From Candidatus Cloacimonadota bacterium (lineage in GTDB: Bacteria > Cloacimonadota > Cloacimonadia > Cloacimonadales > Cloacimonadaceae), in the NCBI GenBank assembly GCA_030154085.1, contig JASKKR010000014.1, positions 1 to 47,455 on the forward strand: a DNA stretch of 47,455 nucleotides. The letters run 5' to 3'. Positions 1 to 47,455 of this stretch are shown here, piece after piece. The notes beneath the pieces were generated by a model. That model saw only the letters and a list, made by a program, of their open reading frames with translations. It was not told the DNA's origin and did no database searches. The first letter of the stretch is position 1; every line of letters starts with the position of its first letter. A program made the translations under genes and the position numbers.

Positions 1-76
1 GAACACAGAAGTTAAGCTCGTCTGCGCCGATGGTACTGCACGGGCAACTGTGTGGAAGAGTAGGTCGCCGCCATCG
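1..76 (+). rRNA. rrf: 5S ribosomal RNA, 3' part (cut by window start)
   Basis: The first ~76 bases match the 3' two thirds of bacterial 5S rRNA: the loop B/C segment GAAGTTAAGCTC, then GCCGATGGTACTGC, and the loop E/helix I side GAAGAGTAGGTCGCCGCC. The 5' part lies outside the window, so an rRNA operon probably enters from the left. The exact 3' end cannot be fixed without the pairing 5' strand. Confidence 0.93.
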
Positions 77-142
77 CTAACGCCTTGTTGCGTTATAATT
101 GATAGTAATCTGCCAGCGCTTTATCTGGGATATAATGATCTT

Positions 143-169
143 AAAATATCTCTGCAGAGACCGTATTTT
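143..169 (+). terminator. possible hairpin after 5S rRNA
   Basis: AAAATATCTC and GAGA..TATTTT can pair around a TGCA loop, with a CCG bulge, about 65 bases after the 5S gene. There is no clear run of T afterwards, so a terminator role is only a guess from position. Confidence 0.25.
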
Positions 170-254
170 ACTGAGCTGAAGTGTAACTGATACAGCCATC
201 ACTGGGGGAATGCACTTTTTGCTCCAATTAATTTACAACTAGAAAAGATACATC

Positions 255-285
255 TTGACTAAATCCGATATATCTCTACTATAAC
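255..285 (+). promoter_or_regulatory. possible promoter for the small lipoprotein gene
   Basis: TTGACT at 255-260 and TATAAC at 280-285 resemble -35 and -10 boxes, but the 19-base spacer is longer than ideal. They lie 25 bases ahead of the start codon at 311, which has a good AAGGAG ribosome-binding site. Confidence 0.3.
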
Positions 286-310
286 ATTTATTATTTACTA
301 AGGAGTTTCC

Positions 311-595
311 ATGACCAGAATTATTGTATTATTTCTTATAACCATCTTGATCCTCAGTGCCTGCGCCGGCAGTGAGCGCTTCAAAGAAGGCGGTAAACGG
401 GCAAACTTCTTTCACGGTATCTGGCATGGCTGGATAGCCCCGTTCAGTTTGATCTTGAGCTTCTTTAGTGACGGAATCAGGATGTATGAACCCAATAATA
501 CCGGCTGGAGTTACGACTTTGGCTTTTATATTGCTATTATAGGCGGTTTTGGTGGATTGGCGCTGACCCGCAAGAAATACAAAAAGCATGACTAA
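311..595 (+). CDS. small lipoprotein with C-terminal membrane segment
   Basis: This 94-residue protein starts with a short hydrophobic signal and a lipobox (LSAC, Cys at about residue 18), so it is probably lipid-anchored. The middle carries the aromatic block HGIWHGWIAPFSLIL, and residues ~70-85 form a Gly-rich hydrophobic segment followed by a basic tail (RKKYKK). I recall similar short proteins being widespread among bacteria, but none with an assigned function. The start is supported by AAGGAG seven bases upstream. It overlaps the next gene by 8 bases, which suggests translational coupling. Function unknown. Confidence 0.75.
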   Translation: MTRIIVLFLITILILSACAGSERFKEGGKRANFFHGIWHGWIAPFSLILSFFSDGIRMYEPNNTGWSYDFGFYIAIIGGFGGLALTRKKYKKHD

Positions 596-986
596 GACCG
601 GACTTTTGCACCATGTGGAAATCTATGTAGACGATCTGGATGTCACAAAAGACTTCTGGGGCTGGTTTCTGAAGCGCCTGGACTATAGCGTCTTTCAGGA
701 ATGGAAGGCAGGCATCAGCTACAAAAAGGCAGAGACATATCTGGTCTTTGTTCAGACCGAAGAGCGCTACCGGACTGAAAAGTATCACCGTTGCCACAGT
801 GGGCTGAATCACCTGGCATTTCACGCAGAATCTCAAGAAATGGTAGATACAATCACTGACGAACTTAGAGAAAGGGGCGTGAAGATATTGTATGAAGACT
901 GTCATCCTTATGCAGCGGGGGAGGATTGTTATGCAGTGTTTTTTGAAGATCCTATGCGTATGAAAGTGGAATTATGTGCCTACTAA
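588..986 (+). CDS. VOC (glyoxalase/bleomycin-resistance) family protein
   Basis: This 132-residue protein has the vicinal oxygen chelate fold pattern. A first half begins LLHHVEIYVDDLDVTKDFW, a central GLNHLAFHAES forms the second module start, and the end FEDPMRMKVELCAY fits the usual DPdGn.iEl.. strand. The candidate metal ligands are His near residue 8, His in NHLAF and Glu in the final strand. The family includes glyoxalase I, dioxygenases and resistance proteins. The substrate cannot be told from sequence alone. The start codon lies inside the end of the preceding lipoprotein gene, so the two are probably cotranscribed. Confidence 0.82.
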   Translation: MTKTGLLHHVEIYVDDLDVTKDFWGWFLKRLDYSVFQEWKAGISYKKAETYLVFVQTEERYRTEKYHRCHSGLNHLAFHAESQEMVDTITDELRERGVKILYEDCHPYAAGEDCYAVFFEDPMRMKVELCAY

Positions 987-1045
987 GCAGACATATAATC
1001 ATAAAAGAATCAATAGATGGATAATTGGAGATGGTGGAACAAATA

Positions 1046-1073
1046 TTGCACCATTAGCATGGGATAATATGAT
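1046..1073 (+). promoter_or_regulatory. possible promoter for the decayed exporter locus
   Basis: TATGAT at 1068-1073 is a good -10 box. The -35 candidate TTGCAC at 1046-1051, 16 bases upstream, is poor. The position, ~30 bases ahead of the adaptor start, is suitable. Confidence 0.33.
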
Positions 1074-1103
1074 ACTTAAATAGATATGACATAAGGGGTT
1101 TTG

Positions 1104-1805
1104 ATGGATAGAGAGATTCCGGCATATGAACGCATACGCAAGAAGCTGAAAATAGTACCTTTGATTATTGTCATTATTATTCTGCTGGTATTGGGGCAAA
1201 TATGGCTTAGCAAGCATCTCAAGAATGCGGTTGTTCGTGAGAGCGACATTTTCACCGCGAAAGTGCAACGAGGAAGGATGGAGGGCTCATTTAGCGCCGA
1301 GGCAATAGTCACTCCATTGAGCACATACAGGGTAGAAGCCATGACTGGAGGCAAAATTGAGGTTATCTACTATCAGCCAGGAGACTACGTGGAGCAGGGA
1401 CAAACAATCCTCAAACTTAGCAATGATGATCTGAAACTAAATCTATTAGCACAAGAAGCAGCGGTTACAGATCAGGTTAATAACTTAAGCAATGCGCGTA
1501 TCCTGAAAAATCAAAGCTCACAGAGTCAAAGATTAAAAATCGCTGAGGCCCGAAACGCACTGACCAGAGAACGATGAATATATCTTCAGAAACAAGAACT
1601 CAGACGTCAAGACTTCATCTCTGAAGAAGAATACCTTTTAGCAGAAGAAGATTACCAAATAGCAGGTAGCAGATATGAGTATCTGCTGGAAGAAGCGCGA
1701 ACGGACTCGCTGTTTAGAGAGCAACAGATTGTGCAGTTAGAAGCAGCAGTGAAACAACTGCAACTAAGTTTACAGCAAATACGCAATCGGCAATCATCAT
1801 CATGA
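1104..1805 (+). pseudogene. broken HlyD/RND-type membrane fusion (adaptor) protein
   Basis: The first 157 codons from ATG 1104 (AGGGG upstream) encode a cytoplasmic start, one membrane helix (residues ~18-37, IVPLIIVIIILLVLG) and a biotinyl-lipoyl-like half: VEAMTGGKIEVIYYQPGDYVEQGQTILKL. A coiled coil begins after it. An in-frame TGA at 1575-1577 interrupts the gene. The same frame then continues as a coiled-coil hairpin (ISEEEYLLAEEDYQIA) to TGA 1803-1805. The second lipoyl half, beta barrel and membrane-proximal domain expected of this family are absent. TGA is used as a normal stop elsewhere in this window, so recoding is unlikely. The downstream permease stub and intact ATPase show that this was an adaptor-permease-ATPase exporter. 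Confidence 0.8.
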
Positions 1806-1888
1806 TCGCGATAGTTTTTATCCCTCTATATTTAAACATTCTCAAGGCATATAAGGCAGGTCCAAATCGCTATCTGCAAGCGGATTAA
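1793..1888 (+). pseudogene. C-terminal remnant of an ABC exporter permease
   Basis: In a frame different from the adaptor, codons from about 1793 encode a last membrane helix and cytoplasmic tail (IAIVFIPLYLNILKAYKAG), ending at TAA 1886-1888. This is what the end of an FtsX/MacB-type permease looks like, and it sits where such a gene would end, just ahead of the ATPase gene. Its N-terminal ~95% is missing. A deletion probably fused the adaptor coiled coil to the permease tail. The assignment rests on context and hydrophobicity only. Confidence 0.5.
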
Positions 1889-1898
1889 GGAGAAAACA

Positions 1899-2558
1899 AT
1901 GGTAGTGCTAAAGAACATAAGCAAGATTTACAGAACCGAAACAGTAGAAACCACTGCTTTGCACGAGGTGAGTCTTAGTATTGAAAAAGGCAGTTTCATC
2001 GCCATCAAAGGTCCATCCGGATCTGGGAAAACTACGCTCTTAAATATTATGGGATTAATGGATCGACCCAGCAAAGGCGAAATGATCTTTGCAGGGGCAA
2101 ACGTTAGCTCGCTCAGAGAAAAAGATCGGAACAAATTACGCCGCAAAAGTATAGGTTTCCTCTTTCAGAAGTTCAACCTGATTGGATCGCTTACTGTATT
2201 TGAAAACGTGGAACTTCCTCTTCTATATGAGAAAGTTGATAGTAATACCCGAAGGGAGAAAGTGATGGCTATGCTTCAGCAATTGGGACTGGAAGCCCGG
2301 AAAGACCACTTCCCTCATCAACTTTCCGGGGGACAACAGCAAAGAGTGAGTCTTGCTCGCTGTGTAATAAATGATCCTCAGCTGATCCTTGCCGATGAGC
2401 CCACCGGCAATCTGGATAGCCATAATGGCGAGGAAGTAATGCAACTGTTAACTGATTTACACAAAAGCGGCCGCACAATCGTGATGGTAACTCATGACGA
2501 CAAATATGCAGGATATGCCGAGCAGGTCATTCATCTAAACGATGGTTTGATAGTGTAA
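1899..2558 (+). CDS. ABC transporter ATP-binding protein (LolD/MacB class)
   Basis: This 219-residue nucleotide-binding subunit is intact. It shows Walker A GPSGSGKT (38-45), Q-loop FLFQKFNL (~87-94), signature LSGGQQQRV (142-150), Walker B LILADEPTGNLDS (162-174) and H-loop MVTHD (196-200). The NLDS ending and Ala/Gln-rich signature belong to the LolD/MacB/FtsE-like class, which powers exporters or lipoprotein release through FtsX-type permeases. AAGGAG precedes the start. Its own permease survives only as a stub, so the protein either works with a permease elsewhere or is on the way to loss. It converges with wecB across 14 bases, where a short GAGAAT/ATTCTC hairpin lies at 2562-2580. Confidence 0.9.
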   Translation: MVVLKNISKIYRTETVETTALHEVSLSIEKGSFIAIKGPSGSGKTTLLNIMGLMDRPSKGEMIFAGANVSSLREKDRNKLRRKSIGFLFQKFNLIGSLTVFENVELPLLYEKVDSNTRREKVMAMLQQLGLEARKDHFPHQLSGGQQQRVSLARCVINDPQLILADEPTGNLDSHNGEEVMQLLTDLHKSGRTIVMVTHDDKYAGYAEQVIHLNDGLIV

Positions 2559-2572
2559 GTCGAGAATTTCGG

Positions 2573-3631
2573 TTATTCTCTTTCGAGCACTTCCAGCATT
2601 CTCTGAGCCACATTCTGCCCAAAGATATCGGGATGAGTTTCTGGCTTTTGGAAGCCCGATATTGCCGAGGGGAAGCTGCTATCTTCAGGTGGCAGGAGCA
2701 TATTCCACCCGCTTTCAACCGTCTCTACCCATTCGGTTTCCGGGCGCAGAGTCACGCAGGGTTTGCCCAGAATATAGGCTTCTTTCTGGATGCCGCCGCT
2801 ATCAGAGAGCATTAAGCTGCAATTATCCATCAGCATCAGGAAATCCAGATAAGCCTGGGGCGCCACAAAGCCGATATTGGAGAATTGCTTATTGGGGAGA
2901 GATTGCAATATCTTGCGGGTGCGGGGATGCACGGGGAAAACGATCTTGGTACCGAGGGAATCCAGCGAGCTGAGAATGTGATTCAGTTTTTTAGGATCAT
3001 CCACGTTGTAGGGTCGATGCAGAGTAAGTAGGTAATACGGTTGATCTGCTTTCAGTTTCAATTCATGTAAGACTTTTGATTCCGCGCGCGCTTTGTCAAT
3101 TCCGAAGGCCAGAGAATCCACCATGATATCTCCCACCAAGTGACATTTATCCGTCAAACCTTCCCGCTGCGCATTTTCCATGGCTTTTTGAGTGGGGACT
3201 AGCAGAATATCGGAAATGTGGTCGGTTACGATGCGATTTATTTCTTCCGGCATACTGCGATTGAAACTTCTCAGACAAGATTCGACGTGTGCGATCTTGA
3301 TCTGCAATTTAGAAGCAGCCAAAGCTCCGGCGAGGGTTGTATTTGTGTCTCCATAGACTATTAAGAGATCAGGTTTTTGTTTGATCAGGATTGGTTCTAG
3401 CAGTGACAGTATCTCTGCTGTTTGCACAGCTTGTGTACCGCTACCGACGCTCAAGTTAAAGTCCGGAGCAGGGATTTCCATATCTCTGAAAAAGACTTCA
3501 TTCATCTGAATGTCATAATGCTGTCCGCTATGTACGATCAATTCTTCATGTCCGGCAGCACGGATCACTTTGGATAGAGGTGCCAATTTAACAAACTGGG
3601 GACGAGCTCCGACCACTTGGATTATTTTCAT
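2573..3631 (-). CDS. wecB: UDP-N-acetylglucosamine 2-epimerase (non-hydrolysing)
   Basis: This 352-residue enzyme interconverts UDP-GlcNAc and UDP-ManNAc, the entry step for ManNAc-containing envelope glycans. Visible family motifs are GARPQFVKLAPL near the start, HSGQHYD, YGDTNTTLAG, HVESCLRSF followed by MPEEINR, PVHPRT, and SDSGGIQKEA with the TLRPETEW block near the C-terminus. The usual HVEAGLRS is HVESCLRS here, a small departure. The length fits the family. It is the last gene of a minus-strand operon, 12 bases after the lipoprotein gene at 3644-4921. The link to the Wzc-like kinase at 35749 is only functional inference. Confidence 0.93.
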   Translation of the reverse strand: MKIIQVVGARPQFVKLAPLSKVIRAAGHEELIVHSGQHYDIQMNEVFFRDMEIPAPDFNLSVGSGTQAVQTAEILSLLEPILIKQKPDLLIVYGDTNTTLAGALAASKLQIKIAHVESCLRSFNRSMPEEINRIVTDHISDILLVPTQKAMENAQREGLTDKCHLVGDIMVDSLAFGIDKARAESKVLHELKLKADQPYYLLTLHRPYNVDDPKKLNHILSSLDSLGTKIVFPVHPRTRKILQSLPNKQFSNIGFVAPQAYLDFLMLMDNCSLMLSDSGGIQKEAYILGKPCVTLRPETEWVETVESGWNMLLPPEDSSFPSAISGFQKPETHPDIFGQNVAQRMLEVLERE

Positions 3632-3643
3632 GCTTTCTCCTGG

Positions 3644-4921
3644 TTAGCGTTTAATGGGCAGGAAGACTATTTCCACATCGTTTCCCATATGATTTCCATA
3701 ATAATCTTGGCTATCTCCATGGATGATTAGGCTATATGAGCGGTAGTTGATGAGCTCTTGCACTGGCTCTAGAATTACCTTGCGCCCTTGAATGTGGACT
3801 ATTCTAAATTCTGCTTCAGCTTTAGTATCACTGACCATGAGGCTAAGATGGAGATTGTCGCGAGTCATAATCTCCGAGAAGGTTAGTTCAATCTGTGGCT
3901 TCGTATTATCGATTGTAGCTCCATGGCGTGGGACACTTGATATCAGGCGTGGGGGTTGGTCATCCTTGAGCGTATGAACAGTAAATCTGATTGAACTATC
4001 AACGCTGAGATTACCTTTGGCATCTTCCATATTTCTCATGCGAAGAGTATAACTGAGGGAATCGAGTTGGGTAGTGAGGATTCTTAATATATCACCTTGA
4101 AGATATTGATGCAAGATTTCGGGAGGCTGAACTTCATCAGATGTGATTTCCAAAATGCCAAATCGGTCAATTGGCTTATTGAGGTGAACTTCTAACTCAT
4201 GAGGAGAAACGACTTGGATTTGTCGTATCTGTGCCAGAGTAGTATCAACATATGCCATATTCAGATCCATAGTTGTTCTCGCTTCGACTAAAACAGGCGA
4301 ATCAAAAAATGGTTCTTGAGTTACATCATAGTGTCCGTTTCGGTTTTTATCGATATAGGCTCTGAGATTATAGCTCTGAGGGATAAGAGATGGAATCTCA
4401 TATGAAGCTCCGCGCGCTTCGTCCATCATTACTAATAGTGAATCGGCACTAAAGAGAGACATAATGATTGGCAGACCATTATCCAAAGGATTCTCATAAT
4501 TAATTAAACCAGATAGTCGCGCAGTTTCTGGTTCTCCATGACGAAATACAAGAGTATTGGCTCTCTCCAGATTGTTACCTCGCAAATCTTTGAGTCTGGT
4601 TGAAAGTGTCACAAAGTATATTGTATCATCTTTGAGCTCGTCGATAATCTCAATCCGCAAAGTAGATCTAGAAAGAGAGATTCGCTTTTCAGAGACGGGG
4701 GGATAGATGTATACGGAACTAGTGATGGAACTCCTATCCATTGGCTTAGAAAAATCTATCTCAATCACTTTGCTGGAAATATCACCCATAATGGCTGGTG
4801 AAGATGAGAGAACAGTTGGCATTTCTGTATCTTTGTCACCTCCTGTGGGACTACGTTTGCTGCCACATGCCACTAACCCTGATAACAAAAGCAAGCTCAA
4901 AACAATTCTTAATAATTTCAT
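3644..4921 (-). CDS. lipoprotein with bacterial Ig-like domains
   Basis: This 425-residue lipoprotein has a signal peptide with lipobox LVAC (Cys ~19) followed by the tether GSKRSPTGGDKDTEMP. Residues ~35-130 and ~320-425 each resemble SbsA-type Ig-like domains: P.v.ss.P..g....s..IeI.FSkPMD, then LTFSEIMTRDN. Between them lies a beta-rich region with IDKNRNGHYD, typical of envelope proteins in FCB bacteria. Similar proteins are commonly annotated as Ig-like domain-containing proteins of unknown role. Its ATG overlaps the ribE stop as ATGA, so the pair is translationally coupled. Confidence 0.85.
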   Translation of the reverse strand: MKLLRIVLSLLLLSGLVACGSKRSPTGGDKDTEMPTVLSSSPAIMGDISSKVIEIDFSKPMDRSSITSSVYIYPPVSEKRISLSRSTLRIEIIDELKDDTIYFVTLSTRLKDLRGNNLERANTLVFRHGEPETARLSGLINYENPLDNGLPIIMSLFSADSLLVMMDEARGASYEIPSLIPQSYNLRAYIDKNRNGHYDVTQEPFFDSPVLVEARTTMDLNMAYVDTTLAQIRQIQVVSPHELEVHLNKPIDRFGILEITSDEVQPPEILHQYLQGDILRILTTQLDSLSYTLRMRNMEDAKGNLSVDSSIRFTVHTLKDDQPPRLISSVPRHGATIDNTKPQIELTFSEIMTRDNLHLSLMVSDTKAEAEFRIVHIQGRKVILEPVQELINYRSYSLIIHGDSQDYYGNHMGNDVEIVFLPIKR

Positions 4922-5499
4922 AATTCTTTCCTAAGGATATACTTACCCAAGGCATCATATTCCAGATTTACTTTATCTCCATTTCTAAGAAGGGGAATAT
5001 TGCTATTTTTAGAAGTATGTTCGATCAGAGCTACTGCGAATTCTCTTGCTCCCAAGCTGGCAACGGTGAGACTTACGCCATTGATCGCGATGGACCCTTG
5101 CGGAATTACCAGTCTTCTGTCCTGATGATGAAGCTCAAAGTAATAATATGCAGATCCTTGCTGTTGCTTCCGCAAAAACTTCACAGCTCTATCGATATGT
5201 CCCATAACCCAATGCCCATCGAGACGGTCTCCTATCTTTAAAGCTTGTTCAAGATTAAGCATGTCACCGATTTTCCATGCTCCGGCTGTAGTCTTCTGCA
5301 GAGTTTCATCCATCAATTGAACTGTGAAAGATTCATTGTCAAATTCCAACACAGTCAGACATATACCGTTGCAGGCAATGCTAGAACCAATCTTGATATC
5401 CTCATAGTTACTAGGACGAACGATCGTAAGATATTTACCTCTGGCAAAAGTTCTGATATTTTTAATGGGGCTGAGCGCTGTAATGATTCCGGTAAACAT
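4918..5499 (-). CDS. ribE: riboflavin synthase, alpha chain
   Basis: This 193-residue protein catalyses dismutation of two 6,7-dimethyl-8-ribityllumazine molecules to riboflavin. It has the expected two lumazine-binding repeats (about 1-97 and 98-193), the conserved start MFTGII and the paired motifs SIACNGICLTV (first repeat) and SIAINGVSLTV (second). GHWVMGHID marks the second repeat start. No other riboflavin genes are nearby. It lies 3 bases after recR and overlaps the following lipoprotein gene by 4 bases, inside a ybaB-recR-ribE operon. Confidence 0.95.
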   Translation of the reverse strand: MFTGIITALSPIKNIRTFARGKYLTIVRPSNYEDIKIGSSIACNGICLTVLEFDNESFTVQLMDETLQKTTAGAWKIGDMLNLEQALKIGDRLDGHWVMGHIDRAVKFLRKQQQGSAYYYFELHHQDRRLVIPQGSIAINGVSLTVASLGAREFAVALIEHTSKNSNIPLLRNGDKVNLEYDALGKYILRKEL

Positions 5500-5502
5500 G
5501 GC

Positions 5503-6099
5503 TCAAAGGCGAAAACGTCTCTCCCAAGCACTTTTGAGAGTGTTGCTGCTACTATATTCCAGATCTCCACCAAATGGCAAACCAGTTGATAGACGAGTGA
5601 TGCTTTGCACTTTGTCACGAAACAATTCCCACAGATAGTGCATTGTTGCTTCTCCCTCGGTGGAAGGCTTCAGAGCCAAGATTAATTCTTTGGGCATAAG
5701 CTCGTCTACACGTTTTTGTAGAATCTCAGAATTAATCTGAGCGGGTCCATATCCATCAATTGGAGATAGTAGATGTCCCAATACAAAATATTGTCCTCGA
5801 TATTCATTCATCTTTTCGATGATCTGAATGTCGGCACTCGTTTCAACTATACATAGCAGATCTGTGTCTCGCTCTTGATCCGAACAGATCGGACACGGAT
5901 CACTTTCTGAAAGCATTTGACACTTTGAACAAGGTTTAAAAGCCTCAACCGTGCTTTTGATGCTCTCTGCTAAGCTATCGGCAAAACTCTTATCCTGCGA
6001 AAGAAGATACCACGCCAGACGCTGCGCACTCTTCCTACCGATTCCTGGGAAGCGGGAAAAATTTTCTATCAGTTTCTCCAGACTTGCTGAAACATACAT
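5503..6099 (-). CDS. recR: recombination protein RecR
   Basis: This 198-residue RecR loads RecA in the RecFOR gap-repair pathway. Residues 1-50 hold the helix-hairpin-helix (FPGIGRKSAQRLAWYLL). Cys57, Cys60, Cys69 and Cys72 form the zinc finger. The Toprim domain begins at CIVETSADI (~84), and YFVLGHLLSPIDGYGP is the family-typical block. The length is normal. It sits three bases after ybaB, the widely conserved ybaB-recR pairing. Confidence 0.96.
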   Translation of the reverse strand: MYVSASLEKLIENFSRFPGIGRKSAQRLAWYLLSQDKSFADSLAESIKSTVEAFKPCSKCQMLSESDPCPICSDQERDTDLLCIVETSADIQIIEKMNEYRGQYFVLGHLLSPIDGYGPAQINSEILQKRVDELMPKELILALKPSTEGEATMHYLWELFRDKVQSITRLSTGLPFGGDLEYSSSNTLKSAWERRFRL

Positions 6100-6101
6100 G
6101 T

Positions 6102-6425
6102 CTAAAATAAACCCGGAATCTTCATCCCACCGGTCACTTTGCCCATCACTTCGCTGCTGGCTTCAGCTACTTGCTTGTGAGCTTCTTGCAAAGCTGCTAG
6201 GATCAGGTCCTCAAGCATTTCTACGTCTTCGGGATTCACTGCCTCGGGATCTATTTTGATGCTCTTGACTTCAAATGTTCCATTCATCCCGACCTTTACC
6301 ATTCCTCCCCCGGAAGACACTTCGAATATTTTGTTTTCCAATTCTTGTTGTGATTTCATCATCTCAGCTTGCATCTTTTGGGCTTGCTTCATCAATTGGT
6401 TCATATTTTTTCCACCAGGTAACAT
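6102..6425 (-). CDS. ybaB: YbaB/EbfC nucleoid-associated protein
   Basis: This 107-residue DNA-binding protein of the YbaB/EbfC family has a Met/Gln-rich N-terminal helix (NMNQLMKQAQKMQAEMMKSQ), the strand pair VSSGGGMVKVGMNGTFEV, and DPEAVNPEDVEMLEDLILAA, all diagnostic. It forms dimers that bind DNA and is almost always beside recR. A GAGGAG ribosome-binding site precedes the ATG. It is the first gene of the minus-strand operon. Confidence 0.95.
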   Translation of the reverse strand: MLPGGKNMNQLMKQAQKMQAEMMKSQQELENKIFEVSSGGGMVKVGMNGTFEVKSIKIDPEAVNPEDVEMLEDLILAALQEAHKQVAEASSEVMGKVTGGMKIPGLF

Positions 6426-6471
6426 GGGAACTCCTCGATATTCTTATTTAGTATATCTAATACAGATTTCC

Positions 6472-6500
6472 AATATCAATATACACCTTTATTTCGTCAA
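6472..6500 (-). promoter_or_regulatory. probable promoter of the ybaB-recR-ribE-wecB operon
   Basis: On the minus strand, TTGACG (6495-6500) and GATATT (6472-6477) are separated by exactly 17 bases. They lie about 45 bases ahead of the ybaB start. No better pair was seen in the gap. Confidence 0.5.
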
Positions 6501-6677
6501 GAGAAAAGCATACTCACTACTTTTAAACTAATCCTCATCTTGACCTAAATGCACAGGTAAATGATAGATCACTCATTCCTGAATTATCTTCATGATTCCT
6601 AGTATTATAAAATTGCCACCAACTTCTACAATTCGTCAGCTTTGGGTTGGCTAAATACTTGAAATAGTAGCTCACTT

Positions 6678-6757
6678 GACGTCTCCCTCGTTTCTTCCTC
6701 ATTTGAGAAGTGAGCAAGAAACGAGAAAATAAGGACTTACGGCGTTGTGAAGTTGGT
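6678..6757 (+). repeat. dispersed hairpin repeat, copy 1 of 3
   Basis: This ~78-base unit begins GACG-TCTCC, contains an imperfect stem in which TTTCTTCCTCA pairs with TGAGCAAGAAA (10 of 11 pairs) around a GAAG-containing loop, and ends in the conserved segment ATAAGGACTTACGGC then TGTGAAGT. In this copy the outer stem extends to CTCG/CGAG. The same unit is at 23845-23923 (same orientation) and 46357-46433 (opposite). Confidence 0.85.
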
Positions 6758-6967
6758 TTCGCAGACACAATTTTGGGAATGATTCTCATTAATCAAAGCT
6801 AAGATAGCAATGAATAGCAGAGATCAAGCACTATGGGCAATGAGCAATAATTTGCACCAAATTTAGTCATAGAAGTTTATCGAGTTCTACAGGTCAGATT
6901 CCTGCCAGACAATGGAATATTCTGATTTCGAAATATCTACCGATGGTGCAAGCATTCTGAGTGGTAG

Positions 6968-6989
6968 ATATGCCCATATATGAGCATAT
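6968..6989. promoter_or_regulatory. 22-base near-perfect palindrome
   Basis: ATATGC-C-CATATATG-A-GCATAT is self-complementary at 20 of 22 positions. It could be an operator or a chance AT-rich palindrome. It lies ~75 bases ahead of the tRNA promoter. Confidence 0.3.
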
Positions 6990-7061
6990 TGATTAACCAT
7001 CTAAATATACAGGGATCAATAAGCTAGGACGACTATTATAGCATTTGAGCGTAAATATCTA

Positions 7062-7090
7062 TTGACAAAAAATCAGATGCATAGTTTATG
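7062..7090 (+). promoter_or_regulatory. probable promoter of the tRNA cluster
   Basis: A perfect TTGACA at 7062-7067 is followed 17 bases later by TTTATG (7085-7090), a weak -10. Transcription would start about ten bases ahead of the first tRNA-Gly, a common arrangement for tRNA operons. Confidence 0.45.
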
Positions 7091-7107
7091 GATTCTCATG
7101 ATTAAGA

Positions 7108-7182
<75 letters not shown>

Positions 7183-7191
7183 GAGTTTTGA

Positions 7192-7265
<74 letters not shown>

Positions 7266-7315
7266 TCATTTTTCTTGTGCAGCGTAATCTAGGTATAAAT
7301 TGCATAGATTTATTT

Positions 7316-7402
7316 GCCGGAGTGGTGGAACAGGTAGACACAAGGGACTTAAAATCCCTCGGGCGCAAGCCCGTGCCGGTTCAAGTCCGGCCTCTGGTAC
7401 CA
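7316..7402 (+). tRNA. tRNA-Leu(TAA)
   Basis: This 87-base class II tRNA has a long variable arm (CGGGCGCAAGCCCG). Acceptor GCCGGAG pairs with CTCTGGT, including G-U pairs. The anticodon is TAA in GGGACT-TAA-AATCCC, and CCA is encoded. Confidence 0.97.
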
Positions 7403-7409
7403 TTTTCTA

Positions 7410-7484
<75 letters not shown>

Positions 7485-7490
7485 TTTTTT

Positions 7491-8162
7491 ATGACGATAA
7501 AAGCAATAATATTTGATCTCGATGGGACACTCATCGATTCCATGTCACTGTGGCGCCAAGTAGATTCTGATTTCCTAAGCGCACGAGGGCTAACTGTGCC
7601 CCAAGATCTTTTTGACCATTTACCTGCCGGGAATAGCTTTATCCAGACAGCTCAATATTTCAAAGATCGTTTTGCCCTCAATGAATCATGCGAAGAGATA
7701 ATGCAGATCTGGACTGATATGGTTGGGGAACACTATTCTCAAAAGATTATGTTGAAAGATGGAGTAAAGGATTTACTTAATGATTTGCAAAAAATAGGGC
7801 TTAGGATCGGGCTAGCAACCAGCAATTCCTATCAACTTGCCAAGGCATCCCTGACCCATAACAAGGTTTGGCATTTTTTCGAATCCTGTGCCACTGGCGA
7901 TCAACAACTCATGGGCAAACCTCATCCTGACATTTTTCTTGCTAGCGCTCGAGAATTGGGGGTGGAGCCTGCAGAATGCGTTGCTATTGAAGATACTTTG
8001 CATGGTGTTATAGCAGCTAAAAATGCTGGAATGCATACTCTGGCTATCTATGATGCAGATAGCATTCCAGAGCACGAAAGGATAAAAGAGCTTGCAGATG
8101 CTTTCTGTATGGATTATCTTGATATTAGATGTGAATTAAGAAAATTGAGAGTAAACGTATGA
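7491..8162 (+). CDS. HAD-superfamily phosphatase (beta-phosphoglucomutase-like)
   Basis: This 223-residue hydrolase has the four HAD motifs: I, FDLDGTLIDS (nucleophile Asp ~9); II, ATSNSY; III, Lys in GKPHPDIF; IV, AIEDTLHGV. A helical cap sits between motifs I and II, as in phosphoglycolate phosphatase and beta-phosphoglucomutase relatives. The substrate cannot be assigned. The start must be ATG 7491, because motif I follows directly and upstream codons are tRNA-Gly. There is no ribosome-binding site, since the tRNA CCA ends at 7484. It overlaps the next gene by four bases (ATGA). Confidence 0.87.
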   Translation: MTIKAIIFDLDGTLIDSMSLWRQVDSDFLSARGLTVPQDLFDHLPAGNSFIQTAQYFKDRFALNESCEEIMQIWTDMVGEHYSQKIMLKDGVKDLLNDLQKIGLRIGLATSNSYQLAKASLTHNKVWHFFESCATGDQQLMGKPHPDIFLASARELGVEPAECVAIEDTLHGVIAAKNAGMHTLAIYDADSIPEHERIKELADAFCMDYLDIRCELRKLRVNV

Positions 8163-8842
8163 ATTTATACATAGTAATTGGCGCTTATGGTAGTGGCAAA
8201 AGCGAATATAGCATTCACTTCTCCCGCCAACTTAAAGCAGAAGGACATGATGTAGCTTTGGCAGATTTGGATGTTGTTAATCCCTATTTTAGAGCTAGAG
8301 ACGTACGAGATGAATTTGCCCAAGAAGGAATCGAAGTAATCGCCCCGGAGGGACAGTATTCTCATGCAGATTTACCCATGATCTCGCCTAGGGTCAAGGG
8401 TGCTATTGAGAATTATAACAAGACGGTCATCCTAGATGTCGGCGGAGATCCTGCAGGGTGCAGAACACTTGGAAGATTTGTGGATAGCATCAATGCGCGA
8501 GGATACCGGATGTTTCTGGTGATCAATACCATGCGCCCTTTCACTCAAACGGTGGACGAAATTTTAGCGATGGTCGATCAGTTGCAAGCGGCTTCCAAGC
8601 TAGAGATTAGCGATTTAATATGCAATACCAATCTGATGGAATACACCGATAAAAGCATTGTCGAAGAAGGCATCAAGATCACGGAGGACGTAAGCCAGAA
8701 ATTGGGTTTAACTTTTGAAAACTATCTCGTTTTAGATAGATATCAAGATCGTGTACCGGATGGGATCTTGGGTAAAAAACGCCTAGTTATGACCTATACT
8801 CTCAGGAAGCCTTGGGAAAGATTGGTGATGAAGGGTATATGA
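8159..8842 (+). CDS. P-loop ATPase/GTPase of unknown role (MinD/CobQ-like)
   Basis: This 227-residue protein starts with a P-loop, IGAYGSGKSEYS (~7-18), then ALADLDVVNPYFRARD, which resembles the Walker A' region of SIMIBI NTPases, and VILDVGGDPAG as Walker B. Later blocks include FLVINTMRPFTQT and DLICNTNLMEYT; an Asn-rich ICNTNL could serve as base-recognition. It resembles uncharacterised ATP-binding proteins often found with oxidoreductase or ferredoxin genes, but no such gene is here. Its coupling with the HAD gene by ATGA overlap suggests a shared job. Confidence 0.75.
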   Translation: MNLYIVIGAYGSGKSEYSIHFSRQLKAEGHDVALADLDVVNPYFRARDVRDEFAQEGIEVIAPEGQYSHADLPMISPRVKGAIENYNKTVILDVGGDPAGCRTLGRFVDSINARGYRMFLVINTMRPFTQTVDEILAMVDQLQAASKLEISDLICNTNLMEYTDKSIVEEGIKITEDVSQKLGLTFENYLVLDRYQDRVPDGILGKKRLVMTYTLRKPWERLVMKGI

Positions 8843-8848
8843 TATGTC

Positions 8849-9490
8849 TTAGGGTTCCATCCAGTTTATAGGTTGTGGATTCCAATAGCTGTCGTTAAAA
8901 AAACTGCCCAAATCAACGAGTGATTTTCCGGCGACATTCTTGTAAATAAATACATCTCTGCTTCCAGCTTCCAGATAAACAGCGCGTACTAGCTCTGAGC
9001 AATACATCTTGCTTGGATCATCAAGATCAAAATCATGATCAAAGGCTACATTTTGCTTTAGGTACTGCTTTGCTTTCTCAGTTATAAGATTACGATCAAT
9101 CTCAAAAATTGGTTTTATGTGATAGATTTTACCGTTTTGTGCTTTGGATGCGAAAGAAGAGATAGGGTCGATCCGGATACCATCTTGATCTGAGATAGAG
9201 CCTGATATGCTGTGGATGATTTTCCAAGACCCATCTATTTTTACTACAATCCCACAATGCGACATACCTTCAGCCCTGGGAAAAGCTTGGCTGATGAGAG
9301 TCGACACAAATGAGCAACCACGTCTAAGCATCAGATCACCTTCTTGCAGGTCCAGGCGATCACAAAAATAATCATTTTCAAGTATTCGCTGTGGAGAAGA
9401 AATAGCTCCACCTAAAAAGGCAGAGCTATTTAAAATTGTTATCTGGAAAATGCTAAGGATCAATATCCACAGCTTATTTATCGATGTCAT
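8849..9490 (-). CDS. YiiX/YebB-like NlpC/P60-superfamily cysteine hydrolase
   Basis: This ~213-residue protein has an N-terminal hydrophobic segment (WILILSIFQITILNSSAF) and the permuted papain-like pattern of the YiiX family. It shows DLQEGDLMLRRG, SHCGIVVKIDG with the catalytic His candidate, and MYCSELVRAVY with the catalytic Cys. Members are lipid or peptidoglycan-related amidases or thioesterases; the substrate here is unknown. A TTG start at 9499 is also possible and has a better-spaced GGAAAG ahead of it. Either start overlaps the end of the DUF4878 lipoprotein gene, indicating coupling. Confidence 0.82.
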   Translation of the reverse strand: MTSINKLWILILSIFQITILNSSAFLGGAISSPQRILENDYFCDRLDLQEGDLMLRRGCSFVSTLISQAFPRAEGMSHCGIVVKIDGSWKIIHSISGSISDQDGIRIDPISSFASKAQNGKIYHIKPIFEIDRNLITEKAKQYLKQNVAFDHDFDLDDPSKMYCSELVRAVYLEAGSRDVFIYKNVAGKSLVDLGSFFNDSYWNPQPINWMEP

Positions 9491-9866
9491 CCTTGGCAAG
9501 CTCTACTTTCCAGTCCCCATCAACCTTGACTAGTTTTAGTTCTTGATCTTGGATCTCTTCTGGATTATTTAATTCCCACTGCTGAAAGCGTACTGTTGCA
9601 GAGTCACCTTGTTCAACCACTTCCGTAATTTTATAGCGCATAGCGATCATTTCGTCTTTCTGCTCTGGACTCATACTGTTGGCAAAAGTCTCGATCATGC
9701 TAAGCAATTCTTGCCCATCCTGGGTGACATATTTTTTGGCTTCTGCAAAATTTTGTTGTTCCATAGCGTCGAAGAAGTTCCGAGCAGTTTTTTCGGACGA
9801 TTTTTCACAAGCACTAAGTGCCATGAGGGCTAAAATGATGAGAATGATGTAAAGTAATCTTTTCAT
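9474..9866 (-). CDS. DUF4878-like lipoprotein
   Basis: This 130-residue protein has a signal peptide ending in lipobox LSAC (Cys ~20). It is followed by the NTF2-like fold typical of DUF4878: ARNFFDAMEQQNFAEAKKYV, a helix, then VRFQQWELN and VKVDGDWKVELAKDD at the end. Such proteins are envelope-associated with unknown function. It has a clear promoter and an AGGAG site. Confidence 0.83.
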   Translation of the reverse strand: MKRLLYIILIILALMALSACEKSSEKTARNFFDAMEQQNFAEAKKYVTQDGQELLSMIETFANSMSPEQKDEMIAMRYKITEVVEQGDSATVRFQQWELNNPEEIQDQELKLVKVDGDWKVELAKDDIDK

Positions 9867-9894
9867 GATTGCTCCTATATTTATTTATGGATTA

Positions 9895-9922
9895 ATAATA
9901 CTCTGTCTTTATGGGTTGTCAA
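9895..9922 (-). promoter_or_regulatory. strong promoter of the DUF4878-YiiX operon
   Basis: On the minus strand, a perfect TTGACA (9917-9922) and TATTAT (9895-9900, one mismatch) are separated by 16 bases. The expected start of transcription is about 20 bases ahead of the ATG at 9866, leaving room for the AGGAG site. This is among the clearest promoters in the window. Confidence 0.72.
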
Positions 9923-9943
9923 GTTTTTTTGTGTTTGATATTT

Positions 9944-10015
9944 TTATGAGCTCCTTTATAGCTATAATTAATTGCCGCATTTTTGCAACTCAGGATGCTG
10001 ACCAGGAGCTCATAA
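9944..10015. repeat. 12-bp perfect inverted repeat with 48-base loop
   Basis: TTATGAGCTCCT (9944-9955) and AGGAGCTCATAA (10004-10015) are exact reverse complements, just after the helicase stop codon. Within the loop TTGC/GCAA can also pair. Neither strand has a T run after the stem, so it is not a classic terminator. It could stabilise the 3' end of the helicase mRNA. Confidence 0.55.
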
Positions 10016-10025
10016 CAGGAATATC

Positions 10026-11678
10026 TTAGCGTTTTTTGCTATATTTCTTTTTTACTGCTTTTTGATTGACTCCGGTCTTAGCAATTGACACAGTGAGGGC
10101 TTGTCCTTTGAATCCGGCGGAGACCATAGCGTTTTTTACTTTGCTTTCTAAGCGTGAATCCAGATCTATGAGGCAGTGATCATTGAAAATGCTGATCTGT
10201 CCAATTTCTATGCCCCGACTTACCCTAAGACTGTTTATGTAGCGCATAAGTTCGCGTTTTGTAAGTCCATTTGCATGACCAATATTAAGGCGGAAAGTAG
10301 AAAAGCTAAAGCCGGACTTGTCTTTCACTTCCTTTTGGGAATCAGTGGATTTGATGTTATCCAAATCTGGGATGTCTTTGTAATAATCGAGGAAGCGGTT
10401 AAATTCAACGGAGACAAATCGTTTGATCAGCTCTTCCCGCGTCATCCAGCTAAGTTTTTTAAAGACATTCTGTAGAAAAGACTCCATCTCTTTTTCATTT
10501 ATCTCTACCCGTTCGACTGTATCAATGAAGTGAAAAAGTTGTTTTTCACATATCTCGCGACCACCGGGCACTTTTTGCCAGATAATCGGACGTCCTAAAC
10601 GTTTCTCGACAGCGCGAAAAGCACTACTTTCTTTGTTATGCATAATGGTGATTGAGATTCCTTTTTTACCTGCTCTTCCGGTACGACCTGAGCGGTGGAT
10701 GTAAATATCGGGATCTGTGGGAACCTGGAAGTTTATGATGTGGGTCAGATCGTCCACATCCAAACCTCTGGCTGCGACGTCTGTAGCTACGAGAAGAGGT
10801 ACAAACTTGCTGCGGAAGCGGCTCATCACAGATTCTCGTTGACCTTGAGAAAGATCACCATGGAGGGCATCTGCATTGTAGCCATCATGTTGTAGCTTGT
10901 CAGCTATTTCTTGAGTTTCCTTGCGAGTTCGGCAAAAGACTATGCCATATATATTGGGATTCATGTCAGCAATGCGCTTGAGAGCCGCATATTTGTCTCT
11001 GGCCTGAACCTTATAATAAAAATGTTCAATGTTTTCTGCACCTTTGGTTTCATCGCCAACGCTGATGCGATGGGGCTGAGTCATGAAGCTTTGAGCAAGA
11101 TGCTCGACTTCGCTAGGCATCGTGGCAGAAAAGAGTAATGTTTGTCGAGAAGCGGGCATGCTATCCATGATCTCAAAGAGTTCGTCTTTGAAACCCATGT
11201 TTAGCATCTCATCAGCTTCATCAAGCACGAGGCGCGTTACAGATTCCAGGTGAAGGGCTTTTTGGCGGATCATATCGGCTACTCGTCCAGGAGTTCCCAC
11301 AACGATGTGAGCGCCAGTCCTTAAAGCTTCTTTTTGTTTATATATTGGAGCTCCGCCATAAATTGCAGCACTGCGAATACGCGTCATGTATTTGGAGAAA
11401 GATTCCAGATCTTTGGTGATTTGCAAGCAGAGTTCGCGGGTGGGGCACAGGATGATTGTCTGAGTAACGCTTCTTTCTATGTCAATGGCGCTGATGATGG
11501 GTAAGCCAAATGCGGCAGTCTTACCAGTTCCAGTCTGAGCCAAAGCGATGAGATCTTCATTGTTATCCATTATCCATGGAATGCAAAGCTCCTGGATGGG
11601 GGTAGGTGAGACAAAACCGAGCTTTTCAACAGCTTTTTGAATCGGTTCTGGTAGTGTGAGATCAGTGAATTTAGTCAA
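10026..11678 (-). CDS. DEAD-box ATP-dependent RNA helicase with DbpA-type RNA-binding tail
   Basis: This 550-residue helicase has all expected motifs: Q motif PTPIQE, I AQTGTGKT, Ia PTREL, Ib GTPGR, II DEAD, III SAT, IV region GIVFCRTRKE, V ATDVAARGLD and VI HRSGRTGRAGK. After the core and a linker, residues ~470-540 match the DbpA RNA-binding domain (RLNIGHANGLTKRELMRYI), and the end is basic (KAVKKKYSKKR). It resembles CshA/DeaD proteins acting in ribosome assembly, cold adaptation and mRNA decay. The gene is divergent from infC, and the ~290-base gap between them carries the infC promoter and leader. Confidence 0.94.
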   Translation of the reverse strand: MTKFTDLTLPEPIQKAVEKLGFVSPTPIQELCIPWIMDNNEDLIALAQTGTGKTAAFGLPIISAIDIERSVTQTIILCPTRELCLQITKDLESFSKYMTRIRSAAIYGGAPIYKQKEALRTGAHIVVGTPGRVADMIRQKALHLESVTRLVLDEADEMLNMGFKDELFEIMDSMPASRQTLLFSATMPSEVEHLAQSFMTQPHRISVGDETKGAENIEHFYYKVQARDKYAALKRIADMNPNIYGIVFCRTRKETQEIADKLQHDGYNADALHGDLSQGQRESVMSRFRSKFVPLLVATDVAARGLDVDDLTHIINFQVPTDPDIYIHRSGRTGRAGKKGISITIMHNKESSAFRAVEKRLGRPIIWQKVPGGREICEKQLFHFIDTVERVEINEKEMESFLQNVFKKLSWMTREELIKRFVSVEFNRFLDYYKDIPDLDNIKSTDSQKEVKDKSGFSFSTFRLNIGHANGLTKRELMRYINSLRVSRGIEIGQISIFNDHCLIDLDSRLESKVKNAMVSAGFKGQALTVSIAKTGVNQKAVKKKYSKKR

Positions 11679-11784
11679 GTTTTAGTTTTCCTTATTATAG
11701 TTTATAGGGTCAATCTTTATAAAGGGCATATTCTGTAAAGCTTTGTTTTTGTATAAGCTAAAATATTAGTGCGAAAGATTTATA

Positions 11785-11812
11785 TTGACACAAAAATGGA
11801 CTGCGAAATAAT
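11785..11812 (+). promoter_or_regulatory. promoter of infC-rpmI-rplT
   Basis: A perfect TTGACA (11785-11790) and AATAAT (11807-11812, five of six) lie 16 bases apart. Transcription would start near 11819, giving a leader of about 150 bases before infC that begins just ahead of the CCGTCTGCTTC segment. Confidence 0.65.
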
Positions 11813-11818
11813 GGAAAT

Positions 11819-11968
11819 AAATGAAGCCGTCTGCTTCTGCCTTGCTGCCTTGAATGTGCGTGCAGGGCTCGATAGACTGAATTTCAGTAAAATTTGTTGT
11901 GAAGCAGGCGGAATTTCTCAAAGGAAATTCCGCCTGCTTCGTTAACCGGTAAAAAGGAGGTTCTTATA
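11819..11968 (+). promoter_or_regulatory. structured infC leader with competing stems
   Basis: A perfect 16-bp stem pairs GAAGCAGGCGGAATTT (11901-11916) with AAATTCCGCCTGCTTC (11925-11940) around an 8-base loop. The 5' strand of this stem can instead pair over 11 bases with CCGTCTGCTTC at 11827-11837 (ten Watson-Crick pairs and one G-U), right at the predicted transcript start. The two pairings exclude each other. No T run follows, so the switch, if real, may act on translation or through a bound protein. infC leaders in Bacillus are controlled by L20, and rplT is the third gene here. Confidence 0.6.
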
Positions 11969-12592
11969 ATCCGGATTAAACGTTACAAGGCAAAAACCAA
12001 AGAGGTTGTGCCCAAAGAAAGAATTAACCATCAGATTACAGCGGAAAAAGTTCGGTTGATCGGTCCTGATGGTAAACAGGTCGGTGTTGTATCCCTACGT
12101 GAAGCGCAACGATATGCGGATGAAGCGGAGCTGGACTTGGTAGAGATTTCCCCTACTGCTGATCCACCCGTATGCCGTGTTTTGGATTTTAGTAAATACT
12201 ACTTCCAGAAGGAAAAAAGAGCTCGGGAAGCCAAGAAAAAACAGCATGAAGTAGAAGTCAAAGAGATCAAATTTGGTCCCAATACAGAAGAACATGACTA
12301 TAACTTTAAGAAAAATAACGCTATAAAGTTTTTAAGACAACACAACAAAGTAAAATTCACTGTGCGGTTTAGAGGACGTCAGATGGCTCATAAAGAGCTA
12401 GGTTATCGCGTTTTAGACAAGATTAAAGAAGATCTGGCTCTGATTGCCGATGTCGATCACGAACCGGTAAGCGATCGCAATATGCTCTCTATAACTGTCT
12501 CACCTAAAAAGGATATCGATCGCATCCTCGCGGAAACGACATTAAGCCAACAAGAAAAAACTGATACAGGAAGCGACACCGAAAAGCCATAA
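11969..12592 (+). CDS. infC: translation initiation factor IF-3 (non-AUG start)
   Basis: This ~207-residue IF3 prevents premature subunit joining and checks start codons. Family blocks are INHQITAEKVRLIGPDGKQ, GVVSLREAQRYADEAELDLVEISP, PPVCRVLDFSKY, then the C-terminal domain VKEIKFGPNTEEHDY and KVKFTVRFRGRQMAHKELG. AAGGAGG ends at 11960. The best-spaced codon in frame is ATC 11969 (8 bases on), with ATA 11966 as an alternative. A GTG at 12008 would lose the basic N-terminal peptide and has no ribosome-binding site. Rare starts such as AUU are the rule for infC and let IF3 repress its own translation. The C-terminal tail is extended and acidic. Confidence 0.9.
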   Translation: MRIKRYKAKTKEVVPKERINHQITAEKVRLIGPDGKQVGVVSLREAQRYADEAELDLVEISPTADPPVCRVLDFSKYYFQKEKRAREAKKKQHEVEVKEIKFGPNTEEHDYNFKKNNAIKFLRQHNKVKFTVRFRGRQMAHKELGYRVLDKIKEDLALIADVDHEPVSDRNMLSITVSPKKDIDRILAETTLSQQEKTDTGSDTEKP

Positions 12593-12657
12593 GTCATAAA
12601 ATCTGCCGGCATAAGATCCCGGCAGTTTGATATAGAGTAAATTCAAGGAGATATAAA

Positions 12658-12852
12658 ATGCCAAAGATCAGAACGAATCGATCTGCCGCTAAGCGCTTTA
12701 AGTTAACCGGCACCGGAAAGATCGTGCGCCATCACGCTAAGAGTGCGCACATCAAAACCAAAAAATCACCCAAATTGAAACGTAATCTTCGTTCAAGCGC
12801 CATTGTTCATAAAGCTGACGAGAGAAGAGTTTACCGGATGCTTGGATTATAG
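12658..12852 (+). CDS. rpmI: 50S ribosomal protein L35
   Basis: This 64-residue, highly basic protein has the L35 signature: KIRTNRSAAKRFKLTGTGKI, then HHAKSAHIKTKKS, ending RRVYRMLG. It lies between infC and rplT as in most bacteria, with AAGGAG ahead of the ATG. Confidence 0.97.
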   Translation: MPKIRTNRSAAKRFKLTGTGKIVRHHAKSAHIKTKKSPKLKRNLRSSAIVHKADERRVYRMLGL

Positions 12853-12864
12853 AGGAGTATTGAG

Positions 12865-13215
12865 ATGCCTAGAAGTACAAACAATGTAGCAGCCCATCGC
12901 AGAAGAAAAAAATATACGCTTGCAGCTAGAGGCTATTTTGGTCGCAGAAGTAAAACTTATCGCGTTGCTCGCCAGACGGTTGAGCGGGCTATGGTCTTTG
13001 CGTTTGCTCATCGCAAATTGAAGAAACGTCAGTTTCGCAGTCTATGGATTGCACGCATCAATGCTGCTTGCAGAATGAATGACATGAGCTATAGTAGATT
13101 TATTAATGGACTGCATAAGTCCAACATTGAGATAAACCGCAAGACCTTAGCTCATCTGGCATGGCATGATGCCCCGGCGTTTGCACGCTTGGTCGAAATT
13201 GCCAAAAACGCCTAG
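12865..13215 (+). CDS. rplT: 50S ribosomal protein L20
   Basis: This 116-residue L20 binds 23S rRNA early in assembly and represses its own operon in several bacteria. Family blocks are RRKKYTLAARGYFGRRSKTYR, the helix AMVFAFAHRKLKKRQFRSLW, then RINAACRMNDMSYSRFINGL and INRKTLAHLA. It starts 12 bases after rpmI with GAGGAG upstream. A terminator-like hairpin follows. Confidence 0.97.
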   Translation: MPRSTNNVAAHRRRKKYTLAARGYFGRRSKTYRVARQTVERAMVFAFAHRKLKKRQFRSLWIARINAACRMNDMSYSRFINGLHKSNIEINRKTLAHLAWHDAPAFARLVEIAKNA

Positions 13216-13270
13216 TTGTTTTACTATGCCTTAAGCACTCCTGGGAGTGACAGGTTGATTTAATATTAAG

Positions 13271-13303
13271 AAAGCGGTTTTTTCTTAAAACCGCTTTTTA
13301 CTT
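13271..13303 (+). terminator. terminator after rplT
   Basis: AAAGCGGTTTT (13271-13281) pairs perfectly with AAAACCGCTTT (13287-13297) around a 5-base loop, then TT-A-C-TT. It lies between rplT and pheS and should end or attenuate the infC operon before pheS. Confidence 0.75.
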
Positions 13304-13329
13304 ATTATCAATAAGAAAAGGATAAGACA

Positions 13330-14355
13330 TTGCAAGAACAGCTTGAAAATCTTATATCAGAGGCCAAAGAAGAAATAGCACGAGCGAGTGAACCCAACGA
13401 TATCTTGAATCTTAAGGCTAAGTATCTGGGTAAAAAAAGTGTGCTAAACAGCTTGTACGCTAAGATGAAAGATCTTAGCAAAGAAGAGCGACCTGCATTT
13501 GGGAATCAGCTAAATCAGGTACGCAAGCAATTTGAAGAAATGCTCACCATCAGATCCAATCAGATCAAGGAACAATCTTGGCAGAAGAGCAGAGCGGATA
13601 TAGATACATCGATGCCAGGATACCCGCTTTCCAGGGGCTCCTACCATCCCTTAAGCATCATCAGACGCCAAATCGATGATGTATTTATAAGTATGGGTTT
13701 TGAGATCGCGGAAGGCAATGATATTGAGGACGAATTTCACAATTTTGACGCTCTCAATACACCTCCAGATCACCCTTCTCGTAATTTGGCAGATACTTTC
13801 TATGTCGAGGGTGGTAAGCTTTTGCGAACACAGACATCAACTGTGCAGATCAGGGTAATGGAAAAATATAAGCCCCCAATTCGCATCATATCCCCAGGAA
13901 GATGTTATCGCAATGATAAACCTGATCCATCCCATTCTCCGGTATTCCATCAAGTGGAAGCCTTGGTGGTGGATAAGGGCATTAATATGTCACACTTGCA
14001 GGATACCCTGCAAAACTTCGCCAGCATAATGTTTGGCGAAGATGTGAAGAGCAGGATTCGTCCCCACTTTTTCCCTTTTACTGAACCTTCCGCAGAGATG
14101 GATATATCATGTGTATCCTGCAGGGGTATGGGCTGCCGGATTTGTAAACACTCGGGGTGGCTTGAAATGGGCGGAGCTGGAATGGTTGATCCTGCCGTGT
14201 TCAATACTGTTGGGATTGATCCCGAGATCTACACAGGTTTTGCTTTTGGGCTTGGAATCGAACGTATTGCCATGCTCAAATATAGGATCCCAGACATGCG
14301 CATACTCTTTGAAAACGATCTCAGAATGATCAGACAATTTCGAGGAGAGCTATAA
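13330..14355 (+). CDS. pheS: phenylalanyl-tRNA synthetase alpha subunit
   Basis: This 341-residue catalytic subunit joins PheT to charge tRNA-Phe. The N-terminal coiled coil (residues 1-85) is followed by the class II core. Visible blocks are HPLSIIRRQIDDVF, PGRCYRNDKPDPSHSPVFHQVE (motif 2 area, interrupted here only by notation), FTEPSAEMDISC with CRGMGCRIC, and GFAFGLGIERIAMLKY (motif 3, ~303-318). The start is TTG 13330 with AAAGGA upstream. Stop and pheT start share one base (TAATG). Confidence 0.96.
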   Translation: MQEQLENLISEAKEEIARASEPNDILNLKAKYLGKKSVLNSLYAKMKDLSKEERPAFGNQLNQVRKQFEEMLTIRSNQIKEQSWQKSRADIDTSMPGYPLSRGSYHPLSIIRRQIDDVFISMGFEIAEGNDIEDEFHNFDALNTPPDHPSRNLADTFYVEGGKLLRTQTSTVQIRVMEKYKPPIRIISPGRCYRNDKPDPSHSPVFHQVEALVVDKGINMSHLQDTLQNFASIMFGEDVKSRIRPHFFPFTEPSAEMDISCVSCRGMGCRICKHSGWLEMGGAGMVDPAVFNTVGIDPEIYTGFAFGLGIERIAMLKYRIPDMRILFENDLRMIRQFRGEL

Positions 14356-16895
14356 TGAGAGTTGCATTATCTTGGTTAAAACGTCATCTGGATTTGTCCG
14401 GCATATCTACTGATCTTGCCGATCTCCTAACTTTTGCTGGGATTGAGGTTGAAAATATTACTGAGATGCCATCTCTGGGTAGCACCGTGATAGCAGCCAA
14501 AGTGGTTTCTGCTGAAGCGGTACCAAAAACTGATCATCTCAAGCTTTGTCTGGTTGATATTGGCGAAACCGATTATCTTGAAAAGGATGAAAACAATCTA
14601 ATCCAGATTGTCTGCGGTGCACCAAACTGCCATTCCGGAATGAAGGCAGTGTTAGCATTGCCAGGTACAGATCTACGACAGATTCAGATTCAAAAAGCCA
14701 TAATTCGCGGCATAGAATCTCATGGAATGCTCTGCTCAGAGCGCGAGTTAGGAATATCAGATTATCATGGTGGTATCATTGAGCTTTCGGACGACATCCC
14801 AATCGGAGCATTGGCGGATGAATACCTTGATTTGCCGGATACAGCGTATGATTTGGAGATCACTCCCAATCGTAGTGATCTGCTTGGCTATGTCGGTATT
14901 TGTCGCGACCTTTCAGCTAAACTGAGTCGAAGCTTGATCCCCAGTCCCCCGGTGAAATTTACTGTCTCCGAACCCACTCTCAAACTACGTGTGCACAATC
15001 ATGCCAAAGAGCTCTGTCCTCGTTATACAGCACGGGTGATTCAATCAGTCAAGATTGGACCCTCGCCCCTTTGGCTAAAACTGTCTCTAATCAAGAGTGG
15101 GATTAGACCAATCAACAATGTCGTTGATATTACGAATTATGTGATGCTGGAGACGGGTCATCCTCTTCATGCTTTTGATTATGATAAGCTGTCTCCGATC
15201 AATGATGCTCAGGAATATCCAGATATTGTGATCCGAAATGCTGAGGAGAATGAAGAGTTTATAGCATTGGATGGGAAAAAGTATGATCTTGATGGCAGTG
15301 AACTTGTCATAGCCGATGGCAAACGAATTTCTGCATTAGCAGGAGTGATGGGTGCGCAGTTTTCCAGTATCAGCGATCAGACTGTGAATATCGTTCTTGA
15401 AAGTGCAGCTTTTCATGCCGGGACGATTCGCAGATGCTCTTTTAAACATAAGCTTAGCACGGACTCTTCTTATCGTTTTGAGCGAGATCTGTCTGCTCAA
15501 TTAGCAGCAGACATCAGTGATCTGGCGACCGATCTTATCGTAGAAATTGCCGGAGGGAAGGTTTGTGGAGAGCTTTATGACAGCTATCCGGCAGTAGAAC
15601 GGGAATTAATTTTGGGTGTACGCCCACAGAGATTTGAACATCTCATTGGATATACTCTCCCTGGTGATAAGATCCGAGATATTTTAGAGAATCTTGGCTT
15701 TAGTTTTATCCAATATGGAGATTTCGTGCCGGGACCGATTTATGACATCAATCAGATCAATGATTTCCATGCAAAGAAGCCAAAACAAAGTATCACTGAA
15801 TTCCCAGAAGTGGATGAGTATCAACATACTCATTATTACCGGGTGCCAGCGTTTCGCAAGGACATCATCCGTGAGGTTGATATCTTGGAAGAGCTTGCTC
15901 GCTTAGCGGGATATGACAAAGTTCCTCGTCACACAGAGCTACAGCACATCATGGATAGACATGCTTACAAAGTCGAACGCAAAGCTACCGATTGGCTGGT
16001 AAATTGGGGCTGCTATGAAACTCTAAACTATAGCTTTTGTGATCCTTCCCAGATGCTGCAACTGGGCTATTTAGAAGAAAATCTCGATTTCGTTCGTTTA
16101 ATCAATCCCCAAAGCTCAAATCAGTCTGTGATGCGGATTTCCTTGATTCCACATTTGTTGACTAACCTCGTGTACAATCTTAATCATACTGAACGTGATA
16201 TCAAGCTTTTTGAGATGGCGAAGACATTCCACCCCTACAAAAATGGGCACATTGAAAATAAGCGTCTTTCTGCTATTTGTACGGGCAAAGTAAATGATGA
16301 AAACTGGCAGGATAATGCTAAAATGATAGACTTCTTCTGGATGAAGGGCTGTTTTACAGGATTTCTTTCTAGTTTGGGTCTCTCGTTCAAGGCGGTAGAG
16401 TGTGACGCGCCGTATTTGATCCCAGGTGAATCATTCAGCTATATATCAGATGGGCAATTGCTGGGAAGTTTTGGTAGAGTAAGACCCGATGTCTTAGAAG
16501 CTTGGGGAATTGAAACCAACAATCTCAAACAAGATGTCTGGGTTCTTGATTTTGATATGGATGCTATAGTGAACCTTAGCCGTGAGATAAGCTTGGTATA
16601 TGAAGAGATTCCACGGTTTCCATCAGTCACACGGGATCTCTCCTTTTTGCTGGCTGACAACTACGGTTATGATGAAATTAGGCGAGCTATATTGGCTTTG
16701 GACACCAATCTCATTAAGGGAGTAGAGGTCTTTGATGAATACCGCTCAGAGCAAATACCAGAAGGGTTTAGAAGCCTGAGTCTGCATGTGATTCTGCAAG
16801 ATCAAGAAAAAACATTGACAGATGAGCGCGTTGAACGACTCATGGACTCAGTGCAAAAAACTCTTGCCGACAAATTTAATATTACGATGAGGTGA
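14355..16895 (+). CDS. pheT: phenylalanyl-tRNA synthetase beta subunit
   Basis: This 846-residue subunit has the usual domain order: B1/B6 start (MRVALSWLKRHLDLSG); the EMAP/Trbp111-like tRNA-binding OB fold ~39-150 (VCGAPNCHSGMKAVLALPG); B3/B4 editing region (LWLKLSLIKSGIRPINNVVD, HPLHAFDYDKL); B5 with AGYDKVPR; the catalytic-like core; and the C-terminal anticodon-binding FDX-ACB domain (RFPSVTRDLSFLLADN, ~755-846). The length is slightly above the common ~800 residues. It overlaps pheS by one base, and its TGA lies within the ribosome-binding region of the next gene. Confidence 0.96.
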   Translation: MRVALSWLKRHLDLSGISTDLADLLTFAGIEVENITEMPSLGSTVIAAKVVSAEAVPKTDHLKLCLVDIGETDYLEKDENNLIQIVCGAPNCHSGMKAVLALPGTDLRQIQIQKAIIRGIESHGMLCSERELGISDYHGGIIELSDDIPIGALADEYLDLPDTAYDLEITPNRSDLLGYVGICRDLSAKLSRSLIPSPPVKFTVSEPTLKLRVHNHAKELCPRYTARVIQSVKIGPSPLWLKLSLIKSGIRPINNVVDITNYVMLETGHPLHAFDYDKLSPINDAQEYPDIVIRNAEENEEFIALDGKKYDLDGSELVIADGKRISALAGVMGAQFSSISDQTVNIVLESAAFHAGTIRRCSFKHKLSTDSSYRFERDLSAQLAADISDLATDLIVEIAGGKVCGELYDSYPAVERELILGVRPQRFEHLIGYTLPGDKIRDILENLGFSFIQYGDFVPGPIYDINQINDFHAKKPKQSITEFPEVDEYQHTHYYRVPAFRKDIIREVDILEELARLAGYDKVPRHTELQHIMDRHAYKVERKATDWLVNWGCYETLNYSFCDPSQMLQLGYLEENLDFVRLINPQSSNQSVMRISLIPHLLTNLVYNLNHTERDIKLFEMAKTFHPYKNGHIENKRLSAICTGKVNDENWQDNAKMIDFFWMKGCFTGFLSSLGLSFKAVECDAPYLIPGESFSYISDGQLLGSFGRVRPDVLEAWGIETNNLKQDVWVLDFDMDAIVNLSREISLVYEEIPRFPSVTRDLSFLLADNYGYDEIRRAILALDTNLIKGVEVFDEYRSEQIPEGFRSLSLHVILQDQEKTLTDERVERLMDSVQKTLADKFNITMR

Positions 16896-16897
16896 AA

Positions 16898-17221
16898 ATG
16901 GAGAGTCAAATGCTGAACCTGCAGCAGAGATTGCAGAAGCTAATCGATCAATATACTAAAGATAAAAAAGAATTGGATGAGCTGAAGCGTAGCTATGCTC
17001 AGTTAAGCGATGAAAACAAACAATTGTTAGCTCAGATTGAGGATTATTCGAAGCTCTATACGGAAACAGATAACGCTCTGAGTGCGCTGAAGAAAGAATA
17101 TGAAAGTCTCAAAGTCCAGCATGAAGAGATGCAAAAAATGCTCATGGGTATAGAAAATTTTGCCGATGATGCGATTAAGACCATAGATGATATATTCCCC
17201 AAACTAGGGGACATTGAGTAA
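16898..17221 (+). CDS. small coiled-coil protein beside zapA
   Basis: This 107-residue protein is almost entirely heptad-like coiled coil (LQQRLQKLIDQYTKDKKELD, then ENKQLLAQIEDY). It ends in a short acidic C-terminal segment (IDDIFPKLGDIE). I chose ATG 16898 because GAGGTGA lies just upstream; a GTG at 16892 overlapping the pheT stop is the alternative. It sits between pheT and zapA, where small coiled-coil proteins are frequent in FCB genomes, so a ZapB-like division role is possible but unproven. Confidence 0.7.
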   Translation: MESQMLNLQQRLQKLIDQYTKDKKELDELKRSYAQLSDENKQLLAQIEDYSKLYTETDNALSALKKEYESLKVQHEEMQKMLMGIENFADDAIKTIDDIFPKLGDIE

Positions 17222-17224
17222 TAC

Positions 17225-17491
17225 ATGAAATCTGTAGAGGTGGTGATATTTGGACGGCGTTTTCGCCTTAAAAGTGATGATCCCACCTATACAACCAAGA
17301 TAGCTGAAGACCTTTCCAGACAGCTTACTGAGCTTTCTGAGACATACGATCAACTGGATTTTTCCAGGCTGCTTCTGCTGGCGTGCTTTCAAAAAGAAGA
17401 AGCTTTGCAGAATATCACCCGGGAGAATGAGGAGCTTAAAGAGGAGCTACATCGCATGAATCAGATGCTTGAAAATTTGGTCAGTTTTTAA
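17225..17491 (+). CDS. zapA: cell division protein ZapA
   Basis: This 88-residue ZapA-type protein bundles FtsZ filaments at the division site. The N-terminal globular part has VEVVIFGRRFRLKSDDPTYT and IAEDLSRQLTELSE, and the C-terminal half is a coiled coil ending in LEELK-like heptads (ENEELKEELHRMNQMLENL). The start lies 3 bases after the coiled-coil gene. ZapA next to a 6S-type RNA and rny is a recurring arrangement. Confidence 0.87.
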   Translation: MKSVEVVIFGRRFRLKSDDPTYTTKIAEDLSRQLTELSETYDQLDFSRLLLLACFQKEEALQNITRENEELKEELHRMNQMLENLVSF

Positions 17492-17496
17492 ATAAT

Positions 17497-17665
17497 GCCT
17501 GCGGAATTCGTGATATGGATTGCATAAAAGCCAAGAAATAAGAAGGGAGTCGAGCCATGGGTGGCATGCGAGCCGACTTAGTCTCGGATACATAAAGCCC
17601 ACAAGGTAGATTCCCACCTGCAAAACGGCTTTGTAAAAAGTCAAACATACACGGTTCACGCGGGC
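17497..17665 (+). ncRNA. ssrS: structured RNA, probable 6S RNA
   Basis: The ~235-base gap between zapA and rny has no open frame but a closed secondary structure. GCCTGCG (17497-17503) pairs with CGCGGGC (17659-17665). After an internal loop CGTG (17509-17512) pairs with CACG (17650-17653). AAAGCC occurs twice (17527 and 17594), and either copy can pair with GGCTTT (17627-17632). AGTCG/CGACT and GCCA/TGGC make an inner hairpin near 17548-17577. A rod with a large central bubble, the ~170-base length and the zapA neighbourhood fit 6S RNA, which binds RNA polymerase. No covariance test was possible, so the name is inference. Confidence 0.55.
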
Positions 17666-17726
17666 ACTTAATTTCGCTATTTGGGATATCTTTCAGATAG
17701 CATAAATAGATTGTAAGGAAAACATT

Positions 17727-19292
17727 ATGCTAAATCTATACATAGCAATTGCCATCGCTTTTGCTTCGGGATTCTTAGTGGCACTTGTGATATATCTTAT
17801 TAAGCGCCATACGGCCTTCAAGCTAGTGTCTCAAGCCACAGAAATTGCTGAAAACATTAAAAAAGATGCCAAAAACGAAGCCGAAGCTGCCAAAAAAGCA
17901 GCCTTGGTGGAAGCCCGGGAAGAATGGTTCAAACAGAAACGTATTCTGGATGAAGAAGTTAAAGAACGCCAACGTGAGCTTAGAGCCCAAGAAAAGAAAT
18001 ACAATGAACGCCTAAGCAGCCTTGATAAACGTCTTGATTCACTTGATAAAAAAGAAAATAGTCTCAGCGAACAAGAGCGCAGACTCAAGAGCAAAGAAGA
18101 TGAAATCTACCAAAAAAAACTGGAGGCAGAAAAAGTCCTTGCTGAGCAGAAGCAGAAACTTGCAGAAGTTGCCGGGCTGAGTAGGGAAGAAGCGCTTCAA
18201 CGCTTACGTGCAGAATTAATTTCCACAGCGCGCCAAGTAGCGGCAAACGATGCCAAGATTACTATCGAACAGATCAAGCTCGATGCCAGCAGAAAAGCTT
18301 CTGAGATTCTTGCCACAGCAATTCAGCGTATGGCTGTTGATCATGTATCTGAAAGCACAGTATCCGTTGTGTCCCTACCCTCTGATGAAATGAAAGGACG
18401 CATCATTGGGCGCGAAGGGCGGAATATCCGCACTTTCGAAAAGGCATCAGGTGTAGATTTGATCATAGATGACACTCCTGAAGCTGTGGTGCTCTCCTGT
18501 TTTGATCCCGTGCGCAGAGAGATTGCACGTTTATCTTTGGAAAAACTTATCTCAGATGGTCGGATTCATCCAGGAAGAATAGAAGAAGTGATTGCAAAGA
18601 CCACCAAAGAGATGGATGAGACTCTCATGAAAATCGGAGAAAAGGCAGTGTTGGAAACCAATATTCACAATATTTCCCCGAATCTAATCAAGGTCTTGGG
18701 CCGTCTAAACTACCGTACTTCCTATGGGCAAAATGTTCTGCAACATTCCATAGAGGCAGCATGGATCTGCGGAATCTTGGCAGCAGAACTGAATCTAGAT
18801 CAAGATGTGGCGCGTCGAGCAGGTCTCCTGCATGATATAGGCAAGGCAGTTGATCATGAATTTGATGGGACGCACGCAATTATTGGAGCGAATCTAGCCC
18901 GGAAGAATGGTGAAGGCAAATTCATCGTAAACGCAATCGAAGCACACCACGAAGAAGTGGAAGCCACATCTGTTTATGCTGCTCTAGTTCAAGCATCTGA
19001 TGCCATTTCGGGAGCAAGACCAGGTGCACGTCGTGAAATGCTTGAGACTTATATGCAGCGCCTTGCAAAACTCGAAGAGATTGCAAACAGTGTCGAAGGG
19101 GTAAATAAATCTTATGCTATTCAAGCTGGTCGGGAGCTTCGTATAATAGTCGAGCCGACAGCGATCGAGGAAGTCCAGACTCCCCTTTTAGCAACGGAGA
19201 TTGCAGCCTCAATCGAAAAGCAGGTGCAATACCCGGGGCAAATTAAAGTAACCGTCATACGCGAAACCAGGCAAATTGCCATGGCGAAGTAA
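17727..19292 (+). CDS. rny: ribonuclease Y
   Basis: This 521-residue membrane-anchored endoribonuclease starts mRNA decay. Domain order: one N-terminal membrane helix (residues ~3-23), a long Lys/Glu-rich coiled coil (~30-170), a KH domain with MKGRIIGREGRNIRTFE (~220-270), and an HD domain with LLHDIGKAVDHE (~370). EAHHEEVEATSVYAALVQAS supplies further metal-site residues. The length and order match RNase Y exactly. It ends in a TAATG overlap with ymdB, the conserved rny-ymdB pair. Confidence 0.97.
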   Translation: MLNLYIAIAIAFASGFLVALVIYLIKRHTAFKLVSQATEIAENIKKDAKNEAEAAKKAALVEAREEWFKQKRILDEEVKERQRELRAQEKKYNERLSSLDKRLDSLDKKENSLSEQERRLKSKEDEIYQKKLEAEKVLAEQKQKLAEVAGLSREEALQRLRAELISTARQVAANDAKITIEQIKLDASRKASEILATAIQRMAVDHVSESTVSVVSLPSDEMKGRIIGREGRNIRTFEKASGVDLIIDDTPEAVVLSCFDPVRREIARLSLEKLISDGRIHPGRIEEVIAKTTKEMDETLMKIGEKAVLETNIHNISPNLIKVLGRLNYRTSYGQNVLQHSIEAAWICGILAAELNLDQDVARRAGLLHDIGKAVDHEFDGTHAIIGANLARKNGEGKFIVNAIEAHHEEVEATSVYAALVQASDAISGARPGARREMLETYMQRLAKLEEIANSVEGVNKSYAIQAGRELRIIVEPTAIEEVQTPLLATEIAASIEKQVQYPGQIKVTVIRETRQIAMAK

Positions 19293-20071
19293 TGAGGATT
19301 CTCTTTTTCGGTGATATATTTGGCAAGCCGGGGCGGATGGCTCTGCTTCGGCAATTGCCCTCACTGAAGAATGACTTTAAAAGTGACTTTGTAATAATCA
19401 ATGCAGAGAATCTTGCCGATGGTCGAGGGCTCACCGAAAAGACGATCAAGCCTCTTTTTAGTGCGGGTGTGGATGCTGTGACCAGTGGCAATCACCTTTG
19501 GGACAGAGAGGAATCATTGGATTTTATCTCCCACGAAGTACGGATTATAAAGCCCATGAACTATCCTGCTACAGCTCCTGGATCTTTTGTTTATATTGCG
19601 AGGAAAGAAGATATTAGCCTCGGCATTATCTGTCTATCAGGACAACTGTTTATGCCTCCCTGCGATTCTCCCTTCAGCGTGTTTGATTCTTTTTGGGATC
19701 ATTGGCAAAAAGATGTGCCTTTGCTCATTGATTTCCATGCAGAATCAACTTCAGAAACCAGAGCCTTGGGCTGGCATGTAGATGGTCGGGCGAGCGCACT
19801 TATTGGCACTCACACTCATATTCAAACTGCCGATGAAGAAATTTTGCCACATGGTACTGCATATCTAACTGATGTTGGTATGACAGGATCCCATGAAAGT
19901 GTTATTGGAGTCAAAAAAGAAATTATCCTGGAAAAATTCAAAACCTCAGTTCCCCACCGTTATGAAACTTCAGACCGGGGACTAATGGTAAACGCTGCAT
20001 TTATCGAGACCGAGTCCGCCACACATCGGGCTGTCAGGATTGAACGAATCAGAATCCCTGTGGAGTTATAA
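19292..20071 (+). CDS. ymdB: YmdB-family metallophosphoesterase
   Basis: This 259-residue calcineurin-like phosphodiesterase (TIGR00282 type) has dimetal-site motifs FGDIFGKPGR (residues ~5-14), INAENLADGRGLT, SGNHLWDRE, DFHAESTSE, GTHTHIQTADE and DVGMTGSHESVIG. Bacillus YmdB cleaves 2',3'-cyclic nucleotides and influences RNase Y-dependent mRNA levels, which fits its overlap with rny. It shares one base with rny and one with folD. Confidence 0.93.
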   Translation: MRILFFGDIFGKPGRMALLRQLPSLKNDFKSDFVIINAENLADGRGLTEKTIKPLFSAGVDAVTSGNHLWDREESLDFISHEVRIIKPMNYPATAPGSFVYIARKEDISLGIICLSGQLFMPPCDSPFSVFDSFWDHWQKDVPLLIDFHAESTSETRALGWHVDGRASALIGTHTHIQTADEEILPHGTAYLTDVGMTGSHESVIGVKKEIILEKFKTSVPHRYETSDRGLMVNAAFIETESATHRAVRIERIRIPVEL

Positions 20072-20985
20072 TGCAAAAATTGTTGAAAGGTAAACCTATT
20101 GCTTTAGCAATTAATAAAGTATCTAAGTCATTAATTGCCGAGTACAATCTCGATCCCAAAATGCTCTTAATACAGGTGGGAGATGACCCTGCTTCTTCAT
20201 ATTATGTGCAGAGCATCATTAAGATGGCAGAGCACTTGGATTGTAAAGCCGAGCTACTGACTCTCTCTGCGAAAAGCAGCCAGCAGGATCTCATTAAAAC
20301 CATCAAAGAAGCAAATGCCGATCCGGCTATTCATGGAATAATGATCCAAAAACCCTTACCAAAATCTATGGACGATTCATATATCAATATGTGTATCAAT
20401 CCCGATAAGGATATTGATGCTTTGCATCCACTTAATCTTGGCAAGATTCTCATTGAAGAAGATGGTTTTTTACCCAATACTCCAGCAGCAGTATACTACA
20501 CTCTAAAGTACTATCAAATCGAAACCATAGGTAAACATATAGTTATCTTGGGGCGCTCCAATGTGGTGGGTAAGCCCCTGGCGAATATGCTTTTATGGAA
20601 GAGACCTTCTGCTAATGCGACAGTGACTGTCTGCCATAGTCGGACTACAAATCTTGCTGCTATCTGTAAAAATGCTGACATCTTGATTGCAGCTATAGGG
20701 AAAGCGGAATTTGTCGGTCCTGATATGGTCAGAGACGGTGCTATTCTTTTGGATGTCGGTATCAACGAAAAAAAGAAGGATGATGGCAGCATCGGTTATG
20801 TCGGTGATATAGACTTTAACTCCTGTTATAGCAAAGCTGCAGCCATTACTCCAGTTCCCGGTGGCATTGGACGGATTACTACTAGTCTGCTATATCTAAA
20901 TCTTGTAAAATCTAATCTCATAGCCAAGAACATAAATAAAACTATTGACGAATATCTCAATATGATTTTTAGTGAAAACCAATAG
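20071..20985 (+). CDS. folD: FolD methylene-THF dehydrogenase/cyclohydrolase
   Basis: This 304-residue bifunctional enzyme interconverts 5,10-methylene-, methenyl- and 10-formyl-THF. The catalytic Lys lies in SSYYVQSIIKMAE. QKPLP matches the QLPLP block, and GRSNVVGKPLANML and TPVPGGIGRITTSLL are the NADP and C-terminal signatures. Oddities are KDIDALHP in place of the usual KDVDGFHP and NTPAA where PCTPxG is common, so the folate pocket may be altered. It follows ymdB with a one-base overlap. Activity is likely but the substitutions deserve attention. Confidence 0.92.
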   Translation: MQKLLKGKPIALAINKVSKSLIAEYNLDPKMLLIQVGDDPASSYYVQSIIKMAEHLDCKAELLTLSAKSSQQDLIKTIKEANADPAIHGIMIQKPLPKSMDDSYINMCINPDKDIDALHPLNLGKILIEEDGFLPNTPAAVYYTLKYYQIETIGKHIVILGRSNVVGKPLANMLLWKRPSANATVTVCHSRTTNLAAICKNADILIAAIGKAEFVGPDMVRDGAILLDVGINEKKKDDGSIGYVGDIDFNSCYSKAAAITPVPGGIGRITTSLLYLNLVKSNLIAKNINKTIDEYLNMIFSENQ

Positions 20986-21014
20986 AAATAATAACCTGAT
21001 GTTTGGGAGGACCG

Positions 21015-23441
21015 ATGAGTAATAAGAGTTCTAAACTCTTGGCAATCATCTTGATACTTGCAGTGGCTGCATTGTTTGTCACCGGTTGTGGAAAGTCCGG
21101 AAGCAGATTTGAAAATCAGCTTCCTTCGATCTCCATCACTTCGTTTGAAGGCTGGTCAGATGATAACGTCCCCAGCAATATCGATACTACACAAGTTGAA
21201 TTCACATTTCAGCAGAAAATTTTTTGGCATGCCAATGATCCGGATGGTGTCATTACTGGATATGCTTTCCGGGTATTGGACGAAAATCGTCAGCCTATAG
21301 CTACTCCTGGCTATCAATACATAGCTCGCGCTGAGGATGGTTTGATTCCAGATGAAATGCTTAGCACACTCGGGGATGGATGGGTAATCCACTATCTTCC
21401 AAGTGCTGATCAGAGCATGCCTTTGGATGATCCCGAGACCGATCGCAGCATCTGGACAAATCAAAAATATGCGGTGATCAACTTCCCAGCTGCTGATGAG
21501 AATGGTGAGCCCACACCAACCCTGTCATTCTTTGAAGTCGTGGCCATTGATAACCGTGGAGCGGTAACTCCAGTTCCTGCATGGCGCAAATTCAGAACAA
21601 ATTCGGTCAAACCGATTTGTAATGTAAGCACGACAAAGGGTAATCCTGATGGTGGCGATGTTGGAAGCGGAATTACTTTGCGTTTCACTATGCACTATCC
21701 TTCCAATGCTGGCATGATCGTTGATGCTATTCCTTTTAAGTATGAATTTCGTATGATGAAAGTGTATGATGATTCTGGTGAGATTGTCCCTGGATCAATG
21801 ACAGAATGGATCTCCACTGAAGGTCAAGAACGCATTAATGAATACAAACTTACGCGTAGAACGACTCCTGCACTTTCTTATGATTACGAGAATGGCAATA
21901 CAAATACCACAACAAAGATCGAGGCACGTGTGACTGATTTGGCAGGTGTAGTCTCTGATGTTGAGACGACTGATCCTGTCCTATTCAAAGTAAAACCTGG
22001 CTTCCGACCTATGACTCAGCTTTACAGTAAAAAGATTCTTGCTCTTGGGAGAAATCATTTTGAAGACAGACACGATGATACTACTCCTGAAGAACTTCCC
22101 TACTCTATCGACGATGGACAGCAGCACTTTGCCGCTCCGCTTTTCAAAAATATGCAAAATCGTTTTACTGTGGTTTACAGTGAAAACCTCAAGGTATACG
22201 TTCGTTGGGGCTGGTGGGGTGAATACGGTAAAGAAGAAAGCACTGGTACTATTACCTATCCCTTGGATGATCCCTATATAAAGAAAGTTGACACTGTGCT
22301 AAGCGAACCAAATCCTGAAATAGGATATGGGGGTGGTGAAAACTACTATGGTGAGATTACTCATTTTGATGTGCGTTATGATGGTCAGCCATATTATTTC
22401 CCACCGTTTGCTGAAAGCATTCACACTGACGATGATGGCACTCAGTGGCTGAGATTACCTTTATATTCTCCCCTCAGACAGTCCATTGTGCTGACTGGAA
22501 ATCAATTGACTCCTGGCGAACATGTCTTTACAGTTCGGTGTGTGGATAGTCAGGACGAAGTATCTTTATATCCAGCAGAACTCGTATTTACTGTAGAACC
22601 ATACAAGTCTCCATCTCAAAGAAATGGACTACTCATCATCGATGATGATACGGATAATCAAAATTTATCTCCGGAAGCTATCGTAAACAATAAGTATGCA
22701 CAGATGTCAGGAGATATTGAGAACGTAGACTTTGTGAAATATAATGGTACAGAAGAAGGTAATAGAACCTATAGGGATATTCGGAATCGCCATTTGGCTT
22801 TCTCGGATCTACAGAATTATAAGATGGTGATTTATCATGCTGACAACCCTGCTCAGGGTGGATCTATCGAAAATGAAATTGATGGACTTTCCTTATACCT
22901 TCGTAATGGCGGAGCACTTGTAATATCACACACATCTCAATTTGCCTCCAAGAGTACAACCATTAGCACCAAACGTGGATTTACTCTTCTTAACCTGCTC
23001 GGTTTGCCAGAGCAACCTACGATGGTTGCCGGTCCCTCAAACCCTGCTCAAGGTCCTTTCTTCCTCACAGCAGTTGGAATGTCTGGATATCCTAATCTCG
23101 ATCTCCAATACTCAAACCATCCTTCAGGTAACGGAAATAACAGTTTCAGCCAGGCTGTTGAGTACTTTCATGGCTTCTCCTCCGTGGCATACCATAAACT
23201 CCTAGGGGGAGTTCCGAATATCACGGGTGAAGCTATTTACAGTTATGGCTGCAAACCTATTGATTATGTTGCTTATCCTCCAAGTGAAGAGCAATTTAAT
23301 AATCTCAATGGTAAGATAGTCGGAACTCGTAAAATAAACGAAAATGGATCAAGAGCATATATCTTCACCTTCCCGCTGTCTTACATGGAAGAGACTGAAG
23401 CCAAAGTCATGATCAACAAAATCTGGTCTGAATTGCTCTAA
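21015..23441 (+). CDS. large surface lipoprotein with a C-terminal GATase-like domain
   Basis: This ~808-residue lipoprotein begins MSNKSSKLLAIILILAVAAL with lipobox VTGC (Cys ~25). I chose ATG 21015 because GGGAGG lies five bases upstream; TTG 21003 would swallow that site. Residues ~40-560 are beta-rich repeats with HANDPDGVITGYAFRVLDEN and similar Ig/FN3-like strands (VFTVRCVDSQDEVS). After about 535 comes GLLIIDDDTDN, YKMVIYHADNP and LYLRNGGALVISHTSQ, a pattern of flavodoxin-like or class I amidotransferase-like folds lacking an obvious catalytic Cys. Function unknown; probably outer-membrane associated. A strong terminator follows. Confidence 0.8.
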   Translation: MSNKSSKLLAIILILAVAALFVTGCGKSGSRFENQLPSISITSFEGWSDDNVPSNIDTTQVEFTFQQKIFWHANDPDGVITGYAFRVLDENRQPIATPGYQYIARAEDGLIPDEMLSTLGDGWVIHYLPSADQSMPLDDPETDRSIWTNQKYAVINFPAADENGEPTPTLSFFEVVAIDNRGAVTPVPAWRKFRTNSVKPICNVSTTKGNPDGGDVGSGITLRFTMHYPSNAGMIVDAIPFKYEFRMMKVYDDSGEIVPGSMTEWISTEGQERINEYKLTRRTTPALSYDYENGNTNTTTKIEARVTDLAGVVSDVETTDPVLFKVKPGFRPMTQLYSKKILALGRNHFEDRHDDTTPEELPYSIDDGQQHFAAPLFKNMQNRFTVVYSENLKVYVRWGWWGEYGKEESTGTITYPLDDPYIKKVDTVLSEPNPEIGYGGGENYYGEITHFDVRYDGQPYYFPPFAESIHTDDDGTQWLRLPLYSPLRQSIVLTGNQLTPGEHVFTVRCVDSQDEVSLYPAELVFTVEPYKSPSQRNGLLIIDDDTDNQNLSPEAIVNNKYAQMSGDIENVDFVKYNGTEEGNRTYRDIRNRHLAFSDLQNYKMVIYHADNPAQGGSIENEIDGLSLYLRNGGALVISHTSQFASKSTTISTKRGFTLLNLLGLPEQPTMVAGPSNPAQGPFFLTAVGMSGYPNLDLQYSNHPSGNGNNSFSQAVEYFHGFSSVAYHKLLGGVPNITGEAIYSYGCKPIDYVAYPPSEEQFNNLNGKIVGTRKINENGSRAYIFTFPLSYMEETEAKVMINKIWSELL

Positions 23442-23461
23442 GATTACCCAAACATATATAG

Positions 23462-23499
23462 AAAAAAGCGAGATTGCTTGATAGCAGTCTCGCTTTTTT
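23462..23499 (+). terminator. strong rho-independent terminator
   Basis: AAAAAAGCGAGATTGCT pairs with AGCAGTCTCGCTTTTTT around a TGAT loop (one G-U pair), giving a long GC-containing stem and a six-T run. It ends the pheS-to-lipoprotein run. The A run on the other side would also let it work on the minus strand. Confidence 0.93.
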
Positions 23500-23570
23500 G
23501 CGTTTAGTCCCTTTTCAATCCCAATCAAGATAAGATGCTTTGGGGCATGATTTGTTCTGGAAAGCGGGAG

Positions 23571-23704
23571 CTATAAAGAGTCACCCAAATTTGCAAATGG
23601 GGTTACCGAAGTCTGCAAATGCTTTTCGGATATCCTATTCTCTCTTAGACTTACCTATTTTGTCCAAGTGATCGCTATTTGCAGATTTCAGTGACTCTTT
23701 ATAC
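23571..23704. repeat. 134-base element with ~30-base inverted ends
   Basis: The left end 23571-23600 and the reverse complement of the right end 23675-23704 agree at about 26 of 30 bases, sharing TATAAAGAGTCAC and TGCAAAT. A further TGCAAAT lies inside (23613-23619). The interior has no open frame. It resembles a small MITE-like palindrome, or a large RNA stem-loop if transcribed. Confidence 0.7.
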
Positions 23705-23748
23705 TAAAACCACATAAAGAGATGAAATCTGTCAACCTGAAAAATGAT

Positions 23749-23770
23749 AAAGACCGTTAAGGTCTTTTTT
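23749..23770 (+). terminator. orphan rho-independent terminator
   Basis: AAAGACC (23749-23755) pairs with GGTCTTT (23761-23767) around GTTAA, followed by TTT. The preceding gene already ends in a strong terminator, so this would end a separate short transcript covering the 23571-23704 element, or serve as backup. Confidence 0.6.
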
Positions 23771-23844
23771 GATAAATATAGCTTTGATATGTTCTTCCCA
23801 AGATTCAAACTAGTAAACCTATGTCCTTGTCTTGCAGGCATTCT

Positions 23845-23923
23845 GACGCCTCCCCCCTTTCTCGCTCATTTGCGAAGTGAGCAAGAAACGAGAAAATAAG
23901 GAGTTACAGCGATGTGAAGTGCA
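23845..23923 (+). repeat. dispersed hairpin repeat, copy 2 of 3
   Basis: It has the same orientation as copy 1. The imperfect stem TTTCTCGCTCA with TGAGCAAGAAA pairs at 10 of 11 positions. The downstream segment GAGAAAATAAGGAGTTACAG is nearly identical to the other copies and ends in TGTGAAGT. Confidence 0.85.
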
Positions 23924-24161
23924 TTCAGCGGTCTATTGTATCCGGAACGAACATAGTTATGTGTGGAGATGAGAAAGTATAGCGAATGTCACGGATTAGA
24001 TTGCCGAAAGACCTTGGGCCAATCTGTCTAGTCTATATAGTAAATTTTAGATATTGATTATTCTCAACAACCTTATAGCATCTCAGTTTATTGCTATTTA
24101 GTGAAATAGGCGCTTTCTTATGAGGGGCATAGGTCTAAAATTCTTTCTGATTACCCCTAAT

Positions 24162-24189
24162 TTGACACAAAAGGTACTTTGGGTAAACT
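24162..24189 (+). promoter_or_regulatory. possible proS promoter
   Basis: TTGACA (24162-24167) and TAAACT (24184-24189, four of six) are 16 bases apart, about 65 bases before proS. A second TTGACA at 24198-24203 has no good -10 at normal spacing. Confidence 0.4.
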
Positions 24190-24254
24190 AAAGAATATTG
24201 ACAGAAAGAAGCTTTGGTCAATTTTGGTAATCAGGTTAATTCAATGGAGATTTA

Positions 24255-25778
24255 ATGAGTAAACAAAACCGAACAGCGATAGAACCAACAAGAGATCAGA
24301 ATTATGCGGAGTGGTATCAACAGGTAATCAAAGCTGCAGATATGGCAGAGAATAGTGACGTGCGAGGGTGCATGGTTATTAAGCCTTGGGGCTACGCAAT
24401 CTGGGAGAATATCCAACGTGCCTTGGATATAAAGTTTCGCGAAACTGGGCATCGCAATGCCTACTTTCCAATTTTTATCCCTAAGAGCTATTTTGAGAAA
24501 GAATCTGAACATGTTGAGGGTTTTGCCAAAGAGTGTGCGGTAGTCACTCATTCACGTTTGGAGGATGATGCCTCGGGCGGGCTCAAAGTAGCTGGAGAGC
24601 TCACAGAACCGCTCATCGTTCGTCCCACCAGTGAAACAATCATAGGTGCTTCATTTGCTCGTTGGGTAAATTCCTATCGAGATTTACCACTATTGATCAA
24701 TCAATGGGCCAATATTGTGCGATGGGAGATGCGCACGCGTTTATTTTTAAGGACGTCAGAATTTTTGTGGCAAGAAGGACACACAGCGCATGAAAGCTTT
24801 GAAGAGGCGATGGAAGAGTCTCGCAAGATGCTGGATGTGTATGCAGATTTTGCCAAAGATTATTTAGCGATTCCAGTGATCAAAGGTGAGAAGACTGAAA
24901 GTGAAAGATTTCCCGGAGCGGTTAATACATTCTGCATAGAAGCCATGATGCAGGATAAGAAAGCCCTGCAATCAGGCACATCCCACTTTTTAGGGCAAAA
25001 TTTTGCTAAAGCATCAGGCATTAAATTTCAAAATCGTGAAGGCGAAATAGAATATGCTTGGACGAGTTCTTGGGGTGTTTCAACTCGCTTGATTGGAGCA
25101 TTGATCATGGCACATAGCGATGATAATGGTTTAGTCCTTCCGCCAAAGATTGCACCTTCTCATTTGGCTGTTATTCCCATCTATCGTAATGAGGAAGAAA
25201 AAGCCCATGTGCTTGATTATTGCAAAAAGGTAACTGATCTCTTCGAAAGAACAGAATGGGAAGGTATCCGCATTTATACAGAAATGGACGAGCGAGATTT
25301 GACAGGAAGTGAACGTAACTGGTATTGGATTAAGAAAGGGATACCTCTACGCATCGAGATCGGTCCCCGCGATATAGCTTCCGGTTCCGTGATGGTAGCA
25401 AGAAGAGATAAAGACCCACGTGAAAAACAAAGTGTCCAGCTGGAAAACCTCAAAGACTATTGCCTTTCAACTTTGAGTGAGATCCAAGACATTTACTACC
25501 AAAGAGCATTGGCTTTTCGTGAGAAAAATACTGTAAAAATCGACTCTAAAGATGAATTTTACGCGTTTTATACAGCCAAAAACAAGAACAAACCAGAGAT
25601 TCACGGTGGCTTTGCCCATTCTCACTGGTGTGGGGATCCTGCATGTGAAGAACAGATCAAAGCTGACCTCAAGGTCACCATTCGGTGCATCCCCTTTGAC
25701 AAAGAGATTGAAGAAGGGCATTGTATCGTTTGCGGCAAGCCGTCTCACGAACGCGTGATTTTTGCGAAATCATATTGA
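24255..25778 (+). CDS. proS: prolyl-tRNA synthetase, archaeal/eukaryal type (ProS3)
   Basis: This 507-residue class II synthetase is of the short type without the bacterial editing insertion. Core blocks: DVRGCMVIKPWGYAIWENIQ, NAYFPIFIPKSYFEKE, LIVRPTSETIIGASFA, LINQWANIVRWEMRTR and FLRTSEFLWQEGHTAH. The C-terminal zinc domain has HWCGDPACEEQI, IRCIPF and HCIVCGKPS, and the protein ends in Tyr (FAKSY), as typical of archaeal-type ProRS. Several bacterial lineages, including Bacteroidetes relatives and Thermus, use this type. It opens the proS-cinA-purD-porU-like run. Confidence 0.95.
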   Translation: MSKQNRTAIEPTRDQNYAEWYQQVIKAADMAENSDVRGCMVIKPWGYAIWENIQRALDIKFRETGHRNAYFPIFIPKSYFEKESEHVEGFAKECAVVTHSRLEDDASGGLKVAGELTEPLIVRPTSETIIGASFARWVNSYRDLPLLINQWANIVRWEMRTRLFLRTSEFLWQEGHTAHESFEEAMEESRKMLDVYADFAKDYLAIPVIKGEKTESERFPGAVNTFCIEAMMQDKKALQSGTSHFLGQNFAKASGIKFQNREGEIEYAWTSSWGVSTRLIGALIMAHSDDNGLVLPPKIAPSHLAVIPIYRNEEEKAHVLDYCKKVTDLFERTEWEGIRIYTEMDERDLTGSERNWYWIKKGIPLRIEIGPRDIASGSVMVARRDKDPREKQSVQLENLKDYCLSTLSEIQDIYYQRALAFREKNTVKIDSKDEFYAFYTAKNKNKPEIHGGFAHSHWCGDPACEEQIKADLKVTIRCIPFDKEIEEGHCIVCGKPSHERVIFAKSY

Positions 25779-25781
25779 CCT

Positions 25782-27008
25782 ATGAATGTAAAAGCAGGAA
25801 TCATCACAATCGGTAATGAGATTCTATTGGGAAAGACGCTCAATAGCAATCAGGCTTGGCTTGGAAATGAGCTTTCCGGGATGGGCATTGATGTTTGTGA
25901 AGCTATCACCATCAAGGATGAAACAGAAGAGATTGAATCTGCGCTAGAAAGATGCTGGACTAAGTATGACATAGTGATCTCAACCGGAGGTCTAGGCCCT
26001 ACTGAAGACGATGTTACCAAAAGTGCAATTGCTAATTTTTTCGGTAAGGAACTATATTTTGTTTCCGAAATTTGGGAAGAAATACGACAAAGATCTTCCC
26101 TCAGAGGCATGAAAATTGCCGAGATTTATCGCAACCAGGCTCTTGTACCTCATGAATTTAAGTCACTGAAGAATGAGATGGGAACAGCTCCGGGATTGTA
26201 TTATGAAGCATCTGGAAAGTTGTTTTTTGCTTTACAAGGCGTCCCAATTGAGATGAAACATGTCTTTGACCAGCAGATTCGCCCAATCTTACATAAACAG
26301 TTCCCCAGATTGAAGACTATCTATCAGCGTACTATACATATTTATGGGATCGCAGAATCAGCATTGGCTGAAATCATTCATAAGAAAGACCTGCCAAATG
26401 AGGTAGACTTAGCATGGCTTCCGCAGACGGGAAGACTAGATCTGAGATTGATAAGTTCAAATACGAAGGCACTCGCGGAAGCTGAATCAATCCTTTTAGC
26501 CAAGTCCGGAGAATATGTCTGGGGATTTGATCAAGATAGTCCTGCTTCAGTACTGCTGAACATGTTAGAATCTCAAAATATGACTTTGGCAGTAGCAGAA
26601 TCCTGCACAGCCGGACTTTTACAAGCTTATATAGCAGACATACCCGGTGCTTCTAAGAGCCTTTTAGGTGGAGTTATATCATATGCCAATAGCGTCAAAG
26701 AGGAAGTCTTGCAAGTACGTGATCTTCAAAAATATTCTGCAGTGAGTAAAGAAACCGCGATTGCTATGGCAAAAGGGGTGCAAAGTCTTTGCCATAGTGA
26801 TGTGGCAGTATCCATCACGGGAATTGCTGGTCCTGAAGGTGGGACTCCGCAAAAGCCAGTAGGCACGGTACATATGGCATTTTGCATTAAGAACATGGTG
26901 TTCCATAAAATGCTATTGTTCACCGGTGATCGCGCCAGCATTCGCCACAAGACAGCCGAAGCGGCTATGCTATTGCTCATTAAAATGTTACAAGGAAAAG
27001 AGATTTGA
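25782..27008 (+). CDS. cinA: CinA: nicotinamide-nucleotide amidase/ADP-ribose pyrophosphatase-like
   Basis: This 408-residue two-domain protein has an N-terminal MoCF/COG1058 domain (GIITIGNEILLGKTLNSNQ, STGGLGPTEDDVT, and TAPGLYYE). Its C-terminal CinA/PncC domain (about 255-405) shows AVAESCTAGLLQAYIA and GGVISYANSVKEEVL, then SITGIAGPEGG. It deamidates NMN in pyridine nucleotide salvage. The length is normal. It starts three bases after proS and overlaps purD by four bases. Confidence 0.94.
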   Translation: MNVKAGIITIGNEILLGKTLNSNQAWLGNELSGMGIDVCEAITIKDETEEIESALERCWTKYDIVISTGGLGPTEDDVTKSAIANFFGKELYFVSEIWEEIRQRSSLRGMKIAEIYRNQALVPHEFKSLKNEMGTAPGLYYEASGKLFFALQGVPIEMKHVFDQQIRPILHKQFPRLKTIYQRTIHIYGIAESALAEIIHKKDLPNEVDLAWLPQTGRLDLRLISSNTKALAEAESILLAKSGEYVWGFDQDSPASVLLNMLESQNMTLAVAESCTAGLLQAYIADIPGASKSLLGGVISYANSVKEEVLQVRDLQKYSAVSKETAIAMAKGVQSLCHSDVAVSITGIAGPEGGTPQKPVGTVHMAFCIKNMVFHKMLLFTGDRASIRHKTAEAAMLLLIKMLQGKEI

Positions 27009-28246
27009 AAGTACTCATCATAGGAAGTGGTGGTAGGGAACACGCAATAGCAGATGCATTTGCCCGCAGTTCCGAGTGTACAAAGATTTATCTAAGTCCG
27101 GGGAATGCTGGAATAGCAAAAGAATATGAATGCGTGCCTTTAGCAGACAAGATGCAGATTTTGGAATTTGTGCAAAAACATAATATTGCAATGGTTTTCA
27201 TAGGACCGGAACAACCTATTTCTGAAGGTTTATCAGATTTTCTACGAGAGCATAAAGTAAGGGTTTTAGCCCCTTCCAGGGCAGCAGCTCAATTGGAGAC
27301 ATCCAAAGCTTTTGCCAAGCGCATCATGCAAAATTATGGGGTCCCAACTGCTCGCTATCGATTTATTCAAAGTGCCGCCGAACTGGATTTTTGCATGCAA
27401 GAATTTAGTTTTCCGGTCGTTCTGAAAGCAGATGGACTTGCTGCAGGTAAAGGGGTCATCATCTGTGAAGATAGATCCAGCGCAGTTAAGGCAGCCGAGG
27501 CACTGTTATCCCAAAAAGCTGGACAGAGTGGGATATTAGTTGAAGAGTATTTGATGGGATGGGAGACTTCTCTTTTTGCTTTTTGTGATGGTAAGGATTT
27601 TGTCACATCTCTATTTTCACAGGACCACAAACAGCTATATGACAATGACCGAGGACCAAATACCGGTGGGATGGGGGCAATTTGTCCGATTTCAGAGGCG
27701 GAAACATATCGTCAGGTCATTGAGGATGAGATTCTTAGTCCTGTGCTTAAAGCTATGCAAAACGAAGGTATACCCTATGAAGGGATATTGTATCTGGGGC
27801 TCATGATTACACGTGAAGGTCCCAAGGTTATAGAATTTAACTGTCGTTTTGGTGATCCCGAGGCTCAAGTAGTTTTGCCATTATTACAGACTGATTTTGT
27901 GTTACTATGCAATGCTGTCATAGATCATAAGATCCAGGGTCTAAAATTAAGTTGGAAGAATGCACACGCTATTGCTGTGGTGGCAGCAGCTCCCGGTTAT
28001 CCAGGTCCTTACACCAAGGGGATTCCCATCAAGATACCAAGGATAAAGTCCAAAGTAATGTATGCTGGTGTTTCCGAAGATGCAAGCGGCCTTAAGAGCT
28101 CGGGTGGCAGAGTATTAGCACTAGTGAATGTTGCCGAGAGTGCTCAAGAAGCCAGAGAGGCTGTCTATCGGGATATGGATGCTATAGATTTCCAAGGCAA
28201 AGTATATCGAAAGGACATCGGTCTACGGGAAAATCAAGTATTTTAA
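27005..28246 (+). CDS. purD: phosphoribosylamine-glycine ligase
   Basis: This 413-residue ATP-grasp enzyme makes GAR, the second step of purine synthesis. It shows KVLIIGSGGREHAIADAF at the start, PSRAAAQLETSKAFAK, VLKADGLAAGKGVIICED, PNTGGMGAICP and EFNCRFGDPEAQVVLPLL. The start is TTG 27005, overlapping the cinA stop as TTGA. No other pur gene is in the window, so it is a lone pathway gene within a mixed operon. Confidence 0.96.
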   Translation: MKVLIIGSGGREHAIADAFARSSECTKIYLSPGNAGIAKEYECVPLADKMQILEFVQKHNIAMVFIGPEQPISEGLSDFLREHKVRVLAPSRAAAQLETSKAFAKRIMQNYGVPTARYRFIQSAAELDFCMQEFSFPVVLKADGLAAGKGVIICEDRSSAVKAAEALLSQKAGQSGILVEEYLMGWETSLFAFCDGKDFVTSLFSQDHKQLYDNDRGPNTGGMGAICPISEAETYRQVIEDEILSPVLKAMQNEGIPYEGILYLGLMITREGPKVIEFNCRFGDPEAQVVLPLLQTDFVLLCNAVIDHKIQGLKLSWKNAHAIAVVAAAPGYPGPYTKGIPIKIPRIKSKVMYAGVSEDASGLKSSGGRVLALVNVAESAQEAREAVYRDMDAIDFQGKVYRKDIGLRENQVF

Positions 28247-28256
28247 GGGAGCCAAG

Positions 28257-31200
28257 ATGAAAAGATATCTCGCTGCTATAATATTACTGTTGCCAATTTT
28301 GGGCTTGGCAAATCCCATTAGTCTCATCAGTGAGACAGCTGATATGCTGACCATAAGATTTGAAATGCCTGAATATCAGATAGAGAAGTATCAAATGGAG
28401 GGCAAGGAATATGATAGAATCATCATGGATGAAGGTTCTTCCAGTTCCCAAGAAGGGTATCCCCAGCTCAGAGTCTTTTCTATCCCAATAGCAATTCCCA
28501 TTGATGGCTATGCTTCTGCTCGAATCCTTAGCTCGATCGATCAAACGATTTCTGGGGTCAATATCAACCCAGTACAGACAATGGAAATTTCGGATGACGA
28601 GCAGATATACTTAAACAAAAGAGATTTTACAGCCTATAGTAGGAATGATCTATATCCCCTTTCAGTCCTGGATGTATCCGAGCCAGCTTTTGTGGGAGAC
28701 AGGAGATTTGTCACTTTGAGGATTTATCCGTTCCAGTATAATGCGCATAATCAGGAATTGGTGGTTCACGAAACTATCGAGATTGCTGTAAACCTGACTG
28801 GAACCAAACGCTCAAATCCGGATTGGATATTGAGTAATAATCCCATCGATCAAGCAGCAGATGCCTTTTTTATCAATAATTCCAGTTCCAAAGCGTGGCG
28901 CAAAGAACGGCAAAGATCAGAAAACTATCAAGCTCCCGAAAAATCATTGGATTTCATCTCTGAAATTCAAATTATAGTTGATAGTGAAGGCATATATAAG
29001 GTTGGCTATCAAGATCTGAAAGACCTAATTATTGAGATGACTGACTCTCTAGGAATAGATATGAGCTGGAATGTCGATACTGTAGACCCCAGAAACCTGG
29101 AATTGAGCGATGAATATGGACAGATTCCTATCCATTTTGTGGGGGAGAATGATGGGAGCTTTGATCGCCAAGATTACTTCGAATTCTTTGGTGATAGGCA
29201 CTACGGTGAGATGGCTTATTATGATGATATTACCGCAGAGAACGTTTATACGCTTAAAGTAGTTGATGGATATGGTGCACGTATGGTGGTAGAAAATGGC
29301 GGACTAATCAATAGCAATCCTTTGCAATATACTACCGCGGATGCTTATCAGGAAACAATACGCTTTGAAGAGCAATTGATAAGCGATAAACTCGGTCAAG
29401 GATGGTCTAATTTTAATCCCAAGTTTTATAAGGAGGATGTCTGGTTCTGGCGAAGAATCACAGCTCCCAATCTAGAGATTGTGCCTATTGAATTAGAATA
29501 CCCGATCGATAGTCGAGTCCGCACCACCAATGCAACCATATCTTTGCATGGGCTAAGCTATTCTGAGGATATCCTGCCTGGGCAATTTGATCATGAAGCT
29601 ACCATTCGACTTAATGAAGCAATGGTAAATAACCATACTTGGGTCGGGCAGACAGAAAAGATCTTCGAAAATGAAGAACCAATCATCAATACTTTTTTAA
29701 GGCATGGGACAAATAATGTCTACATCAGTCTTCCTGGCAATACTGTATCTGGAGAGAAAGAGCAAGTTTTACTAGATTATATAAGCCTTACATATTGGCG
29801 TGAATATCGGACAAATAAAGACTATATGAAGTTTAGCAAGCCATCGGATCGTCCCAATGGCTTATACCAATTCGATCTGCAAGGTTTTTCATCCCCCAAT
29901 GTCTCAGTATATAAGATAGGTTCTAGTGTTTTTAGCAATCTACAGATCGAACCATTTAGTGTGGGGGGAGGAGCTCCCTGGACAGTGAGTTTGCAAGATA
30001 GTGTGACATCTCAAGCTGTGCGATATTATGCAGTGGAAGAAAGTGCAAAGAAAAGACCCAAAGCTTTGCGACTGAATATTCCCTCCGATCTTAAAAACCC
30101 GATACATGCAGCCAATGTCATCGTGATCACACCACACGAATTTATGGAAGCTGAAGGCACAGTACAGTTGGTCGATCTATGGCAATCTGAAGGTCATATT
30201 ATCAAAATAGTGGACGTACAAGACATCTATGATGAATTTAATCATGGCATTGTATCAACGGAGTCCATTAAGGAATTCTTGCGATATGCCTATAACAATT
30301 GGAGTATGCCACGGCTTAATTATGCCATTCTTATCGGAGAAGGTATTGCAGACGCTAGAGATAACAGTCCTAGTCGAAAATACAACAAGATCCCAGTCCA
30401 TAAAACTTGGACTTCAAAACACGGTGCGACTGCCAGTGACAATTGGTATGCTTGCATTGTCGGTGAGGATACTATCCCGGATATTGTCATAGCCCGTATC
30501 AATGTCTGGCAAGAAGAGCAGATCCTTGATTATGCGACAAAAGCGCTGGAGTATCGAAGCAATCTGCTTACAAACAGACTTTGGAATAGCCATCTTACTT
30601 TTACTGCTGGTGGTAAGATTGATGATAACGATGACATATTCTCACAGCAATCAGAACGCATCAGGCGTAAAGTGGTGCCCAAATTCTATCGCGTAAGCAG
30701 GGTTTATACTTCCACGCAGACCGTAAGCAACGAATATTTTGGGGGAACATTTAATCTGAAGGACGCTATCAATAGCGGTACTCAGTTTGTGCAATTTATG
30801 GGTCATGGAGGCGGAAGAGTCTGGGCAGATTATAATCTATTTAACTTTAGCGACGTGGCTACTTTAAATAATCAGGCTTATCCTGTTTTTTTGTCGTTGG
30901 CGTGTTACGCTTCGGCATTTGACACCAACGGAGCTAATTCAATCTCAGAAGCTTTGGTACATACTCCTAATAAAGGGGCAATCGCAGCTATGGGCTTTTC
31001 TGGATTGGGTTATAAATATCAAGACGAAGATTGGGGATTGGCGTTTCATGAAGCAGCCTTAATACACGATTTTGATACGCTAGGTGAGGCTTACGTCTTT
31101 ACTTTGGCAAGGTTTTATAGTACCACAGATTCCCCGGCAGCAAGATATGCTCTTACCGATGGTGCTGTATATACCGGAGATCCTCTAATCAGCCTTAATA

Positions 31201-33275
31201 AACCGATTCCCGGGCAGCAAGTGGCAGCAGTCAATCCCAATCCCAATGAGGGAGAAGTGCTTAAAGTCCAAGCTACTTTCCCACAGGATGTTTCAGCTGC
31301 GCGTCTCTTCATCATGAATAAGAACGAAAAGATTGTAAACGTTCCTTATGACTTACCCGTGGTTGATGGAGAATTCTCCGCTGAGTACAATATCCCAGCC
31401 GATCAGAGTAATTATACGAATCAGATCTTCGTCGCGGGGTATTCCCAAGATAAGGAATATGTAGGGCGAGCGATATATGCAGTTGGGCGTCCAGCTGTCA
31501 GCCATGCCGGATTTTTACCTACTCAGCCAACGTATTTGGATACGACTGGATTTAAAGCTGAAGTATTCAGTCCAAATTCTATCGTAGATATGTATTGTAC
31601 AGTACGAATAGATAGCATGATAGTCGATGATGAGTTGATTGTAAATTGGGTTAATCTGCCTATGGCACCTTCAGAAGAAGCAAACGTTTGGATTACTACG
31701 CAACGCCTTCCTCAGCAACCCACTGCCAAAGAATTGTATTTTAAATACATCATGCTTGATAGTGAAAACAATACCTATGAATCGGCACTGGAATATTTGC
31801 AAATAGCTGGACCGGATCTGGTTCTGACCGACATTGCTTTAGATGTTGGGAATGCGATTCCCCATCTCAAGATAAAATCTACCAATGTAGGCAATACTTC
31901 ATCAATAATGACGGATTTGCGCCTCTATTACCGACCCAAGGGAGAATTGGGCTACTTGCATTACTCAACCCAGGATTTTGAACCCCTGGACGTAAATGAA
32001 GAGAGGTGGGATACAATCGATATTTCTGAGATTCCTCCTGGATATTATACTTTGCAAGCGCGGGTGAATGCGATGGCAGCTTTTGAAGAATGGGATTTCT
32101 TTATAAATATAAATAACTATATTTCTATCGATCTACCGATGAACTATCACAGCATTGATCCTAGCGGAGGTACTGTCTCAAGCATTGACGGGAATCTGGA
32201 TTGCATCTTTCCTCCAGGTTTTGTAAATAGCGGGAATCTTGGTGTGTCAGTGAACAGCTTAGCTGAGATTCTGCCAAATAATCAGCCGGATGTCTTTCCT
32301 GTGGCTTTGCAAAATCTCGATTCTGGTACTGATAATCAGCTTTCTGTGCCTTATGAAATCAAGCTTTTGGACAGCACCATGGTGGATTCATTAGGTTTCT
32401 TTGTCGGCGGTAAGCGCATCGAACTACGATTCAACTATCAACCACCTGCATTAGATGCCAAAGAACAAAAAGCTCAACCAAATTACAAGATCTATCGTTA
32501 TAATGCAGAATTTGACAAATGGGTCTTGCACGGTGGTCATATCTCTGTGGCAGATAATACTGTGAGCTTTGAGGTCAATCGTGAAGGAATCTTTACTGTC
32601 TTTAACAATGCTGATACAAGACTGCCTTCGGTGGATGTGAATGTGGAAGATCAAGAATTCACAGTCGGGGGCTATGTAGCAAGCGATGGTATTATCTCTT
32701 TACTTTTGAGTGATGCTAATGGGATTGACGTTATAGATGACTCTATAAAACTATTTCTCAATGGTGCAGAAGTTCCCGAGACGGATTATGTGATATCGAT
32801 AAATCGAGAGAATATAAACCGAGTTCCCATAAAATATCAACTGGCTCTTGGACGAGGCAATCATGAGCTCAAAGTAGATTGTAGGGATCTAAATGGGAAC
32901 TTTATGACGCGTGAGATTCAGTTTATTGTAAACGACCGCTTTGATATCGTGAATGTTGCAAACTATCCCAATCCCGTCGTAGGACGTGCCCAAGATCCCA
33001 AGAATGATGGGCGGACGCGATTCACTTACATCCTAACCGATACTGCCGATGAAGTCTACATAAAAGTTTATACTATCAGTGGGCGCTTGGTCAAAACTTT
33101 TCGCAATCTTCCTACCGGAGTAGGATATCATGAATATCCTCGCACAGTTTATGCGTGGGATTGCACTGATGATCAGGGCTATATATTAGCTAATGGTACA
33201 TATTTTTACAAGGTTGTTGCGCGAAAGGGCAGCAAGAAGATTGAAAAGACCATGAAAATGGCGATCCTGAGATAG
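28257..33275 (+). CDS. PorU-like C25 (gingipain-family) peptidase with T9SS-type C-terminus
   Basis: This 1672-residue secreted protein has a signal peptide (residues ~1-19, IILLLPILGLANP) and a long beta-rich N-terminal region. The C25 caspase-fold domain covers about 615-1010: VIVITPHEFMEAEG (~620), LNYAILIGEG, catalytic His in FMGHGGG (~849) and Cys in LSLACYASAFD (~882). Ig-like and CARDB-like repeats follow. The last ~105 residues start NYPNP and contain VYTISGRLVKTF and NGTYFYKVVARKG, as in FlgD-like/type IX sorting domains. PorU is the sortase that cuts such domains and works with PorV, whose relative is the next gene. A free protease is the alternative. An AAGGGAG site precedes ATG. 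Confidence 0.87.
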   Translation: MKRYLAAIILLLPILGLANPISLISETADMLTIRFEMPEYQIEKYQMEGKEYDRIIMDEGSSSSQEGYPQLRVFSIPIAIPIDGYASARILSSIDQTISGVNINPVQTMEISDDEQIYLNKRDFTAYSRNDLYPLSVLDVSEPAFVGDRRFVTLRIYPFQYNAHNQELVVHETIEIAVNLTGTKRSNPDWILSNNPIDQAADAFFINNSSSKAWRKERQRSENYQAPEKSLDFISEIQIIVDSEGIYKVGYQDLKDLIIEMTDSLGIDMSWNVDTVDPRNLELSDEYGQIPIHFVGENDGSFDRQDYFEFFGDRHYGEMAYYDDITAENVYTLKVVDGYGARMVVENGGLINSNPLQYTTADAYQETIRFEEQLISDKLGQGWSNFNPKFYKEDVWFWRRITAPNLEIVPIELEYPIDSRVRTTNATISLHGLSYSEDILPGQFDHEATIRLNEAMVNNHTWVGQTEKIFENEEPIINTFLRHGTNNVYISLPGNTVSGEKEQVLLDYISLTYWREYRTNKDYMKFSKPSDRPNGLYQFDLQGFSSPNVSVYKIGSSVFSNLQIEPFSVGGGAPWTVSLQDSVTSQAVRYYAVEESAKKRPKALRLNIPSDLKNPIHAANVIVITPHEFMEAEGTVQLVDLWQSEGHIIKIVDVQDIYDEFNHGIVSTESIKEFLRYAYNNWSMPRLNYAILIGEGIADARDNSPSRKYNKIPVHKTWTSKHGATASDNWYACIVGEDTIPDIVIARINVWQEEQILDYATKALEYRSNLLTNRLWNSHLTFTAGGKIDDNDDIFSQQSERIRRKVVPKFYRVSRVYTSTQTVSNEYFGGTFNLKDAINSGTQFVQFMGHGGGRVWADYNLFNFSDVATLNNQAYPVFLSLACYASAFDTNGANSISEALVHTPNKGAIAAMGFSGLGYKYQDEDWGLAFHEAALIHDFDTLGEAYVFTLARFYSTTDSPAARYALTDGAVYTGDPLISLNKPIPGQQVAAVNPNPNEGEVLKVQATFPQDVSAARLFIMNKNEKIVNVPYDLPVVDGEFSAEYNIPADQSNYTNQIFVAGYSQDKEYVGRAIYAVGRPAVSHAGFLPTQPTYLDTTGFKAEVFSPNSIVDMYCTVRIDSMIVDDELIVNWVNLPMAPSEEANVWITTQRLPQQPTAKELYFKYIMLDSENNTYESALEYLQIAGPDLVLTDIALDVGNAIPHLKIKSTNVGNTSSIMTDLRLYYRPKGELGYLHYSTQDFEPLDVNEERWDTIDISEIPPGYYTLQARVNAMAAFEEWDFFININNYISIDLPMNYHSIDPSGGTVSSIDGNLDCIFPPGFVNSGNLGVSVNSLAEILPNNQPDVFPVALQNLDSGTDNQLSVPYEIKLLDSTMVDSLGFFVGGKRIELRFNYQPPALDAKEQKAQPNYKIYRYNAEFDKWVLHGGHISVADNTVSFEVNREGIFTVFNNADTRLPSVDVNVEDQEFTVGGYVASDGIISLLLSDANGIDVIDDSIKLFLNGAEVPETDYVISINRENINRVPIKYQLALGRGNHELKVDCRDLNGNFMTREIQFIVNDRFDIVNVANYPNPVVGRAQDPKNDGRTRFTYILTDTADEVYIKVYTISGRLVKTFRNLPTGVGYHEYPRTVYAWDCTDDQGYILANGTYFYKVVARKGSKKIEKTMKMAILR

Positions 33276-33287
33276 GAGGGAGGAGAA

Positions 33288-34298
33288 TTGAAGAAGATAA
33301 TCCTCGTTTGCCTGATAATATCTGCCCTGTTTACTTATGCTCATGCTGGCAGATATGCCGGAGATTTTATGATGATCGGTGCAGGCGTTCGAGCTCTGGG
33401 CATGGGAGGAGCATTTGCTGCTCTAGCCGACGATGGCTCAGCTCTCTATTGGAATAGCGGAGGCCTCTCGCAGATCAGAGATTCAGAAGTCTCTCTAATG
33501 CACGCTTTTTTGTATAAGAATCTTGCCAGCTATGATCATCTGAGCTATGTGCAACCATTGCCAAATGACGTATCGATCGCTTTCAATTTTACCAGGCTGA
33601 CAGTGAATGACATCCCCAAATTTGATGAGCGTTATCTGCTAGGGACAAATGTGGATGAGCGTATTAACGATCTCAATTTGCACCTTCCAGGTATCCCGGA
33701 CGGGACTTTCCGCTCCACTGACGATCTATACCAGTTTGCTTTTTCTAAGAGATTGAAATTTGGAGTGAATATGGGCTGGCAATTTTTTGAAGTACCCTTC
33801 GAGCTAGGCTTGGGTGGGAACGTCAAATTCATCCAAAGGCGCATCATGGATAATCTCGGTTCTGGGACTGGGTTGGATCTGGGCATAAAACTTCGTACAG
33901 ATATGGCGGTTATTTTTGATCAGGAGAATTTAGGCGACCTTCATCTTGGATTAAACTTTCAGGATGTTGCAGGAACAACCATCACTTGGGATACACAAAG
34001 CGAGATGAGAGATGAAGTGCTCTATAATACAAAGTTGGGGATTGCCGTGGATCAACCTATTCCATCATTAAAGAGCAGCCTGATCCTAGCCTATGATTAT
34101 GATTATGTCTATAACGGAACCAGTCATTATGGAGTCGATTGGAATTATGATGATCGAGCTAATCTGCGAATGGGAATTTATGACAAAAACTTCAGCTGTG
34201 GGGCTAGCCTTAAGGTATATGGAGTCATTTTAGACTATGCTCTGATCACAAATCCTATTGGTGTCAGCAATCGGCTAGGTCTCCGAGTCAGATTTTAA
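33288..34298 (+). CDS. PorV/PorQ-family outer-membrane beta-barrel protein
   Basis: This 336-residue protein has a signal peptide (ends near THAHA-G, residue ~20) followed by the family hallmark GAGVRALGMGGAFAALADDG and ALYWNSGGLSQI. The body alternates amphipathic strands and closes with a C-terminal aromatic (RLGLRVRF), as expected for an outer-membrane barrel. PorV is the shuttle that hands T9SS cargo to PorU. The start is TTG 33288 after GGAGGGAGGAG. It lies 12 bases after the C25 gene. Confidence 0.87.
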   Translation: MKKIILVCLIISALFTYAHAGRYAGDFMMIGAGVRALGMGGAFAALADDGSALYWNSGGLSQIRDSEVSLMHAFLYKNLASYDHLSYVQPLPNDVSIAFNFTRLTVNDIPKFDERYLLGTNVDERINDLNLHLPGIPDGTFRSTDDLYQFAFSKRLKFGVNMGWQFFEVPFELGLGGNVKFIQRRIMDNLGSGTGLDLGIKLRTDMAVIFDQENLGDLHLGLNFQDVAGTTITWDTQSEMRDEVLYNTKLGIAVDQPIPSLKSSLILAYDYDYVYNGTSHYGVDWNYDDRANLRMGIYDKNFSCGASLKVYGVILDYALITNPIGVSNRLGLRVRF

Positions 34299-34307
34299 GG
34301 AGTAAGC

Positions 34308-35078
34308 ATGAAACACTTTGCACTATTCGCGCTTTTAATAATTCTGTTTGGCTGCTCTGGAGAGGATAGCCAATACGTGGACAAAACTCCACCAGTGCGT
34401 CCGAAGATGATCCCTCACCTTGGTACACCAGGGGATCCTGATATATATATTAATGACGCTTGGATGGAGATTACAGATGAAAACAACGGCATCGACACAG
34501 TCCCAGATGGGAACAAGATGCGGATTATGTGGGAACCATTTATAGATACTGATCTAAGCCATTTGAAGATATATCGTTTTTCTGATATTGATCCAGATCC
34601 TATCGAGATTGATCAGATTCCCGCAAATATGCACAACTACTTGGATCAAGGACCCCTTGTGGAAAGAGTCTGGTATTCATACTTTATTGAGCTCTTTGAT
34701 GTAGCTGGGAATAGTGCTGTGTCGGATACAGTATCATATGCATTATTGGCAAAACCTTTTTTAGTTGGACCTGAGGATGGAGCTACGGTCGACATCGAGA
34801 ATCTCGAGTTTCTATGGAATCGAGCTGATGACAGAACTGGTTTTTACCGGGTATTAGTTTGGAATCACCATAGACAATTGCTCTGGCATGGGGATCTATA
34901 TCTGGCTTTAGAGGACGATCCTCTGAGTATGACCTTTCCGATCTTAGGGGATCTCGATACTCCCATCAATCCTGGTGATGTTTTACGATGGCGAGTTGAT
35001 TACTTTGATTATGATGACCTAAACCAAATGAATATGGGATCCAAATCTGAAGAACGGATATTCATCGTTTCACCATAA
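34308..35078 (+). CDS. lipoprotein with FN3-like domains
   Basis: This 256-residue lipoprotein has lipobox FGCS (Cys ~16). Residues ~55-145 resemble a fibronectin III module (MRIMWEPFIDTDLSHLKIYR and VERVWYSYFIELFDVAGNSA). The second half repeats the theme (FLVGPEDGATVDIENLEFLW). It comes nine bases after the PorV-like gene and may belong to the same secretion or surface module. No catalytic residues are evident. Confidence 0.78.
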   Translation: MKHFALFALLIILFGCSGEDSQYVDKTPPVRPKMIPHLGTPGDPDIYINDAWMEITDENNGIDTVPDGNKMRIMWEPFIDTDLSHLKIYRFSDIDPDPIEIDQIPANMHNYLDQGPLVERVWYSYFIELFDVAGNSAVSDTVSYALLAKPFLVGPEDGATVDIENLEFLWNRADDRTGFYRVLVWNHHRQLLWHGDLYLALEDDPLSMTFPILGDLDTPINPGDVLRWRVDYFDYDDLNQMNMGSKSEERIFIVSP

Positions 35079-35247
35079 CTTTTTACCGAGAATAGATGTG
35101 CTATTATTGTGCAACGGACAATGTAATGGCTATAGTATATGAATCATTGAATGGATTTACCCGGCTGAATGCTTGGATAAACTCAGAGAAAAAGCTTGAC
35201 TGTATAGCCAAGCTAAGGATTTTTACTAAAATATATAAGAGGAAATT

Positions 35248-35730
35248 GTGAAGAAGATTCTGCTTGCGATCTTATTGATCAGTATTAGTTTAGCAATATT
35301 TGCTCAAACATCTGTTAGCTTCACACCCACAAATAACATCTCGGCTTACACTTTTGATGGGGCTCGGAGTGGGGTGGAAAAGCTAAAGATGAATACCTTT
35401 ATATTGGGGCAAGTGACAAAACCGGGTTTGTATGTAGTACCGGATGATACGGATTTTCTTACTTTGCTGGCCTTGGCGGGTGGACCCCGCGAAGATGCCA
35501 AGCTTACTAAAATTCGCATCGTTCGTCCGATAGCCGAAGGCGAGAAGGTCCTTTGGGTGAATTTTAAAGAATATTTGGAGACAGGGGATGCGGAGCTGAT
35601 TCCAGCCCTTCAGCCTGGAGATACGATCATAGTGTCAGGTACGATATTCTATGCTTTCTCGCGGGTGGCAGATTTCCTCTCAAAAGCGGCTGTTGCACTT
35701 AGTGTGTATAATTTGGTTGCTGATTTATAA
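35248..35730 (+). CDS. secreted SLBB-domain protein
   Basis: This 160-residue protein has a signal peptide (ILLAILLISISLAIFAQ) and one SLBB beta-grasp domain: FILGQVTKPGLYVVPDDTDF, LLALAGGPREDAKLTKIRIV, ALQPGDTIIVSG. It ends in a hydrophobic stretch. SLBB modules occur in Wza-type polysaccharide export proteins, but the preceding PES domain is absent. It may be a minimal partner of the kinase that starts 18 bases later. Confidence 0.83.
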   Translation: MKKILLAILLISISLAIFAQTSVSFTPTNNISAYTFDGARSGVEKLKMNTFILGQVTKPGLYVVPDDTDFLTLLALAGGPREDAKLTKIRIVRPIAEGEKVLWVNFKEYLETGDAELIPALQPGDTIIVSGTIFYAFSRVADFLSKAAVALSVYNLVADL

Positions 35731-35748
35731 TCTCTAAGGAAGGCAAAA

Positions 35749-38034
35749 GTGGAAAATCAAAATCAATATCAAGATTTACAAGATGAGATAAAACTTAGCG
35801 ATTATATACGTATTATCCTTCAATATCGCTATTTAGTGGTGCTGGTCTTTGTATTAGTGATGATCTGCACAATATTTTATACTGCTCGTCAGCCCAAGAT
35901 CTATTCTGCCTCAGCGCGGATTTTGCTAGAAGATCAAAAGACGGGAGCGGACTTTCTTTTAATAGCATCACCTGGAATGGGAAGAAATACGATCAACAAC
36001 CAGATAGAACTGATTAAGAGTCGCCCTACCCTTACTTTGGCATGGGAAATCATGAAGAAATATCAGGATTGGGATCTTTTACCCTTAGCTTCTGAAGAGG
36101 ATCCTATTGGGAAATTATCGGAAGTAAAAGTTGAATCCAAACGTGACACGGACATCCTGACAATTGGCATTGAATCTACCAGCCCTACCGAAGCGATGGT
36201 GGCAGTGAATGCCATCTCCGAGGCAATCCAACAGCAGAATACTCAGCATGCTCGTCTCGAATATACCACGATCAGAGAGTTCTTGGAAACTCAGCTTGAC
36301 GCCATTAGTAGGCGGCTTCAAGCCTCAGAAAATGATCTAAGAGAATTTAAAAATGTAAATGGGCTAGCGGAACTTACTGTCGAAACTGAGAAGCTTATCG
36401 AGCAGAGTACAGAGCTAGAATCTATGATCGAGATGGCACTTACCGAACAAGCTGTTCATGCTAAATCATTGGAGATCATCAAACGTCAGCTCAGTGAACA
36501 TGATTCATTGCTGATCAATATTGATAATCTTATTAAAGTTCCATATATTGAGGAACTTAGGAAACAGGTGGTTGAGACTCAAGCTCTCATCACAAAACTA
36601 ATCACTAAGAATGAATATCCATTGGATCATCCGCAGATACTTCTCCTGAATCGAGAACTCGAGAATGCCCGAACCAATCTTGATAGGGAAGTCCGCAAAC
36701 TTGTAAACGTGACCATTGGCAATGATCCGCTAACCATGCGAGCTGATCTCATCAATCGAATGATCCAAGCTAGCATCGATCTTGAGCTATCACGAACTAG
36801 AGTAGCAGGTCTAGAACAAACCCGAGAGATTTATGAGCAGAGAATTATTGCTCTACCAAATACTGAACTTGAGCTTGCCAGGCTGACAAGAAACATGATG
36901 CTGGACAGCAAGATTCACGGGATGATGATGGAAAAGTATGAAGATGCCAAGATAGCTGAACAAGCTAAAGTAGGCAATATCAGAATCATCGATCAAGCCA
37001 CTCGTCCCGTCGAGCCAATCAAGCCCAGAGTTCCGATGAATATTCTTGTTGGAATCATCCTTGGTCTCGGACTCGGTGTTGGAGCTGCTTTCTTAGTGCA
37101 TTCTTTGGATACCAAACTTCGTACTCTGGAAGATATGGAAAACTATGTCCGCTTACCGATTATGGGCACGATTCCCATCATCCAGGAAGCTGAAGCGAAA
37201 TTAGCTGAGTTTAACGAGATGATTGACAAAGCTGAGGGCGAGAACCGGGAACAGCTCACTCGGTCAATGCACTTTGTTATGCAGCAACTAGTTTCGCATT
37301 ATGCACCCAAATCACCGATAGCAGAATCTTACAGAACATTGCGTACAAATATCCTTGCCCGCAAAAGAGGAATCAACACTACATTGCTGATCACATCATC
37401 TGGACCTAAAGAAGGCAAATCCACAACTATCGCAAATCTTGCAATTACATTAGCCCAGATGAATTCCAAAGTCATCTTGGTAGATATGGATATGCGCCGC
37501 CCTACAGTCCATAACAAATTTGCTCTTGACAAAGAAAATGGCTCTAGTGACTATTTGATAGATTCCGAAATAAAGATTTCAGAGTTGATCAAGCCTTCCG
37601 GAATCCAGAATCTTGATATTGTGACGAGTGGTTTTGTCCCGCCTAATCCTTCTGAGTTGATTGCTTCTCCTCGCCTTGATGCTATGATTGCAGAGCTAAA
37701 AGAGCAATATGACTTTATCCTCTTTGACACTCCTCCTGTGATAGCTGTGACGGATGCCTTGATTCTGTCCAAGAAGGTCGATATGACATATGTTGTAGTG
37801 CGCTGTGGTCAGACTGACAAAGGTATCATCAAGCGTACTAAGGAGCTGATGGAGAATATTGATGCCAAGATCGATGGAATCATTGTAAATGGAATCTCAG
37901 TCCAAAAGTATTATAGTAAACAAAACTACTATTATTACTATTACTACTATTATTATTACTACGGTGACGAGGTCCCTAAAAAACAGAAGAAGAATGTTAG
38001 CCGTTTCTTACGCAAAAATAAATCTATTTCTTGA
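35749..38034 (+). CDS. Wzc-like chain-length regulator/BY-type tyrosine autokinase
   Basis: This 761-residue inner-membrane protein has TM1 at ~28-45, a Wzz domain, long coiled coils (~190-400) and TM2 at ~430-450 (ILVGIILGLGLGVGAAFLVH). The BY-kinase domain has Walker A SSGPKEGKSTT (~549-559), A' VILVDMDMRRP (~574-584) and B FILFDTPPV (~654-662). The tail has Tyr721-722 and an unbroken run of 12 tyrosines (727-738), then a basic end. In BY kinases such Tyr clusters are autophosphorylated and control exopolysaccharide assembly. It starts at GTG after AAGGA. No glycosyltransferase genes are nearby. Its 3' end overlaps ispE by 41 bases. Confidence 0.92.
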   Translation: MENQNQYQDLQDEIKLSDYIRIILQYRYLVVLVFVLVMICTIFYTARQPKIYSASARILLEDQKTGADFLLIASPGMGRNTINNQIELIKSRPTLTLAWEIMKKYQDWDLLPLASEEDPIGKLSEVKVESKRDTDILTIGIESTSPTEAMVAVNAISEAIQQQNTQHARLEYTTIREFLETQLDAISRRLQASENDLREFKNVNGLAELTVETEKLIEQSTELESMIEMALTEQAVHAKSLEIIKRQLSEHDSLLINIDNLIKVPYIEELRKQVVETQALITKLITKNEYPLDHPQILLLNRELENARTNLDREVRKLVNVTIGNDPLTMRADLINRMIQASIDLELSRTRVAGLEQTREIYEQRIIALPNTELELARLTRNMMLDSKIHGMMMEKYEDAKIAEQAKVGNIRIIDQATRPVEPIKPRVPMNILVGIILGLGLGVGAAFLVHSLDTKLRTLEDMENYVRLPIMGTIPIIQEAEAKLAEFNEMIDKAEGENREQLTRSMHFVMQQLVSHYAPKSPIAESYRTLRTNILARKRGINTTLLITSSGPKEGKSTTIANLAITLAQMNSKVILVDMDMRRPTVHNKFALDKENGSSDYLIDSEIKISELIKPSGIQNLDIVTSGFVPPNPSELIASPRLDAMIAELKEQYDFILFDTPPVIAVTDALILSKKVDMTYVVVRCGQTDKGIIKRTKELMENIDAKIDGIIVNGISVQKYYSKQNYYYYYYYYYYYYGDEVPKKQKKNVSRFLRKNKSIS

Positions 38035-38839
38035 GGTAATAGATCGCCTTGAGAGTGGTTATCATCAGGTCAATACCGTTTTATGCGGTATTGACCTTTT
38101 TGATTGTATTAAATTTTCTTTGACAAAAAGCGGCTCCCCAATAGTTTGGTCATCCAATGCCAAGCTTAACGGGCAAAACAACCTCATGTACAAAATAGCT
38201 GATTACTTAAGAACAAAGTATGGGCTTGAGGAAAGTGTGGAAATTTACCTGGAGAAGCGTATACCGATTGCTGCAGGCCTTGGAGGCGGCAGTTCAAATG
38301 CGGCTATTGCGATTCTTGCTTTAGATAAGCTTTGGCGATTAGACCTAGCGTCCGAGGAAAAGCATGAGATTGCTGCCAGATTTGGCAGTGATATCAATTT
38401 CTTTCTTGAGGGCGGCACCGCCCTTGGTGAAAACCGGGGTGAACGGATCAGCCGGATGGATGATATCTTGATTGATAATATCCTTTTGGTAAACCCTGGC
38501 ATAGAGATTCCAGCCAGCATAGCTTATGGCGCTGTGGAGCTCCCGGCTCCAGGCGAGGCAAAGCTTTATGATCCAAAAAGACCTATAGCCACAATGTATA
38601 ACAGACTTGAGAGCGGAATAAGAAAACTGTATCCGAAAGTTTATAGGATTCTATGTACTTTGGATGAGTTCGGCTCCCAAAAGAGTATGTTGAGTGGAAG
38701 TGGTTCTACTTGTTTCGGGATTTTTGAAAACGAAAATGATCTGGCAATCTGCCAAAAGCATTTTCATAAGCTGGGTTTTTATACCCATAAAACCAAAACT
38801 TTATCACGAAGAGAGTATCAAAAATGTTTTCCAAGCTAA
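37994..38839 (+). CDS. ispE: 4-diphosphocytidyl-2-C-methyl-D-erythritol kinase
   Basis: This ~281-residue GHMP kinase of the MEP isoprenoid pathway has SYAKINLFLEVIDRLESGYH at the start, PIAAGLGGGSSNAAIAI (the ATP-binding Gly/Ser loop), and SMLSGSGSTCFGIF near the C-terminus. The open frame extends further 5', but those codons read the kinase tail out of frame, so ATG 37994 is the sensible start. This gives a 41-base overlap with the kinase gene and a 16-base overlap with prs. Confidence 0.93.
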   Translation: MLAVSYAKINLFLEVIDRLESGYHQVNTVLCGIDLFDCIKFSLTKSGSPIVWSSNAKLNGQNNLMYKIADYLRTKYGLEESVEIYLEKRIPIAAGLGGGSSNAAIAILALDKLWRLDLASEEKHEIAARFGSDINFFLEGGTALGENRGERISRMDDILIDNILLVNPGIEIPASIAYGAVELPAPGEAKLYDPKRPIATMYNRLESGIRKLYPKVYRILCTLDEFGSQKSMLSGSGSTCFGIFENENDLAICQKHFHKLGFYTHKTKTLSRREYQKCFPS

Positions 38840-39771
38840 AGCTTATCACTGGAAATGCCAACCGACCCTTGGCGGAAGAAGTTGCGCGACACGCCGGTAT
38901 TCCGCTAGGCGATATTGATCTATTCAAATTTTCAAACGATGAATCCTTCGTGAAGATAAATGACAATGTGCGGGGAGCAGACGTTTTTGTGATCCAACCT
39001 ACCAGTTATCCCGTCAATGATAGCTTGATGGATCTTTTAATAATCCTAGATGCTCTCAAACGCGCAAGTGCTCAACGGATAAATTGTGTCATTCCATATT
39101 ATGCTTATGCTCGTAGCGATAAAAAAGACCAGCCCCGAGTGCCGATCACAGCCAAGTTAGTAGCTGATCTTATCACTGTGGCTGGGGCAGACCGGGTAGT
39201 TACTGTTGATCTCCATGCAGATCAGATCCAGGGATTCTTTGATATCCCTGTAGACCATCTTTATGCTATTCCGTCCTTTGCACGTTATTTCAAAAGTATC
39301 ATGCAGATGGAAGACATTGTCGTTGTTTCCCCTGATTCTGGCGGAGCAAACCGGGCAAGGGCATTGGCAAAGAGGCTTAATTGTTCCTTGGCAATCGGTG
39401 ATAAACGACGCAGTGGCAACAATGACCAAACCGAATTGCTAAACATTATAGGCGACGTAGATGGGAAGACTGCCATTTTATTTGATGATATCATAGATAC
39501 GGGCGGAAGCTTGATCAAGGTGGCAGAAGCTTTGCAAAAGCATGGTGCAAAGAAGATATTTGCTGCTTGCACCCATGGTGTGCTATCGGGCAATGCAATA
39601 GAATCTATCGAAGCGTCACCAATAGAAAAGCTTTTTATTACAAATACAATCCAGCTCAGTGAGCGTAAAAAACGTTGCGACAAAATTATACAACTCTCGA
39701 TAGCGGAGATGTTGGCAATAGCCATCAAAAAGATCCACATCGGAGAGTCTATCAGTCTGCTATTCAGATAG
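38824..39771 (+). CDS. prs: ribose-phosphate pyrophosphokinase
   Basis: This 315-residue enzyme makes PRPP from ribose-5-phosphate and ATP for nucleotide, His and Trp synthesis. Visible motifs are LITGNANRPLAEEVARH, FSNDESFVKI, YYAYARSDKKDQPRVPITAK, the VDLHADQIQGFF metal site, VVSPDSGGANRARALAKRL, and the PRPP loop FDDIIDTGGSL. The usual YYGYARQDRK is YYAYARSDKK here. Length and order are normal. Confidence 0.96.
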   Translation: MFSKLKLITGNANRPLAEEVARHAGIPLGDIDLFKFSNDESFVKINDNVRGADVFVIQPTSYPVNDSLMDLLIILDALKRASAQRINCVIPYYAYARSDKKDQPRVPITAKLVADLITVAGADRVVTVDLHADQIQGFFDIPVDHLYAIPSFARYFKSIMQMEDIVVVSPDSGGANRARALAKRLNCSLAIGDKRRSGNNDQTELLNIIGDVDGKTAILFDDIIDTGGSLIKVAEALQKHGAKKIFAACTHGVLSGNAIESIEASPIEKLFITNTIQLSERKKRCDKIIQLSIAEMLAIAIKKIHIGESISLLFR

Positions 39772-39793
39772 TAAATAAATGGAGGAATAATAA

Positions 39794-40399
39794 ATGATAT
39801 TTACTCTAAAAGCTGAACCTAGAAACACCGTAAAAAAGAGCGATCTAACCAAACTAAGAGCAAGTGGTTTGATCCCAGCAGTAGTATACGGTGCCGGTGT
39901 GGAAGCTACCAAGCTTTCCGTACGGGATAATGAATTCATGAAATGCTACAAAAAGAGCTTTACCGAGCTTGCCTTCTACGAGCTAGAGCTTGATGGCAAA
40001 AAGTACCATACAATTCTAAAAGACAAGCAGATACATCCAGTCATGAGAAACTTTCTGCACCTTGATTTCCTGGTTCTGGATCCAGATAGTGTCATGGAGA
40101 TCGAGATTCCGTTGAATTATATTGGTGAACCTATTGGGACTAAAGAAGGTGGCTTCATGGATATTATTCAGCGTAGCATCAGGATACAATGCAAAGTCAC
40201 CGATATCCCTGAAGACTTGGAACTGGACGTGTCTGACATGCAGGTTGGAGATGCCAAGCATGTATCTGACTTACCCAAAGGTAAATGGACTTACAAAGAC
40301 AACGATGATATCACACTTGTTGTGATCCACGCCAAAACAAGTGCAGAAGAACCTGTGGAAAGTGAAGAAACTGCTGAAGTAGAAGCACCTACTGAATAA
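39794..40399 (+). CDS. rplY: 50S ribosomal protein L25 (CTC form)
   Basis: This 201-residue protein is the longer, CTC-type L25 with a 5S rRNA-binding beta barrel (LKAEPRNTVKKSDLTKLRASG, IPAVVYGAG) and a C-terminal TL5-like domain (LNYIGEPIGTKEGGFMDII, VSDMQVGDAKHVSDL). It ends in an acidic tail. GGAGGA precedes the start. The order prs-rplY-pth is widely conserved. Confidence 0.95.
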   Translation: MIFTLKAEPRNTVKKSDLTKLRASGLIPAVVYGAGVEATKLSVRDNEFMKCYKKSFTELAFYELELDGKKYHTILKDKQIHPVMRNFLHLDFLVLDPDSVMEIEIPLNYIGEPIGTKEGGFMDIIQRSIRIQCKVTDIPEDLELDVSDMQVGDAKHVSDLPKGKWTYKDNDDITLVVIHAKTSAEEPVESEETAEVEAPTE

Positions 40400-40407
40400 A
40401 GTAGTCT

Positions 40408-41010
40408 ATGAGATTGATTCTCGCTTTGGGAAACCATCCTATTCGTTACCAGAATACTAGGCATAATATAGGTTTTATATGTCTGGATCACTGGGCAGAT
40501 TCCCATAATCTGGGTTTCAGCAGTGACGATCTGTATGATTATACCATCTTCAGAAACGTTGTAGCGATCAAGCCCAAAACATATATGAATCAATCTGGAA
40601 AAGCTCTTAGAGCTGCGTTGCTACGGTGGAATATATCCGAAAGTTTAATTATCCACGATGATATTGAACTTCAACCGCAAGACCTGAGAGTGCGAAGTGG
40701 AGGGGGCGATGGAGGTCACAACGGTCTCAAATCCCTCTTTGAAGTGCTGCCACCCTCGGATCTCAGACGCATCCGAATAGGCATCGGACGTTCATCCTCA
40801 TTACCTGTTGACAAGTATGTCCTACAAGAATTTGAACCTGATGAACTGAAAAAATACGATGAATGCATAAATCGGGTATCCAACTTTCTGGATACCTATG
40901 TAAACAGAGATTTCAACGCTGTGTTGAATGAATATAGTCAATACAAGAAATCCTATTCTGGTGAAAAATCCACCAGAATCGAAAGTCCAAAGGAGGAAAA
41001 GGATGATTAA
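40408..41010 (+). CDS. pth: peptidyl-tRNA hydrolase
   Basis: This 200-residue enzyme recycles peptidyl-tRNAs that drop off ribosomes. Key residues are kept: Asn in LALGNHPIRY, His in NTRHNIGF, Met-Asn in KPKTYMNQSG, Asp in IIHDDIEL and Asn in GGHNGLKSL. The first loop reads GNHP rather than the usual GNPG, a minor variation. A hydrophilic C-terminal tail overlaps the rpsF start by eight bases and carries its ribosome-binding site. Confidence 0.95.
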   Translation: MRLILALGNHPIRYQNTRHNIGFICLDHWADSHNLGFSSDDLYDYTIFRNVVAIKPKTYMNQSGKALRAALLRWNISESLIIHDDIELQPQDLRVRSGGGDGGHNGLKSLFEVLPPSDLRRIRIGIGRSSSLPVDKYVLQEFEPDELKKYDECINRVSNFLDTYVNRDFNAVLNEYSQYKKSYSGEKSTRIESPKEEKDD

Positions 41011-41296
41011 AGATTACGAATTAATGGTGATGTTTACGCCGAAGCTGAGCGCTGACGAGGCTGATGCAGCCAATGAGAATCTGCTCAATCAATTACGCGA
41101 AGCTGGTGCAGAAATCATCAAAACTGATCCCTGGGGTAAAAGAATACTTGCTTATCCGATTGAAAAGCACCAGGAAGCTTATTATTATGTGAATTACTTT
41201 AAGATGGATAGTCTCGCTTTGAAATCCGTCAAACAGCAGTTCAACATCAATGAAAATCTTATCCGTCATATGTTCATAGCTCGAGACGGGAAATAG
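41003..41296 (+). CDS. rpsF: 30S ribosomal protein S6
   Basis: This 97-residue S6 has the expected DYELMVMFTPKLSADEADA, DPWGKRILAYPIEKHQEAYY and INENLIRHMF blocks. An open frame extends upstream to 40928, but AAAGGAGG at 40989-40996 fixes ATG 41003. S6 pairs with S18, encoded two genes on. rpsF-ssb-rpsR is a conserved operon. Confidence 0.97.
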   Translation: MIKDYELMVMFTPKLSADEADAANENLLNQLREAGAEIIKTDPWGKRILAYPIEKHQEAYYYVNYFKMDSLALKSVKQQFNINENLIRHMFIARDGK

Positions 41297-41304
41297 GAGG
41301 AATC

Positions 41305-41751
41305 ATGGCAGATCTTAGGCTACCTAGACTAAATAAGTTCATCGGAAGTGGCAGAATCACAAATGATTTGGAACTTAGATTTACTACAAACGGCACCCCG
41401 GTGCTCCGTTTTACCCTTGCTATTGACAGAAGCTATAAAGACAGCTCCGACCAATGGCAGACTGTAACCAGTTGGATTGATTGTGTAGCTTGGAATAAAA
41501 CCGCCGAAACCTTGGCGAATAATGCACACAAAGGCAGCGCTCTAATTGTAGAAGGACGTCTTGACACTCGCAACTGGACAGATCAAAATAACTCAAATCA
41601 CAAAAGCACTGAAGTGACTGTGGATACAGTTCACTTCCTCGAATGGAAACCTCGTGAGGATGGAAGCAACCAAGCCTCTCCAGAAGCAAGTATGCCCCCG
41701 GAAGAGACTACACATTCTCGCACTACAACAGATGATGATGTACCATTTTAG
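41305..41751 (+). CDS. ssb: single-stranded DNA-binding protein
   Basis: This 148-residue SSB has an OB fold from [19 protein letters not shown] to about residue 110 ([21 protein letters not shown] and [15 protein letters not shown]). A flexible linker follows, then the acidic tip DDDVPF, which docks partner repair and replication proteins. GGAGG precedes the ATG. Confidence 0.96.
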
Positions 41752-41759
41752 GAGATAAC

Positions 41760-41996
41760 ATGAATTTTAACGATAGAAAGAAAAAATACGGTCGCAGGAA
41801 ATATTGTAAATTTTGTGCAAACAAAGACCTGGTAATTGACTACAAAAATATCGACCTCATGCGTCAATACACATCCGATGTGGGTAAGATCGAAGCTGCT
41901 CGCATCACAGGAACCTGTGCCAAGCACCAGCGGAAACTCAGCACTGAGATAAAAAGAGCTCGCCAAATGGCACTAATCCCATACGTCGTAGAATAA
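41760..41996 (+). CDS. rpsR: 30S ribosomal protein S18
   Basis: This 78-residue protein shows [20 protein letters not shown], where the Cys pair suggests the zinc-binding (C+) form, and [20 protein letters not shown], the S6/rRNA contact block. It starts eight bases after ssb with AGGAG and is followed three bases later by the DUF2232 gene. Confidence 0.97.
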
Positions 41997-41999
41997 TAT

Positions 42000-42839
42000 A
42001 TGTTTCTTTTGCCCCTTCTTAGTGGAGCAATAGCTCTTCTTAGCCCATTCTTCGGAATCATGGCCATGATGCTATTTTGCGCCAAAGCGTTAGGACCAAC
42101 GGTTGCATCACCTCAACGTGCATTAAGTGCGTTTTTGGTAGTACCGCTTTTGGTTATGCTCTTTGGTGGTAGCTCTCCAACCACTCCGTTGATGGCGCTG
42201 GATGCTATTCTCGGTGTAGGAGCTGTGGTATACGTTTTTTTGGTAGTCTTACGCAGAACGCAATATCGAAACTATGCCTTTTTAGCTGCTGCACTTGTGA
42301 TTATGTTCTACTCTATAGCCAGGATATTGCTCTTTGGCAATGTCTTGGATATGATATATCAAGAAGGGATGGAGACCGTGCAAGCTCAGATGCCGGGCTT
42401 AATGAACGGAGAATATTTTGAACTATCGGCAAGATTGTGGAAATATCTGCAGCCCGCTATATGGGGTGTAGGGCAGATATCGGCTTTGCTCATCTCATAT
42501 GTGATTTTTCATAAAACCATCAAGATTCCCTTGCATGCGTCTGAGATGAAGTTTCCAGTTTTCTACAACTTCCTGATATTGGCTGTATTACCGCTTTATT
42601 TTGTGCCATCCGGCAAAACTATCTTCGTAAATGCAATAATTTTACTTTGTACGATTCCGTTGATTCAGGGATTTTTCTCTGTCTTAAATGGACTCTCCAA
42701 AGTGTTCGAAAACAAGATTATCAGAGGCATTATCATGTTCTTTTTGCTGATATATGCTTTTATTCCGCTCATTTTGGTCGGCTTTGCCGATTCATGGATG
42801 AGTCATAGCAATAAACCGCGTGGAGGAAAAACCGCATGA
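42000..42839 (+). CDS. DUF2232/YybS-like integral membrane protein
   Basis: This 279-residue protein has about eight hydrophobic segments (e.g. LPLLSGAIALLSPFFGIMAM and AFLVVPLLVMLFGG) and a short basic C-terminus. A membrane protein of the DUF2232 (YybS) family between rpsR and rplI is a well-known arrangement. The role is unknown. Its stop overlaps the rplI start by four bases. Confidence 0.8.
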   Translation: MFLLPLLSGAIALLSPFFGIMAMMLFCAKALGPTVASPQRALSAFLVVPLLVMLFGGSSPTTPLMALDAILGVGAVVYVFLVVLRRTQYRNYAFLAAALVIMFYSIARILLFGNVLDMIYQEGMETVQAQMPGLMNGEYFELSARLWKYLQPAIWGVGQISALLISYVIFHKTIKIPLHASEMKFPVFYNFLILAVLPLYFVPSGKTIFVNAIILLCTIPLIQGFFSVLNGLSKVFENKIIRGIIMFFLLIYAFIPLILVGFADSWMSHSNKPRGGKTA

Positions 42840-43285
42840 AAGTCATTATGCTCGAAAACATAGAAAAAATGGGCAATCAAGGTGAAGTGGTAAATGTCAA
42901 AAGAGGATACGCTAGGAATTATTTAATTCCCAGAGGATATGCTCTGTATGCCACCCCTGCAAACATGAAGAATCTGGGTAAAATCCAGCAAGATCTGAAA
43001 GAGGCCGAAGAAAAAAAGATCGGCGAACTAAAAAACCTTGCCGAAAAAATAGCTTCCGTAAAACTGACATTTGTACGCAAGGTAGATGAACATGGCAGCA
43101 TGTTTGGCTCAGTTTCTGAGAATGATATCGTCACTGCTCTCAAAGAACAAGGGATTGAGATTCATCGTTCAAATATCCAGATGGAACATCATATAAAGGA
43201 AACGGGAGAACACAGCTTGCCGATCAGATTACACAAAGAAGTTGTGACCAATCTGAACCTTGTGGTCAACGCCGAAGCCGAATAA
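42836..43285 (+). CDS. rplI: 50S ribosomal protein L9
   Basis: This 149-residue L9 has the N-terminal rRNA-binding domain (MLENIEKMGNQGEVVNVKRGYARNYLIPRG; shown as overlapping signature around residues 4-33), a connecting helix rich in Lys/Glu, and the C-terminal domain with HGSMFGSVSENDIVTAL. GGAGGA lies ahead of the ATG, which overlaps the previous stop. Confidence 0.97.
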   Translation: MKVIMLENIEKMGNQGEVVNVKRGYARNYLIPRGYALYATPANMKNLGKIQQDLKEAEEKKIGELKNLAEKIASVKLTFVRKVDEHGSMFGSVSENDIVTALKEQGIEIHRSNIQMEHHIKETGEHSLPIRLHKEVVTNLNLVVNAEAE

Positions 43286-43301
43286 GATCCGGGAGGTTCC
43301 C

Positions 43302-43877
43302 ATGAATAATAACTGGTTCAAGATCAAGCAGATCGTCAGTCTGGTAATATTTATTGCCGTATTGTCCGCAATGGGCATGATTACCGGCAGACCTGTCATG
43401 ATGCTTGCTTATGCAGGCTTCTTTCTGGTATTGAGCGTGGTCATTTACTTTACTCTCAGAAGAAACCAACGTCATTTTGAGGTAGTAAGCCAATCAAGAA
43501 AAACTGTAAAGATGATCGTGGCAGCGATCTTGATGATCCTAGCCATCATCTTGCCCCTTCTTATTGCTCTGAACTCCAGCATCATCAAATTGCCGGAGAC
43601 TATGACTGTGGGAAGTGTAGTAGGATTGATGCTCGCTGTAACTATCGTCTTTATCGCCTTGATACTGCTCACTCTGTATATGATCAATAGCAAGGGATAT
43701 AATCTGCGAAATCGTATCATTGGATATCTCAGCTTTATTATAGCTGCGGTGATACCCGGTGCTTTGATGCAAAGCGTGGATCGCACAACCATGGGCATTG
43801 GCTCTGTATATTACGTAGCCACGGCTGTGTTGATCCTTGTTTACAACGCCAGAAGTCTTTTCTGCAATCCAGAATAA
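43302..43877 (+). CDS. integral membrane protein of unknown function
   Basis: This 191-residue protein has about six membrane segments (IVSLVIFIAVLSAMGMITG, VMMLAYAGFFLVLSVVIYF and MIVAAILMILAIILPLLIAL among them). An open frame extends to 43260, but GGGAGG at 43291-43296 indicates ATG 43302. I recognise no family. It closes the rplY-rplI run and is followed by a very strong terminator. Confidence 0.75.
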   Translation: MNNNWFKIKQIVSLVIFIAVLSAMGMITGRPVMMLAYAGFFLVLSVVIYFTLRRNQRHFEVVSQSRKTVKMIVAAILMILAIILPLLIALNSSIIKLPETMTVGSVVGLMLAVTIVFIALILLTLYMINSKGYNLRNRIIGYLSFIIAAVIPGALMQSVDRTTMGIGSVYYVATAVLILVYNARSLFCNPE

Positions 43878-43890
43878 TCAACCAATATAT

Positions 43891-43932
43891 AGGGAGTATA
43901 TGCTGAATCTTTTCAGCAATACTCCCTTTTTA
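43891..43932 (+). terminator. strong terminator with extended hairpin
   Basis: AGGGAGTAT pairs with ATACTCCCT, and inside it TGCTGAA pairs with TTCAGCA around TCTT, leaving a single bulged A. Five or six T follow. The next gene starts about six bases after the T run, so this may end transcription or attenuate entry into DUF721-rpe-ffh. Confidence 0.93.
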
Positions 43933-43937
43933 TCGTG

Positions 43938-44240
43938 ATGGCACTAATTCCCGCTGGATCACGCATTGAAGATCTCATCTATCGCTTAGGCGGTGAAAAA
44001 CATAAGCGCTTTATCCATATATTTATGAATTGGAAACGCATTGTAGGAGAGCTACTTGCAGAAAAGTCATATCCCATCAAGATCGACCGGGATACATTAT
44101 TTGTAGCTGTAGAAAATAATGCTTGGATGCAAGAACTAGTTTTGCTCAAGAACGATATTATCAATTATTACAAAAAGAATTGTCATGAAGATCTCAATGA
44201 TATCATCTTCATCATAAAGACAAAACGGGAAAAAAAATGA
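43938..44240 (+). CDS. DUF721 (DciA-like) protein
   Basis: This ~100-residue protein shows the DUF721 pattern: IPAGSRIEDLIYRLG, NWKRIVGELLAEKSYPIKID, and LFVAVENNAWMQELVLLKNDI. DciA members help load or recruit the replicative helicase DnaB in bacteria without DnaC/DnaI. Both GTG 43935 and ATG 43938 are possible starts. There is no visible ribosome-binding site because the terminator stem occupies that position. It overlaps rpe by four bases. Confidence 0.83.
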   Translation: MALIPAGSRIEDLIYRLGGEKHKRFIHIFMNWKRIVGELLAEKSYPIKIDRDTLFVAVENNAWMQELVLLKNDIINYYKKNCHEDLNDIIFIIKTKREKK

Positions 44241-44884
44241 AGCATATTCAAATAGCCCCCTCTATTCTCTCGGCAGATTTCTCTCATCTAGCGGATGAGA
44301 TTTCTGCTCTCAAATCTGCCGATACCATCCATCTTGATATCATGGATGGACACTATGTACCCAATCTCAGTTTTGGATATCCCATAGTGCGTTGCATCCG
44401 TAAGCTCACTGATAAGCCTCTAGATGCACATCTCATGGTTACAAATCCTGAAACCTATATTGAGCCCTTAGCAAAAATCGGGATTCAGTGGATATCTTTT
44501 CACCAGGACACAGTTTTCCATAGCCATCGCCTTGTCCATCAGATCAAATCCTTTGGCATCAAGGCCGGTGTTGCTCTTAATCCTGGGACTCCAGTAAACA
44601 CTCTGGGTGCTATATTACCGGATCTGGACTTTGTATTAGTCATGAGTGTCAATCCAGGTTACTCTGCTCAAAAATTCATTCCCAATGCCATAGACAAAGT
44701 TCATGAACTCAATGCTGCCAGAGATCGCGATGCCCTGAACTTTCTCATCGAAGTCGATGGAGGTGTAACGGGAGAGACGGCAGAATTCCTTCGTGCAGGC
44801 GGAGCTGATATTCTGGTCTCAGCGTCATATATATTTAGCTCAGATGATTACAGTAAAACTATAGAAATTCTAAGGGGAAACTAG
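44237..44884 (+). CDS. rpe: ribulose-phosphate 3-epimerase
   Basis: This 215-residue TIM barrel of the pentose phosphate pathway has IAPSILSADFSHLADEI, HLDIMDGHYVPNLSFG, DAHLMVTNPE, FHQDTVFH, VLVMSVNPGYSAQKFI, IEVDGGVTGETAEF and AGGADILVSASYIF. All metal ligands (His, Asp, His, Asp) are present. It starts inside the DUF721 stop and abuts ffh. Confidence 0.96.
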   Translation: MKHIQIAPSILSADFSHLADEISALKSADTIHLDIMDGHYVPNLSFGYPIVRCIRKLTDKPLDAHLMVTNPETYIEPLAKIGIQWISFHQDTVFHSHRLVHQIKSFGIKAGVALNPGTPVNTLGAILPDLDFVLVMSVNPGYSAQKFIPNAIDKVHELNAARDRDALNFLIEVDGGVTGETAEFLRAGGADILVSASYIFSSDDYSKTIEILRGN

Positions 44885-46216
44885 ATGTTCAATAGCCTTT
44901 CAGAAAGATTAGATTCCATTCTCCGCGGACTCAAAGGCAGCGGATACCTTACCGAACAAAACATCAAAGATAGTATGCGCGAGATTCGCCTCGCACTCTT
45001 GGAAGCTGATGTCAATTTTAAAATTGTAAAAAACTTTGTCAAAGAAGTAGAGACCCGCTCATTGGGTACTGAAGTCATGAAATCTCTCACTCCGGGTCAA
45101 CAAATCGTCAAGATCGTGCATGAACAGCTAATAGCGCTCATGGATACCGAAGGATTTGAGATGAAGGTCTACAACAACAAACTTACCAAAGTCATGATGG
45201 TAGGTCTTCAAGGCTCCGGGAAAACTACTGCCAGCGCAAAACTTGCTGCTATGTATCGCAAAAAGGGTATAAAACCGATGATGGTCGCCTGTGATGTCTA
45301 TCGCCCAGCTGCGATAGAACAGCTCAAAGTCCTAGGACGTCAGATCGATATCCCCGTGGTATCATCAGAAAGTAAAGATGTAATAAAAATTGCCGAAGAA
45401 GCTCTTAAAGAAGCACATGCAAAATTTACCAACCTTCTCATCTTCGATACTGCTGGACGTTTGCATATCGATACTGAGATGATGGAAGAAGTAGTGCGCC
45501 TTAAAGATTTTGTCAAGCCTGATTATATCTTTTTTGTGGCTGATTCTATGACTGGTCAGGACGCTGTGACAGTTGCAAATGAATTTTATAAAAAACTCGC
45601 CTTCGATGCAGTGATCCTCACGAAGCTTGATGGTGATGCCAGAGGTGGTGCAGCCCTTTCCATCAAAGCAGTTACCGGACGTCCAGTGGCTTTTGTGGGA
45701 ACCGGTGAAAAAATCCCTGATCTTGAAGTTTTCTATCCAGATCGCATGGCTTCTCGCATCCTGGGCATGGGCGATGTTCTTAGCCTCATCGAAAAAGCCG
45801 AAGAAAACATGAATATGGAAGAGGAAGAAAAACTGGCTCGTAAAATGCTTAAGAACCAGTTTACCCTAAATGATTTCCTCAAACAACTCCAAAGCATAAA
45901 AAAAATGGGACCTTTGGAATCCATTATAAAAATGATCCCTGGTATTGGTTCAAGGCTTCCATCTGATCTCAAAATTGACGATAAAGCCCTCAAGCATGTG
46001 GAAGCTATCATTCAGTCCATGACACATGAAGAACGGGAACATCCAGAATTGCTTAATGGTAGTAGACGGCTACGCATCTCAAAAGGATGTGGTCGCCCAG
46101 TCATGGAAGTAAATCGCCTGATGCGACAATTTGAAGACATGAAAAAGATGATGAAAAAGATGAATAGTCCCAAAGGAAAGAAACAGCTTGAAGCTATGAT
46201 GAAGAACCAAAAGTAA
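44885..46216 (+). CDS. ffh: signal recognition particle protein Ffh (SRP54)
   Basis: This 443-residue GTPase targets nascent membrane proteins to the membrane with 4.5S RNA and FtsY. The N domain is followed by the G domain ([49 protein letters not shown]) and a Met-rich M domain ([20 protein letters not shown] then Lys/Met-rich tail). It starts directly after the rpe stop. Confidence 0.97.
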
Positions 46217-46820
46217 ATAAGTTCCTTCCTCATAATCGAAAAATGTTTGCCCAAGTTTACATGTAGCGCAAGCAGTAGCTAGCGTGACACTCGTTCAGGT
46301 TCATTAAGTACGTTTAATTGCTATTTGAATAGCCTAAAGCACTATTTCTAAAATGTACTTCACAAAGCTGTAACTCCTTATCTTCCCGTTTCTTGCTCAC
46401 TTCTCAAAGGGGAGAGAAACGGGGGAGGCGGCAAGTGCCCTACTTTTGCAAGCATTTAGCCAGGCTGGAATTCTGGTATTAATAGCCCCTACTGATCATG
46501 ACTTTGGATTAATAAAGACCGTCGTCAATTTAGTAAATATAACATCATGATTACCAAAGATGTGATAACGATTTGATTGTAGACAAATTATAATGATGGG
46601 TTTTTATTTATGCGGCGAGAAAAGCTACTTATATAATAATGCAATAAGAAGCCTTCTAGAGTGCCTCTTTGTATTGCATATCTATTGTAAAAATATAGCA
46701 GCTGGTCTCGTTTGACCTTAGATAGATTGTGTTTAAATATGACGATATAATCTACCTAAGAATCATAAAAAGTTTCGCCAACATTTGGGACTCTTTGCAG
46801 TATAGTATGTGTATTTGAGA
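46217..46820. other. gene-free gap with repeat copy 3
   Basis: These ~600 bases between ffh and the minus-strand immunity-like gene hold repeat copy 3 (46357-46433) and an 8-bp inverted repeat ATGCAATA/TATTGCAT (46639-46646 and 46672-46679). No clear terminator follows ffh. No other feature is supported. Confidence 0.55.
46357..46433 (-). repeat. dispersed hairpin repeat, copy 3 of 3 (inverted)
   Basis: Read on the minus strand, this copy begins GCCGCCTCCCCCGTTTCTC, contains GAGAAGTGAGCAAGAAACGG and then GATAAGGAGTTACAGC and TGTGAAGT. The right half is almost identical to copies 1 and 2. The left stem half is more diverged (about 7 of 11 pairs). Confidence 0.85.
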
Positions 46821-47117
46821 TCAGAGTTCATCGATATACCACCAGAAGTGGGAGCGGGGTATGCTATACTTTTCTCTATAAGGCTTAATATAGCTGATAA
46901 CGTAGTTGTAAGGAGGGTCTAAGATAAGCTGCTGGCAAGCAAGAATAGCATTGTAGAGGGCTTCAGAGTGTTCTGAGAAGGGTAATTCTTCCGGTTCGGA
47001 CATATTCAAACACATTGAGAAGTATTCATCAGGTCTGAAGACGCATTTTGCTTCGAGAGCGTATTTGAAGGCATCGAGGTACATGGGATTGGTGTCGGTT
47101 GCAGGTCTTTTCCACAT
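46821..47117 (-). CDS. small acidic/aromatic protein, candidate immunity protein
   Basis: This 98-residue protein has no signal peptide. It is helical, rich in aromatic and acidic residues (FKYALEAKCVFRPDEYFSM, SEPEELPFSEHSEALYNAIL) and ends in SHFWWYIDEL. I recognise no named family. Its ATG overlaps the stop of the upstream toxin-like reading frame (TAATG), the classical position of an immunity gene. Function inferred from context only. Confidence 0.6.
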   Translation of the reverse strand: MWKRPATDTNPMYLDAFKYALEAKCVFRPDEYFSMCLNMSEPEELPFSEHSEALYNAILACQQLILDPPYNYVISYIKPYREKYSIPRSHFWWYIDEL

Positions 47118-47455
47118 TATTGAACTCCTTTGATGTTATAGTATTGGTTTTCTGTAGTTGATAGGCACCTTGCGATAGCGCCCGGTTTGGGGTGGGCGAA
47201 ACATCCTCTAATGACGCCATTGGTATCGGCGACTACATAGCCGCCATGGGTTTGGGAATAGAAGGTAAACTGGAGCTGTCCTTTATACATCTGGCAGCGG
47301 ATATTGTCAGGGTTTTTGTAGATATCTCGTGCTTTTTGGAGGAAACTCTGCTTTGTATTGATTCCGAAATCCTTTCCGTGTTTTTTGATATCTGATTCGA
47401 AGTCATTATCGCTATAGTTTGGGTATTTATCATGGCGGATCCCTTCTAATTTGTT
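47117..47455 (-). CDS. C-terminal end of a candidate polymorphic toxin (cut by window end)
   Basis: On the minus strand a frame is open from the window edge for 112 codons to TAA 47117-47119. It contains FESDIKKHGKDFGI, a helix (KQSFLQKARDIYKN), then QFTFYSQTHGGYVVADTNG and VIRGCFAHPKPG. This resembles, from memory, a toxin-tip domain of polymorphic toxins with a KHGxxFG helix and a final GVV..dG.I.t.f.P strand, thought to be a nuclease of the barnase/colicin-like fold. His in KHG would be a candidate catalytic residue. The N-terminal part lies outside the window. No start can be given. Confidence 0.55.
   Translation of the reverse strand, partial: NKLEGIRHDKYPNYSDNDFESDIKKHGKDFGINTKQSFLQKARDIYKNPDNIRCQMYKGQLQFTFYSQTHGGYVVADTNGVIRGCFAHPKPGAIARCLSTTENQYYNIKGVQ

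Follow-up and report, generated by a model that had tools for sequence, protein, structure and literature searches.

A Cloacimonadota homologue of the L20 leader known from Firmicutes, with a terminator U-tract taken up into the hairpin stem

In a Candidatus Cloacimonadota genome, a gap of 290 bases separates the infC-rpmI-rplT operon from a divergent DEAD-box helicase gene and contains a homologue of the L20 leader of Firmicutes, with conserved, covarying helices, two competing pairings and a hairpin that has lost its U run. The gap lies in the window, the whole stretch of 47,455 nucleotides that was analysed; its assignment to Candidatus Cloacimonadota is borne out by named relatives. The preferred reading, to which we assign a probability of about 0.68, is a Firmicutes-type L20 leader in which L20 would promote the downstream hairpin and repress the operon through weak or factor-assisted termination; we infer L20 binding, the direction of control and the readout from the sequence. 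The leader and operon comprise the following elements.

11785-11812, + strand: promoter-like site TTGACA-16-AATAAT, a consensus match only
11820-11821, + strand: AA dimer directly 5' of hairpin H1, a candidate for the second half of the L20 site, without variation among 39 family leaders
11823-11837, + strand: hairpin H1, GAAGC(CGUCU)GCUUC, 100% paired; at order level, 3 of its 5 pairs show two-sided changes
11827-11837, + strand: antiterminator strand CCGUCUGCUUC, putative competitor for 11901-11911 (own-versus-swapped pairing test; shuffles)
11839-11868, + strand: hairpin H2, GCCUUGC...GCAGGGC, predicted L20-binding hairpin (RF00558 alignment; covariation)
11901-11940, + strand: terminator-position hairpin TH, 17 Watson-Crick pairs, reaching through the former U-tract (folding; covariation)
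11935-11949, + strand: former U-tract region UGCUUCGUUAACCGG, in relatives UUUUUCAUUUCCGG (comparison with relatives)
11946-11974, + strand: predicted ribosome-binding-site hairpin, CCGG...GGAGG loop...CCGG, the same in both switch states and conserved in sequence
11954-11960, + strand: Shine-Dalgarno sequence AAGGAGG, invariant in the family alignment
11969-12592, + strand: infC (IF3), AUC start codon (Pfam IF3_N and IF3_C)
12658-12852, + strand: rpmI (L35)
12865-13215, + strand: rplT (L20), proposed sensor protein
13269-13299, + strand: intrinsic terminator with U5 after rplT (terminator scan), a contrast case in the same genome

Two segments, CCGTCTGCTTC (11827-11837) and CCGCCTGCTTC (11930-11940), had been proposed in the sequence-only reading to compete for a common partner, GAAGCAGGCGG (11901-11911), and these positions were confirmed. 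All three are single-copy on the + strand of the window, and the motif CCGYCTGCTTC is present in the leader in two copies with one common partner. The downstream stem (11901-11917/11924-11940) is indeed perfect, with 17 Watson-Crick pairs, one more than the 16 first counted, and a U-G pair on the loop side; the upstream competitor pairing has 11 pairs, one of them U-G. Such a mutually exclusive layout was found in 0/300 dinucleotide shuffles at 10 or 11 bp and in 35/300 at 8 bp, and folding of the 150-nt stretch yields -61.1 kcal/mol (z = -6.8), a stability reached by none of 200 shuffles. The promoter-like site would fit a transcript start near 11819. Many relatives have a TTGAC element ahead of the leader, at a rather constant distance from it, and lack a clear TATAAT -10; the Cloacimonadota phylum may have an unusual -10.

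The Rfam screen at its default cut-off annotated nothing at the leader. With a relaxed threshold, 11813-11947 aligned to positions 1-127 of RF00558 (L20_leader; 28.8 bits, E 8.6e-4 in 401 bases), with H1 as the first hairpin, 11839-11868 as the second and 11901-11940 at the position of the terminator. The gathering cut-off of RF00558 is 58.7 bits, a score reached neither by the window's leader nor by any of the 118 relatives searched, many of which had sub-threshold matches immediately before infC (the best ones scoring 31-53 bits). The leader resembles the B. subtilis infC-rpmI-rplT attenuator of RF00558 in its position ahead of that operon, in the order of H1, H2 and terminator-position hairpin, in the full-length alignment, in an antiterminator pairing incompatible with both H1 and the terminator, and in the consecutive G-C pairs and AA dimer published as features of L20 leaders (PMC7247131), the dimer being provisionally placed at 11820-11821. 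It differs from it in belonging to another phylum, in scoring far below the cut-off, in having no U-tract of a Rho-independent terminator and in a stem lengthened through that tract. Strict filing under RF00558 is impossible, since the score falls short of the cut-off and the U-tract is absent; the window's leader is homologous to the L20 attenuator of Firmicutes, with a modified output end in this genus. The RF00558 model also has a sub-threshold match (34.9 bits) just upstream of infC at 1332-1465 of a contig labelled Oscillospiraceae (L145). The 23S gene, sought for a comparison with the organism's own L20 site, was not found in the assembly.

Other L20-related RNAs are less similar. The L20-Deltaproteobacteria leader (RF03126) shares the proposed L20 ligand and rRNA mimicry, but has a different scaffold (PMC7247131) and matched a Geothermobacter locus (L150), not the window's leader. 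The E. coli L20 operator, a pseudoknot and hairpin before rpmI, likewise provides L20 autoregulation of L35 and L20, but acts on rpmI-rplT translation and does not control infC (PMC10931766).

The architecture is conserved throughout the phylum. All 88 complete leaders have an H1-like hairpin, then (C/U)(A/G)CCU as the start of H2, then a downstream hairpin, before infC, with G050 among them recognised by the covariance model only; in G077 and G017, H1 is cut off by contig ends. In the family alignment A1 (39 leaders), 94.7% of the cells of H1, H2 and TH are paired, and both sides of 12 pairs have changed; this covariation exceeded all slid versions and was equalled in 0/500 shuffles. Two-sided changes were found in 20/26 pairs of the order/class alignment (47 rows; 0/500 shuffles), which was produced by the family covariance model and is biased toward the structure of that model. 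The family-only covariance model gave full-length matches at 45/48 order/class infC loci and at 0/26 infC loci of other phyla. AA stands immediately 5' of H1 in 85/87 leaders (script count), and two consecutive C-G pairs of H2 are near-invariant (46/46 and 45/46 in the order/class alignment A3).

The antiterminator was evaluated in an alignment-free manner, by pairing each H1 strand with the terminator arm of its own genome or of other genomes. Own pairs were more stable than swapped ones in all 87 leaders (-13.2 versus -10.4 kcal/mol), in the 41 of the family (-15.8 versus -15.1 kcal/mol) and in the 46 of the order/class set (-11.0 versus -9.0 kcal/mol), with 0/10,000 permutations as good in each case; relatedness inflates such tests, although the changes are distributed across the phylum. 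The sequence-only reading had recognised the layout of a switch and proposed covariation in relatives as its check. The end-to-end RF00558 alignment supports that layout, H1, H2, TH and the antiterminator pairing covary, no complete relative lacks either competing segment, and compensatory changes are plentiful. In the most distant, class-level leaders (L085-L091), the H1 strand seems able to pair with the loop of the terminator hairpin instead of its 5' arm (e.g. CUGCG/CGCAG), which would be a possible different antiterminator geometry.

The output end of the leader has changed. As had been noted from the sequence, there is no T run after the stem of the window's leader (GCTTCGTTAACCGG), and the terminator scan found no terminator there. 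This absence had been taken to separate the leader from the Bacillus L20 attenuator, a distinction that does not stand as one between devices: the same leader carries a U5-U9 tract in close relatives, so the difference is one of descent with modification. The U count after the stem is mostly 6-9 in order-level relatives and 5 in most family members, and nearly all relatives outside one two-genus clade have 4-9 U. The tract is interrupted in 14/41 family members, as CCUGCUUC or CCUGUUUC, the shortest U run of the 41 being that of the window's leader; because siblings share the feature, an assembly error is excluded. On a tree of IF3, L35 and L20, the interrupted tracts are confined to that clade (19 rows, support 100/98), where they occupy 14 of the 19 rows, and at least five changes between interrupted and intact states are needed.

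Substitutions from UUUUUC to UGUUUC or UGCUUC complete the pairing with GAAGCA, in the arm fixed by the antiterminator, and so lengthen the stem. The longer stem is kept in sister leaders by the paired changes GAAGC/GCUUC, GAAAC/GUUUC and GGAAC/GUUCC (G000, G011 and G006), and is followed by a new U run in G004, by 3-4 U in others and by GUUAACC in the window's leader. Compensation of the lost U run by a stronger hairpin is not claimed: hairpin energy and U count are correlated (Spearman 0.79), but it is the substituted tract itself that forms the extended pairs, and the comparison comprises only 3-5 phylogenetically independent pairs, with inconsistent direction. Tentatively, and at somewhat less than even odds, the L20 leader of this clade may have abandoned intrinsic termination altogether, the lengthened hairpin serving another readout (a Rho- or NusA/NusG-dependent stop, ribosome loading or decay), with intermediate stages among the relatives.

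Under the preferred reading, at low L20 levels the 3' portion of H1 (11827-11837) would pair with the emerging arm 11901-11911 as an antiterminator, and transcription would go on. Free L20, as it accumulates, would bind H1/H2 and freeze H1, leaving 11901-11911 to pair with 11924-11940, so that infC-rpmI-rplT would be repressed. Since the hairpin extends through the old U-tract in this genus, the stop would be a weak one, dominated by the hairpin or assisted by NusA, NusG or Rho. In B. subtilis, L20 binding favours the terminator over the alternative structure (PMC10931766, PMC6097659), and NusA/NusG-dependent terminators tolerate interrupted distal U-tracts (PMC8060035). For the window's leader, the hairpin state is predicted to be favoured over the antiterminator state by about 12.6 kcal/mol, whereas the difference is roughly 0-6 kcal/mol in most U5 relatives; with such a gap, only a kinetic decision made during transcription is plausible. 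Predicted openness of the Shine-Dalgarno sequence is 0.51 in both states of the window's leader, because the ribosome-binding site is predicted to fold as its own hairpin, and it is likewise unchanged in most relatives; this favours a transcriptional readout and argues against a simple translational one. The genome encodes a Rho domain protein, and a NusA-, NusG- or Rho-assisted transcriptional readout is possible in the window's leader.

A shift of the readout to translation or mRNA turnover, by which the long hairpin would hinder 30S loading or direct RNase processing and L20 would control infC in that way, is rather unlikely. It would suit the lost U run and a hairpin that ends 13 nt before GGAGG; the uncleaved B. 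subtilis leader has been reported to inhibit infC translation unless cut by RNase Y (PMC3997798), and an RNase Y gene is present in the window. Against it stand the equal openness values, with the ribosome-binding site in its own hairpin either way, and the outer UUAC...GUAA pairing, which would carry the stem up to the Shine-Dalgarno sequence and does not covary. On these two grounds, sequestration of the Shine-Dalgarno sequence was rejected as the output of the switch.

That the leader is a decaying remnant, in which L20 may still bind while terminator regulation has been lost in the lineage and the hairpin influences only mRNA stability, is improbable. The extreme shortness of the U run and the repeated changes of the tract on the tree are what such decay would leave, but H1, H2 and the antiterminator strand are intact in the window's leader and its genus, and the paired changes in the lengthened stem suggest that the stem is being kept.

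The sequence-only reading had named L20 or IF3 as the ligand, and the RF00558 homology favours L20. Sensing of IF3 by the leader stems has very little to recommend it beyond infC being the first gene of the operon, since the RNA is homologous to an L20-binding leader, keeps the conserved features of the L20 site, and is accompanied by a separate route through a non-AUG start codon. IF3 autoregulation is known to act through such a codon. The infC start codon is AUC in 38, AUA in 2 and AUU in 1 of the 41 family members (in the window ATC at 11969; the mechanical ORF caller wrongly gives GTG at 12008), and IF3 autoregulation more likely proceeds through this conserved start codon, separately from the leader stems. 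An origin of the repeats by chance or as a mobile inverted repeat is negligibly probable and was rejected: long near-perfect palindromes can be such elements, but this one is single-copy in its own genome, its layout did not recur in the shuffles at full length, and its place is conserved across the phylum.

The infC ribosome-binding site is predicted to lie in the hairpin loop CCGGUAARAA-GGAGG-UUCUUAUAAUCCGG, which is near-invariant in the family; together with a second infC codon that is CGG in 40/41 family members, this suggests a constraint beyond coding. Compensatory changes in this hairpin (11946-11974) were not seen on inspection. A single in-frame TAG is present in the IF3 matches of several same-class genomes (G109, G112, G115 and G113), and a TAA in some of those from the order level. 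A 6S RNA (RF00013, 50.3 bits) was found at 17493-17670, downstream of pheST and just upstream of the RNase Y gene.

Leaders of ribosomal protein genes common to several phyla are unusual among new finds, and L20 leaders have been described in Gammaproteobacteria, Firmicutes and Deltaproteobacteria, in an account by Eckert et al. (2020) that does not mention Cloacimonadota (PMC7247131). Our literature search, which covered few subscription papers, found no report of an L20 leader in Cloacimonadota. The present leaders thus extend to another phylum, below the default Rfam cut-off, a regulator that had been called narrowly distributed to Firmicutes (Babina et al. 2018, PMC6097659). They also form a graded series of siblings in which the terminator U run decays while the sensor and the switch stay, making a change in the output of a regulatory RNA directly testable.
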